Shown here piece after piece: positions 1 to 62,098 of a stretch of DNA of 62,098 nucleotides. Under the pieces are notes generated by a model. That model was not told where the DNA came from and ran no database searches. It saw only the letters and a list, made by a program, of their open reading frames with translations. The translations under genes and the position numbers were made by a program. Source of the stretch: Lachnospiraceae bacterium (GTDB lineage: Bacteria > Bacillota > Clostridia > Lachnospirales > Lachnospiraceae); assembly GCA_022510545.1 (NCBI GenBank), contig JAFLTG010000006.1, positions 1 through 62,098 of the forward strand, written 5' to 3'. The first letter of the stretch is position 1; each line of letters begins with the position of its first letter.

Positions 1-51
1 CCCTGTTTCCGCCGTGAGAGGGCGGCGTCTTAACCGCTTGACCAACGAGCC
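1..51 (-). tRNA. tRNA-Glu (anticodon CTC), 3' end cut off by the window
   Basis: Read on the minus strand, this stretch gives the acceptor 5' strand starting GGCTCGT, a D-arm TGGTCAAGCGGTTAAGAC typical of bacterial tRNA-Glu, and an anticodon stem CCGCC/GGCGG around the loop CTCTCAC, whose central triplet is CTC. The variable region begins at the window edge; the T-arm and the 3' acceptor strand lie outside. A -10-like TATAAT on the minus strand at 81-76 is well placed for its promoter, but no good -35 is visible. Confidence 0.9.
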
Positions 52-89
52 ATATTATTGACACTTGCTTATTCTATTATAGATTGGAT

Positions 90-117
90 AAAAATGCAAG
101 TGTTTTTTTGCATTTTT
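90..117. terminator. AT-rich terminator-like hairpin
   Basis: Positions 90-99 (AAAAATGCAA) pair with 108-117 (TTGCATTTTT) around an 8-base loop. T-runs follow on both strands. It lies between the divergent tRNA-Glu and the large secreted protein gene, so it does not end either gene and may only insulate them. It may also be fortuitous given the A/T content. Confidence 0.4.
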
Positions 118-150
118 TTGAAGTATTTTTAACAACTGTCTAAGTTCATA

Positions 151-159
151 TGCTATAAT
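151..159 (+). promoter_or_regulatory. extended -10 promoter for the large secreted protein
   Basis: TGCTATAAT is an extended -10 element (TGN plus consensus TATAAT at 154-159). No convincing -35 lies 17 bases upstream, which is common for extended -10 promoters. Transcription would start near 166, giving a leader of about 68 bases before the ATG at 234. Confidence 0.6.
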
Positions 160-233
160 AAACCTATGTTTATGACAGTACGGCGAAAAACGTCGCAATT
201 TATTTGTGCCTGTATAAGGAGAGAATATATATT

Positions 234-3200
234 ATGTATAGACGAGTAATGGCGGTATTTCTGGTATTTATTATGCTCATTTCCGATGCGAATATGAGTG
301 TTTATGCTATGCCTGAAAATGCAGAAACAAGTGATTATGCTGAGGATATTGTTTCAGAGGGTAATGCTCCAGAAGATACTGTCTCAGATGAAAATACCTC
401 AAAGGATACTACTGTAGAAGACAATACTATAGAAGACATTTCTGCAGAAGATGAAACTGCAGAGAATGATACTTATGATGACAATGATCTGAGTGACACT
501 TCTCAGAAAGACGATTCTGATGATAATAATGCTGCGGTGTCTGAAACAGAATCAGAAGAAGAAATCAAAATGGAACCCGAATTTGATACCTACACAGTTG
601 ATGAAGCATTACTTTCTGGTGCAGAGCTGCCATCAAACTCAATGACAGAAAGTTTTTTAGTAGATACAGCAGAACCATATGACGGGGATTATCTGCTTGT
701 TGCCAATGTCAGTACAGATGAAAATGGTGCAAATGAGTCTGCTGGGGAGCTTTCTTTAACGAATAAAGTTTCATCTAATATTAAAAGTATCATGAACGAT
801 TCGGGGCTTTATGCTTTATATTCTGATGATCCTGACATATATGATTTTGATGAGAACGGTATAGGGCTTATAGACCCTGATACATTTTTGGAGGAACCTG
901 TTCTTGACGAAAGAGGAATAGCTTATCAGGCAAGTCAGGAAGCTGTTCCCATAGAATATTATATTGGTTATGAACGAAATTTCTATTTGAATACGACGGC
1001 TGATAATGAATATAACAGTGTTGATTGTGTCTGTGTTGCGATTAGTGATTATTGCACGGTGTGGGTTCCGGTTGATGATCCTATTTATGTGGCTGATGAC
1101 ATGCGGATGAAAAACTATATGAATATACTTGCACTGGAATTTGACAGTCAATTTCCCAAGATGACTGAGATGTTTGGCAGCAAAGAAACTGTAGATCATC
1201 TGTATGGTGACGATGATGGAAAGACTGCGCTTATTTGTTATGATATCAATGGTAATAAAATGACCGGCAGTTCTTATACTGCGGGATATTATTACAGTGC
1301 CGACCTTAATATAAATTATTCAAACAGAACAAATAACAATATTGACTGTCTGCATATAGATTCCTGGCAGGGTATGAACAGAGATACGATAAATAATACG
1401 CTGGATTCCGTATATAGCAAAAGAACCATGGTACACGAACTTCAGCATATGATTAATTTTTCCATATGCAGGGATAATGAAAGTAAATTTTTACAACTTA
1501 AGATACCTACATATCTGAATGAAGCATATTCAGAGGCTGCCGCACATTTGTGTTATGGTGAGGCGACGACTCGTATTTCAAATTACAATGGCAATACCGG
1601 TATTTCCGGAGGGAAGGTATCTTTGCTTAAATGGGGCAGTTATAATACACTTAGCAGTTATGCACTCAGCTATCTTTTCAGTCAGTATATACGTACGCAG
1701 TATGAGGATGGTGATACGGTTTATAAAGATACGATGAATGTCTTGAATGAGTCCACCGATCTTTTTTCGGTCATTGCAGATAAGCTGGGAGTGTCCGGTG
1801 GTGAGCTTTTGTTTAACTTTCGTGCGGCTTTATTCTTAAAAAATGCAGAGGGTGCATACGGTTTTGGCGGAGAAAAGTGGGCTGAAAAAATCAGTTCGAA
1901 CAGCACACAGTCAGTCGCAAATCTAAGCCTTGGTCCGGGTGGTGCGGCGGTTGTTATTCCCATAAGTGATGCTTTTGAGCCTAATGGGGCAGGAGACAAT
2001 ATCCGTTTTGCCGGAATGTATAAGGATTTGACTACGGATGTTGTGTCAGTTAATATATCAGGCGAAAATATGATTTTGGAAGAACAGGGAGAGCTTCAGC
2101 TTACAGCCAGGGTATTGCCGGAGTCTATAAACCAAAGTGTAATATTCTTCCTGGTGGATCCAAGCGACAGTGTATATGCGCAAGTGACTGCATCAGGTCT
2201 TGTAAAAGCGGTTTCAAACGGAACCGTAACGGTAAGAGCTGCTTCTGTGTATGATCCGTCCAAGTATGATGATATTACAATTACAATATCGGGGCAGCAG
2301 TCGATTATGCTTAAAAAAGAGCATATTCCGGTGCCCGGAGGTATAAACGTAAAATATTCGGTTGTGGAGCCGGATGGTGCGCTGCTGTATTATACTACCG
2401 ATGGCGAACTTCCTACTATAGATAGTGAAGCATTTCCGGAAGAAGGTCTTTTATTTAATACCGTAGGAACTCATACATTGAAGATATTGGCGGATGACCC
2501 ATCAGAGACTTGCAGAAGTGTTATTTTAGATGATGAGGTAGTTGTAAAACAGCTAAAGGAACCTGTGATAAGTACGGAAGCAGTATCCTTTGGCGAAACG
2601 TATGCACAACGTATAACAATAAAGGCAGAGAGCGGAGCCAAGATATATTATACGACGAATGATTCACAGCCGTCAGATGATGCATCTTTATATGATGAAC
2701 CTTTTATAATAGACACACCGGGTACTACTGAAATTCGTGCAATTGCAGTTAAGGATGGGGCGGTTTCAAGTAAGGCGGCAATATACCAGGTTAATGTTAA
2801 TCCCTCTGTTGATATTGAGAAAATACACACTCCAATGTTTGGTGGTATAAAGGTAAGCTATAAAGTAAGTGCAATGCATAATATGGTATTGTACTATACG
2901 GATAATGGAGAGATACCAACGACAAATAGTTCGATAATGGCAGGCGGGCAGCTCATTATCGGTACTGCCGGGACTCATACTTTGAAGTTATTGTGGCATG
3001 ACCCAAGCGGCGTATACGGGGATATTTATGATGAGGATGTAATAGTAGTAGAACAGCTTAACGATCCGGTGATAAGTACGGAAGAAGTTCCTGCCAACAA
3101 AGTCTATACGCAGCATGTAACAATACAGGCGGATGAAGGCGCTTCGATATTTTATACAACTGATGGCTCATTACCAACAATCTATAAAGGAAACCCGTAC

Positions 3201-5843
3201 AGTGAGCATTTTGTATTAGATATCCCAGGAACTACCGAAATTCGTGCAATTGCTGTTAAAGAGGGTGCGGTTGCAGGAAAAACGGTAAGCCAGGATGTTG
3301 TTGTTCAGGCGTTGGCCAATCTTGAGAAGATTGAAACTCCGATACCCGGAGGTATAAAGGTATGTTATGAAGTAAATGATGCGCCGGATATAGTATTATA
3401 TTATACCGTTAATGGCGAGATACCTACTATTGAAAGCGAAATAATGCCGGAGGAGGGACTGCTGTTCGATACCGTGGGTACTTATACTTTAAAAGTATTT
3501 GCACATGACCCCGGAGAGATATACAGAGATGCTTATGATGAGGATATAATAGTAATTGAACAGCTTAGCGAACCTGAAATAAGTACGGAAACAGTATCTG
3601 CCAGTCTTGGAACTCAGCGTGTGACGATACAGGCACAGGATGGAGCAGTGATATATTATACAATCGATGGCTCCATGCCATCTGCTGAAAACGGAACAAT
3701 ATATGAAGCTCCTTTTACAATAAATACGCTTGGTGATACGACTGTTATGGCCGTTGCATTAAAAGAAGGTATGGCAGTCAGTGAGATAGTATTCAGAGAA
3801 GTTACTGTGGAATATGTAGCTGAGGGTATGCCGGAATCGGAACGTAGTCCATACCTGACACAAGTGTCATTTTCGCTGAATAAAAAAGCTGTTTACGGAA
3901 CCCGTTTTTCTATTCTTCCCATATTGGATAATGAGATTTTAGATGCTAAACTCGTGGACTATTCCGATGATTTTAATTTAGAACATATTGATGGAACAAA
4001 TGACTGGGAAATCAGCCTTATAAACAAAAATCTTGCAAATAAGACCTATCAGGCCAAAGTACAGGTTATATCCATAACTACCGATAACATAGGGTGTTCC
4101 GATGAAATCGGGATTAAGATAAAGATAACCGATACCCTGCCTAAAGTATCGTTGAAAGCAGTAACTGTCAATACCTTGTATCCGGAGGCTGGATATCCGC
4201 TTACTGTGACTTCCAAAAGCGGCAGCGTAGAGGTGCTTGGAATAAAGAATGCACAAAATGCCGGATTTACCGATAACTTTGAATTGAGAGACGGAGTGCT
4301 TTATTTAAGAAGACAGTATGATGAATTTGTAAAAACATCAAAGAATAAACCCGTTCTTTCAGGAGTGCTGCAGGTGCAGGTGGAAGGTTATGAGCCGCAG
4401 GAACTTGCTATTAATGTGAAGACTACTAATAAGGCTCCGAAGCTTGTTCAGTCGGTTTCGCCAATCAGACTTAATTATAATAAGTTACAAGAGGATAAAA
4501 GTCTTAAATTTACACTTGACAGGCAAGTCAGCTCTAAGGAAAGATACCGCCTTGAGAATCTCACAAGCGTTACATTGAATGATAAAGGCGGAAAAAATTA
4601 TCAAAAGGCAGCTGAACTCATAGATAGCATAACCGTAGATAGAGACGGACAGAACATCATAGCCTGTTTTAAAGATATTAAGTCCGGAACATATACGCTT
4701 CCGCTGCTGGTTTCGACAGGTGCCGGAGAGGATAGTTTCAGCAATGTAAGCTGTAATGTTAAAATTGTTATTGATAAAGAAAATGTTGCTCCGACTATTA
4801 AGCTTAGTACAACCAAGCTCAAAATGAACCGTCAAACAAGTGGAGAAAAGGCATATATAACAGTAAATTCCGTTTCGCAGTACAACATGGAACTCTCGGA
4901 TATAGAATGGGATTATGTAGGACTGCCTTCTCCGGTCAATTCAAATAAAAACGTAAGCCTTTATTACAATGTCGGCAAACGTATGCTGGAAGCGCAGATA
5001 ACCGGTGAGTCTGCACTCAATACTTATAAATTTGTATGTACGCCAATTTATAACCGGGTAACAGCGCAGGATGGAACGATAACCGATATGCCGGGAAATA
5101 AGATGACCGTAACGGTTACGTTGATAGACAAGGCGCCTTCCGTAAGCCTTAAGGCAAAGGGCAGCATAGATGTACTTAATCGGGAGACCACATCTGTTAC
5201 TTATACTGTTAAAAAGGTCAATTTCACGGATGAGGTTGAAGCGGTTAAATTTAAGCAGGCTTCAAAACTGACGAGCTCTATTCTGGATGCAAGGGAGTAT
5301 TTCAACGAACCGGTATTGAATGAAGATTCCACGATAACCATATCAGCCAAAGCAGATGTGCCGGACAATGTACATCATTTTACCAAAGGAATGAAATATG
5401 CTTTCAGACTTGAATTTACGCTTAAAGACAGCAAAACGGCTGATATGCCGGCAGGCATCACCGTTGAAACAAAGGACATCACAATCAAACCCAAGCAGTC
5501 CAAAGTTAAGCTTAACGCCTCATCCAAACCGGTATTTTATACATATGTTAATACCGGAAACAATACCATAGATACAGCGATTACAGGCAATAATGCAGTA
5601 ATTGAAAAAGTCGAATGGAATACCGATGCCAATAAGAAAGTACCTGTCGGCATAAGGCCTATATTTGATGATAACGGGCTGCTTACCGGAGTCAGCTTTG
5701 ACGGCGATGGCAGCATTAAGAAGGGAAAATATAAACTCACATTCAACGTATATTATAAAGGGCAGTTTTGGGAAAAGGAGACAAGCAGGAATGCTTCATA
5801 TTGTAAACCGACGGCGTTTAAATTGACTGTATCGGTCAAATAA
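234..5843 (+). CDS. large secreted modular metallopeptidase (M30-like) with Big2 and chitobiase-C-like repeats
   Basis: The 1869-residue protein opens with a signal peptide (about residues 1-25), followed by about 90 residues rich in Asp, Glu, Ser and Thr. A catalytic domain contains HELQH with the zinc ligands His401 and His405, Glu402 as general base, and a downstream NEAYSEAAAH segment; this resembles peptidase family M30 (hyicolysin-like). A Big2-like Ig domain follows (about residues 600-685). Then come three copies of a roughly 168-residue unit, each made of two chitobiase C-terminal-like modules (YYTTDGELPT type), and finally about six tandem modules of roughly 110 residues that start with P-x-[VIL]-x-L. 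I chose ATG 234, not the upstream TTG 204, because AAGGAGAG at 216-223 is 10 bases before it. No LPXTG motif or membrane anchor is visible at the C-terminus. Assignment to M30 is by motif only; the role, perhaps digestion of host or dietary protein or glycoprotein, is inferred. Confidence 0.8.
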   Translation: MYRRVMAVFLVFIMLISDANMSVYAMPENAETSDYAEDIVSEGNAPEDTVSDENTSKDTTVEDNTIEDISAEDETAENDTYDDNDLSDTSQKDDSDDNNAAVSETESEEEIKMEPEFDTYTVDEALLSGAELPSNSMTESFLVDTAEPYDGDYLLVANVSTDENGANESAGELSLTNKVSSNIKSIMNDSGLYALYSDDPDIYDFDENGIGLIDPDTFLEEPVLDERGIAYQASQEAVPIEYYIGYERNFYLNTTADNEYNSVDCVCVAISDYCTVWVPVDDPIYVADDMRMKNYMNILALEFDSQFPKMTEMFGSKETVDHLYGDDDGKTALICYDINGNKMTGSSYTAGYYYSADLNINYSNRTNNNIDCLHIDSWQGMNRDTINNTLDSVYSKRTMVHELQHMINFSICRDNESKFLQLKIPTYLNEAYSEAAAHLCYGEATTRISNYNGNTGISGGKVSLLKWGSYNTLSSYALSYLFSQYIRTQYEDGDTVYKDTMNVLNESTDLFSVIADKLGVSGGELLFNFRAALFLKNAEGAYGFGGEKWAEKISSNSTQSVANLSLGPGGAAVVIPISDAFEPNGAGDNIRFAGMYKDLTTDVVSVNISGENMILEEQGELQLTARVLPESINQSVIFFLVDPSDSVYAQVTASGLVKAVSNGTVTVRAASVYDPSKYDDITITISGQQSIMLKKEHIPVPGGINVKYSVVEPDGALLYYTTDGELPTIDSEAFPEEGLLFNTVGTHTLKILADDPSETCRSVILDDEVVVKQLKEPVISTEAVSFGETYAQRITIKAESGAKIYYTTNDSQPSDDASLYDEPFIIDTPGTTEIRAIAVKDGAVSSKAAIYQVNVNPSVDIEKIHTPMFGGIKVSYKVSAMHNMVLYYTDNGEIPTTNSSIMAGGQLIIGTAGTHTLKLLWHDPSGVYGDIYDEDVIVVEQLNDPVISTEEVPANKVYTQHVTIQADEGASIFYTTDGSLPTIYKGNPYSEHFVLDIPGTTEIRAIAVKEGAVAGKTVSQDVVVQALANLEKIETPIPGGIKVCYEVNDAPDIVLYYTVNGEIPTIESEIMPEEGLLFDTVGTYTLKVFAHDPGEIYRDAYDEDIIVIEQLSEPEISTETVSASLGTQRVTIQAQDGAVIYYTIDGSMPSAENGTIYEAPFTINTLGDTTVMAVALKEGMAVSEIVFREVTVEYVAEGMPESERSPYLTQVSFSLNKKAVYGTRFSILPILDNEILDAKLVDYSDDFNLEHIDGTNDWEISLINKNLANKTYQAKVQVISITTDNIGCSDEIGIKIKITDTLPKVSLKAVTVNTLYPEAGYPLTVTSKSGSVEVLGIKNAQNAGFTDNFELRDGVLYLRRQYDEFVKTSKNKPVLSGVLQVQVEGYEPQELAINVKTTNKAPKLVQSVSPIRLNYNKLQEDKSLKFTLDRQVSSKERYRLENLTSVTLNDKGGKNYQKAAELIDSITVDRDGQNIIACFKDIKSGTYTLPLLVSTGAGEDSFSNVSCNVKIVIDKENVAPTIKLSTTKLKMNRQTSGEKAYITVNSVSQYNMELSDIEWDYVGLPSPVNSNKNVSLYYNVGKRMLEAQITGESALNTYKFVCTPIYNRVTAQDGTITDMPGNKMTVTVTLIDKAPSVSLKAKGSIDVLNRETTSVTYTVKKVNFTDEVEAVKFKQASKLTSSILDAREYFNEPVLNEDSTITISAKADVPDNVHHFTKGMKYAFRLEFTLKDSKTADMPAGITVETKDITIKPKQSKVKLNASSKPVFYTYVNTGNNTIDTAITGNNAVIEKVEWNTDANKKVPVGIRPIFDDNGLLTGVSFDGDGSIKKGKYKLTFNVYYKGQFWEKETSRNASYCKPTAFKLTVSVK
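2306..3830 (+). repeat. three in-gene tandem repeats of about 505 bp
   Basis: Three consecutive units begin at about 2306, 2816 and 3324. Each encodes [KE]xIxTPxxGGIKVxY, then LYYTxxGExPT, a VGTHTLK-like strand, STExV, and IYYTxDGSxPS followed by PGTTEIRAIAVK. The units have diverged at the DNA level, so this is an old duplication and not a recent slippage event. Each unit equals a pair of chitobiase C-terminal-like (CHB_HEX_C_1) modules. Confidence 0.8.
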
Positions 5844-5854
5844 AAAATTACCTC

Positions 5855-5883
5855 TTGCAATTTTGTTTTTTTAGTGTTACAAT
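5855..5883 (+). promoter_or_regulatory. sigma-A promoter of the rimP-nusA-infB operon
   Basis: TTGCAA (5855-5860) is separated by exactly 17 bases from TACAAT (5878-5883). It begins only 11 bases after the stop codon of the upstream secreted-protein gene. Predicted transcription start is near 5890, giving a leader of roughly 85 bases. Confidence 0.75.
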
Positions 5884-5916
5884 TACCAATATGTAAAGTA
5901 TAGTACTGTTAAGATT

Positions 5917-5943
5917 AGAGTGGACTTGCGAGTCCACTCTTTT
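5917..5943 (+). terminator. terminator-like hairpin in the rimP leader
   Basis: A perfect 10-bp stem, AGAGTGGACT (5917-5926) with AGTCCACTCT (5931-5940), closes a TGCG tetraloop and runs into TTTT. It sits between the promoter and the rimP start codon. Comparable GAGTGG/CCACTC hairpins precede rimP in other Firmicutes to my knowledge. It may act as a partial terminator or attenuator of the whole operon. Confidence 0.7.
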
Positions 5944-5976
5944 ACTTGTACTAAATAACCCGGAGGAACTTAAGCT

Positions 5977-6441
5977 ATGTCTGCAAGTCAAACCTATGAG
6001 GCCAGAACAGAAGCCCTTCTTTCCCCGATAGTCGAACGTTTTGGTGTAGAAATCTATGACGTCGAGTACGTAAAAGAAGGAAGTGACTGGTATTTGAGAG
6101 CCTATATTGACAAGCCGGGAGGCGTCAACATAAACGATTGCGAAAATGTCAGTCGTGCGCTTTCCGATGAACTGGATAAGGAAGATTTTATCAAGGATGC
6201 CTATATACTTGAGGTAAGCAGCCCGGGGCTTGGCAGGGCGCTTAAGAAAGATAAGCATCTTGAGAAAAGTCTTGGTGAAGAGGTGGAGCTTAAACTGTAT
6301 AAGCCAATTGACAAGCAGAAAGAATTCAGTGGAATTTTGAAAGCTTATGATACCGGCACGATCACTATAACTATTGATAATGAAGAGAAAATATTTGCCA
6401 GAACAGACATTGCGATAATAAGACTGGCGCTTGATTTTTAG
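5977..6441 (+). CDS. rimP: ribosome maturation factor RimP
   Basis: This 154-residue protein has the usual RimP length and architecture: an N-terminal alpha/beta domain with GVEIYDVEYVKEG and the segment VSSPGLGRALKK, then a C-terminal Sm-like beta barrel. RimP binds free 30S subunits and assists maturation. GGAGG at 5962-5966 precedes the ATG. It is the first gene of the operon and is 26 bases upstream of nusA, as in most Firmicutes. Confidence 0.95.
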   Translation: MSASQTYEARTEALLSPIVERFGVEIYDVEYVKEGSDWYLRAYIDKPGGVNINDCENVSRALSDELDKEDFIKDAYILEVSSPGLGRALKKDKHLEKSLGEEVELKLYKPIDKQKEFSGILKAYDTGTITITIDNEEKIFARTDIAIIRLALDF

Positions 6442-6467
6442 AATAACCACAAGGAGGATACCGGAAA

Positions 6468-7646
6468 ATGAATAAGGAATTGATGGAAGCATTGGATATG
6501 CTGGAAAAGGAGAAAGACATCAGTAAGGAGACTCTTTTTGATGCAATTGAGAATTCTTTGCTTACAGCCTGCAAAAACCATTTTGGCAAGGCAGATAACA
6601 TCAAGGTGGAGATTGACAGGGAAACCTGCGATTTCCTATGCTATGCTGAAAAGGAAGTTGTAGAGGAAGTTGAAGATGACTGCTTACAGATTTCTCTTGA
6701 AGAAGCAAAACAGGTTTCCAAGAAAGCTAAAGTCGGAGATGTTCTCCATGTAGAAATCAAGTCCAAGGAGTTTGGCCGTATTGCAACGCAGAATGCCAAG
6801 AACGTAATATTACAGAAAATACGTGAGGAAGAAAGAAGTGTCATATATAATCAGTACTATGAGAAGGAAAAGGATGTCGTAACCGGTATAGTGCAGCGTT
6901 ATATAGGAAGAAACATATCAATCAACCTTGGTAAAACGGACGCAATTCTTAATGAAAATGAACAGGTTCGCAGTGAAACTTTCAGACCCACCGAAAGAAT
7001 CAAGGTATATATTCTTGAAGTCAAGAATACACCTAAAGGACCGAGAATTCTTGTAAGCCGTACACATCCTGAACTTGTAAAAAGATTATTTGAGACGGAA
7101 GTTACCGAAATCAAGGACGGTACGGTAGAAATCATGAGCATAGCCAGAGAAGCCGGAAGCAGAACCAAGATGGCGGTTCGTTCCAATAATCCTAACGTGG
7201 ACCCGGTCGGTGCCTGCGTCGGAATGAACGGTGCAAGGGTAAACCTCATCGTGGAAGAGCTTCGCGGTGAAAAAATTGACATCGTGAACTGGGATGAAAA
7301 TCCCGGTATCCTTATCCAAAATGCTTTATCTCCCGCCAAGATTGTTGCGGTTTTTGCCGATCCGGATGAAAAGACGGCCAAGGTAGTCGTTCCGGACTAT
7401 CAGCTTTCTTTAGCTATAGGCAAGGAGGGACAGAATGCAAGGCTTGCAGCCAGACTCACCGGATATAAGATAGACATTAAGAGTGAGACGCAGGCCAAGG
7501 ATGCACCGGGCTTCCGTTATGAAGATTATGAATATGACGATTATGAGGATGAAGACTATGAAGCCGGTGAATATGACGAGGGACTGGAAGGCGAATTATA
7601 CGACGGCGAATCATACGACGAGGAAGAATATACCGACGAAGAATAA
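6468..7646 (+). CDS. nusA: transcription termination/antitermination protein NusA
   Basis: The 392-residue protein carries the NusA N-terminal RNA-polymerase-binding domain, an S1 domain (about residues 130-200, starting VVTGIVQRYIG) and two KH domains, the second with AIGKEGQNARLAARLTGYKI. The final 40 or so residues are almost entirely Asp, Glu, Tyr and Gly. NusA modulates pausing and termination. An AAGGAGG site at 6451-6457 precedes the ATG. The acidic tail replaces the acidic repeats of enterobacterial NusA but is not homologous to them as far as I can see; its role here is unknown. Confidence 0.95.
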   Translation: MNKELMEALDMLEKEKDISKETLFDAIENSLLTACKNHFGKADNIKVEIDRETCDFLCYAEKEVVEEVEDDCLQISLEEAKQVSKKAKVGDVLHVEIKSKEFGRIATQNAKNVILQKIREEERSVIYNQYYEKEKDVVTGIVQRYIGRNISINLGKTDAILNENEQVRSETFRPTERIKVYILEVKNTPKGPRILVSRTHPELVKRLFETEVTEIKDGTVEIMSIAREAGSRTKMAVRSNNPNVDPVGACVGMNGARVNLIVEELRGEKIDIVNWDENPGILIQNALSPAKIVAVFADPDEKTAKVVVPDYQLSLAIGKEGQNARLAARLTGYKIDIKSETQAKDAPGFRYEDYEYDDYEDEDYEAGEYDEGLEGELYDGESYDEEEYTDEE

Positions 7647-7661
7647 GAGGTAGAATAGGAT

Positions 7662-7940
7662 TTGAATGGTAAAAAAAAGGTTCCGATGCGCCAGTGTGTC
7701 GGCTGCAAGGAAATGAAAAATAAAAAAGAGATGATGAGGGTTCTTAAGACTTCGGATGATGCAATCGTATTGGATACATCCGGCAGAAAAAACGGCAGAG
7801 GAGCGTACCTTTGCATGACTAAAGAATGTCTTATTAAAGCGAGGAAGAACAAGGGATTGTCACGTTCTTTCAAAATGAATATTCCGGATGAAATATATGA
7901 GAAACTGGAAAAGGAGTTTGAAGAGGATGTGCAGGGATAA
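7662..7940 (+). CDS. rnpM: RNase P modulator RnpM (YlxR family)
   Basis: The 92-residue protein has the YlxR/DUF448 signatures RQCVGCKEM near the N-terminus and GRGAYLC in the middle. YlxR of Bacillus subtilis has been renamed RnpM after its effect on RNase P. The best in-frame start is TTG at 7662, with AGAGGT at 7647-7652 as ribosome binding site; the nearby ATG at 7666 is out of frame. It lies directly after nusA and overlaps ylxQ by 14 bases, which implies translational coupling. Confidence 0.9.
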   Translation: MNGKKKVPMRQCVGCKEMKNKKEMMRVLKTSDDAIVLDTSGRKNGRGAYLCMTKECLIKARKNKGLSRSFKMNIPDEIYEKLEKEFEEDVQG

Positions 7941-8295
7941 TGAGATTATTAAGAAAAAAGTATTATCCTTGATTGGTCTTGCAACTCGTTCCAGAAATGT
8001 CGTCAGCGGAGGATTTGCAACAGAGAGTGCAGTAAAGTCAGGGAAAGCATATATGGTAATAGTGGCAGAGGATGCTTCGGATAATACGAAAAAAAAGTTC
8101 CGTAACATGTGTGCATATTATAAAGTACCCATTTATGAGTTTGGAGTAAAAGATATTCTGGGACACTCTATGGGAAAACAGGAGAGAACTTCTCTGGCAA
8201 TTACAAATGAGGGGTTTGCAAATTCGATAAGAGGACATTTAGGAGATTTGATATTAGACGGAGGTAGTGAGCATGGCGAAAATGAAAGTATTTGA
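7927..8295 (+). CDS. ylxQ: YlxQ, L7Ae-like RNA-binding protein
   Basis: This 122-residue protein has the L7Ae/L30e-type fold signature with [15 protein letters not shown] near the start and [13 protein letters not shown] in the middle, matching the conserved YlxQ protein found between rnpM and infB. The ATG at 7927 was chosen because AAGGAG at 7911-7916 lies 10 bases upstream inside rnpM; an earlier in-frame ATG at 7888 has no such site. L7Ae relatives bind kink-turn RNA; the precise target of YlxQ is not established. It overlaps infB by 23 bases. Confidence 0.88.
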
Positions 8296-11056
8296 GCTCG
8301 CAAAGGAGTTAGAATTACAGAGCAAGGAAATTGTTGCTTTTTTACAGGATAAAGGTTATCAGGTAAAGGCTGCTCAAAGCTCTATAGAGGATGAGTGCAT
8401 TGAGTTAGTACGTAAGCAGTTTGGGCAAAGTAGTAAAGATGCAGATAAAATAGAAGAGAAAAACGTCGCAAAAACTGAAAAACCTGCGGCTAAAGCTGAT
8501 GCAGCAAAATCGAAAGAAGTAAAATCAGAAGTAAAGGCTGAAGCACCGGCAAAGGAAACTAAACAAGCTGCAGCACCGGCCAAACCTGCTGTTCCGGCAG
8601 AAGAACCCAAGAAAAAGAAAAAAATCATTTTTGTGGGTAATACACAGAACTCCAAGATGGGCGGCACAAGACCGGCTCAGGGAAGTGCTGACAGAAGAGG
8701 GGCAGGAGGAAATAATTTTCAAAGACCACAGCAGCCGGAACACCATACTATTATAAGACCTACGCATAAACCGAGTCAGGTGACTGCAGAGCCTTATGAT
8801 GTAAGACAGAAACAGCAGCAGGAACGCCGTATGGAACGCAGGCAGCAGGAAAAATTAGAGAATAGGGAAAAAGAAAATGCCCAGAATCAGAAAAATGTTC
8901 AGGAAAAGCAAGTTAGTGAAAGTTATAACAATGAAAACAGCAGAACTGAAGGAGCAGTTCGCCAGGCTGGCAGCAACAGTCAGGGCAATAATCGCAGCGA
9001 CCGTCCTGTGCAGGATAATAGTAGGAATTTTTCAAATAATGATCGCCCTGCGAGAAGAAATGGCGGGCAGGATAATAGATTTAAAAAGGGTGGAAGTAAC
9101 AAGGACTTTATGCCCGAGAGTCCTGTCAAGGACAATGAGAAACACCGGGATGAAGAAAAACGCAGGATTTCTCAGGAGAAGGATAAACGTTCACGCAAAG
9201 ATTTAATTTACGAAGAGGATGAGATGAACCTCAAAAACCGTAACAAGCCGGGACGTTTCATCAAACCTGAGAAGAAGGTGGAGGCGGTTGTTGAGGAGCA
9301 GATTAAGGTAATTACTCTTCCTGAATCCTTAACCATCAGAGATCTTGCAGATAAGATGAAGATCCAGCCTTCTGCTATTGTTAAAAAACTTTTTATGCAG
9401 GGACAGATTGTTACTGTCAATTCGGAAATCAGCTTTGAGGATGCCGAGAACATTGCAATAGAGTATGAGATTATCTGTGAAAAGGAAGTAAAGGTAGACG
9501 TAATAGAAGAACTTCTGAAAGAGGAAGAGGAAGACGAGAGCAAGATGGTACAAAGACCGCCTGTAATCTGTGTCATGGGCCATGTTGACCATGGTAAGAC
9601 GTCTCTTCTTGATGCAATCCGTAAGACAAATGTGACAGACAAGGAAGCCGGTGGTATTACGCAGGCAATCGGTGCATATACAGTTACTGTAAATAATCAG
9701 AAGATTACTTTCCTGGATACACCCGGCCACGAAGCATTTACCGCTATGCGTATGCGTGGTGCCAACTCAACAGATATCGCAGTATTGGTTGTGGCAGCCG
9801 ATGACGGTGTTATGCCACAGACTATAGAAGCTATCAACCATGCCAAGGCGGCAGGTATTGAAATAATTGTAGCAGTAAATAAAATAGATAAACCCAATGC
9901 CAACATAGACAGGGTTAAGCAGGAAATGACCGAATATGAGCTGATTCCGGCAGACTGGGGCGGCTCCACGGAGTTTGTGCCTGTTTCCGCCAAGTCCGGT
10001 GAGGGTATAAGCAACCTGCTTGAGACAATCCTGCTTACAGCAGAGATTCTTGAACTTAAAGCTAACCCGAACAGACACGCAAGAGGTCTCGTAATCGAGG
10101 CAGAGCTGGATAAGGGACGCGGGCCTGTGGCAACCGTACTTGTACAGAAGGGTACACTCCATGTAGGTGATTTTATCTCCGCAGGAGCCAGCCATGGTAA
10201 GGTTCGTGCAATGATAGACGATAAGGGCAGAAGGGTAAAAGAAGCATTGCCTTCCATGCCGGTTGAAATATTGGGACTTTCCGACGTGCCAAGTGCAGGA
10301 GAGGTATTTATAGTACACGAAAACGACAAATCTGCAAAATCCTATGCCGATACTTATATGTCTCAGCATAAAGAAGAAATGCTTGCAGATACTAAGTCCA
10401 GGATGTCTCTTGATGATCTGTTCAATCAGATTCAGGAAGGAAACTTAAAGGAACTCAACCTTATTGTCAAAGCAGACGTACAGGGAAGCGTAGAAGCTGT
10501 AAAGCAGAGTCTTATGAAACTTTCCAACGACGAGATTGTGGTTAAGTGTATACACGGCGGTGTAGGTGCAATAACAGAATCCGATGTTACACTTGCTTCG
10601 GCTTCATCCGCAATCATTATCGGTTTCAATGTAAGACCTGATGCAACTGCCAAGTCAATTGCAGAGCGTGAGGGAGTGGATGTCAGACTTTACAAGGTCA
10701 TCTACCAGGCAATCGAAGATATTGAGGCCGCAATGAAGGGTATGTTAGACCCTGTATTTGAGGAAAAAATCATTGGTCATGCAGAAGTGCGTCAGATATT
10801 CAAGGCTTCAGCAATTGGTAATATTGCCGGTTCATACGTATTGGACGGTGAATTCCAGAGAGGATGCAAGATACGTATAACCAGAGAAGGCGAGCAGATT
10901 TATGAAGGCGCCCTTGCGTCACTCAAGAGATTTAAAGATGATGTCAAAGAAGTCAAGGCAGGTTTCGAATGTGGTCTTGTATTCGAAGGCTTCGACCAGA
11001 TGCAGGAGCTTGATATTATAGAGGCATATATAATGGTTGAAGTACCCAGAACTTAA
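8273..11056 (+). CDS. infB: translation initiation factor IF-2
   Basis: The 927-residue IF-2 has an N-terminal IF2_N helix module (about residues 1-50), a long low-complexity linker rich in Lys, Glu, Gln, Asn and Arg, a second IF2_N module (about residues 355-400), and the GTPase domain with G1 GHVDHGKT (about residue 436), DTPGHEAF and NKID. Domains II, III and IV, which bind fMet-tRNA, follow. The ATG at 8273 is placed 7 bases after GGAGGT (8260-8265). IF-2 positions initiator tRNA on the 30S subunit. The expanded Q/N-rich linker is longer than in Bacillus. Confidence 0.97.
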
Positions 11057-11106
11057 ATCTATTTCGATAGCCAAAACCAAAGTTCGTCAGTTAAAAAGGA
11101 GTAAAC

Positions 11107-11460
11107 ATGCGTAAAAACAGTCTTAAAAACAACCGCATCAATGTCGAAGTCCAACGCGCCCTCGCCGAAATTATCCGCGGTGAACTAAAGGATCCAAGAA
11201 TCGGTGAACTTACTTCCGTAGTTGCAGTAGAGGTTGCTCCGGATTTAAAGACGTGTAAGGCATATATAAGTGTACTCGGTGATGAAAAAGTGCAGGCGGA
11301 GACTTATGCAGGCCTAAAAAGTGCGGAGGGTTTTATTAGGAATCAGCTTGCACGGAAAATAAATTTGCGCAATACTCCGCAGATAAATTTTATTATGGAC
11401 CAATCGATTGCATACGGAGTCAGTATGTCTAAATTGATTGACGATGTTAATAACTCTTAA
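11107..11460 (+). CDS. rbfA: ribosome-binding factor A
   Basis: The 117-residue protein shows the RbfA KH-like fold with RINVEVQRALAEIIRGELKDPRI near the N-terminus and VAPDLKTCKAYISVLGD. RbfA helps process the 5' end of 16S rRNA and mature the 30S subunit. AAAAAGGAG precedes the ATG. It is part of the same operon, 50 bases after infB. Confidence 0.95.
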   Translation: MRKNSLKNNRINVEVQRALAEIIRGELKDPRIGELTSVVAVEVAPDLKTCKAYISVLGDEKVQAETYAGLKSAEGFIRNQLARKINLRNTPQINFIMDQSIAYGVSMSKLIDDVNNS

Positions 11461-11477
11461 AGGGGGCATCTTTTTAT

Positions 11478-12428
11478 ATGAATATAGCAGATGAAGTAAA
11501 GTATGCCAAAACTATTGGGATCAGCGGTCATGTGCGACCGGATGGAGACTGCGTCGGTTCGGTTATGGGACTGTATCTTTATCTTAAAAAGTCATTGCCG
11601 AAGGCGCAGATAGACATATACTTGGAACAACCGGCAGACATATTTAACTGCATTTGTGATATTGATAAAATTTGTTCGGATTTTAGTACTGAAAAAGAAT
11701 TTGATGCTTATTTTGCCTTGGATTGCAATTTGGAAAGACTGGGCGAAGCAGAGCATATTTTTAAAAAAGCGGAAAAAAGGATAAATATTGACCATCATAT
11801 AAGCAATCCGGGCTGCGGCCTTCTCAATTTCCTGGAACCGGAGAGAAGCTCCACCTGTGAGTTATTATATGAATTGATGGATAAATCTCAGATAGATGAG
11901 GAAATTGCTAAAGCACTTTATATCGGTATTATTCACGATACCGGGGTTTTTCAATACTCCAATACTTCGCCCAGGACACTGGAAATAGCATCGGAATTAA
12001 TTAAATTTGGATTTGATTTTTCGAAGATTATTAGTGAGACGTTTTATGAAAAAACCTATCTCCAGAGTCAGATAATGGGCAGGGCTATTCTTGAAAGCAT
12101 CCGCTTTATGGGCGGGAAATGCATTTTCAGTATAGTAAGTAAGAAGAATATGGATTTTTATATGGTTACGCCCAAAGACCTTGACGGTATTGTAAATCAA
12201 CTTATGAGCGTCAAAGGGGTTGAATGCGCTATCTTTATGTATGAGACCAAGCCTATGGAATATAAGGTGAGTATGCGCTCCGGCGGTCATGTGGATGTGG
12301 CTGATGTTGCGGTGAGATTCGGCGGCGGCGGTCATGTACGGGCGGCAGGCTGTACAATGCATGGCACCCACCATGATGTCATTAACAATCTGGCCGTATA
12401 TATAGAAGAGCAGCTGAAAGAGGAATGA
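11478..12428 (+). CDS. nrnA: DHH/DHHA1 phosphoesterase, NrnA-like oligoribonuclease/pAp phosphatase
   Basis: The 316-residue protein has the DHH-family motifs GHVRPDGDCVGS (N-terminal), ALDCN, NIDHHISNPG and a DHHA1 domain with GGGGHVRAAG near the C-terminus. NrnA enzymes degrade nano-RNAs and dephosphorylate 3',5'-pAp using manganese. AAAGGGGG is placed upstream of ATG 11478. Its place between rbfA and truB is the standard one in Firmicutes, which supports the call over c-di-AMP phosphodiesterase members of the same family. Confidence 0.92.
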   Translation: MNIADEVKYAKTIGISGHVRPDGDCVGSVMGLYLYLKKSLPKAQIDIYLEQPADIFNCICDIDKICSDFSTEKEFDAYFALDCNLERLGEAEHIFKKAEKRINIDHHISNPGCGLLNFLEPERSSTCELLYELMDKSQIDEEIAKALYIGIIHDTGVFQYSNTSPRTLEIASELIKFGFDFSKIISETFYEKTYLQSQIMGRAILESIRFMGGKCIFSIVSKKNMDFYMVTPKDLDGIVNQLMSVKGVECAIFMYETKPMEYKVSMRSGGHVDVADVAVRFGGGGHVRAAGCTMHGTHHDVINNLAVYIEEQLKEE

Positions 12429-12437
12429 GAGATTTAG

Positions 12438-13418
12438 ATGTATCATGGAATAATTAACATATATAAAGAAGCAGGATATACGTCGCATGATGTTGTGGCG
12501 AAACTGCGTGGGATATTAGGGCAGAAAAAGATAGGACATACAGGAACTTTAGACCCGGATGCAACAGGTGTGCTTCCGGTATGTCTGGGTGTGGGAACGA
12601 AGCTTTGCGATATGCTTACCGATGAGGATAAAGAGTATGTAGCAGAGCTTTATCTTGGTGTGACAACAGATACACAGGATATGAGCGGGACCGTACTATC
12701 ACGTGAGGATGTATCGATAGACGAGGAACGGCTTAAGGAAATCATATATTCCTTTCAGGGTGAATACGAACAGCTTCCGCCAATGTATTCCGCACTCAAG
12801 GTCAACGGCAAAAAGCTATATGAGCTGGCCAGAGAAGGCAAGACAGTTGAGCGCAGGACAAGAAAAGTCCGTATAGAAGAAATAGAAATATTGGAACTTA
12901 ATCTGCCGCTTGTCAAGATGAGAGTCGTATGTTCCAAAGGTACTTACATCCGTACTCTGTGTGACGATATCGGAAGGAAAGCAGGTTGCGGCGGTGCAAT
13001 GCAATCACTGGAGAGAACACGTGTAGGGCGCTTTTTGATAAAGGATGCACTTACTCTTGACAGGGTACAGGAACTGGTTGTAGGAGACGGTATAGATGGG
13101 GAATATGTAGAAACCAAGGTAGATATCGAAGATCACATTGTTTCTCCGGATGGAATGTTTTCGGAACTTGATAAGCTGAAAGTTAAAAAGGAATATCACA
13201 AACTGTTACAAAACGGTAATTGTTTTGATTTAAATGTGGTTTACATAACTGAGTCGTCTATAGGTGCGGTATCTGAGTTTTATATATCTAAGGATAATCT
13301 CCCTGCGGATAGCGAAAGATTTTGCGTATATGATGAAAACGGAAAGTTTTACGGAATATACCGCTTTGAAAGTAAGGACAGGCTGTTTATGCCGGTAAAG
13401 ATGTTTATTACGGATTAA
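12438..13418 (+). CDS. truB: tRNA pseudouridine(55) synthase TruB
   Basis: The 326-residue protein carries the TruB catalytic motif GHTGTLDPDATG with the nucleophilic Asp, the KxKxYS-like PPMYSALKVNGKKLYELAR segment, and RTLCDDIG. TruB makes pseudouridine 55 in the T-loop of elongator tRNAs. The ribosome binding site is weak (GAGAG). The C-terminus (about residues 245-326) is longer than in minimal TruB proteins and may be a divergent PUA-like domain. Confidence 0.95.
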   Translation: MYHGIINIYKEAGYTSHDVVAKLRGILGQKKIGHTGTLDPDATGVLPVCLGVGTKLCDMLTDEDKEYVAELYLGVTTDTQDMSGTVLSREDVSIDEERLKEIIYSFQGEYEQLPPMYSALKVNGKKLYELAREGKTVERRTRKVRIEEIEILELNLPLVKMRVVCSKGTYIRTLCDDIGRKAGCGGAMQSLERTRVGRFLIKDALTLDRVQELVVGDGIDGEYVETKVDIEDHIVSPDGMFSELDKLKVKKEYHKLLQNGNCFDLNVVYITESSIGAVSEFYISKDNLPADSERFCVYDENGKFYGIYRFESKDRLFMPVKMFITD

Positions 13419-13485
13419 TAGTCTGCTGTTGAGTGTTGAAAGGTTACAGGCATTTGTCGGCTGTAGGAAAGGCGCGGTTATAGAT

Positions 13486-14406
13486 ATGCGTATTATACAG
13501 GGAACAACGGATTTTAAGCTGGAAAATAGAAGTGCGGTTGCGATTGGCAAGTTTGACGGTATGCATTTAGGGCATCAAAAGCTGCTTAACAAGGTGTTGG
13601 AACAGAAAGATTTGGGTCTGTTATCGGTTATTTTTACTTTTGACCCGGCTCCGGAGGCTTTTTTCAGAGGCAGACTGCTTCAAGGACTGATGACCAAGGA
13701 AGAGAAGAGGCTTGCCTTTGACAAACTTGGAATAGATGTGTTAATAGAATTTCCAATGAATATGGAAACAGCAGCAACAGAGCCGGAACGTTTTGTTACG
13801 GAATATCTTATAGGTAAGCTTGGTGCAGCGGTCATAGTTGCCGGTACGGACATATCTTTTGGCAATAAGGGGGCCGGAGATGCAGAGCTCCTTAAGCGTA
13901 TGGCCAAGCCAAACGGATATCATGCCGAAATCATAGATAAGGTGACTTTCGAGGGTCAGGAAATCAGCTCTACGCTGATTCGCGATACAGTAAGGCGGGG
14001 AGATATGGAAAGTGTAACCCTGCTTATGGGTGAACCCTATCAGATAAGCGGAATAATCTCGCATGGAAGACGATTTGGAAGAACGCTTGGTATGCCTACC
14101 GCAAACCTTATTCCATCCGAAGAAAAATTACTTCCACCTTCGGGAGTCTACTATTCTTATGCATGGCTGGAAGGTGTGAAATATAAGGCTATTTCCAATA
14201 TAGGCTGCAAACCGACGGTGACAGACGACAAAATCATGGGAGTGGAGACCTATGTCTACGACTTTGATGATGCTATATACGGAAAAGAATTGACCGTTGA
14301 ACTCCTTTCATTCAAAAGGCCGGAGATGAAGTTTACAAGTGTCGAAGCTCTTAAAGCACAGATGCAAAAAGACATCAGTGAGGGAAGGCGATATTTTGAA
14401 AACTGA
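13486..14406 (+). CDS. ribF: bifunctional riboflavin kinase/FAD synthetase RibF
   Basis: The 306-residue protein has the nucleotidyltransferase domain with GKFDGMHLGHQKLL, followed by the flavokinase domain with GRTLGMPTANL. It converts riboflavin to FMN and FAD. I place the start at ATG 13486 after AGGAAAGG (13465-13472); the longer reading from TTG 13429 has no ribosome binding site and adds residues absent from the family. Last gene of the rimP operon; no clear terminator follows. Confidence 0.95.
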   Translation: MRIIQGTTDFKLENRSAVAIGKFDGMHLGHQKLLNKVLEQKDLGLLSVIFTFDPAPEAFFRGRLLQGLMTKEEKRLAFDKLGIDVLIEFPMNMETAATEPERFVTEYLIGKLGAAVIVAGTDISFGNKGAGDAELLKRMAKPNGYHAEIIDKVTFEGQEISSTLIRDTVRRGDMESVTLLMGEPYQISGIISHGRRFGRTLGMPTANLIPSEEKLLPPSGVYYSYAWLEGVKYKAISNIGCKPTVTDDKIMGVETYVYDFDDAIYGKELTVELLSFKRPEMKFTSVEALKAQMQKDISEGRRYFEN

Positions 14407-14450
14407 AATCAGTCTCGGCCAAGCGACAAACGACAAATTTCAAATTAGTC

Positions 14451-14479
14451 TTGTCATAGTTCCTTATTTATCTTACAAT
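14451..14479 (+). promoter_or_regulatory. sigma-A promoter of the Na/phosphate symporter gene
   Basis: TTGTCA (14451-14456), a 17-base spacer and TACAAT (14474-14479) form a near-consensus promoter 45 bases downstream of ribF. It gives the symporter its own transcript, with a start near 14486. Confidence 0.7.
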
Positions 14480-14531
14480 AGAAGTGAATTTTCTTTTAAA
14501 TCGGAGTACTAGGGAAGGATAAAAGATAAAC

Positions 14532-16163
14532 ATGAGTCTGGAGATAATTCTTTCGATGGCGGGCGGTCTTGGCCTGTTCCTGTTTGGAATGAGGGTCATG
14601 AGTGAGAGCATTGAGAAAGTTGCCGGCGCCAAACTTAGACAGATATTGGAACAATTAACAACTAATCGTTTTACCGGAATTTTAGTAGGAGCTGCCTTTA
14701 CTGCCATTATCCAGTCATCGTCAGCCTGTACTGTCATGGTAGTCAGTTTCGTAAATTCTGGTCTGATGAATCTGTATCAGGCAGCCGGAGTCATATTCGG
14801 TGCCAACATCGGTACAACAGTCACTTCACTTTTGGTTTCCTTTAAATTAGAAAGAATAGCACCTGTTATTTTATTGGTAGGTGTAATAATGGCTATGGTG
14901 TGTAAAAGGCAGAAGAACAGGAAATATGCCGAAATTATTATCGGTTTTGGTATTCTGTTTATGGGCTTAAGCACTATGTCAGGCGCTATGTCCGGTATGA
15001 AGGATTCACAGGCAGTACTTGATATGTTTGCTTCCTTGAATTCACCGATTATTGCGATTTTGCTGGGAACGGTATTTACTGCGATAGTACAGAGCTCATC
15101 GGTTACGGTCAGCATCATGGTTTTAATGGCCAATCAGGGACTGCTGGGGCTTGACATGTGTATGTTCATTATCTTAGGCTGTAATATCGGCGCCTGCATG
15201 TCGGCGCTGCTTGCATCGCTTACCGGTAAAAAAGATGCTAAAAGAGCGGCATCAATTCATCTTATTTTCAATGTTATAGGAACCGCAATAGTATTTGTTA
15301 TATTTATGCTGGGTGTGGACAGTGTAGTAGCTGCGCTGTCATCGGCTGCTCATGATGATGCGGGACGTGTTGTAGCTTATGCACATATAGCGATTAAGAT
15401 ATTCCAGGTTATTATAATGTCACCTTTTATAGGTGCAATAGTCAAACTCACTTATGTAGTTGTACCGGGTGATGATCAGAAGATTGGCTATCGTGAAAGC
15501 CACCAGCTTAAGTACATAGGTGAAAAGGTGGTATTTAATCCCGCCACGGCAATAGTTGAAGTTATCAAGGAATTGGACCGTATGGCATCTTTGGCCAGCG
15601 AAAATCTGAATCGTGCTATGAATGCACTTGTAACTATGGATGAAGAAGAGATTGAAGAAGTATATGCTGTTGAGGAAAATATAGATTTCCTAAGCCATGC
15701 AATTTCAGATTATCTGGTAAAGATCAATCAGACAACTCTGCCTATAGAGGATTTGAAGAACATAGGCGCTCTTTTCCATGTGGTTAACGATATCGAACGT
15801 ATCGGGGACCATGCTGAGAATATAGCGGCGGCAGCCCGAAACAGGATAGAGGCAGATGTTTCCTTAAGCAGGGATGCTCAGATGGAACTTGGCAGTATGC
15901 TTGATATGGTCAATACAATACTCAGATTTTCTATGGAAATGTTTGCAAAAAGTTCAGGTGAGCACGAAGAAGATGTGAATCATCTTGAAGAGGCAATAAA
16001 TGAAAAAGAGAAAGAGCTTCAAAAGAAACATCTGGAGCGTTTGACCAATAATGAGTGTACGCCGGAGGCCGGGGTTCTGTTCTCTGATGTCACATCAGGT
16101 CTTGAAAGGATTGCCGCACATGCCGTTAATATTGCTTTTGCCACGGTAAGTATGGATGTATAA
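14532..16163 (+). CDS. Na/Pi-cotransporter family protein with PhoU-like domain
   Basis: The 543-residue membrane protein has two inverted Na_Pi_cotrans repeats, marked by IIQSSSACTVMVVS (about residue 60) and IVQSSSVTVSIMV (about residue 183), which carry the QSSS motif of NptA/SLC34-type symporters. Residues about 345-543 form a helical PhoU-like cytoplasmic domain. It should import phosphate with sodium, or export it as suggested for YjbB. GGGAAGGA at 14512-14519 precedes the ATG. Regulation by phosphate through the PhoU part is an inference. Confidence 0.9.
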   Translation: MSLEIILSMAGGLGLFLFGMRVMSESIEKVAGAKLRQILEQLTTNRFTGILVGAAFTAIIQSSSACTVMVVSFVNSGLMNLYQAAGVIFGANIGTTVTSLLVSFKLERIAPVILLVGVIMAMVCKRQKNRKYAEIIIGFGILFMGLSTMSGAMSGMKDSQAVLDMFASLNSPIIAILLGTVFTAIVQSSSVTVSIMVLMANQGLLGLDMCMFIILGCNIGACMSALLASLTGKKDAKRAASIHLIFNVIGTAIVFVIFMLGVDSVVAALSSAAHDDAGRVVAYAHIAIKIFQVIIMSPFIGAIVKLTYVVVPGDDQKIGYRESHQLKYIGEKVVFNPATAIVEVIKELDRMASLASENLNRAMNALVTMDEEEIEEVYAVEENIDFLSHAISDYLVKINQTTLPIEDLKNIGALFHVVNDIERIGDHAENIAAAARNRIEADVSLSRDAQMELGSMLDMVNTILRFSMEMFAKSSGEHEEDVNHLEEAINEKEKELQKKHLERLTNNECTPEAGVLFSDVTSGLERIAAHAVNIAFATVSMDV

Positions 16164-16217
16164 GCTTAAATGTCTTTATGAAGCAGTCAGTCAGCATTTA
16201 GAAAGGAAGTAACAAAA

Positions 16218-16649
16218 ATGAAGTATAATTGGGGAGATTCATGGGATGGCTTCGATGACAAGCAGTATGTATATGATGAGGATAAGGAAAAAAAATGGCG
16301 TACCGGTATCTGGAAAATATTGGCTTGTATCATGTTACTTGTAATTATATATATTGTTAAAGACCATATTGATGAAATCCGTTATGTAAATAAAGGAACT
16401 ATGATAGAGGCGGAATATGATGCCGAAAAAGGGATTGCACGATATAGGGACGATAACGGTAATCTGCACATATATAATCTTAGCAGTTATTATGTTGCAG
16501 CTGATGATAACGGGACAGTACAGATGTATTATATAGGAAGTCTTAATTATGCAAGACCACGCAATTCTTTAGTTTCACGGTTGTTTTTTTATTTCTTGTT
16601 CGGAGGACTGCTTGTATTATGCATATGGAGATGTAAGAAAAACAGTTAA
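16218..16649 (+). CDS. small membrane protein of unknown function
   Basis: I do not recognise this 143-residue protein. It has a charged, aromatic N-terminus (WGDSWDGFDDKQYVYDED), a transmembrane helix at about residues 31-48, an extracytoplasmic segment of about 70 residues, and a second helix at about 121-137 followed by basic residues. GAAAGGAAG precedes ATG 16218. It lies 54 bases after the Na/Pi symporter and may share its transcript. Confidence 0.7.
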   Translation: MKYNWGDSWDGFDDKQYVYDEDKEKKWRTGIWKILACIMLLVIIYIVKDHIDEIRYVNKGTMIEAEYDAEKGIARYRDDNGNLHIYNLSSYYVAADDNGTVQMYYIGSLNYARPRNSLVSRLFFYFLFGGLLVLCIWRCKKNS

Positions 16650-16655
16650 TAATAC

Positions 16656-16684
16656 TTGACACGTAAATATAAAATTGCTATAAT
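16656..16684 (+). promoter_or_regulatory. consensus sigma-A promoter of the NlpC/P60 gene
   Basis: TTGACA (16656-16661), a 17-base spacer and TATAAT (16679-16684) match both hexamers perfectly. The predicted start near 16691 leaves a leader of about 88 bases, suggesting strong constitutive expression of the wall hydrolase. Confidence 0.85.
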
Positions 16685-16778
16685 AACAACACATTTGTAA
16701 TATTTGTAACAATTGCGTAATAATTATAGCAATAAATGTAATTGTTTCGTTAAATATAGAAAGGCAAGGTTATAATTA

Positions 16779-18002
16779 ATGAAACGTAAGAAATTGTGCT
16801 GCTTTTTGACCTTTGTCATGCTATGTCAGCCTGCAAGAATATGGGCGGCAGAGGCAGATGTCAGTGCACAGACTCAGATACAGGATGAAGTTGAAACAAA
16901 AGACGGACATTCTACGTTGCAGTCGGTTCTGGACGTAATGTCGGTAGGCATAGATGCAGTGGTAGACAGTTCAAATTCAGCGCTTATTGAAGAGGATACG
17001 GAAGCTGATAACGAAATCAAGTATAATGATATTATCGAAGAAGCGGATACAGTTTCAGGAATCGCTGATGCATTAGGTGAACCTATCGGAATATCCTCAC
17101 TGGTTGAGGCTGATAAGTCCAGAGAAGAATATGCTAAGGCATATGAAGATGCTAAAAATGCTAACTGGGGTTATACCAACTTAGGTATAGCTGATGTAGA
17201 TAATAATTTGAACATCAGGGCAATTGCCGCAGAGGATGGTAAACTTGTAGGAAAGCTTCCCAAGGATGCAGCCTGTGAAGTGCTCGATTCCGATGGAACA
17301 TGGGCACATATTAAATCCGGCAATGTAGAAGGCTATGCAAGCTGTGATTATCTTATTACAGGAGTAGCTGCGAAGCGCAGGGCAGAGGAACTTGTTTCCA
17401 CTATAGCAACGGTTACTACCGATACCTTAAAAGTAAGGGCTGAGGCTAATACCGATTCTGAGGTTATTACACTGGTTCCTAACGGAGAGCAGTTAGAAGT
17501 AGTGGAATCCGAGGGAGAATGGGTTAAGGTTTATCTGGATGATCAGGAAGTATATGTATATGCTGATTATGTTGAGGTAGATGCCAAGTTGAATACGGCG
17601 ATTACAATGACAGAGCTTCTCTATGGTCAGGGTGTTTCAGATGTACGTGTTGATTTGTGCCAGTATGCCAAGGAATTTCTTGGTAATCCATATGTATGGG
17701 GAGGAACCAGCCTTACCAAGGGAGCGGATTGTTCCGGTTTTGTCCTTAGTGTATTTAAGAAATTCGGTGTTTCTCTTCCGCATTATTCAGGATCACAGGC
17801 AAACTGTGGAACCAAGATCAGTCTTTCCGAAGCTAAGCCGGGAGATCTTATATTCTACGGAAACGGTAAACGCATCAACCATGTGGCTATTTATATCGGA
17901 GGCGGTCAGGTTATCCATGCCAGCAGTCCGAAGACAGGTATTAAGATTTCCAATGCAACTTACAGGACTCCGATTAAGATAGTAAGGATTTTGCAGGATT
18001 AA
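16779..18002 (+). CDS. secreted SH3b-NlpC/P60 peptidoglycan endopeptidase
   Basis: The 407-residue protein has a signal peptide (about residues 1-23, ending around WAAEA), a spacer, two SH3b-like domains (about 130-195 and 205-265; NLNIRAIAAEDGKLVG and TLKVRAEANTDSEVI) and a C-terminal NlpC/P60 domain (about 285-407). The catalytic Cys is in ADCSGFV and the catalytic His in NHVAIYIGGG. Such enzymes cut the D-Glu to diamino acid bond in cell-wall stem peptides. GAAAGGCAAGG precedes the start. A strong terminator follows, so the gene is monocistronic. Confidence 0.93.
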   Translation: MKRKKLCCFLTFVMLCQPARIWAAEADVSAQTQIQDEVETKDGHSTLQSVLDVMSVGIDAVVDSSNSALIEEDTEADNEIKYNDIIEEADTVSGIADALGEPIGISSLVEADKSREEYAKAYEDAKNANWGYTNLGIADVDNNLNIRAIAAEDGKLVGKLPKDAACEVLDSDGTWAHIKSGNVEGYASCDYLITGVAAKRRAEELVSTIATVTTDTLKVRAEANTDSEVITLVPNGEQLEVVESEGEWVKVYLDDQEVYVYADYVEVDAKLNTAITMTELLYGQGVSDVRVDLCQYAKEFLGNPYVWGGTSLTKGADCSGFVLSVFKKFGVSLPHYSGSQANCGTKISLSEAKPGDLIFYGNGKRINHVAIYIGGGQVIHASSPKTGIKISNATYRTPIKIVRILQD

Positions 18003-18064
18003 AGTAACTGAGATTATAAAGAATATAAAGTATGTTTTACAAATTATGAGTTATTAATTATAAT

Positions 18065-18100
18065 AAGAGCTGTCCGGTATTGATATCCGGATAGCTCTTT
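18065..18100 (+). terminator. rho-independent terminator of the NlpC/P60 gene
   Basis: AAGAGCTGTCCGG starting at 18065 pairs with CCGGATAGCTCTT ending at 18099 (one G-U pair), with a short AT loop and trailing T residues. Confidence 0.8.
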
Positions 18101-18168
18101 ATGTGCTTTATTAATATATATTATCAAGGGAAAATATTAACGATATAACGATAAGAAAGGGCCACAAT

Positions 18169-19647
18169 ATGGGAATATGGGCAAAGTGTAAGACCGGGCT
18201 TAAAGGCAGACTACCTCAATATATGCTCAATTTACTGATGCTTTTCATCTTCTGGGGAGGACTCCTTAGAAAAAGTTATAATTACGATACCGTATATCAT
18301 ATGGTAGTTGGTGATGCCGATGTCGTGACCAGAATCAGAGGCGGAAGATATGCCGCAGCATTAATAGATTATCTGCTTCTTAAACTGGGACTTCGTACAA
18401 CCAGTAATATCAGCGTTACAATATTTTTAACCTTAATTGTATTTGCAGCGGCAATGCTTATGATGCAGATATTATTTGAACGGTATATGCCTGATGATAT
18501 ATTGGCTAAGGCAGGGTTTTACTGCGGGCTTAATCTTGTGTTTTTAAATGTGCTGTTTGCAGAATTGCTGATGTTTAGTGAATATAGCATATACTTTGCT
18601 TTTTCCTATCTGGCGGCAACTGCAGGAGTATTTTACTTTGTAAGACGCAGATATCTGCCTATGCTGATTATGTATGTTACCGCGGTGTCTTTTTATCAGA
18701 ATGCCATAGTCTATGCGGCTATTCTGGCTGCCTTTTATATCTATCTGGATGAGAAAACGCTGTTGTCGCTAAAAGCTGTTGTACGTGAGGCAGCGGCAGT
18801 TGCGGTCTGTATGTTAATAGGCGTGCTTGATCTGCTTAGTATAAGGGTTTTGGAGCGGCTTGATATGATTCCGCTTTCCGCTAAGGTGTCGGGAATGGGA
18901 AATATATCTGAGAAGCTTTCGGCGGTGGCGTCAAGCTTTGTATCATTAAATAAAAATGCCGCAGGAATATTTCCTAATTTGTGGCTGCCACTGATATTTG
19001 TGGCAATTATCTGGATGACGATAATTTATAGCCGGATAAAAGAACAGGATTTTTCGGGTATAATTTTTCTGTTTATTGTATGCTTAGGAAGTTATGCATT
19101 ATTATATATTATACCCTTTGCATCAATAGACTTTTATTTCCCGCCGAGGCTGTCTTTTTGCTTTTTTATGGTAAATGGACTTCTTCTGGTTTCGTCATAT
19201 GCCGTAAGCATTAAAAGTCTTCATAGGCTGCTTGGAATGGTGGGGATTTTATATATTCTGCTGCATTTTTTCTTCGCCGGTTTAATAGTTTCGGATCATT
19301 TTGTGAGCAATTCACTTGATGAAGTATATGTAAATATGCTGTATGATGAGATATTGAGATATGAAAATGAAACAGGCATAGAGGTGACAAAAATTGCTGT
19401 TATGAAAGATGCTTATTCACCCTCCTCATACCCGCAGGTGAATTTTGTTTCGGGGCAGATAAACGAGAGAGTGATAGATGCGGTTCCGCTCTCGATCATT
19501 CAGGTAGTTACCGGCAGAGTTTTGGAAAGAGTAGATATGCCAAAGGATATAATCGAGCAATATTTTAAAGATAAAGACTGGGATTATTTTAGTCCGAAGG
19601 AACAGATCGTAATTGAGGGAGATACAGCCTACTGGTGCATATTCTAG
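18169..19647 (+). CDS. GtrII-like multi-span membrane protein (putative glucosyltransferase)
   Basis: The 492-residue protein has about ten hydrophobic segments. Near the N-terminus KSYNYDTVYHMVVGDADV and RIRGGRYAAALIDYLL resemble the N-terminal region of GtrII-type glucosyl transferase family proteins, which modify cell-surface polysaccharides using lipid-linked sugar. The C-terminal 120 residues are soluble. GAAAGGG precedes the ATG. The family assignment is by pattern only, so the sugar substrate is unknown. Confidence 0.6.
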   Translation: MGIWAKCKTGLKGRLPQYMLNLLMLFIFWGGLLRKSYNYDTVYHMVVGDADVVTRIRGGRYAAALIDYLLLKLGLRTTSNISVTIFLTLIVFAAAMLMMQILFERYMPDDILAKAGFYCGLNLVFLNVLFAELLMFSEYSIYFAFSYLAATAGVFYFVRRRYLPMLIMYVTAVSFYQNAIVYAAILAAFYIYLDEKTLLSLKAVVREAAAVAVCMLIGVLDLLSIRVLERLDMIPLSAKVSGMGNISEKLSAVASSFVSLNKNAAGIFPNLWLPLIFVAIIWMTIIYSRIKEQDFSGIIFLFIVCLGSYALLYIIPFASIDFYFPPRLSFCFFMVNGLLLVSSYAVSIKSLHRLLGMVGILYILLHFFFAGLIVSDHFVSNSLDEVYVNMLYDEILRYENETGIEVTKIAVMKDAYSPSSYPQVNFVSGQINERVIDAVPLSIIQVVTGRVLERVDMPKDIIEQYFKDKDWDYFSPKEQIVIEGDTAYWCIF

Positions 19648-19740
19648 AAATTAGTATTTAATTGACAGTAGTTCGCAATAAATTATGCGATGGAAATTGG
19701 TAACAAACAAATAAATACTCTTTTCTAACGTTTCTGAATA

Positions 19741-19749
19741 TGATATAAT
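19741..19749 (+). promoter_or_regulatory. extended -10 promoter of mecA
   Basis: TGATATAAT gives an extended -10 (TGN plus TATAAT at 19744-19749). No convincing -35 is seen. The predicted start (near 19756) lies within the first of two inverted repeats. Confidence 0.55.
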
Positions 19750-19750
19750 A

Positions 19751-19798
19751 AACGTAAGCCTTGCGGCTAACGTTGCAAGAATTACTTTGTAATTCTTG
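19751..19798. repeat. two adjacent inverted repeats in the mecA leader
   Basis: First repeat: AACGTAAGCC (19751-19760) against GGCTAACGTT (19765-19774), one mismatch, TTGC loop. Second: CAAGAATTAC (19776-19785) against GTAATTCTTG (19789-19798), perfect, TTT loop. The first overlaps the predicted transcription start and could be an operator; the second would form an RNA hairpin without a following T-run. Confidence 0.65.
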
Positions 19799-19858
19799 TG
19801 AGATAGTATAGGTTGAGTTGTTTTAGTCAGGTTTACAGGTAGAAAGTAGTTGAGATAA

Positions 19859-20521
19859 ATGAAATATAAGAAAATTAATGAAGCAACTATTCAATGTATT
19901 ATTTCAGAAGAAGATATGGAAGAGTACGGACTTACTATTGCGGATATCTTTGAGCGGAATGAAAAGGGTGAAGGCTTCTTGCGTGATGTAGTGGAAAGGG
20001 CTCATGATGAAGTCGGTTACAGGCTCAAGGGTGATAATATTGCAATGCAGATTACTCCTATTCGTGATGAAGGACTTGTGATTACTTTTTCCGATGCAGG
20101 AATTGCAGGATTTCAGAATATGCTTGAGCATATTAAAGAAGTACTTTCAGGAATTGATCCGGAGAGTATGCGTGATGCAATCAGGGCATTGTCGGATAAG
20201 GATACACAGCAGAAAAATAATCTGGAGGATACCTGCCGTATATTTATATTCTCGTCACTTAATCATGTGATGCGTTACTGCATTTCCATACCATCGGATT
20301 TGACGGTAAGAAGTCATCTTTATAAAGAAAGAGAATTTTATTATCTTGTTATTGAGAAGAATCGCCTTTCTAAGAAGAATTTTAATAAGATAAGTGCGCA
20401 GGCGGTAGAATTCGCAGGTCTGATCGTACCGACAGAGGAAAAACTCATTTATCTGGGCGAACATGGAGAGTGCATGATAAAAGACAGGGCAGTCAGCCGG
20501 ATGCGTCAGATATATCAGTAA
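19859..20521 (+). CDS. mecA: ClpC adaptor protein MecA
   Basis: The 220-residue protein matches MecA: an N-terminal substrate-binding domain starting MKYKKINEATIQCIISEEDM with GLTIADI, a linker at about 110-125, and a C-terminal ClpC-binding domain with the FSSLNHVM and HLYKEREFYYLVIEK segments. MecA delivers substrates such as competence regulators to ClpCP in Bacillus. Tandem inverted repeats lie in its leader and a terminator follows. Confidence 0.9.
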   Translation: MKYKKINEATIQCIISEEDMEEYGLTIADIFERNEKGEGFLRDVVERAHDEVGYRLKGDNIAMQITPIRDEGLVITFSDAGIAGFQNMLEHIKEVLSGIDPESMRDAIRALSDKDTQQKNNLEDTCRIFIFSSLNHVMRYCISIPSDLTVRSHLYKEREFYYLVIEKNRLSKKNFNKISAQAVEFAGLIVPTEEKLIYLGEHGECMIKDRAVSRMRQIYQ

Positions 20522-20636
20522 TTTATATACATAATAGCGATTAAATGTATATGATATATCGGCAACATGTGCGATGTGATTATGTGCTATTGATATGATT
20601 ATAATACTATGATACATTATATGATAATGATTAAAT

Positions 20637-20667
20637 GTCTGCATGTGAGAGCATGCAGACTGTTTTT
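20637..20667 (+). terminator. terminator after mecA
   Basis: GTCTGCATG (20637-20645) pairs perfectly with CATGCAGAC (20652-20660), loop TGAGAG, followed by TGTTTTT. It separates mecA from the helicase gene. Confidence 0.85.
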
Positions 20668-20719
20668 GTGATAAAGTGTTGACCAATGTAATAAATAATC
20701 TGAGAGGAACTTAATTATT

Positions 20720-22315
20720 ATGGAGGAAAATAGACTTAAATTTAGTGAGTCCGGAGTTGATAAGCGGATTATCCGGGCAGTGGAAGAGATGGGTTATGAC
20801 TATATGACACCGATTCAGGAACAGGCAATCCCTGTTTTTCTTACGGGAAAAGATGTGATCGGACAAGCTCAGACCGGTACGGGTAAGACAGCGGCCTTTG
20901 GCATTCCTATTCTTCAAAAAATCAATCCTGATAACAGGAATCTCCAGGCCATTATTTTATGTCCAACCAGAGAGTTGGCAATTCAGGCTGCAGATGAGCT
21001 GCGTAAGTTTTCTAAATATATGCATGGAATCAAGATATTGCCTATATACGGAGGACAGGATATTGGAAGACAGATTAGGAATCTTAAGGGAGTTCAGGTT
21101 GTTGTAGGTACACCGGGACGTGTTATGGACCATATGCGCCGCCATACAATGAAAATGAACGGTATTCACACCGTGGTACTGGATGAAGCGGATGAAATGC
21201 TCAATATGGGTTTTCGCGAGGACATAGAGACTATTCTGAAGGAAGTACCACAGGAGAGACAGACCGGACTTTTTTCTGCTACCATGCCTAAGCCGATTCT
21301 TGATATTACCAAGATGTATCAAAAGGATGCTGTCTTTTTAAAAATGACTCCTAAGGAAATTACAATATCCCTGATTAAGCAGGCATATTATGTGGTGCAG
21401 CACAAAAATAAGGAAGAGGTTTTATGCCGGCTTATGGATTATTATGACCCTGCCAGAGCTTTGATTTTCTGCAATACAAAGCGTATGGTAGATGAACTTA
21501 CCGAGAACCTGAAAAAGAGAGGTTATGCGGTGGAGGGACTGCATGGTGATCTTTCGCAGCATCAGAGGGATACCGTTATGAATCTTTTTAAAAACGGAAA
21601 TGCGGCAGTATTGATTGCTACGGATGTGGCGGCAAGAGGAATCGATGTTGACAATGTAGAAGCAGTCTTTAATTATGATGTGCCCGATGATATAGAATAT
21701 TATGTACATAGAATAGGAAGGACCGGAAGGGCAGGCAAAACGGGGCGTTCATTTACACTTGCAACCGGCAGGGATATCCGTAAGATTCGTGAAATCGAGA
21801 GAATATGCCATACCAAGATCAGAGAAAGAAAAGTTCCTGCCGCAATGGATATTACCGCCAGAAAGGCAGATAAGATTTTAAATGAATCGGAAGAAGTGAT
21901 TGCAGGCCAGGATTTATCAAAGGCTATAAAGTTTCTGGAAGAACGCATTGCATTGGGAGAGCATGATGCGCTTCAATATGCGGCGGCCTTTATGAAGATG
22001 AAACTCGGTGATGACATTCAGGATATTAAATCGGAGCGTTCGCGCACAGATTGGCTGCCACGCGGGAGGAAGAGCAGAGACAGCGATTATACAAAAGCGG
22101 AACGAGGAAAGTCTGAAAAGAATAAGCAGGATAAGACTAAGTCCGGAAAGAATATTATTGACCGTAGTAGTCAAAAGAAAGATAAATCAGGAAAAGAAAA
22201 GTTCGGAAAAGAAAAACCTGATAAAAGACATAAAGATAAATCTTATGACAGAAGAGAAGCGGAATTGAATACAAGATATTCCGCACTTAGAATTAAGACA
22301 AAAAAGCAAAATTAA
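20720..22315 (+). CDS. DEAD-box ATP-dependent RNA helicase
   Basis: The 531-residue protein contains all DEAD-box motifs: Q-motif PIQEQAIP, motif I AQTGTGKT, PTRELA, motif II DEAD, motif III SAT, then in RecA2 IATDVAARGIDV and HRIGRTGRAG. Residues about 425-531 form a basic, low-complexity tail rich in Lys, Arg, Asp and Ser. It resembles CshA/DeaD helicases, which unwind RNA in ribosome assembly and decay, often in the cold. GAGAGGAAC precedes the ATG. Its stop lies 6 bases from the convergent metallopeptidase gene and no terminator is visible between them. Confidence 0.93.
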   Translation: MEENRLKFSESGVDKRIIRAVEEMGYDYMTPIQEQAIPVFLTGKDVIGQAQTGTGKTAAFGIPILQKINPDNRNLQAIILCPTRELAIQAADELRKFSKYMHGIKILPIYGGQDIGRQIRNLKGVQVVVGTPGRVMDHMRRHTMKMNGIHTVVLDEADEMLNMGFREDIETILKEVPQERQTGLFSATMPKPILDITKMYQKDAVFLKMTPKEITISLIKQAYYVVQHKNKEEVLCRLMDYYDPARALIFCNTKRMVDELTENLKKRGYAVEGLHGDLSQHQRDTVMNLFKNGNAAVLIATDVAARGIDVDNVEAVFNYDVPDDIEYYVHRIGRTGRAGKTGRSFTLATGRDIRKIREIERICHTKIRERKVPAAMDITARKADKILNESEEVIAGQDLSKAIKFLEERIALGEHDALQYAAAFMKMKLGDDIQDIKSERSRTDWLPRGRKSRDSDYTKAERGKSEKNKQDKTKSGKNIIDRSSQKKDKSGKEKFGKEKPDKRHKDKSYDRREAELNTRYSALRIKTKKQN

Positions 22316-22321
22316 TAAGAA

Positions 22322-22915
22322 TCACAGTACCAGCTCCCGGCCATGTTCTTTTAACCACTTTCTGGCATTGCGGTAATCCGGATAGGCAGCTTCCACAGCC
22401 TGCCAGAAAGCTTTGGAGTGATTCATATGGGTTAGGTGGCAGAGTTCGTGAACCACAACATAATCCAGTATTGCAGGGGGTGCAAGCATAAGCCGCCAGT
22501 TAAATGAAAGAGTACCTTTGCTGCTGCAGCTTCCCCATCTGGTTTTCTGGTCGCGTATGGAAATACGTTTATATGTACCGCCTGTAATGGTATTATAATA
22601 GGCGGCTCGTTTGGGGATATAGGATCGGGCTGCTTCTTTATATCGTGATTCGAGGGCTTTCCTTTGTATCTCTGATAAATCGGAGCGCGGTTTGCTGTTA
22701 ATATTTTCACGGATTTTCAAATAATGAGTGATTATCCAGTGGCTTTTTTCTTCTGCAAGCTGCATTATCTGCCGATTGCCGGTACGAAGCGGTACACGGA
22801 ATATGATGGAAGCATCTTCATTTATGGAGATAGAGCAGGTTTTTCTTTTGCTTTTTATAACGGTATACGGAAGCTCATATACGGTTCCGTTATATGAAAT
22901 TGTGAGGGTTTGCAT
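22322..22915 (-). CDS. YgjP-like (DUF45) metallopeptidase
   Basis: The 197-residue protein has the YgjP/DUF45 signature: TRWGSCSSKGTLSFNWRL, LDYVVVHELCHLTHMNHS with zinc ligands in HELCH, and FWQAVEAAYPDY at the C-terminus. These WLM/M48-like proteins are found near DNA-repair and housekeeping genes; their substrates are poorly defined. A minus-strand promoter with an extended -10 lies at 23035-23008. Confidence 0.9.
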   Translation of the reverse strand: MQTLTISYNGTVYELPYTVIKSKRKTCSISINEDASIIFRVPLRTGNRQIMQLAEEKSHWIITHYLKIRENINSKPRSDLSEIQRKALESRYKEAARSYIPKRAAYYNTITGGTYKRISIRDQKTRWGSCSSKGTLSFNWRLMLAPPAILDYVVVHELCHLTHMNHSKAFWQAVEAAYPDYRNARKWLKEHGRELVL

Positions 22916-23007
22916 TATGGTCCGGGACTCCTTTAACAGGGTTATTTGTAAGAGTTTTATTGTTTGAGTTATTTTTGCAGTTTGCTTTTTATTTATTTAT
23001 GGATATC

Positions 23008-23035
23008 ATTTTAGCATATTTCATTTGTAAATCAA
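23008..23035 (-). promoter_or_regulatory. promoter of the YgjP-like gene
   Basis: On the minus strand TTGATT (23035-23030) is followed after 16 bases by TAAAAT (23013-23008), with TGC directly before it as an extended -10. Confidence 0.55.
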
Positions 23036-23102
23036 TAGTATATATGTTAGTATGAATGTTGGGTGTTTATTTTAATTGTTAATTTAATGTAGGAGCGATA
23101 GC

Positions 23103-24566
23103 ATGTATGACTTGAAAAAAGAAGACATGAATGTAGAACATAATAATCATACAAGAAACAGGGATAAAGAACGTGCAATTCAGCAAGCTAAGCGCAACAG
23201 ACAGATAAAGATGTATAAAGTCTGTTTTGCAGCGGTCATCATACTTATTATATGTGCAGGTTGTGGCGCAATAATCTGGAATCTCCCTTCTTTGAGGCTT
23301 TCAAGAAAGCTCATTGCCGGGGATAAGTATACTGAAAACGGAGATTATGCAAAGGCAAACGATTCTTATGAAGAGGCGCTTAAAATTGATTCCGGTACGG
23401 TTGATGCATATCGCTGCCTTGCCAACAATGATTTAGAGCAGGATAACAGTAGGGCGGCTAAGGAAATTCTGTATTCCGGCTGGGAGAATACTCAGGATGA
23501 GAGCCTTTTGCATTATTACTGTGTTGTAATATTAAATGAAGCGGTTGCACAGATTAATGAAAAGAAGTGCAGTCTGGAAACGGTCGATAAATGCCTTCAG
23601 GTATTGAATATTGAGAAAGATAATGAGGATGCACTCTATCTTTTGGATATATGCTATAACAGACTTTATACCGGAAGATATGAGGATGAATTCACCGCTT
23701 TTCTGGAGGATACCGCTATGGAAGAAGATGCGGCAGAACAAGTATCAATAAGTGATATATTGATTGACAGCCTTTCTTTTGAGGATATCTCAGATGATGC
23801 TCTGACAAGCAGTATTTCAAAAGATGCTTCACGATATGGAAATTATGAAAATCAGCTTCGGAGCCTGCTTTCATTGTATGAAGAGACGGACTCAGAGGCG
23901 CTTAAAAGAATAATTGCACAATATGCATTGCTCGATATGGAATATGTTCATTTTAGCGTTAATAATTTGATGAAATATCATAAATTGCTAAGGGATGTAT
24001 ACGAGACCGTTCAGGATAAGTCAATAGAAGAATTGCTGGAATGTCTCACTCAGGCAATAAAAGTACAGGAAGATTTTGCCGATATATTTACAGAATTTGC
24101 ACAGGGTAATTATGAAAGTGCCAAAGACTTCATAGTAAGTGATACATATGTAAATTTGAGAGATTCTTTTATAAACGGAGACAGCGGTTATTGGGAAGGA
24201 AATGCCGCAGTTCCGCTCAATCAGGATCAGATGGTGCTCCATAAGACAGATGAGGGTTTTAAATTCTTTTATCCGGGCTTTGATGATTATGAGAATACAC
24301 GGGGCGTGATTACCATATGGGGAAGCAGACAACTTGATAACGGAGTTCAGCGGACAACTATATCATATGAACCTGCTTCTCAAAACGGAGAATACTATCC
24401 TCATAAAGAATATGAAATAAGCTATGAGTACAGTAACGTACTTAAAAACGGTACTGATGTAAAAATGAACTACCGTCTTAATACTAATACAACCACAGAG
24501 GACGGCAAAGAAACCGAAGCTATAGGTGATTGGGGCGGAGCGCATGAGTGGAAGACCAGTTATTAA
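23103..24566 (+). CDS. membrane-anchored TPR protein of unknown function
   Basis: The 487-residue protein begins with about 38 charged, mainly cytoplasmic residues, then a single transmembrane helix (about 39-60), then TPR-like repeats (GDKYTENGDYAKANDSYEE, IDSGTVDAYRCLANNDLEQ). The C-terminal 130 residues contain YPGFDDYENTRGVITIWGS and no domain I recognise. AGGAG precedes ATG 23103. The gene ends 25 bases before gpmI, so the two are probably co-transcribed. A scaffold or envelope role is only a guess. Confidence 0.75.
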   Translation: MYDLKKEDMNVEHNNHTRNRDKERAIQQAKRNRQIKMYKVCFAAVIILIICAGCGAIIWNLPSLRLSRKLIAGDKYTENGDYAKANDSYEEALKIDSGTVDAYRCLANNDLEQDNSRAAKEILYSGWENTQDESLLHYYCVVILNEAVAQINEKKCSLETVDKCLQVLNIEKDNEDALYLLDICYNRLYTGRYEDEFTAFLEDTAMEEDAAEQVSISDILIDSLSFEDISDDALTSSISKDASRYGNYENQLRSLLSLYEETDSEALKRIIAQYALLDMEYVHFSVNNLMKYHKLLRDVYETVQDKSIEELLECLTQAIKVQEDFADIFTEFAQGNYESAKDFIVSDTYVNLRDSFINGDSGYWEGNAAVPLNQDQMVLHKTDEGFKFFYPGFDDYENTRGVITIWGSRQLDNGVQRTTISYEPASQNGEYYPHKEYEISYEYSNVLKNGTDVKMNYRLNTNTTTEDGKETEAIGDWGGAHEWKTSY

Positions 24567-24591
24567 TATTTTATAAAAGGAGATTAAAAAA

Positions 24592-26133
24592 ATGGCAAAG
24601 AAACCCACAGTATTAATGATTTTAGATGGCTACGGCTTAAATGAAAGAAAAGATGCCAACGCGGTTGCACAGGCTAAAACACCGGTTATGGACAAACTGA
24701 TGTCGGAGTGTCCTTTTGTTAAAGGAAATGCAAGCGGAATGGCAGTGGGACTTCCCGATGGACAGATGGGAAACTCTGAAGTCGGTCATCTGAACATGGG
24801 TGCAGGACGCATCGTATATCAGGAACTGACCAGAATAACCAAAGAGATTCAGGATGGTACATTTTTTGAGAATCCCGCACTTCTTGATGCAGTGAACAAC
24901 TGTAAGAAGAACGATTCATCACTTCATATGTACGGATTATTATCAGACGGTGGCGTGCACAGCCATAACACCCATCTATATGGGTTGCTCGAGCTTGCAA
25001 AAAGAAGCGGTTTATCCAAGGTTTACGTACATTGTTTTATGGATGGCCGTGATACACCTCCTATGAGTGGAAAAGGTTTTATTGAAGACCTGGAAGCAGA
25101 AATGAAAAAAATAGGCGTCGGTGAGGTTGCAACCGTAACAGGCCGTTACTATGCAATGGACAGGGATAACAACTATGACAGAGTAGAAAAAGCTTATCTG
25201 GCGCTTACTAAAGGCGAAGGAGTCGCTGCGGACAGTGCAACAGGCGGCATTCAGGCATCTTATGATAAAGAAGAAACCGACGAATTCGTAAAGCCGATTG
25301 TAGTTATGAAAAACGGCGCTCCGGTTGCCACAATAAAAGATGGAGATTCTGTTGTATTCTTTAACTTCAGACCCGACAGGGCAAGAGAGATTACCAGAAG
25401 CTTCTGCGATAATGATTTTACAGGATTTAACAGGGAAAAGAGACTGGATATAACATATGTATGTTTCTCCGACTACGACCCGACTATTCCGAACAAAGAA
25501 GTTGCTTTCCATAAAATCTCGGTTACCAATACCTTTGGCGAGTGGCTGGCGGCTAACAATATGAAACAGGCAAGAATTGCAGAAACCGAAAAATATGCGC
25601 ATGTTACATTCTTCTTCAACGGTGGTGTGGAGGAACCGAATGAGGGCGAGGACAGAATTCTTGTAAATTCGCCTAAGGATGTTGCAACTTATGACTTAAA
25701 GCCTCAGATGAGTGCATATGAGGTGTGCGACAAACTGGTGGGAGCAATCAAATCCGGAAATTATGACGTAATAATAATTAACTTTGCCAATCCCGATATG
25801 GTTGGTCATACCGGAGTAGAGGCAGCTGCAATCAAGGCTGTTGAAGCAGTAGATGAATGTGTAGGAAAAGCTGTGGATGCAATCAGGGAAGTGGACGGCG
25901 TAATGTTCATCTGCGCAGACCACGGAAATGCCGAGCAGCTTGTTGACTATGAGACAGGGGCGCCTTTTACCGCCCATACTACCAACCCTGTACCCTTCAT
26001 TCTGGTGAATGCGGACCCGGCTTATAAGCTTCGTGAGGGAGGTTGCCTTGCAGATATCGTTCCGACCTTGATTGAGCTTATGGGTAAGGAACAGCCAAGC
26101 GAGATGACAGGTAAGTCACTGCTTGTAAAATAG
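24592..26133 (+). CDS. gpmI: 2,3-bisphosphoglycerate-independent phosphoglycerate mutase
   Basis: The 513-residue enzyme has the alkaline-phosphatase-fold signature LMILDGYGL, the phospho-Ser motif MGNSEVGHLNMGAGR (Ser62 equivalent), DGRDTPP, FRPDRARE, and the metal sites NFANPDMVGHTG and CADHGNAEQ. It interconverts 3- and 2-phosphoglycerate in glycolysis and gluconeogenesis using manganese. AAAAGGAG precedes the ATG. A strong terminator follows. Confidence 0.97.
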   Translation: MAKKPTVLMILDGYGLNERKDANAVAQAKTPVMDKLMSECPFVKGNASGMAVGLPDGQMGNSEVGHLNMGAGRIVYQELTRITKEIQDGTFFENPALLDAVNNCKKNDSSLHMYGLLSDGGVHSHNTHLYGLLELAKRSGLSKVYVHCFMDGRDTPPMSGKGFIEDLEAEMKKIGVGEVATVTGRYYAMDRDNNYDRVEKAYLALTKGEGVAADSATGGIQASYDKEETDEFVKPIVVMKNGAPVATIKDGDSVVFFNFRPDRAREITRSFCDNDFTGFNREKRLDITYVCFSDYDPTIPNKEVAFHKISVTNTFGEWLAANNMKQARIAETEKYAHVTFFFNGGVEEPNEGEDRILVNSPKDVATYDLKPQMSAYEVCDKLVGAIKSGNYDVIIINFANPDMVGHTGVEAAAIKAVEAVDECVGKAVDAIREVDGVMFICADHGNAEQLVDYETGAPFTAHTTNPVPFILVNADPAYKLREGGCLADIVPTLIELMGKEQPSEMTGKSLLVK

Positions 26134-26145
26134 TTGTATATAAAT

Positions 26146-26171
26146 AAGGAGCTGTCAAGGCAGCTCCTTTT
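26146..26171. terminator. terminator between gpmI and pyrI
   Basis: AAGGAGCTG (26146-26154) pairs with CAGCTCCTT (26161-26169), six-base loop, then TT. It ends gpmI and lies 4 bases from the pyrI stop codon, so it may serve both convergent units. Confidence 0.85.
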
Positions 26172-26174
26172 ATC

Positions 26175-26612
26175 CTAATCAAAATCCCTGCGATTATATT
26201 TCTCTTCACAATATTTACAACGGTAAATTTCTTCTTTCTCGTCAGCCAGAACAAAAATATGTGGAAGTTCCTGTTCAATGGAAGTTATACATCTTGGATT
26301 TTTGCATTTTATGATATTCTTAATTTCCTTGGGGAGAATCAAATCCTTTTTATCAACAAGTTCTCCGTCTTTAATTACATTTACTGTTATATTATGGTCA
26401 ATAAATGCCAGAACATCCAGGTTAAGAGTATTTATATCACACTCTACTTTAAGTATGTCCTTTTTTCCCATCTTATTGCTGCGGGCATTTTTGATGATTG
26501 CCACCATACAGTCCAGCTTGTCCAGCTGCAGATGGTGATATATCGACAGGCTCTTGCCTGCCTCTATATGATCGAGTACAAAACCTTCTTCTATTTTTCC
26601 TACATTTAACAT
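26175..26612 (-). CDS. pyrI: aspartate carbamoyltransferase regulatory subunit
   Basis: The 145-residue protein has the PyrI nucleotide-binding domain (VGKIEEGFVLDHIEAG; IIKNARSNKMGKKDI) and a C-terminal zinc domain with CKNPRC and CKYC, the four cysteines that bind zinc and contact the catalytic chain. PyrI confers allosteric control by CTP and ATP on PyrB. Its ATG is 62 bases downstream of the pyrB stop in one operon. Confidence 0.96.
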   Translation of the reverse strand: MLNVGKIEEGFVLDHIEAGKSLSIYHHLQLDKLDCMVAIIKNARSNKMGKKDILKVECDINTLNLDVLAFIDHNITVNVIKDGELVDKKDLILPKEIKNIIKCKNPRCITSIEQELPHIFVLADEKEEIYRCKYCEEKYNRRDFD

Positions 26613-26674
26613 ATTGATCCTCCATTTCTGTTCAGGTTATAATTTGATAAATTAATTGATATATTAATGCGTGG

Positions 26675-27589
26675 CTATATCTGGATGTTCAATAACGTAA
26701 GTATCAGAGCCATTCTAACGTACACCCCGTACTGCACCTGTTTAAAGTAAACCGCCCTCGGGTCATCGTCTACTTCTACTGAAATCTCGTTTACACGCGG
26801 AAGGGGATGCAGTACCAGCATATCGTCTTTCGCCATTGCCATCTTAGTCTTATTAAGTATATAGAAATCCTTCAAGCGTACATAGTCTTCTTCATTAAAG
26901 AAACGCTCACGTTGAACGCGGGTCATATAGAGCAAGTCAAGATTAGGCATACATTCTTCCAGACGGATTACCTCTTCGTAATCAATCCATTTTTCCTTAA
27001 GCATATCTGTAATATAGTCAGGAACCTTAAGTTCCGGCGGAGATATGAAAATAAAGTGTATGTCAGGATATCTGACCAATGCATCAATAAGTGAATGAAC
27101 GGTACGTCCAAACTTAAGGTCACCGCAGAGTCCGATTGTGAAGTTGCCGAGCCTTCCTTTGAGAGAACGGATTGTTAAAAGGTCCGTAAGAGTTTGTGTA
27201 GGATGCTGATGTCCGCCGTCACCGGCATTTATGACAGGAATGCCGGATCTGCTTGCGGCAACCATAGGGGCGCCTTCCTTGGGATGACGCATTGCACATA
27301 TATCGGCAAAGCAGGAGATGACTCTTATCGTGTCCGAAACACTCTCACCTTTGGAGGCGGAAGAGGAACCTGCATCCGAAAAACCAAGCACCTGTCCGCC
27401 CAGACTCAGCATAGCGGATTCAAAGCTTAATCTTGTACGTGTACTGGGCTCATAGAAACAGGTCGCAAGTTTTTTACCATCGCAGGCATGCGCATACTTT
27501 GCGGGATTTTTTTCAATATCATTTGCCAGATCAAAGAGTGAATCCAGCTCTTCGGTTGTAAAATCAAGGGGGTTCATTAGATGTCTCAT
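26675..27589 (-). CDS. pyrB: aspartate carbamoyltransferase catalytic subunit
   Basis: The 304-residue enzyme carries [11 protein letters not shown] for carbamoyl phosphate binding, [12 protein letters not shown], and HPLPRVNEI. It makes carbamoyl aspartate in pyrimidine synthesis. Three in-frame ATGs compete. AAAGGAG (27605-27599) lies 9 bases before ATG 27589 but only 3 before ATG 27595, so I prefer 27589. Pairing with pyrI suggests an E. coli-like dodecameric enzyme and not the unregulated Bacillus trimer. Confidence 0.95.
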
Positions 27590-27616
27590 TGGCATGTACT
27601 CCTTTCGTTTCTTTGA

Positions 27617-27644
27617 TATATAGTTATTCAATGTAGTAATTCAA
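27617..27644 (-). promoter_or_regulatory. promoter of pyrBI
   Basis: On the minus strand TTGAAT (27644-27639), 16 bases, TATATA (27622-27617). It overlaps the T-run of the nitroreductase terminator, so pyrBI starts a new transcript. No pyrimidine-attenuator leader is apparent; the leader is only about 20 bases. Confidence 0.55.
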
Positions 27645-27676
27645 AAAAATAGAAGAGATATAATCTCTTCTATTTT
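27643..27676 (-). terminator. terminator after the nitroreductase gene
   Basis: A perfect 14-bp inverted repeat (27646-27659 with 27663-27676) around a 3-base loop is followed on the minus strand by a run of T residues. It isolates the nitroreductase transcript from pyrBI. Confidence 0.85.
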
Positions 27677-27683
27677 AAAATAG

Positions 27684-28226
27684 CTATGATTGAAATGATA
27701 ATAAATCCTCCACCGTTTTCCGTTTGGGAGCGGTTGGAGCCTCATCGGGATAACCTATCGGAATTAAGGCAACAAGTTCACGGTCTTCCGGCAATTCGAG
27801 CATGGACTCAATTTTCGCCTGATCAAATATGCCTAAAATAACGGAACCGATACCCTTATCATATGCTGCAAGACAAAAGGTCTGTGAAGCAACGCCTGCA
27901 TCATACATCTGCCAGGTATCTTTACGCGGGGTAGTGAAAGAACCGTCTCTTTCATAACCGCATCTATTCTTAATGACAGTAACGGCAATCAGCATGGGTG
28001 CATTTTCAATTATATTTCCATTGCCGGGAAATGGAGTAGTACCTTCTTTGGCAATCTTATCCTTTAACTCTCCCTCTATGGCAATGTAGCGTGTAATCTG
28101 AGTATTCTTCCAGCTTGGTGCAAAAGAAGCTGCTTCTACGATTTCGGCAAGAAGCGCATGGTCAATCTTATCTGCCTTGAACTTACGGATGCTTCTGCGT
28201 CCTTTGATACATTCATTTACTGTCAT
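27684..28226 (-). CDS. nitroreductase family protein
   Basis: The 180-residue flavoprotein has the N-terminal nitroreductase signature CIKGRRSIRKFKAD, SFAPSWKNTQ, and the C-terminal GYPDEAPTAPKRK. Family members are FMN-dependent NAD(P)H oxidoreductases acting on nitro compounds, quinones or as detoxifying enzymes; the substrate here is unknown. AAGGAGGTG precedes the ATG. It has its own promoter and terminator. Confidence 0.93.
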   Translation of the reverse strand: MTVNECIKGRRSIRKFKADKIDHALLAEIVEAASFAPSWKNTQITRYIAIEGELKDKIAKEGTTPFPGNGNIIENAPMLIAVTVIKNRCGYERDGSFTTPRKDTWQMYDAGVASQTFCLAAYDKGIGSVILGIFDQAKIESMLELPEDRELVALIPIGYPDEAPTAPKRKTVEDLLSFQS

Positions 28227-28287
28227 AAGACACCTCCTTATAGTGGAAACTTATAGATACGAGTTTGGGCCGAAGGCACAAACTTGT

Positions 28288-28310
28288 GGGTTAAATTTTT
28301 GATTTGACCC
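28288..28310. repeat. inverted repeat in the nitroreductase leader
   Basis: GGGTTAAAT (28288-28296) pairs with ATTTGACCC (28302-28310), one G-T pair. It lies just downstream of the minus-strand promoter, so it is a candidate operator or leader hairpin. Confidence 0.5.
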
Positions 28311-28324
28311 TATATATTGTGTAT

Positions 28325-28353
28325 ATAATACCACAAACTTAACAGGGTTTCAA
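28325..28353 (-). promoter_or_regulatory. promoter of the nitroreductase gene
   Basis: Minus strand TTGAAA (28353-28348), 17-base spacer, TATTAT (28330-28325). The leader to the ATG at 28226 is about 90 bases and contains inverted repeats. Confidence 0.65.
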
Positions 28354-28363
28354 TCCAAAAATG

Positions 28364-28392
28364 TTGTGGAAAAATTTTTATTATGATATAGT
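28364..28392 (+). promoter_or_regulatory. promoter of the PH-domain gene
   Basis: TTGTGG (28364-28369), 17-base spacer, TATAGT (28387-28392), preceded by TGA as an extended -10. It is divergent from the nitroreductase promoter. Confidence 0.6.
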
Positions 28393-28434
28393 AGTATAAA
28401 GTGATTTTATTCAAAAGAAAGCAGGTGCATACAT

Positions 28435-28803
28435 ATGGAATATCAGGAAAAAAAAAGGTGGTTATTTTTCGGTTTACCTTTTACATTTACAAATTATACA
28501 ATAGGTGAAGAAGTGATCACAATCAGAAGCGGGCTGTTAAATACCCGTGAAAATGACTGTTATATGTATAAGGTACAGGATGTGGAACTGGAAATAAGCC
28601 TGCCCGAGCGTATATTCGGACTGGGCACAGTTGTCTGCTATACGGGTGATACCACACATCCTACCCTTCGTATAGAGCATATCAAGAATTCCAGAGATAT
28701 CAAGAATTTCATATTGAAGGAGTCGGAAGAGGCAAGGCGTAAGCGCCGTACCTTAAATACTCTGGATATAGGTTCAGCGCCATTAGATGATGCGGACCTG
28801 TAA
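28435..28803 (+). CDS. bacterial PH-domain protein (YdbS/bPH2-like)
   Basis: The 122-residue protein consists mostly of one PH-like beta barrel: NYTIGEEVITIRSGLLNTREN, YMYKVQDVELEISLPERIFGLGTVVCYTGD, and IEHIKNSRDIKNFILKE. This layout is that of bPH_2 proteins, but there are no transmembrane helices, unlike YdbS/YdbT. The last 25 residues are charged. Function is unknown. AAAGCAGGTG precedes the start. Confidence 0.8.
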   Translation: MEYQEKKRWLFFGLPFTFTNYTIGEEVITIRSGLLNTRENDCYMYKVQDVELEISLPERIFGLGTVVCYTGDTTHPTLRIEHIKNSRDIKNFILKESEEARRKRRTLNTLDIGSAPLDDADL

Positions 28804-28815
28804 AAGTCAGGACTA

Positions 28816-29235
28816 TCACTTGCCTTTTGAGAGTCTGTCATTTTCCATAAGGAGACGTTCGAACAAAAGTCCGGAGACGAACCAGCAAGGTGTATAGTCA
28901 AGGCGTATTACCTTTCTGATGTTCCATCTGGAGCGCTCGTAATTCCATGGACAGAGTCCTTTTTTGGACAGCAGGGTTCCGGATACGAATTCACATAAAA
29001 AGATAATGCCTGTATATACCAGACCGCGGAATATGAAGTTTCTGCCTTTTAACATGCGGCCTATCGGGGTCAGGAAAGCTGCCAGTCCATATATGGGAAA
29101 CATCCATATGGAAGTCCTTCCTGAGAGTTTTAAATCTCTTTTGCGCAGTGAGTGGAATGCCGTAAAGACGATTTCCAGACACCAGCCAAGCAGCCCGCAG
29201 TGAATAAAATTTTTGATAAAGTTTTTCATAATCAT
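28816..29235 (-). CDS. putative ABC-transporter-permease-like membrane protein (CmpB family)
   Basis: This protein of about 139 residues has three to four hydrophobic segments and the family's conserved stretches GLLGWCLEIVFTAF, SIWMFPIYGLAAFLTPI and CPWNYERSRWNIRKVIRLDY. The family is named as ABC permease in databases, but no transport partner is present here. The start is uncertain: ATG 29235 and 29229 both lack a good ribosome binding site, and the frame stays open further upstream into the folC leader. It is convergent with the PH-domain gene and divergent from folC. Confidence 0.7.
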   Translation of the reverse strand: MIMKNFIKNFIHCGLLGWCLEIVFTAFHSLRKRDLKLSGRTSIWMFPIYGLAAFLTPIGRMLKGRNFIFRGLVYTGIIFLCEFVSGTLLSKKGLCPWNYERSRWNIRKVIRLDYTPCWFVSGLLFERLLMENDRLSKGK

Positions 29236-29304
29236 AGAATGCCCGGAACCTGTCGGTTCTATACAGGATAGAAAATTCCTGAAATGCAGTAAAAGGAGAA
29301 TACA

Positions 29305-30636
29305 ATGAACTATAAAGAGGCAACCGAATATGTGGAATCCCTGCAGGGATACGGTTGTGTGCCGGGGCTTGAGAGTATACGACAATTATGTTCTTATTTA
29401 GGTAACCCTCAGGATAGTTTGAAATTCGTGCATATTGCGGGTACAAACGGAAAAGGTTCCGTGCTTGCCTATGTATCTACTATACTTACGGATGCAGGTT
29501 ATAAGGTGGGAAGATATATATCGCCGACAATAACAGATTACAGGGAACGGTTTCAGATAGACGGCAGGATGATTTCAAAACAGGGATTTTGCAAATATCT
29601 TGAGCCTGTAAAAGAGGCGGCAGAGCGTATGGTTTTGGACGGAAAACCGCACCCCACTCCTTTTGAGATAGAAACCGCAATAGCGTTTTTATATTTTCTG
29701 GATAAAAGATGTGATATTGTCATAATTGAAACCGGAATGGGAGGGGCCTTGGATGCAACGAATATCATAAAAACTCCGATATGCGTTGCCTTTACCTCAA
29801 TAAGCATGGACCATATGGCATATCTTGGTTCATCTTTAGAAGAAATAGCCGCTAACAAAGCAGGTATTATCAAGGAAAATATTCCTGTGGTGTCGGTTTT
29901 GCAGAAACCGGAAGCGGCCAAAGTTATAGAAAATGAAGCCGGAGCGAAAAATTGTAATTTGATTATTGCCGACCCGGACAAAGCGGTTAACATAAAATAC
30001 GGACTGACAAAACAGACTTTCAGTTATGGAAGATATAAGAAAATAGAGATTTCAATTCCGGGCAAATATCAGATACATAATGCGGTTACCGCAGTTGAGA
30101 TAATTGACGTATTAAAGGAAAAAGGTTTCCAGGTATCCGATGAGGCGCTGCGCACCGGATTTGCTAAGACCAAATGGCCCGGACGTTTTGAGATAATCGG
30201 GAAGAAGCCTCTGTTTATTGCGGACGGAGCCCATAACGAGGATGCGGCGCTTAAACTTGCACAGTCCATAAGTTTTTATTTTACAAATAAAAGAATCATT
30301 TATATAATGGGAGTATTGAGAGATAAGGATTATAACAGTGTGATAAGCACAACTTATCAGTACGCCGAACAGATTATTACAGTGACGCCTCCGGCGTCTC
30401 CAAGGGCGCTTAGCGGATATGAACTTGCTAATGTTGTGAGAGAGTATCATAACAGCGTAACGGTAGCAGACAGTATGTTAGAGGCGGTTGAACTTGCCTA
30501 TCTGCTTACCGGTAAAGATAAGGATACGGTAATTATTGCGTTCGGTTCCCTATCTTTCATCGGAGAGCTTACTAATATAGTAGAGCATAGGGATATGATC
30601 AGGAGAGATTCTCATGGTAAATCAGAAGAAAATTGA
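29305..30636 (+). CDS. folC: bifunctional folylpolyglutamate synthase/dihydrofolate synthase
   Basis: The 443-residue enzyme has the P-loop [35 protein letters not shown], and the ADGAHNEDA motif of the glutamate ligase C-terminal domain. It adds glutamate to dihydropteroate and folates with ATP. AAAAGGAG precedes the ATG. First gene of a folate operon; its 3' end overlaps folE by 23 bases. Confidence 0.95.
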
Positions 30637-31177
30637 AGAAGCAGTGAAATTATTTTTGGAAGGCATCGGTGAGGATATTACCAGAGAAGGGCTTATAGAG
30701 ACACCGGAGAGGATTGCCCGCATGTGTACCGAGCTTTTTGCCGGAATGGATGAGACTGCTAAGAATCATTTGCAAAAAACTTTTTCTGTAAGTAATAATG
30801 ATATAGTGCTTGAGAAGGATATTACATTTTATTCGGTGTGTGAACATCATCTTCTGCCTTTTTACGGGAAGGCTCATATTGCATATATACCGGATGGTAA
30901 AGTAGTAGGACTTAGTAAACTTGCACGTACAGTGGAGGTTTACGCCAAAAGGCCTCAGATACAGGAGCAGATGACCGTACAGATTGCAGAGGCGCTTATG
31001 GAGCATTTAAGACCGAAGGGCGTTATGGTTATGCTTGAAGCTGAGCATATGTGTATGACTATGCGTGGAATAAGGAAACCGGGCAGCAGGACAGTAACAA
31101 TAGCTAAGAAAGGCTGCTTTGAAGAAGAACCTAAATTGCAGGACTATTTTTTGCATTTGATAGGAGGGAAAATATGA
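30614..31177 (+). CDS. folE: GTP cyclohydrolase I
   Basis: The 187-residue enzyme has the FolE signatures [28 protein letters not shown] with the zinc ligands, and [12 protein letters not shown]. It converts GTP to 7,8-dihydroneopterin triphosphate, the first step of folate synthesis. AGGAGAG precedes ATG 30614 within folC, and the stop overlaps the folP start (ATGA), so translation is coupled. Confidence 0.97.
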
Positions 31178-31980
31178 AAATAGGAAATAAAGAATTTATC
31201 ACAGGCAATACTTATGTAATGGGAATTTTGAATGTTACTCCTGATTCATTCTCAGATGGGGGCAGGTATATGAAGATGGACGATGCGCTTGCCCATGTGG
31301 AGGAAATGATTAAAGAAGGTATGGATATTGTGGATATTGGCGGAGAATCCACAAGACCGGGTTATACACAGATATCGGATGATGAAGAGATAAGCAGGGT
31401 AGTTCCTGTAATTGAGAGGGTAAAAGCTGAATTTGATATTCCGATATCTCTTGATACATATAAGAGCAAGGTCGCAAAAGCTGGCATCGATGCAGGTGCA
31501 GATATGATAAATGATATCTGGGGACTTAAACATGATGATAAGCTTGCAGAAGTAATAGTGCAGACAGGGGTACCGTGCTGTCTGGTACACAACCGTAAGG
31601 ATGCGGATTATAAAGACTATATGAAAGAGATCTTACTGGATTTTGAGGAGTCTATAGAACTGGTGCGCAAGGCCGGGATTACAGATGATAAGATTATTCT
31701 GGATCCGGGAATCGGATTCGGTAAAACGTATGAAAATAATCTGGAAATCATTAGAAGACTTGAGGTTTTGCACAGCTTTGGATATCCGATCATGCTTGGT
31801 ACAAGCAGAAAGTCCGTGATAGGTCAGGCACTTGATCTGCCTGAATCGGAACGTGTTGAAGGTACAATTGTTACGACTGCCTTTGCCGTAAAAAAAGGTG
31901 CAATGTTCTTAAGAGTACATGATGTAAAAGAAAATGTAAGAGCTATCAGAATGACAAGAGCAATTCTGGATGGAAGATAA
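31174..31980 (+). CDS. folP: dihydropteroate synthase
   Basis: The 268-residue enzyme has [35 protein letters not shown] and [10 protein letters not shown], the classical DHPS loops. It condenses p-aminobenzoate with hydroxymethyl-dihydropterin diphosphate; sulfonamides target it. GGAGGG precedes the ATG. Confidence 0.97.
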
Positions 31981-32004
31981 AAACAGTAAAGGAGGATGGT
32001 TTTT

Positions 32005-32859
32005 ATGGATGAAATTATTATTGAGAATTTGAAAGTTTATGCTTATCACGGAGTCTATCAGGAAGAGAATGAAAAAGGGCAGAATTTTTACATAAATGCC
32101 GTACTCTATATGGATACCAGAAGAGCGGGAAATGAGGATAAGCCTGAGTTTACTACCAGCTATGGAGATGTATGTCAGTTTATTTATAATTATGTCGGTA
32201 AGAATGTATTTAAACTGATTGAAGCGGTTGCAGAGAAGACTGCAGAAGCTGTACTTTGCGAATTTCCACTGATTGATGCAATTACGCTGGAGATACGTAA
32301 GCCTGAAGCTCCGATTGGCCTGGAATTTCAGTCGGTATCCGTAAGAGTAACCCGCAGATGGCATATGGCATGTATAGCAGTAGGCTCAAATATCGGAGAC
32401 AGACAGAAATATATTGAAGGTGGCATTGAGGCACTTGCACAGGATAACAAATGCAAGGTAGTAAAGAGTTCAGAGTTAATACGAACAAAAGCATATGGAG
32501 AAATAGAACAGGATGAATTTTTAAACGGTGCGCTTGTAGTGAAAACACTGTATACACCGGAAGAACTGTTGAATAAAATACTGGAAATAGAAGCCGCTGC
32601 AGGCAGAGAACGCAGAGAGCATTGGGGACCCAGAACACTGGATATGGATATCATATTCTATGACGATATGATAATAAATACCGATGCCTTGAACATTCCT
32701 CATATAGATATGCAGAACAGAGATTTTGTGCTGGAACCTTTAGCACGACTTGTGCCATATGTGGTACATCCGGTTCTTGGCAAGACTGTTATACAGCTGC
32801 TTGAAGAAGTCCAGAAGTCAGGAGAAAAGCATGTCATCGACTCGGAATATATACATTAA
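32005..32859 (+). CDS. folB/folK: fused dihydroneopterin aldolase / HPPK (FolB-FolK)
   Basis: The 284-residue protein joins FolB (residues 1-118; IIIENLKVYAYHGVYQEE, then TSYGDVCQ) to FolK (about 124-284; AVGSNIGDR, ERREHWGPRTLDMDIIFY). It supplies hydroxymethyl-dihydropterin diphosphate for FolP. ATG 32005 is 9 bases after GGAGG (31991-31995); the ATG at 31996 touches that site and cannot be used efficiently. The gene overlaps the following acetyltransferase by 29 bases. Such fusions are known in Clostridia. Confidence 0.95.
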   Translation: MDEIIIENLKVYAYHGVYQEENEKGQNFYINAVLYMDTRRAGNEDKPEFTTSYGDVCQFIYNYVGKNVFKLIEAVAEKTAEAVLCEFPLIDAITLEIRKPEAPIGLEFQSVSVRVTRRWHMACIAVGSNIGDRQKYIEGGIEALAQDNKCKVVKSSELIRTKAYGEIEQDEFLNGALVVKTLYTPEELLNKILEIEAAAGRERREHWGPRTLDMDIIFYDDMIINTDALNIPHIDMQNRDFVLEPLARLVPYVVHPVLGKTVIQLLEEVQKSGEKHVIDSEYIH

Positions 32860-33415
32860 ACCACTTACACTTGATGAAGCAAAAGCTGTCTATATTGGAA
32901 ATGCTCATCGGGATTTTCCATCGGATGAACTTAAACCCTTTTCCATGATAGAAAGGTTGTGGAACAGGTGGTGCTATTTTGGTTATGGGTTTTATGAGGA
33001 TGATATTCTACGGGCATATGCCTTTCTGTTGGCGGATGATTCTACAAATATGCTGTTGTTGGATTATTTTGCGGTGTGTGAGAATGCAAGAGGAAAAGGC
33101 TATGGTGCGGAGGCTCTTGCTCTGTTAAAGGAACACTGTATGGAGTGGGACGGCATAATTTTCGAGGTAGAGGATGATACCTGTGCCGAATCTGATGAGG
33201 AAAGACAGATACGTCTGAGACGAATTTCGTTTTATGAAAAGTGCGGTGTAGTAATGACCGATGTGAGAAGCCATGTCTTTGGAGTGGATTACAGGCTGAT
33301 GGTGATGCAGCTTGCTGCCAAAGATGCAGGAGAACGCATTGGTGAGAAACTGACTTCAATGTATAAGATTATGCTGCCTAAGTCGGATTTTGACAGTGTC
33401 TTTAGGCTTAAATAG
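32831..33415 (+). CDS. GNAT family N-acetyltransferase
   Basis: The 194-residue protein shows a GNAT fold: LLLDYFAVCENARGKGYGAEAL holds motif A with the acetyl-CoA-binding R-x-x-G-x-G, and SFYEKCGV is motif B. AGGAGA at 32820-32825 inside folBK places the start at ATG 32831. Its substrate is unknown; translational coupling to the folate operon does not prove a folate-related role. Confidence 0.85.
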   Translation: MSSTRNIYIKPLTLDEAKAVYIGNAHRDFPSDELKPFSMIERLWNRWCYFGYGFYEDDILRAYAFLLADDSTNMLLLDYFAVCENARGKGYGAEALALLKEHCMEWDGIIFEVEDDTCAESDEERQIRLRRISFYEKCGVVMTDVRSHVFGVDYRLMVMQLAAKDAGERIGEKLTSMYKIMLPKSDFDSVFRLK

Positions 33416-33490
33416 ATAGTTGGGATTGATATTTCTGTTTAGATATTTTTATATTGCGATGGGGCTGCGGTCCGGATATGAGTTTGGGTT

Positions 33491-34084
33491 ATGGGCGGAT
33501 TAAAATTATACTGTATTATAGGCATAATCTTTTTTGGCTACTTTTATCCACGTTTACTTGTACGTGCTATGTGTGAACCGAAACCAAATAAAAAGCAGTT
33601 TATAAAGACCAAAAGAGGGTACTATATACTATATGGTATTGTGCAGACATTTTATACTGTTCTGGTTTATATGATGGCGGTCAGTATGGGATTTTTTCCT
33701 GCGCTTAACAGGTTTGATTATTTTATGCGGCTGACATTTAGTGACAGGCAGTATATTCTTGACAGGCACTCTGAATATGATGATGAACTGGATAAGAATG
33801 CGTCATATTATTATTTTGGTGCAAAAGTAAGAGGACAGGAACAGGTCGACCTGTTGGAAGATATTGTAATAAATAGGACATATACCTATAAAAAATATCA
33901 ACTGGAAGGTTTTCATATACAATATGATATAGAAAAAGAATGCTATCTGCTAAAACTGAACGATGTATCCTATTGCACAATAACCGTTGATAGAAAAGGG
34001 CTGCTTAAAAGAGCGGGCTATAAATGGGAAGATGAAAAATTGAAGGTAAGATATGAATTTTTAAATGGCGCCTCAGAATACTGA
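33491..34084 (+). CDS. membrane protein of unknown function
   Basis: I do not recognise this 197-residue protein. It has two N-terminal transmembrane helices (about residues 5-24 and 46-68) and a soluble C-terminal part of about 125 residues, with DRQYILDRHSEYDDELDKNA and a mixed beta pattern. No good ribosome binding site precedes the ATG. The 3' end of the gene forms the left arm of a terminator. Confidence 0.65.
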   Translation: MGGLKLYCIIGIIFFGYFYPRLLVRAMCEPKPNKKQFIKTKRGYYILYGIVQTFYTVLVYMMAVSMGFFPALNRFDYFMRLTFSDRQYILDRHSEYDDELDKNASYYYFGAKVRGQEQVDLLEDIVINRTYTYKKYQLEGFHIQYDIEKECYLLKLNDVSYCTITVDRKGLLKRAGYKWEDEKLKVRYEFLNGASEY

Positions 34085-34114
34085 CGGTATAACCGCAGAT
34101 TTGGGCGCCATTTT
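34063..34114. terminator. long-loop terminator overlapping a gene end
   Basis: AAATGGCGCC (34063-34072) pairs with GGCGCCATTT (34103-34112), followed by T residues; the loop holds a smaller CGGT/ACCG hairpin. The left arm codes for the last residues of the upstream membrane protein. It may also act on the convergent DUF5050 gene. Confidence 0.7.
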
Positions 34115-34180
34115 TAAATCATTTTGCTATATGATATAATCCTGCGTTGGTTTACATAATACTAAATTGGGTTTGTTAAT

Positions 34181-35221
34181 TTATCTTATATTCTCCATAG
34201 CAGCATCTCTTGCAGCATCAAACGTGGAGACATATGTACTGCCGAATGTACTGGTCTTGTATACGGGTACCGGCTCGTTGAAAAGGTTAAAGTACACATA
34301 GTTTGAAGTAATGTTTATATTCTCATAAACGCCTTCTATAACGGTTTCGGCATTGGTTCCGTCAATATACATTCTTTTTAATGCCGGGTTAGTTGCAGAA
34401 CTGGTCTGGTAATATATGTAATAATCATATACATTGAATAAATCAACACGGTCATTGGTCAGTACTTCCACGACATCCCCTGATAATGAATAGCGGCATA
34501 AGCGGTAGTTATTGGCAACATCCATATAATATATGTATCCATCCTGATAGATTGGATTCCAGATGTCGCTTTGCCATACTTTAGTAATATTGTCATTTCT
34601 GGTGTTTAGTGTATAGAGGTCATGGTCATCCTGAGTACCGTTGAAATAAATATTACCGTTTACATATGAAACCGGATTGATGATATAGTCTGCAACGGTT
34701 GTCTTATCGGTCTTATCAATCTTAATCTTGGAAAGACTGGTTCCGCTTTTCGTATCCAGATCCTGATAGTAAAGATAGTTGCCGCAAAGCTGCATTGTAA
34801 CCGCAAAAGTTCTGTCCAGACAGAGGGTATGCTTACCGTTTCTGTCACTGCGGTAGATACCCGCGGTACGATTCATAAAACCTAATCCGCTGCCGCTGCC
34901 GTTAGTTCCGCTTTCCATATAGTAATAAATATATTTGCCACCGGCATTGATGGATGCAACTTTGTTTTCTCCAATCTTATTTATTTCGGTTTCGTCGGGA
35001 TTCATACAATAGAGGGTATCGCCATCATAGGCATTTGAAAAGAATACCTTATCCTCGGTCTCGCAAAAAAGACCGCCGTTATTCAGGTTCCCTGCGGTAT
35101 TCCCTACAGTGGCATCATCATTATACTCAATCCTGCTTGTAAGAACCAGAATGGTAAAAAGTAAAGCCACTATTAAAAATATACAACAGACAATTATAAT
35201 ACTTTTTTTGTTGGTTGACAT
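34181..35221 (-). CDS. DUF5050-type beta-propeller membrane protein
   Basis: The 346-residue protein has an N-terminal signal anchor (about residues 8-28) and then repeated beta-blade units of about 45 residues with patterns such as GGKYIYYYM, GNYLYYQDLD, NGNIYFNG, DGYIYYMD and YDYYIYYQT. This is the DUF5050 (six-bladed propeller-like) pattern. It probably sits outside the membrane; ligand unknown. AGGAGA precedes the ATG. Confidence 0.85.
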   Translation of the reverse strand: MSTNKKSIIIVCCIFLIVALLFTILVLTSRIEYNDDATVGNTAGNLNNGGLFCETEDKVFFSNAYDGDTLYCMNPDETEINKIGENKVASINAGGKYIYYYMESGTNGSGSGLGFMNRTAGIYRSDRNGKHTLCLDRTFAVTMQLCGNYLYYQDLDTKSGTSLSKIKIDKTDKTTVADYIINPVSYVNGNIYFNGTQDDHDLYTLNTRNDNITKVWQSDIWNPIYQDGYIYYMDVANNYRLCRYSLSGDVVEVLTNDRVDLFNVYDYYIYYQTSSATNPALKRMYIDGTNAETVIEGVYENINITSNYVYFNLFNEPVPVYKTSTFGSTYVSTFDAARDAAMENIR

Positions 35222-35315
35222 AACAAGTCTCCTATGCTTTGTTAAAAATTATTTAAATTATAACGTAATCTTATTTATAGTATAGTATTAAACCGGCTTG
35301 CTATCAAGTGTGATT

Positions 35316-35324
35316 TGGTATAAT
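35316..35324 (+). promoter_or_regulatory. extended -10 promoter of pheA
   Basis: TGGTATAAT is an extended -10 (TATAAT 35319-35324). A TTGCTA at 35298-35303 is too close (15-base spacer) to be an ideal -35. The leader is about 40 bases and contains no T-box. Confidence 0.5.
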
Positions 35325-35369
35325 ATATTAAAAAAGAGTCAGGTATTCACATGCGAATGGAGGATTAAG

Positions 35370-36497
35370 ATGAATTTACTTGAACTTAGGAAGCAGATTG
35401 ATGAGATTGATAAGCAGATTGTAGCGCTTTATGAGCAACGTATGGATATTTCGTCTCAGGTAGCGGATTATAAAATAGAAACCGGAAAGAAAGTCTTTGA
35501 CAGGGAGCGTGAGCTGGACAAGCTTCGCAATGTAAAAGAACTTACACATAATGAATTTAATGCGCATGGAATTCAGGAATTGTTTGAGCAGATAATGTCA
35601 ATGAGCAGGAAACTTCAGTACAAGAAGCTTTCTGAAAAAGGAAGTTTAGGTAAACTGCCTTTTATTGGCGTTGATTCCCTTGATATTAAAAATGCAAGAG
35701 TGGTATTCCAGGGAGCAGAGGGCGCCTATTCACAGATGGCTATGATGAGATTCTTTGGAGAAGATGTCAATGGTTTTCATGTTGATACTTTCAGGGATGC
35801 CATGTGTGCCATTGAAGAGGGGAGTGCAGACTTTGCAGTGCTTCCGATTGAGAACTCAACTGCGGGCATAGTCAATGAAATCTATGACCTAATGGCAGAG
35901 TTTGAGAATTACATAGTAGGGGAGCAGATAATAACGATTGAGCATTGCCTGATGGGACTGCCGGGTACTAAAATAGACCAGATTAAGACGGTTTATTCGC
36001 ATCCCCAGTCTCTTATGCAAAGTTCACGTTATTTGAACGACCATGCTTCTTGGCGTCAGGTAAGTATGCAGAACAATGCTTTTGCGGCAATGAAGGTAAA
36101 AGAAGATGGTGACATAAGTCAGGCGGCGATTGCAAGTGAACAGGCTGCAAAGATTTACGGACTGGATATTCTTGAGAAGGGTGTGAACCATTCTCATACC
36201 AACTCAACAAGGTTCATTATTGTGACCAATCAGAAGATTTTTTTAAAGGATGCAGGAAAGGTGAGTATATGTTTTGAGGTGCCTAATGAGAGTGGCTCAT
36301 TATACCATATGCTTTCACATTTTATATATAATAATCTGAATATGACCAAGATTGAGAGCCGTCCGTTAGAGGATAGAAACTGGGAGTATCGTTTTTTTAT
36401 TGACTTTGACGGGAATCTGGCAGACAGTGCGGTTAAGAATGCACTTAGAGGTCTTCGGGATGAGGCCAGAAATATGCGAATTTTAGGAAATTACTAA
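35370..36497 (+). CDS. pheA: bifunctional chorismate mutase/prephenate dehydratase
   Basis: The 375-residue protein has an AroQ chorismate mutase domain (residues 1-85; LLELRKQIDEIDKQIVALYE), a prephenate dehydratase domain (about 108-290; FQGAEGAYSQMA, PIENSTAGIV, NSTRFIIV with the catalytic TRF) and a C-terminal ACT domain with ESRP, which binds phenylalanine. It makes phenylpyruvate from chorismate. GGAGG at about 35358 selects ATG 35370 over the longer reading from 35298. Confidence 0.96.
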   Translation: MNLLELRKQIDEIDKQIVALYEQRMDISSQVADYKIETGKKVFDRERELDKLRNVKELTHNEFNAHGIQELFEQIMSMSRKLQYKKLSEKGSLGKLPFIGVDSLDIKNARVVFQGAEGAYSQMAMMRFFGEDVNGFHVDTFRDAMCAIEEGSADFAVLPIENSTAGIVNEIYDLMAEFENYIVGEQIITIEHCLMGLPGTKIDQIKTVYSHPQSLMQSSRYLNDHASWRQVSMQNNAFAAMKVKEDGDISQAAIASEQAAKIYGLDILEKGVNHSHTNSTRFIIVTNQKIFLKDAGKVSICFEVPNESGSLYHMLSHFIYNNLNMTKIESRPLEDRNWEYRFFIDFDGNLADSAVKNALRGLRDEARNMRILGNY

Positions 36498-36531
36498 ATG
36501 CAGGCGAACTTGGCGAATGGAGTATATGATA

Positions 36532-37824
36532 ATGAGAGAAGAAGAACTGATAATATATAAAGATTTTGAAGACGGTGATTTGCTGCATGATATGGTGTAT
36601 CTGATGGAGCATTACAGGGAAGATAAAAGTGCGGCATCCTTATATGACTGTATGCACAGGCTTCTTGAGATTGCGGCATCCCATGGGTTTTATGGGAATC
36701 TATGGCATTGTTATCTGGCCAATTTGCTGGTGAATAATGAGAATAGTTATAGTGTGTCCTGTGAGATAAGGGGGAAGATACAGGGGACGATAAATGAACT
36801 GGTGCTGCATGATATACGGATTTTCAAAGAGTTTTATGACTATGATTTCAGTGATATGATTGAATGGCTTAAGGTGCCTGAATTTAAAATGGTACTTAAT
36901 TATACAAGCTCTTTTCAGGAGAGCAAGGTATATAATTTAAGAATACGTGACAGGATATGCCACTTGGCGGAGCGGTTTAATTCCGATGATACGCCGGAGG
37001 ATATGAAGGATACGTTGACGGAATTTTATAAGGATTACGGGGTTGGAAAGTTTGGTTTACATAAAGCATTCCGCGTGAGAAGTGAAGGTGGCCAGGCAAT
37101 AATTGAGCCGATACTTAATATTGCGCATGTGCATCTGGATGATCTGGTGGGGTATGAGATTGCCAAGAAGAAGCTGGTGGATAATACTGAGGCATTTGTA
37201 AAAGGAAGGAAGGCAAATAACTGTCTTCTGTTTGGTGATGCCGGTACCGGTAAGTCGTCCAGTATTAAAGCTATAGCGAATGAATATTATGATAGGGGTT
37301 TGCGTATCATTGAGATATATAAGCATCAGTTTCAGGCGTTGAATGATGTGATCTCACAGATTAAAAACCGCAATTATAAATTCATTATATATATGGATGA
37401 CTTAAGCTTTGAGGATTTTGAAATCGAATATAAATATCTGAAGGCTGTAATTGAAGGCGGATTGGAAAAGAAGCCTGAGAATATACTTATATATGCGACT
37501 TCCAACAGAAGGCATCTGGTGCGTGAGAAATTCAGTGACAAAGAAGACCGCCGTGATGACCTTCATACGAACGATACGGTACAGGAGAAGCTTTCGCTTG
37601 CTTCAAGATTCGGAGTAACGATTTTCTTTTCCTCACCGGACAAAAAGCAGTTTGAAGAGATTGTAAAAGTACTTGCAAAGCGTCATAGCATAGAGATAGA
37701 GGAGGATGAACTGCTTACACAGGCAAATAAATGGGAACTTGCACATGGCGGCTTGTCAGGAAGGACAGCGCAGCAGTTTGTGGATTATTTACTTGGACAG
37801 TATAAAGGCAGGGAAGCACAATGA
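36532..37824 (+). CDS. DUF815 AAA-type ATPase
   Basis: The 430-residue protein has an N-terminal helical region of about 180 residues and a C-terminal AAA module with Walker A FGDAGTGKSS, Walker B FIIYMDDLSF, sensor YATSNRRHLV and a lid domain with GLSGRTAQQF. This is the DUF815 family. I chose ATG 36532, 9 bases after GGAG at 36519-36522. The stop overlaps the ppx start (ATGA). Substrate unknown; the link with polyphosphate genes is positional. Confidence 0.88.
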   Translation: MREEELIIYKDFEDGDLLHDMVYLMEHYREDKSAASLYDCMHRLLEIAASHGFYGNLWHCYLANLLVNNENSYSVSCEIRGKIQGTINELVLHDIRIFKEFYDYDFSDMIEWLKVPEFKMVLNYTSSFQESKVYNLRIRDRICHLAERFNSDDTPEDMKDTLTEFYKDYGVGKFGLHKAFRVRSEGGQAIIEPILNIAHVHLDDLVGYEIAKKKLVDNTEAFVKGRKANNCLLFGDAGTGKSSSIKAIANEYYDRGLRIIEIYKHQFQALNDVISQIKNRNYKFIIYMDDLSFEDFEIEYKYLKAVIEGGLEKKPENILIYATSNRRHLVREKFSDKEDRRDDLHTNDTVQEKLSLASRFGVTIFFSSPDKKQFEEIVKVLAKRHSIEIEEDELLTQANKWELAHGGLSGRTAQQFVDYLLGQYKGREAQ

Positions 37825-39392
37825 AAACTTTTGCAGCGATAGATGTAGGCTCATATGAGCTGTCAATGAAAATTTTTGAGATTTCAAAAGAGAATGGATT
37901 AAAGGAAATCGACTATATAAGGCATCGTATTGATTTGGGAACGGATACCTATGCTACCGGAAAAATCAGCTATGAGAGAGTAGATGAACTTTGCCGGGTG
38001 CTTAGAGAGTTTAAGCTGATTATGGCAGGGTATAAGGCAGATGACTATAAGGCATACGGAACCAGTGCTATCCGCGAGACTGATAATACCACCATAGTCT
38101 TAGACCAGATTGAGCAGCGTACCGGTATCAAGATAGAGGTGCTGAGTAATTCTGAACAAAGATTTCTTGATTATAAATCTATTGCTTCCAAAGGCAGGGT
38201 ATTTAATAAGATAATCGAAAAAGATACGGCAATTCTGGACATAGGCGGCGGCAGCATACAGCTTTCACTTTTTATAAAGGATTCGCTTGTAACTACACAG
38301 AATATGAGGCTGGGCGTGCTAAGACTTCAGGATAGAATGAGTGTATTAAATATCAGACCGAGCCAGTATGAGAATATTATAGATGAATTTATAAGTTCCC
38401 AGCTTTCCGTTTTTAAAAAGCTGTATCTTGGTGAACGCAAAATAGAAAATATCATTGTGGTGGATGACTATATATCTGCGATTATGGAACGCAGTATGGG
38501 AAATAAATTGTTAAACTCTGAAAATGAATTGGGAATAAATATGACAGATGTGTCAGATTCTTGTATCGAAGTTGATGATATTAATTCCGTTTTTCAAAAT
38601 ATATTTACGAAATCTACGGCAGAGTCTGCAAGAATGCTGGGTATGCCGCAGGAGAGTATACCGCTTTTATATATTTCGGGAGTCTTACTTAACCGTGTCG
38701 TTAAGATAATGGGTGCCAAGCGCATATGGGTGCCGGGCGTGACCTTATGTGACGGTATTGCATATGAGTATGGTGAAAAGAAAAAAATTATAGTGGCAGA
38801 GCATGATTTTGAGCAGGATATAATTGCCTGTGCTCAAAATATCAGCAAACGTTACATGGGCAGCAAGCGCAGGGGCGAGACACTTGAAAAGATTGCGCTT
38901 ACGATTTTTGACAGTATGAAAAAGGTACACGGGCTGGGGAAAAGAGAAAGGTTGCTTTTACAGATTGCAACGCTTCTGCATGACTGCGGGAAATATATCA
39001 GTCTGATGAATCTGGGGGAATGTTCCTATAACATTATAATGTCTACAGAGATAATTGGACTCTCCCATATGGAGAGAGAAATTGTTGCTAATGTTGTAAA
39101 ATATAATCACCTGGATTTTAATTATTATGAAGTCATAGGTCAGGATGTTAACCTTGACAAGGAGGCTTATTTAAAGATTGCAAAGCTGACAGCGATACTA
39201 AGGATTGCCAACGGGCTTGACAGAAGCCATAAGCAGAAGTTCAGGGATGTAGAGGCAGCGCTTAAGGATGAGCAGCTTATTATAACTATTAATACGTCAG
39301 TGGATATTACATTGGAAAAAGGTTTGTTTTATAAAAGGGCGGACTTCTTTGAAGAAGTTTTCAGTGTAAAGCCTGTTATAAGGCAGGAATAG
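37821..39392 (+). CDS. ppx: Ppx/GppA exopolyphosphatase with HD-like C-terminal domain
   Basis: The 523-residue protein has the ASKHA-fold Ppx/GppA domain (residues 1-310; AIDVGSYELSMKIFE, GTSAIRET, LDIGGGSIQLSLF) and a C-terminal HD-type region (about 335-500; LLHDCGKYI). It should split phosphate from polyphosphate, or act on pppGpp. The start overlaps the DUF815 gene and ppk follows after 18 bases. Confidence 0.9.
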   Translation: MKTFAAIDVGSYELSMKIFEISKENGLKEIDYIRHRIDLGTDTYATGKISYERVDELCRVLREFKLIMAGYKADDYKAYGTSAIRETDNTTIVLDQIEQRTGIKIEVLSNSEQRFLDYKSIASKGRVFNKIIEKDTAILDIGGGSIQLSLFIKDSLVTTQNMRLGVLRLQDRMSVLNIRPSQYENIIDEFISSQLSVFKKLYLGERKIENIIVVDDYISAIMERSMGNKLLNSENELGINMTDVSDSCIEVDDINSVFQNIFTKSTAESARMLGMPQESIPLLYISGVLLNRVVKIMGAKRIWVPGVTLCDGIAYEYGEKKKIIVAEHDFEQDIIACAQNISKRYMGSKRRGETLEKIALTIFDSMKKVHGLGKRERLLLQIATLLHDCGKYISLMNLGECSYNIIMSTEIIGLSHMEREIVANVVKYNHLDFNYYEVIGQDVNLDKEAYLKIAKLTAILRIANGLDRSHKQKFRDVEAALKDEQLIITINTSVDITLEKGLFYKRADFFEEVFSVKPVIRQE

Positions 39393-39410
39393 AAGGGCAG
39401 GTTATTAGAT

Positions 39411-41537
39411 ATGGCAGATATATCGGAATTTTCCAAGGCTGAAAATTATACTAACAGGGAACTCAGCTGGCTCCTTTTTGAAAAAAGGGTGCTGAGCGAA
39501 GCTATGGATGAGCAGCTTCCGTTATTTGAGCGGATTAAATTCCTAAGCATTACAGCTTCCAATCTGGATGAGTTCTTTATGGTCAGGGTTGCCTCTCTAA
39601 AGGATATGGTAACAGCCGGTTACAGCAAAAAGGATATTGCAGGACTTACGCCCATAGAGCAGCTTGAAAAGGTAAATAAAGAAACCCATGAACTGGTAAG
39701 GCAGCAATATGCTACATATAACCAATCGCTGCTGCCCGAACTTTTAAAACATGGGCTTCGCGTAATCGGACATCATGAGGATCTTACCAAGGAAGAAGCA
39801 GAGTATATTGATAAATATTTTGAAGATAACATTTATCCGGTTCTGACTCCTATGGCAGTGGATTCATCCAGACCGTTTCCGCTTATTCGCAATAAGTCTT
39901 TGAATATAGGAGCTCTTGTTAAGAAAAAAAGCGGAGAGGGTGAACTGGAGTTTGCTACCGTACAGGTGCCAAGTGTGCTTTCGAGGATAGTTCCTATACC
40001 CTCCGAAAAAGATAAGGCAGTTATACTTCTTGAAGAAGTGATTGAGAGGAATATCCATAAGCTGTTTTTGAACTACGATATTGTGTGCGCATATCCGTTT
40101 AGAATTATGCGTAGTGCCGATTTGCCAATAGAAGAGGATGAGGCTGAAGATCTGCTCGAAGAAATAGAGAAGCAGCTTAAGAAAAGACAGTGGGGTCAGG
40201 CAATCCGTCTGGAAATAGAAGAAGGAATGGATGAGAGACTCTTAAAAATCATTCAGGATGATCTTACAATAGGAAATGAGGATATATATCCAATCATGGG
40301 GCCGTTAGATATGACTTTTCTGATGAAGATGTATGACATGGACGGCTTTGATGATCTCAAAGAACATAGTTATATAGAACCCCAGCCCGTGCCACAGCTG
40401 CCGGAGGATGCCGACGTGTTTGAAAGGATAAGGGAAGAGGATATATTAATGTTTCATCCATATCAGACCTTTGAACCGGTTGTACGTTTTATAAGACAGG
40501 CGGCAAAGGATCCGGATGTGCTTGCAATAAAGCAGACTCTCTACAGGGTCAGCGGTAATTCTCCAATCATAGCCGCCCTTGAACAGGCGGCGGATAACGG
40601 GAAACAAGTTTCCGTTCTGGTAGAGCTTAAGGCAAGATTTGATGAAGAGAATAATATAGTATGGGCAAGGAGACTGGAAAAAGCCGGCTGCCATGTTATT
40701 TACGGCCTGCTTGGGCTAAAGACCCACAGCAAGATTACACTGGTTGTCCGGAGAGAAGAGAACGGTATAAGGCGTTATGTACATCTGGGAACCGGCAACT
40801 ATAACGATTCTACCGCCAAGCTTTATACTGATTTAGGGCTTCTTACCTGTTCGGAATCCATAGGTGAGGATGCAACCGCCGTCTTTAATATGCTTTCCGG
40901 CTATTCGGAGCCACGCTCATGGAATAAATTATCCCTGGCACCCTTGTGGCTTAAAGACAGATTCCTATATCTTATAAACAGGGAAAAGGAATATGCCCTT
41001 AACGGACGTCCGGCAAGGATTATTGCCAAGATGAATGCTCTCTGTGATAAGGATATAATTGAAGCATTATATGAGGCCGGAGCTGCCGGAGTGAAAATAG
41101 ATCTTATAATCAGAGGCATCTGCTGCCTTAAGACAGGACTGCCCGGAATCAGTGAAAATATCAGTGTCCGCTCTATTGTCGGAAATTATCTTGAGCATGC
41201 AAGAATATTTTATTTTGAGAACGGCGGAAAAGCGGAGTACTATCTTGCAAGTGCGGACTGGATGCCAAGAAATCTGGAAAAGCGCGTTGAAATTTTGTTT
41301 CCGATAGAGAAACCCGAATTGCAGAGTAAGATTATGTATATACTGGAATCTCAATTGGAGGATAATGTAAAAGCTCATATTCTTGGTCATAACGGAGTCT
41401 ATGAGAAAGTTGACAGGAAGGGAAAGGAAGCTTTTAATTCCCAGCTTGTTTTTTGTGAGCGTTCAAGGGCTGTGGCCAGAAAACAGGAAGAGATGGTTGA
41501 CAGTCGGGTTTTTATTCCGGAAAGGCATGGTCATTAG
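39411..41537 (+). CDS. ppk: polyphosphate kinase 1
   Basis: The 708-residue enzyme has the PPK1 N-terminal domain (NRELSWLLFEKRVL), DEFFMVRVASL, and two phospholipase-D-like catalytic halves with LKTHSKITLV carrying the autophosphorylated His and HLGTGNYND. It polymerises ATP gamma-phosphate into polyphosphate, reversibly. Clustering with ppx suggests joint control of polyphosphate level. Confidence 0.96.
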   Translation: MADISEFSKAENYTNRELSWLLFEKRVLSEAMDEQLPLFERIKFLSITASNLDEFFMVRVASLKDMVTAGYSKKDIAGLTPIEQLEKVNKETHELVRQQYATYNQSLLPELLKHGLRVIGHHEDLTKEEAEYIDKYFEDNIYPVLTPMAVDSSRPFPLIRNKSLNIGALVKKKSGEGELEFATVQVPSVLSRIVPIPSEKDKAVILLEEVIERNIHKLFLNYDIVCAYPFRIMRSADLPIEEDEAEDLLEEIEKQLKKRQWGQAIRLEIEEGMDERLLKIIQDDLTIGNEDIYPIMGPLDMTFLMKMYDMDGFDDLKEHSYIEPQPVPQLPEDADVFERIREEDILMFHPYQTFEPVVRFIRQAAKDPDVLAIKQTLYRVSGNSPIIAALEQAADNGKQVSVLVELKARFDEENNIVWARRLEKAGCHVIYGLLGLKTHSKITLVVRREENGIRRYVHLGTGNYNDSTAKLYTDLGLLTCSESIGEDATAVFNMLSGYSEPRSWNKLSLAPLWLKDRFLYLINREKEYALNGRPARIIAKMNALCDKDIIEALYEAGAAGVKIDLIIRGICCLKTGLPGISENISVRSIVGNYLEHARIFYFENGGKAEYYLASADWMPRNLEKRVEILFPIEKPELQSKIMYILESQLEDNVKAHILGHNGVYEKVDRKGKEAFNSQLVFCERSRAVARKQEEMVDSRVFIPERHGH

Positions 41538-41538
41538 G

Positions 41539-42126
41539 GTGAAAATTATATTAGCATCAGCATCCCCCAGGAGAAAAGAACTTTTGAAACAGGTGGGCAT
41601 ATCATTTAAAACTATGCCCAGTACAAAGGAAGAAAAAATTACAAAGGAAACTCCGGAAGAAATTGTAGAGGAACTTTCTTATCAGAAGGCAGTTGATATC
41701 TGTGCACAGTTAGAAGAGAGCATGAAGGAAGATTACGTTGTTATTGGCGCAGATACTATTGTTTCCGCCTGGGGCAAGGTAATGGGTAAACCAAAAGATA
41801 AGGAAGATGCTTGTATGATGCTTGAGCAGATTCAGGGAAAGAGCCATCAGGTGTATACGGGTGTTACATTAGCCTGGAAGTATAAAGATACTCCGGCAAT
41901 GTTTCATACCTTCCACGAATGTACTGATGTGACGGTGTTCCCTATGAACGCCGATGAGATAAAGAGTTATGTAAACTCGGGAGAACCTATGGATAAGGCG
42001 GGAGGCTATGCTATACAGGGACAATTTGCCGCTTATATACAGGGAATCTGCGGGGATTACTTCAATGTGGTCGGGCTGCCGGTAGGCAGGGTGTATCAGG
42101 AGATGAAACAGAGGAATTTGGTGTAA
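41539..42126 (+). CDS. maf: Maf family nucleotide pyrophosphatase
   Basis: The 195-residue protein has the Maf signature IILASASPRRKELLKQVG, IGADTIV, MGKPKD and the MDKAGGYAIQG segment. Maf enzymes hydrolyse non-canonical nucleoside triphosphates and have been linked to septum control. GTG 41539 gives the usual family N-terminus VKIILASASPRR; ATG 41527 is in frame but overlaps the end of ppk and is only one base from GGAAAGG. Confidence 0.92.
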   Translation: MKIILASASPRRKELLKQVGISFKTMPSTKEEKITKETPEEIVEELSYQKAVDICAQLEESMKEDYVVIGADTIVSAWGKVMGKPKDKEDACMMLEQIQGKSHQVYTGVTLAWKYKDTPAMFHTFHECTDVTVFPMNADEIKSYVNSGEPMDKAGGYAIQGQFAAYIQGICGDYFNVVGLPVGRVYQEMKQRNLV

Positions 42127-42193
42127 GGGACCTCCGAGATGTGCAGGCGGTGAAAAAGGTTAATTGATTTGATATGAAAGGGAGAAGAGAATT

Positions 42194-42451
42194 ATGTTTG
42201 ATGATGCTGTTTTAAAATGTTTTTTGGAGAAGCAGGGACAGTTGTTTCCGAAGGATGTAGTAGAGACATTGGAAGAGGCTGAGAATTTCTTGGAAGAGTG
42301 CATGGCTGTTGTCGTAGACTCTGTGCAGGAAGTCTGGGATTATTTTGATGCCGCGGGAATAGATATAGAAAATGCTGACGAAGAGGAGATATTGGAGGCT
42401 GACGAAGTCTTTGATATAGGCGATGGACGGTATCTTATTGTTGAATGTTAA
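42194..42451 (+). CDS. small acidic protein of unknown function
   Basis: This 85-residue protein is strongly acidic (many Glu and Asp, few Lys or Arg) and probably alpha-helical in its first 55 residues, ending in a beta hairpin (VFDIGDGRYLIVEC). AAAGGGAGAAG precedes ATG 42194. I do not recognise the family. It is 67 bases after maf and is followed by a terminator, so it is the last gene of the polyphosphate cluster. Confidence 0.7.
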   Translation: MFDDAVLKCFLEKQGQLFPKDVVETLEEAENFLEECMAVVVDSVQEVWDYFDAAGIDIENADEEEILEADEVFDIGDGRYLIVEC

Positions 42452-42495
42452 ATTGTAATCCGCATGTCAGCAATATGCATATGAGTATAGCAAAT

Positions 42496-42527
42496 AGGCA
42501 ATAACATTAATGGTTATTGCTTATTTT
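42496..42527 (+). terminator. terminator after the polyphosphate cluster
   Basis: AGGCAATAAC (42496-42505, counting the outer pairs) pairs with GTTATTGCTT (42513-42522), 7-base loop, followed by ATTTT. Confidence 0.7.
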
Positions 42528-42553
42528 ACTAAATGACCTACAAATGCTATATT
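42525..42553 (+). promoter_or_regulatory. promoter in front of a structured element
   Basis: TTTACT (42525-42530), 17-base spacer, TATATT (42548-42553), with TGC directly before it as an extended -10. Transcription would start near 42561, just before the hairpin. Confidence 0.5.
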
Positions 42554-42560
42554 ATAAGTA

Positions 42561-42617
42561 ATAGATTCCACCAAGCCTGGGCAGTTTCGCTGCATGCGTA
42601 ACACGGTGGGACTTTTG
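42561..42617 (+). ncRNA. candidate small structured RNA or attenuator
   Basis: The outer stem pairs TTCCACC (42566-42572) with GGTGGGA (42605-42611), including one G-U pair, and is followed by CTTTTG. An inner hairpin GCAG (42581-42584)/CTGC (42590-42593) has loop TTTCG. The segment is noticeably more GC-rich than its surroundings. It could be a small RNA of about 57 bases, a leader attenuator of the WYL operon, or simply a second terminator. I do not match it to a known RNA family. Confidence 0.4.
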
Positions 42618-42710
42618 TATTTAAAAAAAGAAATTTTTAATAAATTAATCACATAGACATATTCTGTCATTTAAGAGAAGTATAATAACAATACACAACG
42701 GGAGTTTCCT

Positions 42711-43667
42711 ATGGATGAACAAAAAAATAATAAAATTGAACGAGTACTTGGAATATATACAAAACTTATGAATGGCTGCCTAATTAATAAATCTGAAGAA
42801 GCTGTTAATTATGGTGTTAATGAGCGAAGTATTCAACGAGATATTGATGATATTCGTAATTTTTTAGAAATAAATTCTGATAAAACCGGAATAATTAATA
42901 CGATTATATATGATAGAATAAAAAAGGGTTACTGTCTTGAACAGATATATATATCCAAATTTACAAATAGTGAAATTTTAGCATTATGTAAAATTTTACT
43001 TGACAGTAGGGCATTTACTAAAGAAGAAATGTCTGGAATGCTTCAAAAATTGATAGACTGCTGTGTACCTGAGAGTAATCAAAAGTTGGTAAATGAACTT
43101 ATTAATAATGAAGCCTTTCATTATGTCGAGCCACAGCATAAAACTACATTTATTGACACAATGTGGAGCATAGGACAAGCTATCAGAAAGTACCAATATA
43201 TAGAAATTGACTATTACAGGACGAAAGACAAGACTGTTGTAAAAAGAAAAGTGAAGCCTGTAGCAATTATGTTTTCTGAATTTTATTTCTATATTACAGC
43301 ATTTATAGACGATGAGGAAGTAAGAAAAGATTTTGATGTCATTAATGATTCATTCCCTACAATTTATCGTGTAGATAGGATTAAAAAGCTGGAAGTACTT
43401 AATGAAAAATTTTATATTCCATACAGCAGCAGATTTGAAGAAGGAGAATTTCGAAAAAGGATTCAGTTTATGTATGGTGGTAAATTACATAAAGTTAAAT
43501 TTAAGTATTTAGGACCGGATATTGATGCAATTCTTGATCGTTTGCCAACAGCGCAAGTGTTGGATGAAGAAGATGGAGTTTATACAGTCAAAGCAGAAGT
43601 GTTTGGGAAAGGTATTGATATGTGGCTGAAGAGTCAGGGGGATAATATTGAAGTTTTGGAAGATTAA
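42711..43667 (+). CDS. WYL-domain transcriptional regulator
   Basis: The 318-residue protein has an N-terminal helix-turn-helix (about residues 8-60; EEAVNYGVNERSIQRDIDDI), a middle helical region, and a WYL domain (about 150-235; YIEIDYYRTKDKTVVKRKVKP, then FYFYITAF in place of the canonical WYL triplet, then YRVDRIKKLEVL), followed by a WCX-like C-terminus. WYL proteins are ligand-sensing regulators, frequent next to phage-defence genes. GGGAG precedes the ATG; a TATAAT at 42681-42686 may be its -10. The next gene starts within about 30 bases. AT content is higher than in the flanking regions. Confidence 0.9.
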   Translation: MDEQKNNKIERVLGIYTKLMNGCLINKSEEAVNYGVNERSIQRDIDDIRNFLEINSDKTGIINTIIYDRIKKGYCLEQIYISKFTNSEILALCKILLDSRAFTKEEMSGMLQKLIDCCVPESNQKLVNELINNEAFHYVEPQHKTTFIDTMWSIGQAIRKYQYIEIDYYRTKDKTVVKRKVKPVAIMFSEFYFYITAFIDDEEVRKDFDVINDSFPTIYRVDRIKKLEVLNEKFYIPYSSRFEEGEFRKRIQFMYGGKLHKVKFKYLGPDIDAILDRLPTAQVLDEEDGVYTVKAEVFGKGIDMWLKSQGDNIEVLED

Positions 43668-43697
43668 TAAATGGGAGGATATCCTGGGGGACAACAT

Positions 43698-44993
43698 ATG
43701 GTAAATAAGTTAAGAAAACTTAAAACTGAGTTTGACGAGGCTGATTCAAAATTTACAAATGAACTAAACAGTATGAAAGAAAATGTAAAGGAAGTATCTA
43801 AAAATGTTGATAAAACATTAAATGATTTATCGAATATCAATATAATTATTAGTGATATTGATAAGAACTTTGCAGAAAAAACATCAATAACAAATATAAA
43901 AGATATGAGGTTTTTATGGGGCGCTACTGCATTGCAATGTGGCAGATGGATGTTGATTCCTGCATTTGATGAGAAAACACTTACTCCAAATGTAGACGAT
44001 CGAAAGTCTGCATCAACGGAAGGGAGAAAAGATCTTACAAAAACAGGTAAGCAGCTTGATAAAAGTGGTGAAAATGTAATTAATAATCGTTTTATAAATT
44101 GCAGTCAAATAATGGCGCTTCCTGTTCCATATGACGCAATGAAAGGAACAGAAGACATAGTTATAAAAAATGTTACTTTGGAAGGTAAAAATTTAAGCGG
44201 TGGGAATCATCATTCAGCTACATGGGGGCATGATCCTATAATTGGTCATATTATTGGAACTGCCAATATACTTACGCGTTCCATTTCATTTAGAGATAGG
44301 CTGTGTACAACACGAATTGTAGAAATTCCATATGGAAGAGAGCAAATTGTAACTCATTTACCCTACAATTTTATACAAATGATAGGGGATGTGAGGACTA
44401 CATTAAGCGAAGATAAAAATAGGCTGGCAGCAGCTCATTTAAAACAGGTTCTTCATTTTCAGTCTGATAAGTTTACAAAAGATGGTCTCCCGATTCCATT
44501 AATTCCGCCAGGGATGCAACAGAGACTTTTAAAACAGAAGTGGAATAGCAAAGAGCTTGAGAACGTGTTAAAAGGTTCAATGAAAGGGATAACAGCACAA
44601 TTTGCAGTTGCGGCATTATTGAACACTTCTGTCGGAATACTACATGGATTTTGTTTCAATGAAAGTAAAGATAAAAGCCTTGATTTGTATAGTGTTCGGA
44701 CGAGGAAAGTTGTTGCTGCTTCCAATATTTTATCTTCCGTAATTAATATTGCGGCAATCGCAGGGGGAGCGACGGTAGGTATTCTTTCGGATAATCAGGA
44801 ATTGATTAAAAAATCAATAGCACATATAGACATAGGAGGGTATGTGGAAACGATACATCAGATTGCGAAATATAAAGCTTTACAGGAAACTATTAGAAGA
44901 GAATTTTTGGAGATGGAGTTATATAATAGGCTTTGTTCCGAAACATATTCATTTTTAGAGGAGGCGCATTATGAGCAAGAAAAAGAGTTTTAA
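43698..44993 (+). CDS. unknown protein with NHH...GHDP motif
   Basis: I cannot assign this 431-residue protein to a named family. It begins with a predicted coiled coil (about residues 1-60; KTEFDEADSKFTNELNSMKE). The centre contains ALPVPYDAM and then GGNHHSATWGHDPIIG followed by GTANILT, a His- and Gly-rich stretch that looks like an active or metal-binding site. A C-terminal hydrophobic segment (ASNILSSVINIAAIAGGATVGIL region) could be membrane-associated or core helices. I start at ATG 43698, 7 bases after GGGGG; ATG 43671 has no ribosome binding site. The gene overlaps the beta-helix gene by 23 bases, so both are co-translated under the WYL regulator. Confidence 0.7.
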   Translation: MVNKLRKLKTEFDEADSKFTNELNSMKENVKEVSKNVDKTLNDLSNINIIISDIDKNFAEKTSITNIKDMRFLWGATALQCGRWMLIPAFDEKTLTPNVDDRKSASTEGRKDLTKTGKQLDKSGENVINNRFINCSQIMALPVPYDAMKGTEDIVIKNVTLEGKNLSGGNHHSATWGHDPIIGHIIGTANILTRSISFRDRLCTTRIVEIPYGREQIVTHLPYNFIQMIGDVRTTLSEDKNRLAAAHLKQVLHFQSDKFTKDGLPIPLIPPGMQQRLLKQKWNSKELENVLKGSMKGITAQFAVAALLNTSVGILHGFCFNESKDKSLDLYSVRTRKVVAASNILSSVINIAAIAGGATVGILSDNQELIKKSIAHIDIGGYVETIHQIAKYKALQETIRREFLEMELYNRLCSETYSFLEEAHYEQEKEF

Positions 44994-47055
44994 TGAAGGA
45001 TTGGCATCAGGTATTAAAATCGCTGAAGATATAATGAAAAAAGAGGCTAAGGCGATGGATTATTTAGCGAATAAAATTGATAGTGTTGAATCAAAACAAG
45101 ATGATATTAGGAAAGCCGTAAATAATATTTTGGAATATCAGAATAGTAAGGCAGTAGAAGAATATTATGGAATTTGTAATAAATTGAGTCCCAATAGTGA
45201 ATTGCAGGATGAAGAAAAACATGTACTTTTGGATGTGTTAGCGACATTAGCATATAATAGTGAAAACTTCAATGACAATAAGGCACAAAAGTCGTATTTT
45301 TTGAATCTGAAACATTACATCCAACTTACTGACTATAATCCAAACACGGCATATAATTATGAGTTCATTGAAAATATTCGAGATTTAGATAGTCAGGAAA
45401 TTATATTAAAATGTATAAGGGAATTTTTATTTTTAGAAAATTTTGACTTTTCATTTGTGGAAGATTATAAAGATGTATTTGAATATTTTAGTATCAAGGA
45501 TAAGAAAATTTGTCAGATGGATCGAATGATTGATATTACTTATTATCTGTTTGGTGAAGATGGGATAATTGAAATGTATGGTGACCATGTTATGGCTAGG
45601 CAGCATATATTTGACGATGAAGATAATTCTGATGAGAATGGGGAAGTGGAAATAACTCTAGAAAAACTTATAATAACAGATGTTATTAACATAAGTGAAA
45701 ACGAAGAAAAGTTATTTGAAAATAAGGCTATTTATTTTAGAGGAAATGTTGAATGTAAAGGTAGATTAATATTTAGGAATTGTCAACTATTCTATTATGA
45801 AAAGGGTGTGATAAGTCAGATTCATATGGCTTCATCTTCTTATATTGAACTGGATACATGTGTTATTAGAGGGTTAGGTGTAAATAATCAAGAATATTTT
45901 ATTTCTGGCTCTGGATATTCCTCAAAAATAGTGAAATGTATTTTTGAGGAAGCGGCTTACTTCATGGAGAACACTCGCTATGAAATGATGCAAATTGAGG
46001 AGTGTGAAATTTTAAATTGCTGGTCTTTGATTAAAGCAGATACTTATAATGTAAAATCATCAATAAATAAATGCTTTATCTTATGTGAGAAAGAACCTTC
46101 ATATATTGATGAAGAATTTTTAAACAATTGTAGTGTGCGTGTTAATTTGTTTAAAATTAGTAATTGCATTATTTTTGGTTGTAGAATGGTGGGGAATAAT
46201 GATTTTGTTTATGATTTTAATGATGATAAGATAGTAGGAGTTGTGCAGTTATATGAACATTTGAAAAATAATATGAAAAATAGAAAAGTAAGTGGGGTTT
46301 TGTTCTCACATGCCGCAGAAATAACAAATTGCACATTTGAAAATATAAATATGCATATATCAGCAATTAAAATTGTTGGATGTAAGTTTAAAAATTGTAG
46401 AAATATAATTGATAATTTTCTTGATGTAGGAAGTGGTGTTAAAACAGAAGTAGTTAAGGATTGCCTATTTCATAAATGCAAAAAAATATTAAATTCAGAG
46501 TATTATAGTGTTATAATTCAGGATTGTCAGTTTTCTGAGTGCATAGGTTATTTAATAAGGGTTGGGGATAATTCAAGGATTGAATCCTGCCAATTTTATA
46601 ATATTAAGATATCAGAGGACTATAATACAGCGATTAGTATAAATGGAACAGAGAATTATGCATCAAGTAGTGTCGTGAAGTGTGAGTTTAATGGATTGAA
46701 GGCTAATGATGGATATTTAATAAAAGTAGATGCTACTAAAAAAATTAAACCTATTATTGCATCACTAGAACACTGCACATTAAAAAATGCATGTACTTTA
46801 AGAAAAAGTGGTGCGGTTATAAAATCCAGTTATTATTACTATGGTTTATTTGATAAAAAACATATAGAACAGGGAATTAGCACATATGATTTAAATGGCT
46901 TTTCTAATATCCCAAACGAGGGTGGAGAGTGTTTGGATTATACGCTAAAAGAAACAGATGTCTATGGAAATAAGATAGGGGCAGATGAAAATGTTAAGCC
47001 AGGTATCAGCGGTAAAACCACCAATGCTATCTACCATGAAGAATTAGTTTTTTAA
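44971..47055 (+). CDS. predicted right-handed parallel beta-helix protein
   Basis: The 694-residue protein has an N-terminal helical/coiled-coil part (about residues 1-60), a helical region to about 190, then from about 230 to 640 a series of 20-30-residue coils with the pattern [KDEN]-C-x-[FI]-x-x-C: KCIFEEA, ECEILNC, NCIIFGC, GCKFKNC, DCLFHKC, DCQFSEC, SCQFYNI, KCEFNGL. This spacing indicates a pectate-lyase-like parallel beta-helix with Cys/Asn ladders. No signal peptide is visible, so it acts inside the cell. GAGGAGG precedes the ATG within the upstream gene. A strong terminator follows. Function unknown. Confidence 0.75.
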   Translation: MSKKKSFNEGLASGIKIAEDIMKKEAKAMDYLANKIDSVESKQDDIRKAVNNILEYQNSKAVEEYYGICNKLSPNSELQDEEKHVLLDVLATLAYNSENFNDNKAQKSYFLNLKHYIQLTDYNPNTAYNYEFIENIRDLDSQEIILKCIREFLFLENFDFSFVEDYKDVFEYFSIKDKKICQMDRMIDITYYLFGEDGIIEMYGDHVMARQHIFDDEDNSDENGEVEITLEKLIITDVINISENEEKLFENKAIYFRGNVECKGRLIFRNCQLFYYEKGVISQIHMASSSYIELDTCVIRGLGVNNQEYFISGSGYSSKIVKCIFEEAAYFMENTRYEMMQIEECEILNCWSLIKADTYNVKSSINKCFILCEKEPSYIDEEFLNNCSVRVNLFKISNCIIFGCRMVGNNDFVYDFNDDKIVGVVQLYEHLKNNMKNRKVSGVLFSHAAEITNCTFENINMHISAIKIVGCKFKNCRNIIDNFLDVGSGVKTEVVKDCLFHKCKKILNSEYYSVIIQDCQFSECIGYLIRVGDNSRIESCQFYNIKISEDYNTAISINGTENYASSSVVKCEFNGLKANDGYLIKVDATKKIKPIIASLEHCTLKNACTLRKSGAVIKSSYYYYGLFDKKHIEQGISTYDLNGFSNIPNEGGECLDYTLKETDVYGNKIGADENVKPGISGKTTNAIYHEELVF

Positions 47056-47117
47056 TTAATTAAGTATTATAACTAAATATAATAAAAGAAATCTCGCAGT
47101 GTAAAAGATAAAAATGT

Positions 47118-47160
47118 AAGGCAAAAATTTAGCAAAAAAGTTAAGTTTTTGCCTTTTTAT
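47118..47160 (+). terminator. terminator of the WYL/beta-helix operon
   Basis: AAGGCAAAAA (47118-47127) pairs with TTTTTGCCTT (47146-47155); the inner TTTAGC and GTTAAG extend the stem with two G-U pairs, leaving an A6 loop. A T-run follows. Confidence 0.85.
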
Positions 47161-47201
47161 AATTAGCTTTAATGATATTGACAAATAATTACTGTATAAT
47201 T

Positions 47202-47396
47202 ATGGAATATTTTAAGTTTGAGTGGGATGAAAATAAAAACCAAACAAACTTAAAAAAGCATAAAATATCGTTTGAAGAAGCAAAAACAGTGTTTTATGAT
47301 GAGAATGCATTGGTTATTGATGATTCGGAGTATTCGAAGGATGAAGAAAGATTTATAAAAGCAACTGAAACAAATCAGTATAATGAATTTTATTAA
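47202..47396 (+). pseudogene. BrnT-family toxin remnant with internal deletion
   Basis: The N-terminal half, FKFEWDENKNQTNLKKH then ISFEEAKTVFYDENALVIDD and SKDEERFI, is a typical BrnT (DUF497) toxin. In intact BrnT the next residues are an ILG-type strand, a VVxH strand and an RIISAR strand. Here EERFI joins directly to KATETNQYNEFY, which matches the family's C-terminal helix (usually SARKAT...ExxxY). About 30 residues, holding most of the RNase core, are missing in frame. At 64 residues the product is too short to be an active toxin. The ATG at 47202 lacks a ribosome binding site. Confidence 0.75.
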
Positions 47397-47415
47397 GTAA
47401 GAATGGAGGATTAAT

Positions 47416-47625
47416 ATGAGAGAAGAATATGATTTTTCTAATGCGAGAAGAAATCCCTATGTAAAAAAAGCAAAAAAGCAGATAACCATAAATCTTGACA
47501 GTGACACTGTTGATTATTTTAAAGCTCAGGCAGAGCGTTCCGGAATACCGTATCAGACTTTAATTAATCTATATTTATCAGACTGTGCAACAAAAAAAAG
47601 AGAACTTCATATGTCATGGAAATGA
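47416..47625 (+). CDS. BrnA-like ribbon-helix-helix antitoxin
   Basis: The 69-residue protein has a short N-terminal part (REEYDFSNARRNPYVKK) and a ribbon-helix-helix domain, QITINLDSDTVDYFKAQA with GIPYQTLINLYL, as in BrnA/CopG antitoxins. GGAGG precedes the ATG. BrnA normally binds BrnT and represses the operon; here its partner is truncated, so it may be an orphan regulator. It is convergent with the HAD gene, with 16 bases between. Confidence 0.85.
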   Translation: MREEYDFSNARRNPYVKKAKKQITINLDSDTVDYFKAQAERSGIPYQTLINLYLSDCATKKRELHMSWK

Positions 47626-47641
47626 TTTATGAAATCTGCGC

Positions 47642-48445
47642 TCATAGAACAGACCACATATATTCAGCGAGCCCGTCGTTGTCGTTATCCTTTGGGGTGA
47701 TGACATCGGCGGCTTTTTTAACTATATCGGGCGCATTAAGCATGGCGATACCGCAGCCTGCGGCCTCTATCATGGAGATATCGTTTTGTGCATCACCGGC
47801 AGCATAGGTATCATCCTTGGAAACACCGAAATGTTCATAGACATAACGCACGGCATTACCTTTTCCGGCATCGTGAACGAAAAGTTCCAGATAGTAATCA
47901 TTTGAAAATATAGAACTTATCTTATCCGCAGCCCAGTCAGCAATAGAGGCACGGAAATTGGTAAGCCTGTCATGGTCTTTTAAGTCGATGGCGAGCATTT
48001 TAAAAGGTCCTTGGGTTAAAGCGGAAGCATAGTCGTCAGCAATTACCAAAGGCAGGTGAATCCTTCTACGATAATAAATTATTTCTTCATCTTCACTATC
48101 GCATACTATAGCATCATCGGTATAAGTATGTATATGAACTCCATACACCCTTGCTTGTTCCTGTAAATAAGACACATAAGAAAGAGGCATTCTTTTTTCA
48201 AGTATTGCCGTCTTAGAATCACAGTCATAAATCTGAGTACCATTGCTTGCAATAATTATAACTCCGTCATAATCAAGCCCTGACTTTTCCTTAACCTCAA
48301 TTATACTATCAAGCGGCCTCCCCGAAGAAAGCACAAGTTTATTCCCTGCAGCGGTAAATTCATCCAAGAACTTCTTAGTTCGTACAGAAACCTTACTTTC
48401 CTTATTAAGCAACGTCCCATCTAAATCCGTAAACAAAATCTTCAT
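47642..48445 (-). CDS. Cof-type HAD-IIB sugar-phosphatase family hydrolase
   Basis: The 267-residue protein has HAD motif I FTDLDGTLLN, motif II LSSGRP, motif III Lys near GKGNAVRY and motif IV GDAQNDISM, with a type IIB cap in between. Such enzymes dephosphorylate sugar phosphates, flavin mononucleotide or other small metabolites; the substrate is unknown. Last gene of a three-gene minus-strand operon. Confidence 0.93.
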   Translation of the reverse strand: MKILFTDLDGTLLNKESKVSVRTKKFLDEFTAAGNKLVLSSGRPLDSIIEVKEKSGLDYDGVIIIASNGTQIYDCDSKTAILEKRMPLSYVSYLQEQARVYGVHIHTYTDDAIVCDSEDEEIIYYRRRIHLPLVIADDYASALTQGPFKMLAIDLKDHDRLTNFRASIADWAADKISSIFSNDYYLELFVHDAGKGNAVRYVYEHFGVSKDDTYAAGDAQNDISMIEAAGCGIAMLNAPDIVKKAADVITPKDNDNDGLAEYMWSVL

Positions 48446-48455
48446 TATAATTCCC

Positions 48456-49304
48456 TCAACCTAAACTAACGGAATTTCGTATCTTAATCAACACTTCTCC
48501 GGGGACAAACAACTTCCCGTATCCGACAGCCAAATCCAGCCCGGGTTTATTGCTGCCATGAAAATCAGAACCCCCACTGTGAAGAAGGTCATATTTCTCG
48601 GCAAGAGCAAACATATCTCTCTCATCTTGATTTGTATATGAAGAGTATATAGTTTCGATTCCCATAAGTCCGGCATCCTTGAGTGTTCTTACAAGAGCAT
48701 CCAGACGATCCTTACCCATATGATAGAGTGTCGGATGGGCGAGGATAGGAACTCCGCCGGCCTGTAAAACAAGCTCAACTGCCTGTGAGGGTGTGATTTT
48801 TTCCCTGGGAACAAAATATTTGCAGTGGTCGCCTACATATTGTGAAAAGGCATCGGCACGGCTTTTGACATAGCCATGGTTTGTAAGATAACCGGCATAA
48901 TGTGCTCTTGTAATGACAGCACCCGGAAACTCTGCAATGAGTTTTTCATAAGTAATATCAATACCGGCCGCATGCAGATTGTTACACATCTTGATGTTAC
49001 GATTGATTCGTGCATCCACAAAAGCCTTAAGCCTTGCCTGAAATCCGGCATCCTTATATTTTATAAAAAGACCGAGAATATGGATATCTTTTCCTTCATA
49101 TTCAGTGGAAAATTCAATGCCCGGAACCACTTCAATGGGTTTATCCTCTGAATAGGAGATTGCCTCATCCAGACCATCGGTAGTATCATGGTCAGTCAGT
49201 GCAAAGGCAGACAGTCCCTTCTCAAGGGCATAGTCCACAAGCTCTATCGGAGTATAGCTGCCGTCTGATTTATTCGAATGTACATGTAAATCTACCTGGT
49301 TCAT
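48456..49304 (-). CDS. PHP-domain phosphoesterase (RNase AM/YciV-like)
   Basis: The 282-residue protein carries the PHP metal-binding motifs VDLHVHSNKSDG, ALTDHDTTDG, GIEFSTEYEG, LAHPTLY and GGSDFHGSNKPG. It resembles TrpH/YciV proteins, which are 5'-3' exoribonucleases or 3',5'-nucleotide phosphatases. I start at ATG 49304, preceded by GAGGATT; the longer reading overlaps the ABC-F gene and adds unrelated residues. One base separates it from the ABC-F stop. Confidence 0.9.
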   Translation of the reverse strand: MNQVDLHVHSNKSDGSYTPIELVDYALEKGLSAFALTDHDTTDGLDEAISYSEDKPIEVVPGIEFSTEYEGKDIHILGLFIKYKDAGFQARLKAFVDARINRNIKMCNNLHAAGIDITYEKLIAEFPGAVITRAHYAGYLTNHGYVKSRADAFSQYVGDHCKYFVPREKITPSQAVELVLQAGGVPILAHPTLYHMGKDRLDALVRTLKDAGLMGIETIYSSYTNQDERDMFALAEKYDLLHSGGSDFHGSNKPGLDLAVGYGKLFVPGEVLIKIRNSVSLG

Positions 49305-49305
49305 A

Positions 49306-50937
49306 TTAATCCTCGGTCGCAGTACTTGTATAAACAGTACGTTTTCTTGCCATCTCATCATTTTCAAGATACTCATCGTATGTGGTAATCTTATCAATTA
49401 TGGTTCCGTCCGGAAGGATTTCTATGATTCTGTTAGCCGTAGTCTGTACTACCTGATGGTCGTGACAGGAGAATAGCTCCACTCCCTTAAATTTTATCAT
49501 ACCCTCATTGAGTGCGGTGATAGCTTCCATATCCAGGTGGTTTGTAGGTTCATCAAATATAAGGCAGTTGGCACCGCTTATCATCATTTTGGAAAGCAGA
49601 CAGCGCACTTTTTCACCACCGGAAAGCACCTTTACCTTCTTAACACCGTCATCACCCGCAAAGAGCATACGGCCTAAGAAACCGCGTACATAGGTTACAT
49701 CTTTGACTGAAGAATAACCCATCAACCACTCGGTAATAGTATAATCGTTGTCAAACTCCTCCGTATTGTCCTTGGGGAAGTAAGCCTGTGATGTGGTGAC
49801 TCCCCATTTATAGGAACCCTCATCCGGTTCGATTTCTCCCATTAAAATCTTAAAAAGTGTGGTCTTGGCAAGCTCGTTGCCGCCTACAAAAGCAATTTTA
49901 TCATCATGTCCGACAATAAACGAAATATTGTCTAAAACTTTTTCTCCGTTGATAGTCTTACTGATGCCTTCAACAGTCAGGACTTCATTGCCGATTTCAC
50001 GCTCCGGTCTGAAATCTATATAAGGATATTTCCTGCTGGAAGGTTTGATATCATCCAGTTCGATTTTTTCAAGTGCACGTTTTCTGGAAGTAGCCTGTTT
50101 GGATTTGGATGCATTGGCGGAGAAGCGGGAAATAAATTCCTGCAGCTCCTTGATCTGTTCTTCTTTCTTTTTATTGGCTTCCTTACGCTGCTTGATAATA
50201 AGCTGGCTGGATTCATACCAGAAATCATAGTTTCCGGCAAACAACTGAATCTTGCCATAATCAATGTCAGCGGTATGCGTACATACTTTATTAAGAAAAT
50301 ATCGGTCATGGGAAACTACAATAACCGTATTTTCAAAATCTATCAAAAATTCCTCAAGCCAGGATATGGCATCCAGATCAAGATGGTTGGTAGGCTCGTC
50401 CAGAAGAAGAATATCCGGATTGCCAAATAAGGCCTTGGCAAGAAGCACCTTGACCTTTTCATTACCGTTAAGGTCACTCATCATGCTATAGTGAAGATCA
50501 GTTTCAACTCCAAGACCGTTAAGCAGCATAGCGGCATTGGATTCCGCATCCCAGCCGTCCATTTCCGCAAATTCAGCTTCAAGTTCACTGGCACGTATGC
50601 CGTCTTCATCGGAAAAATCCTCTTTGGCATATATGGCATCCTTTTCTTTCATAACTTCGTACAGACGTTGATTTCCCATAATTACGACATCCATAACGGG
50701 ATATGAATCATATTTAAAGTGGTCCTGTTCGAGTACCGAAAGACGCTGTCCCGGAGTTATGGCAATGTCACCGTTTGTGGTATCAAGCGCACCTGAAAGT
50801 ATCTTGAGAAATGTAGACTTTCCGGCACCGTTTGCACCGATAAGACCATAGCAGTTTCCTTCCGTGAATTTGATGTTTACATCTTCAAATAAAGCTTTCT
50901 TGCCGACTCTGTATGTTACATTATTTGCACTGATCAT
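49306..50937 (-). CDS. ABC-F family ATPase (YbiT/YkpA-like)
   Basis: The 543-residue soluble protein has two ABC domains and the inter-domain linker with RFSANASKSKQATSRKRAL, as in YbiT/YkpA. Domain 1 has Walker A GANGAGKST, a divergent signature LNGNEK and Walker B LLLDEPTNHLD. Domain 2 has a divergent Walker A GGNELAKTT, signature LSGGEK and SCHDH in place of SHDR. ABC-F proteins act on the ribosome; this subfamily is not a known antibiotic resistance type. AAAGG precedes the ATG. First gene of the operon. Confidence 0.93.
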   Translation of the reverse strand: MISANNVTYRVGKKALFEDVNIKFTEGNCYGLIGANGAGKSTFLKILSGALDTTNGDIAITPGQRLSVLEQDHFKYDSYPVMDVVIMGNQRLYEVMKEKDAIYAKEDFSDEDGIRASELEAEFAEMDGWDAESNAAMLLNGLGVETDLHYSMMSDLNGNEKVKVLLAKALFGNPDILLLDEPTNHLDLDAISWLEEFLIDFENTVIVVSHDRYFLNKVCTHTADIDYGKIQLFAGNYDFWYESSQLIIKQRKEANKKKEEQIKELQEFISRFSANASKSKQATSRKRALEKIELDDIKPSSRKYPYIDFRPEREIGNEVLTVEGISKTINGEKVLDNISFIVGHDDKIAFVGGNELAKTTLFKILMGEIEPDEGSYKWGVTTSQAYFPKDNTEEFDNDYTITEWLMGYSSVKDVTYVRGFLGRMLFAGDDGVKKVKVLSGGEKVRCLLSKMMISGANCLIFDEPTNHLDMEAITALNEGMIKFKGVELFSCHDHQVVQTTANRIIEILPDGTIIDKITTYDEYLENDEMARKRTVYTSTATED

Positions 50938-50981
50938 TCTATAACCAAACCTTTCTTATTTTTCAACCTATTACCCATTAT

Positions 50982-51009
50982 ATTATACACAAACCAGTCT
51001 TTTTTTCAA
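50982..51009 (-). promoter_or_regulatory. promoter of the ABC-F/PHP/HAD operon
   Basis: Minus strand TTGAAA (51009-51004), 16-base spacer, TATAAT (50987-50982). Transcription would start near 50975, with a short leader. Confidence 0.65.
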
Positions 51010-51034
51010 GAAAAAGTCGGTATATGATTGATTA

Positions 51035-51062
51035 TAGGTAATTGCAGACAAGACATTACCTA
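51035..51062. repeat. 8-bp inverted repeat in front of the recombinase gene
   Basis: TAGGTAAT (51035-51042) and ATTACCTA (51055-51062) form a perfect inverted repeat with a 12-base centre. It lies 47 bases before the recombinase start and is followed by A residues. It could be a recombinase core/arm site, an operator, or a leader hairpin. Confidence 0.6.
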
Positions 51063-51108
51063 AAAAATGATAATAATACAACGATAAAAAGAAAAGGAGA
51101 TGCAGAAG

Positions 51109-52194
51109 ATGAAAGATGAAAAAACTACAGAAAAAAGTATGGAAATGACTGTGGGGAGCGTGGGTAAAGGGGAAGTTTTGATGGAGCTTGAAAAGCAGAT
51201 GATTTATCTGCGATACCTGATTGAGCACGGCAGCACAGAAAAAAGCAGCAACATAAGTTTTGCGGAGTGGTTTAGGGAGTGGATGGATAAGTATAAGAAG
51301 AATACCGTAAAGATGGGCACTATCGATGTATATAACAAGCATTATTCCATATATCTGGATAAACCTTTGGGCGGGAGGCGGTTGGTTGACATTAATGCAG
51401 AAGATATACAGGAACTGCTTAACAATATGGCAAACGAGGGGTACTCTGACAATACTATTAAACTGACTTACTGCATATTATCAGGGATTTTTAAACAGGC
51501 ATATAGAAACGAGCTTATATCGAAGGATCCTCTTATGAGGATAACCAGACCAAAAGGCACAAAGGCAAAGGAGCGGGTAGCTTTTACAAAAGAACAGCAG
51601 GAGCTGTATATGCATTATGCAAAGGGCTCTCATCTGTGCAACCTGTTTCAGTTGGCAATCTGTACCGGTATGAGAAATGGTGAACTTTCAGGACTTTTGT
51701 GGTCTGATATAGATTTTAAAAACCGGGTGATTCATGTAAGACATACATTGATTGTAAAAGACAGCGGCAGGTATGTGCTTGATGCACCTAAGACAAGAAC
51801 AAGTGTTCGAGATATTCCTATGATCGGAAAAGCTTATGACATACTTAGAAATCAGGAAAAGGATTATAGGCGGATGAATAACAAAATTACCGGGCTTAAA
51901 AATGATGACTTTGTTTTCTCGGTCATGAATGAACCGATAAAACGTAAGATGATAAGTCATGAAATTGAGTGCATGCTTGAGCGTATGAGGGCGGATGGGG
52001 TGGAGTTTCCGTATTTTACATTACATGCCACAAGGCATACTTTTGCTACACGCTGTATAGAAGAGGGAATGCAGCCACAGGTGTTAAAAACTATTTTGGG
52101 ACATGCCACATTGGGGATGACAATGGACCTGTATTCACATGTACTGCCGGATTTTAAAAGGGATGCAATGGAGAAGGTTGCAAGTGCTTTTTGA
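51109..52194 (+). CDS. tyrosine recombinase/integrase
   Basis: The 361-residue protein has an N-terminal SAM-like core-binding domain (about residues 45-135; SFAEWFREWMDKY) and a catalytic domain with the Arg in TGMRNGEL, HATRHTFATR (His-x-x-Arg), LGHA and the nucleophilic Tyr in MDLYSHV. The domain order matches phage and conjugative-element integrases. AAGGAG at 51093-51098 is 10 bases before ATG 51109. No excisionase, relaxase or phage gene lies nearby, so it is a solitary recombinase. Confidence 0.93.
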   Translation: MKDEKTTEKSMEMTVGSVGKGEVLMELEKQMIYLRYLIEHGSTEKSSNISFAEWFREWMDKYKKNTVKMGTIDVYNKHYSIYLDKPLGGRRLVDINAEDIQELLNNMANEGYSDNTIKLTYCILSGIFKQAYRNELISKDPLMRITRPKGTKAKERVAFTKEQQELYMHYAKGSHLCNLFQLAICTGMRNGELSGLLWSDIDFKNRVIHVRHTLIVKDSGRYVLDAPKTRTSVRDIPMIGKAYDILRNQEKDYRRMNNKITGLKNDDFVFSVMNEPIKRKMISHEIECMLERMRADGVEFPYFTLHATRHTFATRCIEEGMQPQVLKTILGHATLGMTMDLYSHVLPDFKRDAMEKVASAF

Positions 52195-52332
52195 CAAATT
52201 AGAGTTATAAGAGCGTAAAATTGATATTTCTCTTGAAGTTTAAGTTGAGGTTTTGATATTATAATCTTAAATAATATAGACACTTTACATACGGGAAATA
52301 CGGTTTGAGACAATTTAAGAGGAAATATAAAT

Positions 52333-53229
52333 ATGAAAAGAATGACAGGAAAGCAAGCTAAATCACATAGAATTGTGACGGGAACACGTGGTAAATTTAA
52401 GACAAAATTGGTGCATGGTTTAATAGCAAGTATTATTAACGCCATATTTCTATATTTATTTATGATAATGCCGCGTATATTCGGGAAACCCGATAAGGAG
52501 CCTCATATGGGGGTGCTTTATGCCCATAGAGGGCTTCATGATAACGATGCAGGTATACCTGAAAACTCAATGAAGGCATTTGAAAGAGCCAAAGAGGCAG
52601 GTTATGGAATTGAACTGGATGTACAGCTTACCAGAGACGGTATTCCTGTAATTTTTCATGATTTCACGCTGGAACGCATGTGCGGAGTTTCGGAGAAAGT
52701 GGAGAACTTTACATATGAACAGCTTAATCAACTCACCCTTTTGAATACTGACGAGAAAATACCTATATTGAAAGATTTTCTTGATATGGTAAACGGTGCT
52801 GTTCCTCTTATTGTGGAACTTAAAGTCGAAATGACCAATCTGGCGCTGTGTCCGGTGGTACAGGGCCTGCTTGATGATTATAAAGGCGTGTATTGTATTG
52901 AATCCTTTAACCCGTTAGTGCTTCTGTGGTACCGAGTAAAACGAAATGAAATAATGCGAGGTCAGTTGTCAACAAATTTCCGACTTGATGGTAATTATAA
53001 AACCCCATTATATTTTATCCTGACACATCTTTTTACAAACTTCATTACAGCTCCGGATTTTATTGCTTATAACTGTCGTTTCAAGAATGAACCGAGCCGT
53101 TTAATATGCAGAAAACTTTATAAGAACCTTGCAGCTGCATGGACCGTGAAAAGTCAGCAGGAGCTGGAAAGTATCAGGGATGATTTTGACCTGTTTATAT
53201 TTGACAGCTTTGTTCCGGAGGAGGAATAG
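52333..53229 (+). CDS. glycerophosphodiester phosphodiesterase
   Basis: The 298-residue protein has one N-terminal membrane helix (about residues 24-45) and a GDPD TIM-barrel with AHRGLHD, PENSMKAFERA, IELDVQLTRDG and IFHDFTLERMCG, which supply the catalytic His pair and metal ligands. It should release glycerol 3-phosphate from deacylated phospholipids or polyglycerol phosphate at the membrane. AAGAGGAAA precedes the ATG. Confidence 0.93.
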   Translation: MKRMTGKQAKSHRIVTGTRGKFKTKLVHGLIASIINAIFLYLFMIMPRIFGKPDKEPHMGVLYAHRGLHDNDAGIPENSMKAFERAKEAGYGIELDVQLTRDGIPVIFHDFTLERMCGVSEKVENFTYEQLNQLTLLNTDEKIPILKDFLDMVNGAVPLIVELKVEMTNLALCPVVQGLLDDYKGVYCIESFNPLVLLWYRVKRNEIMRGQLSTNFRLDGNYKTPLYFILTHLFTNFITAPDFIAYNCRFKNEPSRLICRKLYKNLAAAWTVKSQQELESIRDDFDLFIFDSFVPEEE

Positions 53230-53280
53230 CAGATTTTGCCCTAATTAGTATTAATTATTAAAATAAGTAAAATAACTAAG

Positions 53281-53310
53281 TTGATTTTATATGTATGCTT
53301 ATAGTATAAT
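53281..53310 (+). promoter_or_regulatory. promoter of the DUF362-plsC unit
   Basis: TTGATT (53281-53286), 18-base spacer, TATAAT (53305-53310). Leader about 60 bases. Confidence 0.55.
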
Positions 53311-53375
53311 ATTACCATATCTTGTATGCTTCAATGTTTATAAACTCAAAATAAACCGTAAAGGAGTTATTTGTT

Positions 53376-54257
53376 ATGGCATCTAAAGTATATTTTTCAA
53401 AAGAAATCTCACCTGAAAAAGTAGTTGAACTTTATAAACTCTTAAATATTGACTTATCCGGTCAAACGGCAGTCAAGCTTCATTCCGGAGAGGCGGGTAA
53501 CCAGAACTTTTTAAAACCCGAATTCTGGAAGCCTATTATTGAAACCGTAAGCGGTACCGTAGTTGAGTGTAACACCGCATATGACGGTGAGCGTAATACC
53601 ACCCCCAAGCATATGAAGCTTATGAAAAAACATGGCTGGGAGCAGTATTTTACCGTGGATCTGTTGGATGCGGAAGGACCGGATATGGTACTGCCTATTC
53701 CTGACGGTAAGGCTATTAAAGAGAACTATGTCGGAAAAAATATGGAAAACTATGATTCAATGCTGGTGCTTTCACATTTTAAAGGACATCCGATGGGCGG
53801 TTACGGCGGAGCTATCAAGCAGCTTTCCATCGGCTGTGCTTCAAGCGAGGGTAAGAGTTATATTCATTCCGCAGGCTATACCAAGGACCAGACAATAGTC
53901 TGGGATCATTGTGCCGAGCAAGATAAGTTTTTGGAAGCTATGGCTGACTCCGCATCCTCTGTAGTGAAGTTTTTTAACGGAAAAATTGCGTATATAAATG
54001 TTATGAAGAATCTCTCGGTTGACTGTGACTGCTGTGCGATTGCGGAAGACCCTTGTATGAAGGATATCGGTATCCTTGCGTCACTTGATCCTGTTGCAAT
54101 CGATCAGGCTTGCCTGGATCTGGTTTATGCCGCTAAGGATGATCCGGGACAGGCGCATTTCCTTGAGAGAGTGGAATCAAGACATGGGGTTCATACCATT
54201 GAGGCTGCAGCAGAGCTTGGCTTTGGCTCAAGAGAGTATGAACTTATTGAAGTATGA
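53376..54257 (+). CDS. DUF362 domain protein
   Basis: The 293-residue protein matches DUF362: AVKLHSGEAGNQNFL, YDGERNTTPKH, LVLSHFKGHPMGGYGGAIKQLSIGC (split by the conserved FKGH and GGAIKQLS motifs), and DPVAIDQACLDLV. The segment DCDCCAIAEDPC is Cys-rich and could bind metal, but a complete 4Fe-4S ferredoxin insertion, present in some relatives, is absent. Function unknown. AAAGGAG precedes the ATG. The stop overlaps plsC (ATGA). Confidence 0.88.
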   Translation: MASKVYFSKEISPEKVVELYKLLNIDLSGQTAVKLHSGEAGNQNFLKPEFWKPIIETVSGTVVECNTAYDGERNTTPKHMKLMKKHGWEQYFTVDLLDAEGPDMVLPIPDGKAIKENYVGKNMENYDSMLVLSHFKGHPMGGYGGAIKQLSIGCASSEGKSYIHSAGYTKDQTIVWDHCAEQDKFLEAMADSASSVVKFFNGKIAYINVMKNLSVDCDCCAIAEDPCMKDIGILASLDPVAIDQACLDLVYAAKDDPGQAHFLERVESRHGVHTIEAAAELGFGSREYELIEV

Positions 54258-54970
54258 GACGCATATTATTGATGGTGTTTCGGCTTTTTTTGAAGACACC
54301 ATACTACTTTTTTTGTATATGGAGATGCGGGAAAAAGGCGGATATAACTTTAGAAGAGTCTTATGCCTGTGTTAAAAAAGTGACAAAGGCGGCTAATAGA
54401 GCCGGAAGGGTTACAATAGAAGCACATGGATTGGAAAATATACCGGAAGAAAACGGTTTTATCTTTTTCCCTAATCATCAGGGAATGTTTGATGTGCTGG
54501 TATTTCTTGATTCCTGCCCTGTGCCCTTTTCCTTTGTCATCAAGAAAGAAGCAAGTAATGTGATACTTCTTAAGCAGATAATCGCGGCACTTAATGCGAT
54601 TCCTATTGACAGGAGCGACATTAAACAGTCGCTTAAGGTTATAAACCGGGTTGCTGATGAGGTTAAAAAAGGAAAGAACTTTTTAATCTTTGCTGAAGGA
54701 ACTCGCAGCAAGATGGGAAACAAACTGCTTGACTTTAAGGGAGGAACTTTTAAAAGTGCGCTTAAAGCTAAGTGCCCTATAGTGCCCTGTGCCCTTATTG
54801 ATTCTTTTAAACCCTTTGATGAAAAATCAATAAAACCTGTTACGGTAAAACTCATATATCTTAAACCTATGTATTATGAGGAATATGCCTCTATGAAAAC
54901 AAACGAAATTGCGGATGAAGTTAAGCGCAGAATCGAAGAGGCAATAGCGAGTCATACATCTGCTTATTAA
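54254..54970 (+). CDS. plsC: 1-acyl-sn-glycerol-3-phosphate acyltransferase
   Basis: The 238-residue protein has an N-terminal membrane segment, the NHQGMFD acceptor motif (NHxxxxD type), the FAEGTRS glycerol-phosphate-binding motif and VPCALI. PlsC adds the second acyl chain to make phosphatidic acid. Its start codon overlaps the DUF362 stop, so expression is coupled. Confidence 0.9.
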   Translation: MRRILLMVFRLFLKTPYYFFCIWRCGKKADITLEESYACVKKVTKAANRAGRVTIEAHGLENIPEENGFIFFPNHQGMFDVLVFLDSCPVPFSFVIKKEASNVILLKQIIAALNAIPIDRSDIKQSLKVINRVADEVKKGKNFLIFAEGTRSKMGNKLLDFKGGTFKSALKAKCPIVPCALIDSFKPFDEKSIKPVTVKLIYLKPMYYEEYASMKTNEIADEVKRRIEEAIASHTSAY

Positions 54971-54995
54971 GTATTTGATTTAGGGAGGATTGGAC

Positions 54996-57125
54996 ATGAA
55001 TGCTAAGCATCATATGCCTAAGCGCGGCGTTAAGCTGCAGCCATTGGATGAAATAGATGGATTCAAGGTACGTCCTGGATTTTACAGCAGGAACGGAGCG
55101 ACTGCAACGTCTAATGGGGTCAGTTTTACGATTCATTCCGTAGGAGCGACAAGCTGTACGCTGCTTTTGTTTCACCCAAGAGAAACAGAGCCTTATGCGA
55201 GACTTAAATTTCCGGAATCCTACCATATCGGAAATAATTATTCCATGCTGGTTTTTGGATTGAATATAGAGGAATTTGAATACGCATTTCAGATAGAAGG
55301 TCCTTATGATGAAGAAAAAGGTCTGCTTTTTGATAAAAATAATGTGCTTTTAGATCCATATGCAAGGGCGGTTACGGGGCAGAGAGAATGGGGAGAACGT
55401 CCTGAAGGCGGAAATGATTTTGTGTATCATGCCAGAGTAGTTGAAAACAACTTTGACTGGGGAAAATTAAAGCAAATAGAGAGACCCTTAGAGGACATGA
55501 TAATATATGAGATGCATGTCCGGGGCTTTACTAAGGATTCATCCTCCGGAGTAAGCGCAAAGGGTACATATGAGGGGCTTCGTCAGAAAATTCCGTATCT
55601 GAAAGATTTGGGAATCAATACGGTTGAGCTTATGCCGATTTTTGAATTCGATGAAATGGAAAGCGCCAGAATAGTAGACGGAGTGCAGTTATATAATTAC
55701 TGGGGCTATAACACTGTCTGCTTTTTTGCACCCAATACAGGCTATTCTTCGGTGGTGGAGCATAACCACGAAGGAGATGAACTGAAAGAGTTGATATATG
55801 AGTTAAAAGAAAACGGAATTGAGGTTATTCTTGATGTTGTATTCAACCATACGGCAGAGGGAAATGAAAATGGTCCGTGCTTTTCTTTTAAAGGTATTGA
55901 CAACAATGTTTACTATATTCTGACTCCGGACGGTAAATATTATAATTTCAGCGGCTGTGGTAATGTAATGAACTGCAACCATCCGATGACCCGCCGGTTC
56001 ATTATTGAGTGTCTGCAGTTCTGGGTTACGGAGTATCGTGTTGATGGTTTCCGTTTTGATCTTGCATCTATCCTTACACGCGACCAGAAGGGGGCGCCTA
56101 TGGCGGAACCTCCGATCATAGAGATAATAGCCCGCGATTCCATTCTGGGAAAAACTAAGCTGATTGCCGAAGCCTGGGATGCAGGCGGTCTGTATCAGGT
56201 TGGAAACTTCCCGACTTTTGGCAGATGGTCGGAGTGGAACGGAAGATACCGTGACGACCTGCGGCGCTTCTTAAAGGGGGATTCCGGTATGGCAGGAACT
56301 GCAATTGCAAGAATCACCGGTTCCCGTGATATGTACAGCCAGTTGGATCCGGGACATTGTGCGTCAGTCAATTTCCTGACCTGCCATGACGGTTTCACCC
56401 TTTATGACTTATATTCATACAATGTCAAGCACAATGAGAAAAACGGCTGGGGTAATACTGACGGAGATAACAACGGACACAGTTGGAACTGTGGTGTAGA
56501 AGGGGAGACAGATGATCCCGCGATAGAAAGTTTGAGACGTCGAATGGTCAAGAATGCCTTTGCCACACTTATGTGCAGCAGGGGACCGGCAATGTTCTTT
56601 GCCGGAGATGAATTCTGCAATACGCAGTTTGGAAACAACAATGCATATTGTCAGGATAACATAACTTCATGGCTGGATTGGAACAGACTGGATGAATACA
56701 GGGAGATACATGACTTTTTCCGCTATATGATTGCATTCAGGAAGAAACACCCTGTATTAAGAAAATCCACAGCACAGTCAGCAGCATCATTTCCTGAAAT
56801 AAGTATACACAACGGTTATCCCTGGAATAACGGAACCGATCACAATAGCAGACTCATCGGTATAATGTATGCCGGAAGAAATGAAGAGGATACCGAGGAT
56901 GATATTGTATTTTATGCAATGAATGCATACTGGGAGGTACTTCATATGCAGCTGCCGGAACTGCCTAACGGACTCCGGTGGAAGGTATGTGTGAATACTT
57001 TTATGGATTATGAAGACGGAAAAAACGTAGAAGAACATACGGAATTTAGCAACAATCATCTGGTGATTCCACCGCGGACAGCTGTGATATTTGTGGCGGA
57101 GAAGGCAGTTAATAAGATACTTTAA
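54996..57125 (+). CDS. GlgX/isoamylase-like glycogen debranching enzyme (GH13)
   Basis: The 709-residue protein has an N-terminal CBM48 domain (about residues 10-150; PGFYSRNGATATSNGVSFTI), a GH13 TIM barrel with VDGFRFDLAS (nucleophile Asp near 354), AEAWDAGG (acid/base Glu near 392) and TCHDGFTLYDL (transition-state Asp), and a C-terminal beta domain. It should hydrolyse alpha-1,6 branches of glycogen or limit dextrins. ATG 54996 is 8 bases after GGGAGG. No signal peptide, so it acts in the cytoplasm. Confidence 0.92.
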   Translation: MNAKHHMPKRGVKLQPLDEIDGFKVRPGFYSRNGATATSNGVSFTIHSVGATSCTLLLFHPRETEPYARLKFPESYHIGNNYSMLVFGLNIEEFEYAFQIEGPYDEEKGLLFDKNNVLLDPYARAVTGQREWGERPEGGNDFVYHARVVENNFDWGKLKQIERPLEDMIIYEMHVRGFTKDSSSGVSAKGTYEGLRQKIPYLKDLGINTVELMPIFEFDEMESARIVDGVQLYNYWGYNTVCFFAPNTGYSSVVEHNHEGDELKELIYELKENGIEVILDVVFNHTAEGNENGPCFSFKGIDNNVYYILTPDGKYYNFSGCGNVMNCNHPMTRRFIIECLQFWVTEYRVDGFRFDLASILTRDQKGAPMAEPPIIEIIARDSILGKTKLIAEAWDAGGLYQVGNFPTFGRWSEWNGRYRDDLRRFLKGDSGMAGTAIARITGSRDMYSQLDPGHCASVNFLTCHDGFTLYDLYSYNVKHNEKNGWGNTDGDNNGHSWNCGVEGETDDPAIESLRRRMVKNAFATLMCSRGPAMFFAGDEFCNTQFGNNNAYCQDNITSWLDWNRLDEYREIHDFFRYMIAFRKKHPVLRKSTAQSAASFPEISIHNGYPWNNGTDHNSRLIGIMYAGRNEEDTEDDIVFYAMNAYWEVLHMQLPELPNGLRWKVCVNTFMDYEDGKNVEEHTEFSNNHLVIPPRTAVIFVAEKAVNKIL

Positions 57126-57131
57126 ACGATA

Positions 57132-57173
57132 AAAAAATGTATCCCGGGGAATACTCCCTGAGATACATTTTTT
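57132..57173. terminator. bidirectional terminator after the debranching enzyme
   Basis: AAAAAATGTATC (57132-57143) pairs with GATACATTTTTT (57162-57173), with an inner GGGGA/TCCC pairing. A-rich and T-rich flanks suit both strands, so it can also end the small minus-strand gene that stops at 57213. Confidence 0.85.
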
Positions 57174-57212
57174 CATATGCTTTGCGGTAATTCTTATTCT
57201 TATGCCGTTATT

Positions 57213-57428
57213 CTAGCAATACTCCCGCATATTGATAAAATTGTAATAAGGAAGAGCGTTTCTGGTATATCCGCTTGTTAAGATGTGGATATTTTTTTGC
57301 TTACTTTCTTCCTTCTCACATGCCTCGTCAAGTACTTGTGCGAAAACTTTTCTTGGAGTATCTGACGGGTTCTGCTTGGACTGGTGTTTTTTCTCATCGG
57401 AATTAACCTTCTTAAGAGGCGGTATCAC
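57213..57428 (-). CDS. small protein of unknown function with abnormal start region
   Basis: The conservative reading starts at GTG 57428 and gives 71 residues, IPPLKKVNSDEKK near the N-terminus and TSGYTRNALPYYNFINMREYC at the C-terminus (first 20 as TSGYTRNALPYYNFINMREY). The frame remains open and protein-like upstream (YGYEALYKVQAV), to the region of a strong GGAGGG site at 57486-57481, but no ATG, GTG or TTG is in frame there; only ATA at 57470. An out-of-frame ATG at 57466 encodes 13 codons whose TGA overlaps the GTG. A sigma-D-like promoter and a terminator flank the gene, which argues that it is expressed. I do not know the family. Confidence 0.6.
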   Translation of the reverse strand: MIPPLKKVNSDEKKHQSKQNPSDTPRKVFAQVLDEACEKEESKQKNIHILTSGYTRNALPYYNFINMREYC

Positions 57429-57516
57429 CGAAACCGCTTGAACTTTATAAAGCGCCTCATATCCATATATTGCTTCTAATCCCTCCTTGGATCTACTTTG
57501 TTTAGTTCTATTATAT

Positions 57517-57543
57517 ATATCGGCACAAAATTGGTGTTATGTA
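57517..57543 (-). promoter_or_regulatory. sigma-D (flagellar)-like promoter of the small gene
   Basis: Minus strand TACA (57543-57540), exactly 15 bases, GCCGATAT (57524-57517). The known sigma-D/sigma-28 consensus is TAAA-N15-GCCGATAT, so 11 of 12 positions match. A TATAAT directly downstream (57515-57510) lacks a -35. Confidence 0.55.
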
Positions 57544-57601
57544 GACCTAATTTTAAAAAAATTTAATTTATTTTTTTGAAATTATATTCAATTCAAACTA
57601 T

Positions 57602-57628
57602 TAATAAATAATTTAATTCAGCCGATAC
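57602..57628 (+). promoter_or_regulatory. second sigma-D-like element, plus strand
   Basis: TAAT (57602-57605), 15 bases, GCCGATAC (57621-57628): 10 of 12 positions of TAAA-N15-GCCGATAT. It points toward the methyltransferase gene, about 220 bases away. Confidence 0.4.
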
Positions 57629-57710
57629 ATATTATTTATCGTTAACTACAATTTGAAATCAATTAGAGATGCCGATGTGACAGTGGAAGTTGATCAGATA
57701 GCCTAAGACA

Positions 57711-57742
57711 GGATTGTACAATCCCGCTTTTTAATGTATAAT
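57711..57742 (+). promoter_or_regulatory. sigma-A promoter with palindrome over the -35
   Basis: TTGTAC (57714-57719), 17-base spacer, TATAAT (57737-57742). The -35 lies inside a perfect 14-bp palindrome, GGATTGTACAATCC (57711-57724), which could be a repressor operator. Leader to the methyltransferase ATG is about 100 bases. Confidence 0.55.
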
Positions 57743-57760
57743 GAGCTTACAGTGAAAAAA

Positions 57761-57776
57761 GTGACACATGCGTCAC
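57761..57776. promoter_or_regulatory. operator-like palindrome
   Basis: GTGACACATGCGTCAC is a 16-bp palindrome with one mismatched pair, placed about 12 bases after the predicted transcription start. Its GTGA...TCAC arms recall Crp/Fnr-family sites, though the spacing (8 bases between GTGA and TCAC) is wider than the usual TGTGA-N6-TCACA. Confidence 0.45.
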
Positions 57777-57850
57777 AAAATGCATTGAAACTGATATGTA
57801 AAAATAACATTTAAATTAGTATGAAAATTGAAAAATTGTGTTAAGTTGAT

Positions 57851-59371
57851 ATGAATAATAAAAAAGATATGGATGAAAAAATAAAACTTCCGCAAGAATT
57901 TTTAAATAGGATGAAGAATCTTCTTGGAAAAGAATATGCAGAATTTATCTCGGGATATGAGAGGGAGCGTTTCTACGGTCTGCGGTATAATCCGTTTAAA
58001 TCCGGAAAAGAAGAGTTTATAAATAAAATGCCATTTGAACTTACGCCGGTAAAGTGGTGTGAGGAGGGATTTTATTATAATAAAAATGATAGCGATAAAG
58101 ATTTGTGTGAAAAAGATTCATATGAAATAAGTTATGTGCAGCCGGGAAAGCATGCATTTCATGAGGCCGGGGTCTATTACATACAGGAGCCGAGTGCGAT
58201 GTCGGTTGTAGAAGTGCTGGGGCCTGAACCCGGTGAGCGTATACTTGATCTGTGTGCGGCACCGGGGGGCAAGACTACACATATAGCAGGAAAGATGCTG
58301 GGAAAAGGTCTGCTTGTCACTAATGAGATTGTTACGGACAGGGCAAGAATATTGTCGCAAAATGTAGAGCGGATGGGTATAGCAAATGCGGTGGTTTGTA
58401 ATGAGACTCTTGAGAGAATGGCAGAATTTTTTCCGCTTTTCTTTGACAGGGTTTTGGTGGATGCTCCCTGTTCCGGAGAAGGAATGTTTCGCAAAGAAGA
58501 GATTGCAATAGATATGTGGAGTCCTGAAAACGTTACTATGTGTGCTGAAAGACAGCTTAAGATTTTAGAAAGTGCGGCCTTAATGGTAAAAGCGGGAGGC
58601 GTATTGGTCTATTCAACCTGTACTTTTTCACCTGAAGAAAATGAAGGTGTGATAAGTGCATTTTTACAGCATCATCAAGAGTTTGTGATAGAAGAATCCG
58701 CTTTGGAGAAATTCTTTTCACAGGGAGAGAAAAGCTGGATAGAGAATCCAGCCAAGAGTATAGAGCATACTATGCGCCTGTGGCCTCATAAGCTAGAAGG
58801 AGAGGGGCATTTTATAGCAAAGTTAAGAAAGGCTGATGGATTAAATCCCAAACCTGATTATAAATTAGAGTTAAAGAAGAATCTTAAGTCTAACGTTAAG
58901 TTAGGTTCTAAGTCATCACATAATAGTAGACAGACAAAAGATGATGCCATAAAGTTGTGCATGGATTTTCTGGATAAGGAGCTTGGACTTTCTAAGGAAC
59001 TTAGAGAGGGACTTGAACAAAGCGGCAGTCTGACTCTGTTTGGCGAGCAGATTTATCTTGTGCCTGCAGAGATGATAACTTTACAGGGTATTAAAGTAAT
59101 AAGACCCGGACTTCATATTGGCACTAATAAGAAGAATAGGTTTGAGCCCTCTCATGCGCTGGCGCTGTTTTTATCTCCTGATGAGGTTGGGAATCATTAT
59201 GCAATGACGGATGAGGAGACTGAGAAGTATCTTAGGGGAGAGACCTTTGCCTGCGACGGAAGTTTAAAAGGCTGGACGCTGCTTACGACAGGAGGCTGCT
59301 CCATCGGTTTTGGGAAGGCCGGGGGAGGACAGATGAAGAATCATTATCCTAAGGGATTGAGGAAAAGTTGA
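57851..59371 (+). CDS. RsmF/NSUN-type rRNA (cytosine-C5) methyltransferase
   Basis: The 506-residue protein has the RsmF N-terminal segment, the SAM-binding motif LDLCAAPGGKTTHIA (about residues 134-148), DAPCSGEGMFRK with one conserved Cys, and STCTFSPEENE with the catalytic Cys. The C-terminal 150 residues contain the pseudouridine-synthase-like/PUA-like RsmF region. It methylates cytosine in 16S rRNA. Residues about 330-360 are a Lys/Ser/Asn-rich linker. Only a weak ribosome binding site precedes the ATG. Confidence 0.9.
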   Translation: MNNKKDMDEKIKLPQEFLNRMKNLLGKEYAEFISGYERERFYGLRYNPFKSGKEEFINKMPFELTPVKWCEEGFYYNKNDSDKDLCEKDSYEISYVQPGKHAFHEAGVYYIQEPSAMSVVEVLGPEPGERILDLCAAPGGKTTHIAGKMLGKGLLVTNEIVTDRARILSQNVERMGIANAVVCNETLERMAEFFPLFFDRVLVDAPCSGEGMFRKEEIAIDMWSPENVTMCAERQLKILESAALMVKAGGVLVYSTCTFSPEENEGVISAFLQHHQEFVIEESALEKFFSQGEKSWIENPAKSIEHTMRLWPHKLEGEGHFIAKLRKADGLNPKPDYKLELKKNLKSNVKLGSKSSHNSRQTKDDAIKLCMDFLDKELGLSKELREGLEQSGSLTLFGEQIYLVPAEMITLQGIKVIRPGLHIGTNKKNRFEPSHALALFLSPDEVGNHYAMTDEETEKYLRGETFACDGSLKGWTLLTTGGCSIGFGKAGGGQMKNHYPKGLRKS

Positions 59372-59396
59372 TATAACAGATGTTGGAGGAAGTAAA

Positions 59397-61463
59397 ATGG
59401 AAATACGACGCTCAATGGAAGAAGACTTTCATAAGATTATGGAAATATATGAATATGCCAGACATTTTATGGCAGAACATGGAAATCCTAATCAATGGGG
59501 ACCTACAAACTGGCCGCCGGAAGAATTGATTCATTCCGATATTGCAAATGGCAACAGTTATGTATGTATTTATGAAGGTAAGATTGTCGGTACATTCTTC
59601 TTTACTCAAGGCATAGAGCCTACTTACAACATAATAGAAGATGGTGAATGGTTAGATAACAGCCCTTACGGAGTGATTCATCGACTTGCCGGAGACGGAA
59701 CGGTAAAAGGAATTGGAAGCTTTTGTATTGAATGGGCATTTAAGCAATGCGGTCACTTGCGTATGGATACACATGGCGACAATCGGGTGATGCAGAATCT
59801 ACTGAAAAAAAGCGGTTTTGTTCACTGTGGAACAATATATGTGGAAGAGGATTGTTATCCAAGGCTGGCATACGAAAGAACATCCTGCAATGTGCCAAAA
59901 TGGTTAAAAGATGCAGTGTTTTACGAAATATATCCACAGTCTTTCAAGGACTCAAACGGAGACGGAATCGGTGATTTCAACGGAATTATTGAAAAACTGG
60001 ATTACATCAAGAGTCTTGGCTGTAATGCTATCTGGATGAATCCCTGCTTTGATTCCCCGTTTAAGGATGCTGGCTATGATGTGCGGGATTATAAGAAGAC
60101 AGCTTCAAGATACGGAAGCAATGAAGATTTAATTCGCTTATTTGAAGAGGTACATAAAAGGGATATGCATATCTTGTTAGATTTGGTTCCCGGACACACC
60201 TCGGAAGAACATGAATGGTTTAAGCAAAGTTCTAAACTTGAGAAGAATGAGTATTCTGAGCGTTACATATGGACTGATGACTGGTTTCATGCACCTCAGG
60301 GGTTAAACTATGTTGCAGGAGAAAGCCCGAGAAACGGAGTTTATGTACTTAATTTTTTCAAGTGCCAGCCTGCACTTAATTATGGTTTTTTCAATCCTAC
60401 GGAAAGCTGGCAGAAAAGTATAAATGATCCGGCCTGTGCAGCTACAAGGGAGGCAATCAAGGATATTATGCGTTTCTGGCTGGATGCGGGATGTGACGGT
60501 TTCCGTGTGGATATGGCTGATTCTTTGGTTAAGAAAGATGATGAGAAGAAGAGTGGAACAAGTCTGGTATGGAAAGATATAAGAAAGATGCTTGATGAAT
60601 CCTATCCTGAAGCTGCACTTGTATCTGAGTGGAATATGCCGCAATTTGCTATTCCGGCCGGTTTTCATATGGATTTTTGTCTGGATTGGGAAGGCAGTGG
60701 ATATAATCTGCTGCTCAGAAATCTCAAAAATGGCAGGAATAACAGCTTTTTTAGTAAGGATAGCGACAGGAGCATACGGGATTTCTTGGATGAGTATATG
60801 GAAAAGTATGAGAAAATCAAGCATCAGGGCAGTTACAGCCTGATCACCGGAAATCACGATACGACACGCGTGTCATATTTTTTGAATGAGAGAGAGCTTA
60901 AGCTGGCTTATGCCTTTTTGTTTACAATGCCCGGAAATCCTTTTATATATTATGGGGATGAAATCGGTATGCGTTATCTGAACCTGCCGTCCAAAGAGGG
61001 CGGTTATACCAGAACCGGTTCCCGTACGCCTATGCAGTGGGATGAAACTGAGAATCATGGTTTTTCCAAGGCGGCTGCCGGGGATTTATACCTGCCTGTG
61101 GATGATGCCGGTGATGCGCCTACCGTGGCCGCGCAGGAGAAGGATCTGGATTCGCTGTTAAATACGGTAAAAGCTTTGCTGGCAATACGAAATGAATATG
61201 ATGCACTTAAGGAAAATGACAATCTTGAGATTGTCTATGCTAAGAAAGATAAGAGAGCCTTTGCCTATAGGCGTGGAAGTCTCATAATGTTGTGCAATCC
61301 GGCGGGGGAGGAAGCTGTAATTAGTAGAGATGATATTGGTGAGATTATTGAGGATATGGATAAGAAAGTATACGAAATAGGGAGTATAAAATATCGGAAT
61401 AATGAATATATTTTGAGTGGGCAGTCGTTTGGAATATTTGTACTCAAAAGGGCACTTATCTAA
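59397..61463 (+). CDS. fusion of GNAT acetyltransferase and GH13 alpha-glucosidase
   Basis: The 688-residue protein joins two complete domains. Residues 1-160 are a GNAT domain (MEIRRSMEEDFHKIMEIYEY; GTVKGIGSFCIEWAF; HGDNRVMQNLLKKSGF). Residues about 163-688 are GH13 (WLKDAVFYEIYPQSFKDSNG, then NPCFDSPFKDAGYDV, CDGFRVDMAD with nucleophile Asp near 371, VSEWN with Glu near 411, TGNHDTTR), of the oligo-1,6-glucosidase/trehalulose hydrolase type, with a C-terminal beta domain. No stop or frame change lies between them. GGAGG precedes the ATG. Whether the GNAT part acts on a sugar or on an amine is unknown. Confidence 0.88.
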   Translation: MEIRRSMEEDFHKIMEIYEYARHFMAEHGNPNQWGPTNWPPEELIHSDIANGNSYVCIYEGKIVGTFFFTQGIEPTYNIIEDGEWLDNSPYGVIHRLAGDGTVKGIGSFCIEWAFKQCGHLRMDTHGDNRVMQNLLKKSGFVHCGTIYVEEDCYPRLAYERTSCNVPKWLKDAVFYEIYPQSFKDSNGDGIGDFNGIIEKLDYIKSLGCNAIWMNPCFDSPFKDAGYDVRDYKKTASRYGSNEDLIRLFEEVHKRDMHILLDLVPGHTSEEHEWFKQSSKLEKNEYSERYIWTDDWFHAPQGLNYVAGESPRNGVYVLNFFKCQPALNYGFFNPTESWQKSINDPACAATREAIKDIMRFWLDAGCDGFRVDMADSLVKKDDEKKSGTSLVWKDIRKMLDESYPEAALVSEWNMPQFAIPAGFHMDFCLDWEGSGYNLLLRNLKNGRNNSFFSKDSDRSIRDFLDEYMEKYEKIKHQGSYSLITGNHDTTRVSYFLNERELKLAYAFLFTMPGNPFIYYGDEIGMRYLNLPSKEGGYTRTGSRTPMQWDETENHGFSKAAAGDLYLPVDDAGDAPTVAAQEKDLDSLLNTVKALLAIRNEYDALKENDNLEIVYAKKDKRAFAYRRGSLIMLCNPAGEEAVISRDDIGEIIEDMDKKVYEIGSIKYRNNEYILSGQSFGIFVLKRALI

Positions 61464-61492
61464 CCGGAGGTACTTGTTATTAAGTGCCTTTA
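61446..61492. terminator. bidirectional terminator shared by two gene ends
   Basis: AAAAGGGCACTTA (61446-61458) pairs with TAAGTGCCTTT (61481-61491), one bulged G. Each arm codes for the end of one of the two convergent genes (the fusion protein and the HxlR regulator). Confidence 0.7.
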
Positions 61493-61818
61493 GCTTTTAA
61501 TGCCTTGTAATTTTCGCCCCAGGCTTGCATAGAGGCAAGAATCGGACGCATAGATTCGCCCAACTCCGATAAAGCATATTCAACTCTTGGAGGAACTTCA
61601 GGATAAACGGTTCTGGTAATAATTCCGTCTGCTTCCATGGAACGCAGACTGTCAGTCAGTACCTTTTGGCTGATTCCATCTAAATTTTTCTGCAATTCAT
61701 TAAAACGCCATGGGCGCACAAGCAGATTTCGCATAATCAGCAGTTTCCATTTATTCCCTATAAGCTGTACGGTAGTTGCAACAGGGCATTCCGGTATCAG
61801 TTCTGCTTTTGTTTTCAT
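61480..61818 (-). CDS. HxlR-family winged-helix regulator
   Basis: The 112-residue protein has the HxlR signatures CPVATTVQLIGNKWKLLIMRNLL, RPWRFNELQKNLDGISQKVL with the recognition helix, and YPEVPPRVEYALSELG. The Cys at residue 11 corresponds to the redox- or electrophile-sensing Cys of YodB/HypR relatives. GGAGG precedes the ATG. It is divergent from the truncated gene at the window end and probably controls it and itself. Confidence 0.93.
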   Translation of the reverse strand: MKTKAELIPECPVATTVQLIGNKWKLLIMRNLLVRPWRFNELQKNLDGISQKVLTDSLRSMEADGIITRTVYPEVPPRVEYALSELGESMRPILASMQAWGENYKALKAKGT

Positions 61819-61858
61819 AGCAAACCTCCATTACTTCAAAAAAGAATGTTACATTCAA

Positions 61859-61887
61859 ATTATACTGTAATGCCATGAAAAATTCAA
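61859..61887 (-). promoter_or_regulatory. promoter of the HxlR gene with operator-like repeat
   Basis: Minus strand TTGAAT (61887-61882), 17-base spacer, TATAAT (61864-61859). GTTACA (61848-61853) and TGTAAT (61866-61871) on the plus strand form an inverted repeat around the -10, suggesting autoregulation. Confidence 0.65.
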
Positions 61888-61957
61888 TAAAAGTTGTATT
61901 ATTTTTTGTGGTAGGTTAAAAGCCTATGCCGCTACAATGGTTACATAAATATTAACA

Positions 61958-61979
61958 ATAGTTACCTAAAGGTAACTAT
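61958..61979. promoter_or_regulatory. 22-bp palindrome, likely HxlR operator
   Basis: ATAGTTACCT (61958-61967) and AGGTAACTAT (61970-61979) are perfect inverted arms around AA. The GTTAC half-site recurs in the HxlR promoter repeat. It lies about 20 bases upstream of the -35 of the next gene. Confidence 0.7.
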
Positions 61980-61998
61980 GTTATAAAAATGTGCGTAC

Positions 61999-62026
61999 TT
62001 GTTAGAAATATTGCCGCCTTTATAAT
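61999..62026 (+). promoter_or_regulatory. promoter of the truncated last gene
   Basis: TTGTTA (61999-62004), 16-base spacer, TATAAT (62021-62026). Confidence 0.55.
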
Positions 62027-62078
62027 TATAATCACAGAGAGGAAAAATCTTTCTGAATACATAAAGGAGGTCACTCAA

Positions 62079-62098
62079 ATGGCACTTTCTAATCTTGC
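62079..62098 (+). CDS. start of a gene cut by the window end
   Basis: ATG 62079 opens a frame reading MALSNL, preceded at 62063-62070 by AAAGGAGG. Only six complete codons are visible, so no product can be named. Its divergent position next to an HxlR regulator suggests an oxidoreductase or similar detoxifying enzyme, which is an inference from the family's usual targets. Confidence 0.7.

What the first reader, a model, noticed from the sequence alone, without database searches (positions are those of the whole stretch)
42711..47055. Three-gene WYL / GHDP-motif / beta-helix cassette: candidate undescribed system
A WYL regulator, an unknown protein with a His-rich putative active site and a large intracellular parallel beta-helix protein are packed with a 23-base overlap and close with one strong terminator. 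The block is distinctly more AT-rich than the housekeeping DNA on both sides and lies next to a toxin-antitoxin remnant. WYL regulators are well known markers of phage-defence operons. I do not recognise this gene combination among named defence systems.
Basis: partly seen in the sequence, partly recalled or inferred. Interest (0 to 1): 0.8.

Follow-up and report, generated by a model that had tools for sequence, protein, structure and literature searches.

The report
Bunzi-like defence cassette with swappable sensor
A gut bacterium carries an inserted three-gene cassette whose middle protein belongs to the effector family of a known bacterial anti-virus system, and whose third protein keeps a constant front part while its back part is exchanged for unrelated shapes in other bacteria, which looks like an immune system that changes its detector.

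Summary
In detail: a WYL regulator, a 440-aa GHDP-motif protein and a 694-aa beta-helix protein form one AT-rich run (GC 0.309 against 0.406). The ~4.6-kb block is absent from the closest relative examined and not universal in the genus. The middle protein is not unknown: it matches BnzB, the Bunzi effector (PADLOC E 3.9e-23). The third protein has no significant library match, but its first ~205 residues are a module found directly downstream of BnzB-like genes in 24 of 89 loci; of 5 module carriers among 397 family genomes, 4 have a BnzB-type gene directly upstream. Behind the module the C-terminal domain is exchanged: beta-helix here, elsewhere BspA-type LRR, DUF5050, EF-Tu domain 3 (phage-resistance plasmid pNP40) and others. 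In 25 cassettes 300 of 300 BnzB-like pairs align but only 16 of 300 C-terminal pairs. A same-genus cassette is 76/57/37% identical in its three conserved parts, with no C-terminal match. Best reading: a WYL-controlled Bunzi-family variant with conserved effector and swappable recognition subunit. Anti-phage activity is inferred, not shown; a crude island test found no enrichment; the partner is not a detectable BnzA. New variant of a known kind.

The parts
42529..47163 (.). Inserted block of about 4.6 kb (limits accurate to a few tens of bases)
   Evidence: blastn of relative G338 (L120): window 41000-42528 aligns at 96.5% and the alignment resumes at 47163; GC 0.309 vs 0.406
42711..43667 (+). 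WYL-domain transcriptional regulator, 318 aa
   Evidence: PF13280 E 4.4e-8; PADLOC WYL E 1.9e-18; 76% identical to the WYL gene of the same-genus cassette in G308
43671..44993 (+). BnzB-like protein (probable effector), 440 aa; more likely start at 43698 (431 aa)
   Evidence: PADLOC BnzB PDLC03834 E 3.9e-23; F67, D155, H180, H187, D188, H262, D266, H325 and D387 in 73 of 73 aligned sequences
44971..45609 (+). Conserved N-terminal module of the partner protein (residues 1-213: coiled coil plus helical domain)
   Evidence: A5 profile; module found at +1 of BnzB-like genes in 24 of 89 loci; helices 3-56 and between 74 and 215 in the model
45661..46794 (+). Exchanged C-terminal domain: parallel beta-helix (residues 231-608), proposed recognition domain
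   Evidence: AlphaFold model and Foldseek; clusters with the C-termini of 5 of the 24 other partners compared
44971..47055 (+). Whole partner gene, 694 aa
   Evidence: no hit in Pfam or PADLOC at E <= 1, none above cut-off in NCBIfam, best PHROGs hit E 0.073, no PDB sequence at E <= 1
47118..47155 (+). Probable intrinsic terminator, 16-pair AT-rich stem with T tail
47172..47396 (+). brnT toxin gene remnant, outside the block
   Evidence: PF04365 E 1.4e-16, profile 1-46 of 77; 95-aa gene at this place in relative G338
47417..47626 (+). brnA-like antitoxin ORF, outside the block (label by likeness, no family search run on it)
   Evidence: Sequence read; window 47361-47628 aligns at 91% with the same place of the relative, L120:2146-2406

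Best explanation
It is a mobile, WYL-controlled variant of the Bunzi anti-phage system with a swappable recognition subunit. SHOWN by computation: the middle protein is a BnzB homologue with an invariant set of His/Asp residues; the third protein has a conserved N-terminal module that travels with BnzB-type genes and a C-terminal domain that has been exchanged many times; the block was gained or lost recently at this site. INFERRED: the WYL protein keeps the operon low until infection or damage. The partner's C-terminal domain (here a cytosolic beta-helix) binds or is altered by a phage product. The constant coiled-coil/helical module passes the signal to the BnzB-like protein, which acts as the effector, probably as a metal-dependent, membrane-associated hydrolase centred on H180/H187/D188/H262/D266, stopping the infected cell. 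Swapping the C-terminal domain would change what is recognised and leave the effector untouched.
For: BnzB family: PADLOC E 3.9e-23 for the window protein, 7.2e-25 for G308, 8e-25 for G867, 1.9e-13 for pNP40; in the other direction my profile of BnzB-like proteins hits the genuine BnzB of pLLI11B at 1.8e-5. Links to genuine Bunzi: on Lactococcus pLLI11B the order is WYL, a small gene, BnzB-like, then BnzA (E 5.1e-128) and BnzB (E 2.7e-150), all on one strand; in G116 a WYL gene, a BnzB (E 1.2e-40) and an N-module partner are adjacent, and the partner's residues 486-575 hit BnzA (E 3.3e-8). Co-occurrence: N-module at +1, same strand, in 24 of 89 BnzB-like loci (one of them, L105, had been fetched through the module); 4 of 5 module carriers among 397 family genomes have a BnzB-type gene directly upstream, 3 of these 4 with WYL; the fifth, G250, lies beside a type III Cas7/Csm3 gene (9.6e-153) and a WYL gene (1.8e-17). 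WYL within 6 genes in 15 of 24 cassette loci and 17 of 65 other loci, against 4 WYL genes in the own genome (87% complete). Swapping: of 300 pairs from 25 cassettes, BnzB-like align in 300, N-module in 249, C-terminus in 16; of 11 pairs with N-module identity of 55% or more, 7 have no C-terminal match. Treponema L035/L038: BnzB-like 98.3% identical with dS 0.05, rising to about 0.6-1.1 from residue ~300 of the partner, i.e. segment replacement. Same genus: WYL 76%, BnzB-like 57%, N-module 37%, C-terminus no match. C-terminal domains: EF-Tu domain 3 on pNP40 (Pfam 7.1e-23, PDB 3.3e-25), LRR_5 (1.1e-80), DUF5050 (5.8e-14). pNP40 also carries AbiE, AbiF and LlaJI (PMC6458302, passages). Mobility: empty site in G338, neither block nor brnTA in G326 and G294.
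Against: No phage experiment exists for this cassette in anything I could read. The neighbours are not enriched for defence families in a crude count: 53 PADLOC families at E <= 1e-10 among 141 neighbour proteins (of 174 eligible) against 65 among 92 proteins from the starts of 14 contigs of the own genome. The N-module has no significant match to TerB (hhalign probability 5%; 0.7% against the TerB-type gene beside the own genome's BnzB and its relatives). BnzA does not match P0003 nor 7 other partners tested. A direct profile comparison of the 73 BnzB-like proteins with the single BnzB of the own genome (L017) is not significant (probability 0.2%), and the BnzB-like profile misses that protein, although PADLOC's BnzB hits both: the window protein is a distant member. 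No solved fold matches the BnzB-like model (best E 0.41). Membrane association is weak: 44 of 73 sequences have a 19-residue window with hydropathy of 1.6 or more. The constancy of G192-I200 is partly forced by the search pattern.
Confidence: 0.62

Rival explanations
1. A stress-response or toxin-like module (membrane or DNA damage, or competitor-induced) that uses a Bunzi-type effector but does not act against phages.
For: WYL regulators also serve DNA-damage and genotoxic-stress responses (PMC10693628 and PMC11804915, abstract starts in the listing); no defence-island enrichment; a TA remnant lies next door and a BrnTA-like pair lies beside another BnzB-type locus (L016, by likeness).
Against: PADLOC assigns the family to an anti-phage system; genuine BnzA/BnzB share the run on pLLI11B; repeated C-terminal replacement fits recognition of changing partners better than a fixed stress signal.
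Confidence: 0.2
2. A contact-dependent or secreted polymorphic toxin: conserved N-terminus and variable C-terminal toxin tip, with the middle protein as immunity or export factor.
For: Constant N-terminus with exchanged C-terminus is the signature of polymorphic toxins (described in PMC12419801, passage).
Against: The partner has no hydrophobic or signal-like segment and no secretion or trafficking domain was found. The constant protein is the BnzB-like one, whereas an immunity protein should vary with the toxin. The C-termini that could be named are binding or scaffold folds (beta-helix, LRR, EF-Tu domain 3), not toxin domains; most of the 18 C-terminal clusters could not be named.
Confidence: 0.08
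3. It is simply a Bunzi system whose BnzA has diverged beyond recognition, with no new architecture.
For: BnzB homology; one partner (G116) contains a BnzA-like stretch; the N-module/TerB comparison is weak but co-linear over 104 columns.
Against: The BnzA profile does not hit P0003 or the 7 other partners tested outside G116. On pLLI11B a full BnzA/BnzB pair sits next to a BnzB-like gene as separate genes, so the two kinds coexist.
Confidence: 0.1

Closest known systems
Bunzi (BnzA/BnzB)
   Same: The middle protein is in the BnzB family; partner gene directly adjacent; one locus (G116) combines WYL, a BnzB and an N-module partner with a BnzA-like stretch; on pLLI11B both kinds share one run of genes.
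   Different: No BnzA or TerB domain detected in the window partner; its C-terminus is a beta-helix and is exchanged between loci; WYL gene in front; the window protein is a distant member (440 aa, best stretch on profile positions 188-449 of 504).
WYL regulators of defence islands (BrxR, CapW)
   Same: WYL-domain regulator upstream of a probable immune operon.
   Different: Here the WYL gene is the first gene of the same run as effector and partner; its signal is unknown. The BrxR and CapW papers were seen only in a search listing.
Polymorphic toxins
   Same: Constant N-terminus and variable C-terminus.
   Different: No secretion parts and no signal segment found, constant neighbouring protein, scaffold-like rather than toxic C-termini where they could be named.
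Integrated-decoy immune receptors (plant NLR-ID; recalled)
   Same: Exchangeable recognition domain on a constant signalling core, including a piece of a host protein (EF-Tu domain 3).
   Different: Analogy only; no sequence relation, and recognition is not shown.

Membership tests
Bunzi | BnzB homologue | tested here: met
   PDLC03834 E 3.9e-23; but a direct profile comparison with the own genome's BnzB is not significant
Bunzi | Adjacent BnzA homologue | tested here: not met
   P0003 has no PADLOC hit at E up to 1; of 8 other partners tested only G116's C-terminal part hits BnzA
Bunzi | TerB domain in the system (review PMC10952713, one table passage) | tested here: inconclusive
   No Pfam TerB hit in P0003; hhalign of N-module vs TerB profile probability 5%, E 0.0077
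Bunzi | Anti-phage activity | not testable with these tools
WYL defence regulators (BrxR/CapW type) | WYL domain | tested here: met
   PF13280 E 4.4e-8
WYL defence regulators (BrxR/CapW type) | N-terminal winged helix DNA-binding domain | tested here: inconclusive
   No Pfam HTH hit; PADLOC WYL model covers residues 7-242
Polymorphic toxins | Secretion or trafficking domain and cognate immunity gene | tested here: not met
   No such domain in P0003; no hydrophobic segment; the next gene is a BrnT remnant
Lipocone superfamily | Helical membrane core with its conserved polar active site | not tested
   Only considered: no fold match for P0002 in the PDB; PMC12419801 seen in passages and one section

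The most novel reading that the evidence does not exclude
A bacterial immune family in which one effector (BnzB-like) is combined, by recombination behind a constant adaptor (around residues 205-300 of the partner), with interchangeable recognition domains: beta-helix, BspA-type LRR, DUF5050, EF-Tu domain 3 as a host-protein decoy, and, in a sister form with a different linker, a dynamin-type GTPase. It would be a prokaryotic counterpart of integrated-decoy receptors.
Probability: 0.33. Interest if true: 0.85.

Novelty: new variant of a known kind. Interest (0 to 1): 0.64.

Why it matters
The mechanism of Bunzi is listed as unknown in a 2026 review (PMC12926258, one passage). A natural series of cassettes with the same effector and adaptor but different C-terminal domains lets one ask what triggers the effector: the C-terminal domain should dictate the trigger. 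The EF-Tu piece on pNP40 gives a concrete first hypothesis, namely that a phage protein acting on EF-Tu is sensed through a decoy. pNP40 can be studied in ordinary dairy laboratory strains.

Tried and rejected
Chance ORFs: rejected, conserved gene order elsewhere. Core genome genes: rejected, empty site in the closest relative examined, and only 6 of 60 same-genus genomes (own included) have a P0002 homologue. Phage cargo: 1 of 50,697 phage records has a weak P0002 match and a scan of the viral contigs gave 4 BnzB-like loci. I mapped three of these four (L129, L131, L132): no N-module was found, but L131 ends right after the gene, and L130 was not mapped. P0003 N-module as TerB: not significant. 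Known fold for the BnzB-like protein: none. RNA element: two hits, both below the gathering score.

Defence island: no enrichment. This test is crude: it counts PADLOC families, not proteins, only the first 25 of 53 and of 65 families are shown, the control comes from the starts of 14 contigs of one genome and is smaller (92 vs 141). Single loci do lie beside defence genes (L015: Cas8c and Cas3; L106: type III Cas7).

Diversifying selection in the C-terminus: dN/dS 0.49 in L035/L038 with raised dS, so replacement by recombination fits better. The first C-terminal split used over-long module ends for some proteins (e.g. L076, L059, window); it was redone with the best single domain end, giving 16 instead of 15 matching pairs and the same 18 clusters. 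G116 (L143) was left out of this count. 'No BLAST match' is not proof of different folds: L071 and L076 score above shuffles in a global alignment (59 against 24, sd 8) though they count as separate clusters. Several C-termini (L012, L022, L027, L029, L033, L053, L122) look like beta-propellers to me by eye; only L105 has a family hit (DUF5050), and neither L105 nor L122 matches a PDB sequence. With the A4 alignment three more class genomes gave weak matches (E 8e-5 to 7e-4) that I did not examine.

Literature: searches found no description of this cassette, but the Grafakou 2024 lactococcal plasmid paper and Millman 2022 are not held, and the former could already describe the pNP40 or pLLI11B locus.
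Full report
WHAT IS THERE. The window lies in a Lachnospiraceae-type genome (a genome of its family, G077, has a contig of the same length, 63,727 bases, as a record of Ohessyouella blattaphilus; inference). At 42711-47055 three + strand genes encode a WYL regulator (318 aa), a 440-aa protein and a 694-aa protein. The block 42533-47165 has GC 0.309 against 0.406 in the rest of the window; 193 same-length stretches outside it span 0.382-0.434.

AN INSERTION. The closest of 60 same-genus genomes by its flank, G338, aligns at 96.5% up to 42528 and resumes at 47163: the block is missing and a 95-aa brnT and a brnA-like ORF occupy the site. Two more distant relatives (G326, G294, about 75% identity) have neither the block nor brnTA. 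So the gap between the 85-aa gene and the HAD-type phosphatase gene is a variable site. A P0002 homologue occurs in 6 of 60 same-genus genomes, the own one included. One of them, G308, has the whole cassette on another contig (C23) than its copy of this flank (C4). With the A5 module profile, 1 of 398 genomes sampled across the phylum (the own genome) and 5 of 397 across the family have the partner module; with the A4 alignment 3 of 146 in the order (window, G175 with a full cassette, G250) and 5 of 391 in the class, three of them weak and not examined. The cassette is rare and patchy.

THE MIDDLE PROTEIN. It has no Pfam or NCBIfam match above cut-off but matches PADLOC's BnzB (E 3.9e-23, best stretch residues 101-357 to profile 188-449 of 504). 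A pattern scan of 84,980 species genomes gave 86 relatives, of which 80 were kept. In an alignment of 73 sequences (P0002 and 72 of these relatives) F67, D155, H180, G186, H187, D188, G192, H262, D266, P276, H325, D387 and G389 never vary; G192-I200 lie in the search pattern, so their constancy is partly forced. With two more distant members added (L016 and L017, alignment A1 of 7), H180, H187, H262, S265 and D266 are still invariant. Against this, a profile comparison of the 73 with the single L017 protein is not significant. The AlphaFold model (mean pLDDT 84.8, pTM 0.58) is mostly helical and matches no solved fold. A metal-dependent hydrolase is my inference from the His/Asp set.

THE PARTNER. 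Model: N-terminal coiled coil, helical domain to about residue 215, beta-helix at 231-608 (mean pLDDT 68.6); Foldseek's best hits are beta-helix proteins. It has no signal-like or membrane segment, so the beta-helix should be cytosolic. The first ~205 residues are shared with partners of other BnzB-like genes. In 89 BnzB-like loci (86 fetched loci after dropping four duplicates, the window, L105 and L122; L105 was itself found through the module) the module profile found 25 proteins in 24 loci; each of the 24 has one directly downstream on the same strand. Seen from the module's side, of five carriers in 397 family genomes the window, G013, G867 and G116 have a BnzB-type gene directly upstream. 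G250 does not: its neighbours include a type III Cas7/Csm3 gene and a WYL gene, and none of the six neighbours tested matches BnzB. WYL genes lie within six genes in 15 of the 24 cassette loci (11 directly upstream) and in 17 of the 65 others; the own genome, 87% complete, has four WYL genes.

SWAPPED C-TERMINI. From 25 cassettes (300 pairs) BnzB-like proteins align in 300 and modules in 249 pairs at E up to 1e-3, while C-termini align in 16; there are 18 C-terminal clusters, the window's with L025, L035, L036, L038 and L046. Of 11 pairs with modules at least 55% identical, 7 have no C-terminal match, e.g. L027/L046 (67%) and L029/L033 (72%), whose C-terminal global scores are at shuffle level. 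In G308, same genus as the window, identity falls from 76% (WYL) to 57% (BnzB-like) to 37% (module) to no match (C-terminus). In two Treponema cassettes with related genes downstream the BnzB-like genes are 98.3% identical in protein (dS 0.05) and the partner C-terminus 63% (dS 0.55), with synonymous divergence jumping near residue 300: a segment was replaced. Named C-terminal domains are BspA-type LRR (1.1e-80), EF-Tu domain 3 on the conjugative phage-resistance plasmid pNP40 (7.1e-23; residues 388-486 align with the last 99 residues of an EF-Tu chain) and DUF5050 (5.8e-14). A sister partner in Lachnospira eligens, which the module profile does not hit, carries a dynamin-type GTPase (1.9e-18; it also matches PADLOC LeoA at 2.4e-10) behind a similar start, next to WYL and a BnzB-like gene.

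LINK TO BUNZI. On Lactococcus plasmid pLLI11B a WYL gene, a small gene and a BnzB-like gene (E 1e-17) are followed by BnzA (5.1e-128) and BnzB (2.7e-150). In G116 a WYL gene, a BnzB (1.2e-40) and a module partner are adjacent, and the partner's residues 486-575 match BnzA (3.3e-8). The own genome also has a BnzB-type gene (4.3e-32) next to a gene with a weak TerB match (1.2e-4, just under the Pfam cut-off) at G000:C2. Bunzi appears among phage-defence systems with a TerB domain in PMC10952713 (one table passage) and with BnzA and BnzB in PMC11206119 (one table passage); the original paper is not held, so its experiments are recalled.

HOW IT MAY WORK. Shown: family membership of the middle protein, gene order, domain exchange, mobility. 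Inferred: WYL control, recognition by the C-terminal domain, signalling through the module, effector action of the BnzB-like protein with cell arrest. Against: no island enrichment in a crude test, no activity test, no TerB/BnzA identity of the module, weak direct similarity to the own genome's BnzB.

NOVELTY. Searches show no description of this cassette in the held library. The lactococcal plasmid paper (Grafakou 2024) is not held; [quoted passage not shown] I therefore rate it a new variant of a known kind.

Noticed in passing
L017:6931-16911 (own genome, G000:C2): A second, more Bunzi-like locus in the same genome: a BnzB homologue (544 aa) with a weak-TerB gene, a 146-aa gene and a Gly-rich 328-aa gene, behind two large proteins that look exported by eye.
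   Followed up: partly
window 47172-47626: brnT remnant with a shortened 3' half next to a brnA-like ORF; the closest relative examined has a 95-aa brnT. A BrnT/BrnA-like pair also sits beside another BnzB-type locus (L016:7363-7928).
   Followed up: partly
L013, L014, L016, L123 and others: Many BnzB-like genes have instead a small Gly-rich, probably membrane-inserting protein directly upstream; one such cluster (c4) alone covers 14 of 87 loci. L016's gene is close to BnzB proper (E 1.6e-64).
   Followed up: partly
L124, L125, L126, L127: In the same genus BnzB-like genes sit in phage-like elements (by eye) with a TerB-like 138-142-aa protein, a Gly-rich protein and a conserved 310-344-aa downstream gene.
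   Followed up: partly
L106:719-7082 (G250): Partner module without a BnzB gene, followed by a serpin-like protein (by eye) and lying beside a type III Cas7/Csm3 gene (E 9.6e-153) and a WYL gene (E 1.8e-17).
   Followed up: partly
L018:9230-10690 (pNP40): EF-Tu domain 3 at the C-terminus of the partner protein on a lactococcal phage-resistance plasmid: a possible host-protein decoy.
   Followed up: partly
L015:52-7889 (G098): A BnzB-like gene near a type I-C CRISPR-Cas operon (Cas8c E 1.2e-136, Cas3c 8.4e-172), with a DUF262/GmrSD-like gene (by eye) between.
   Followed up: partly
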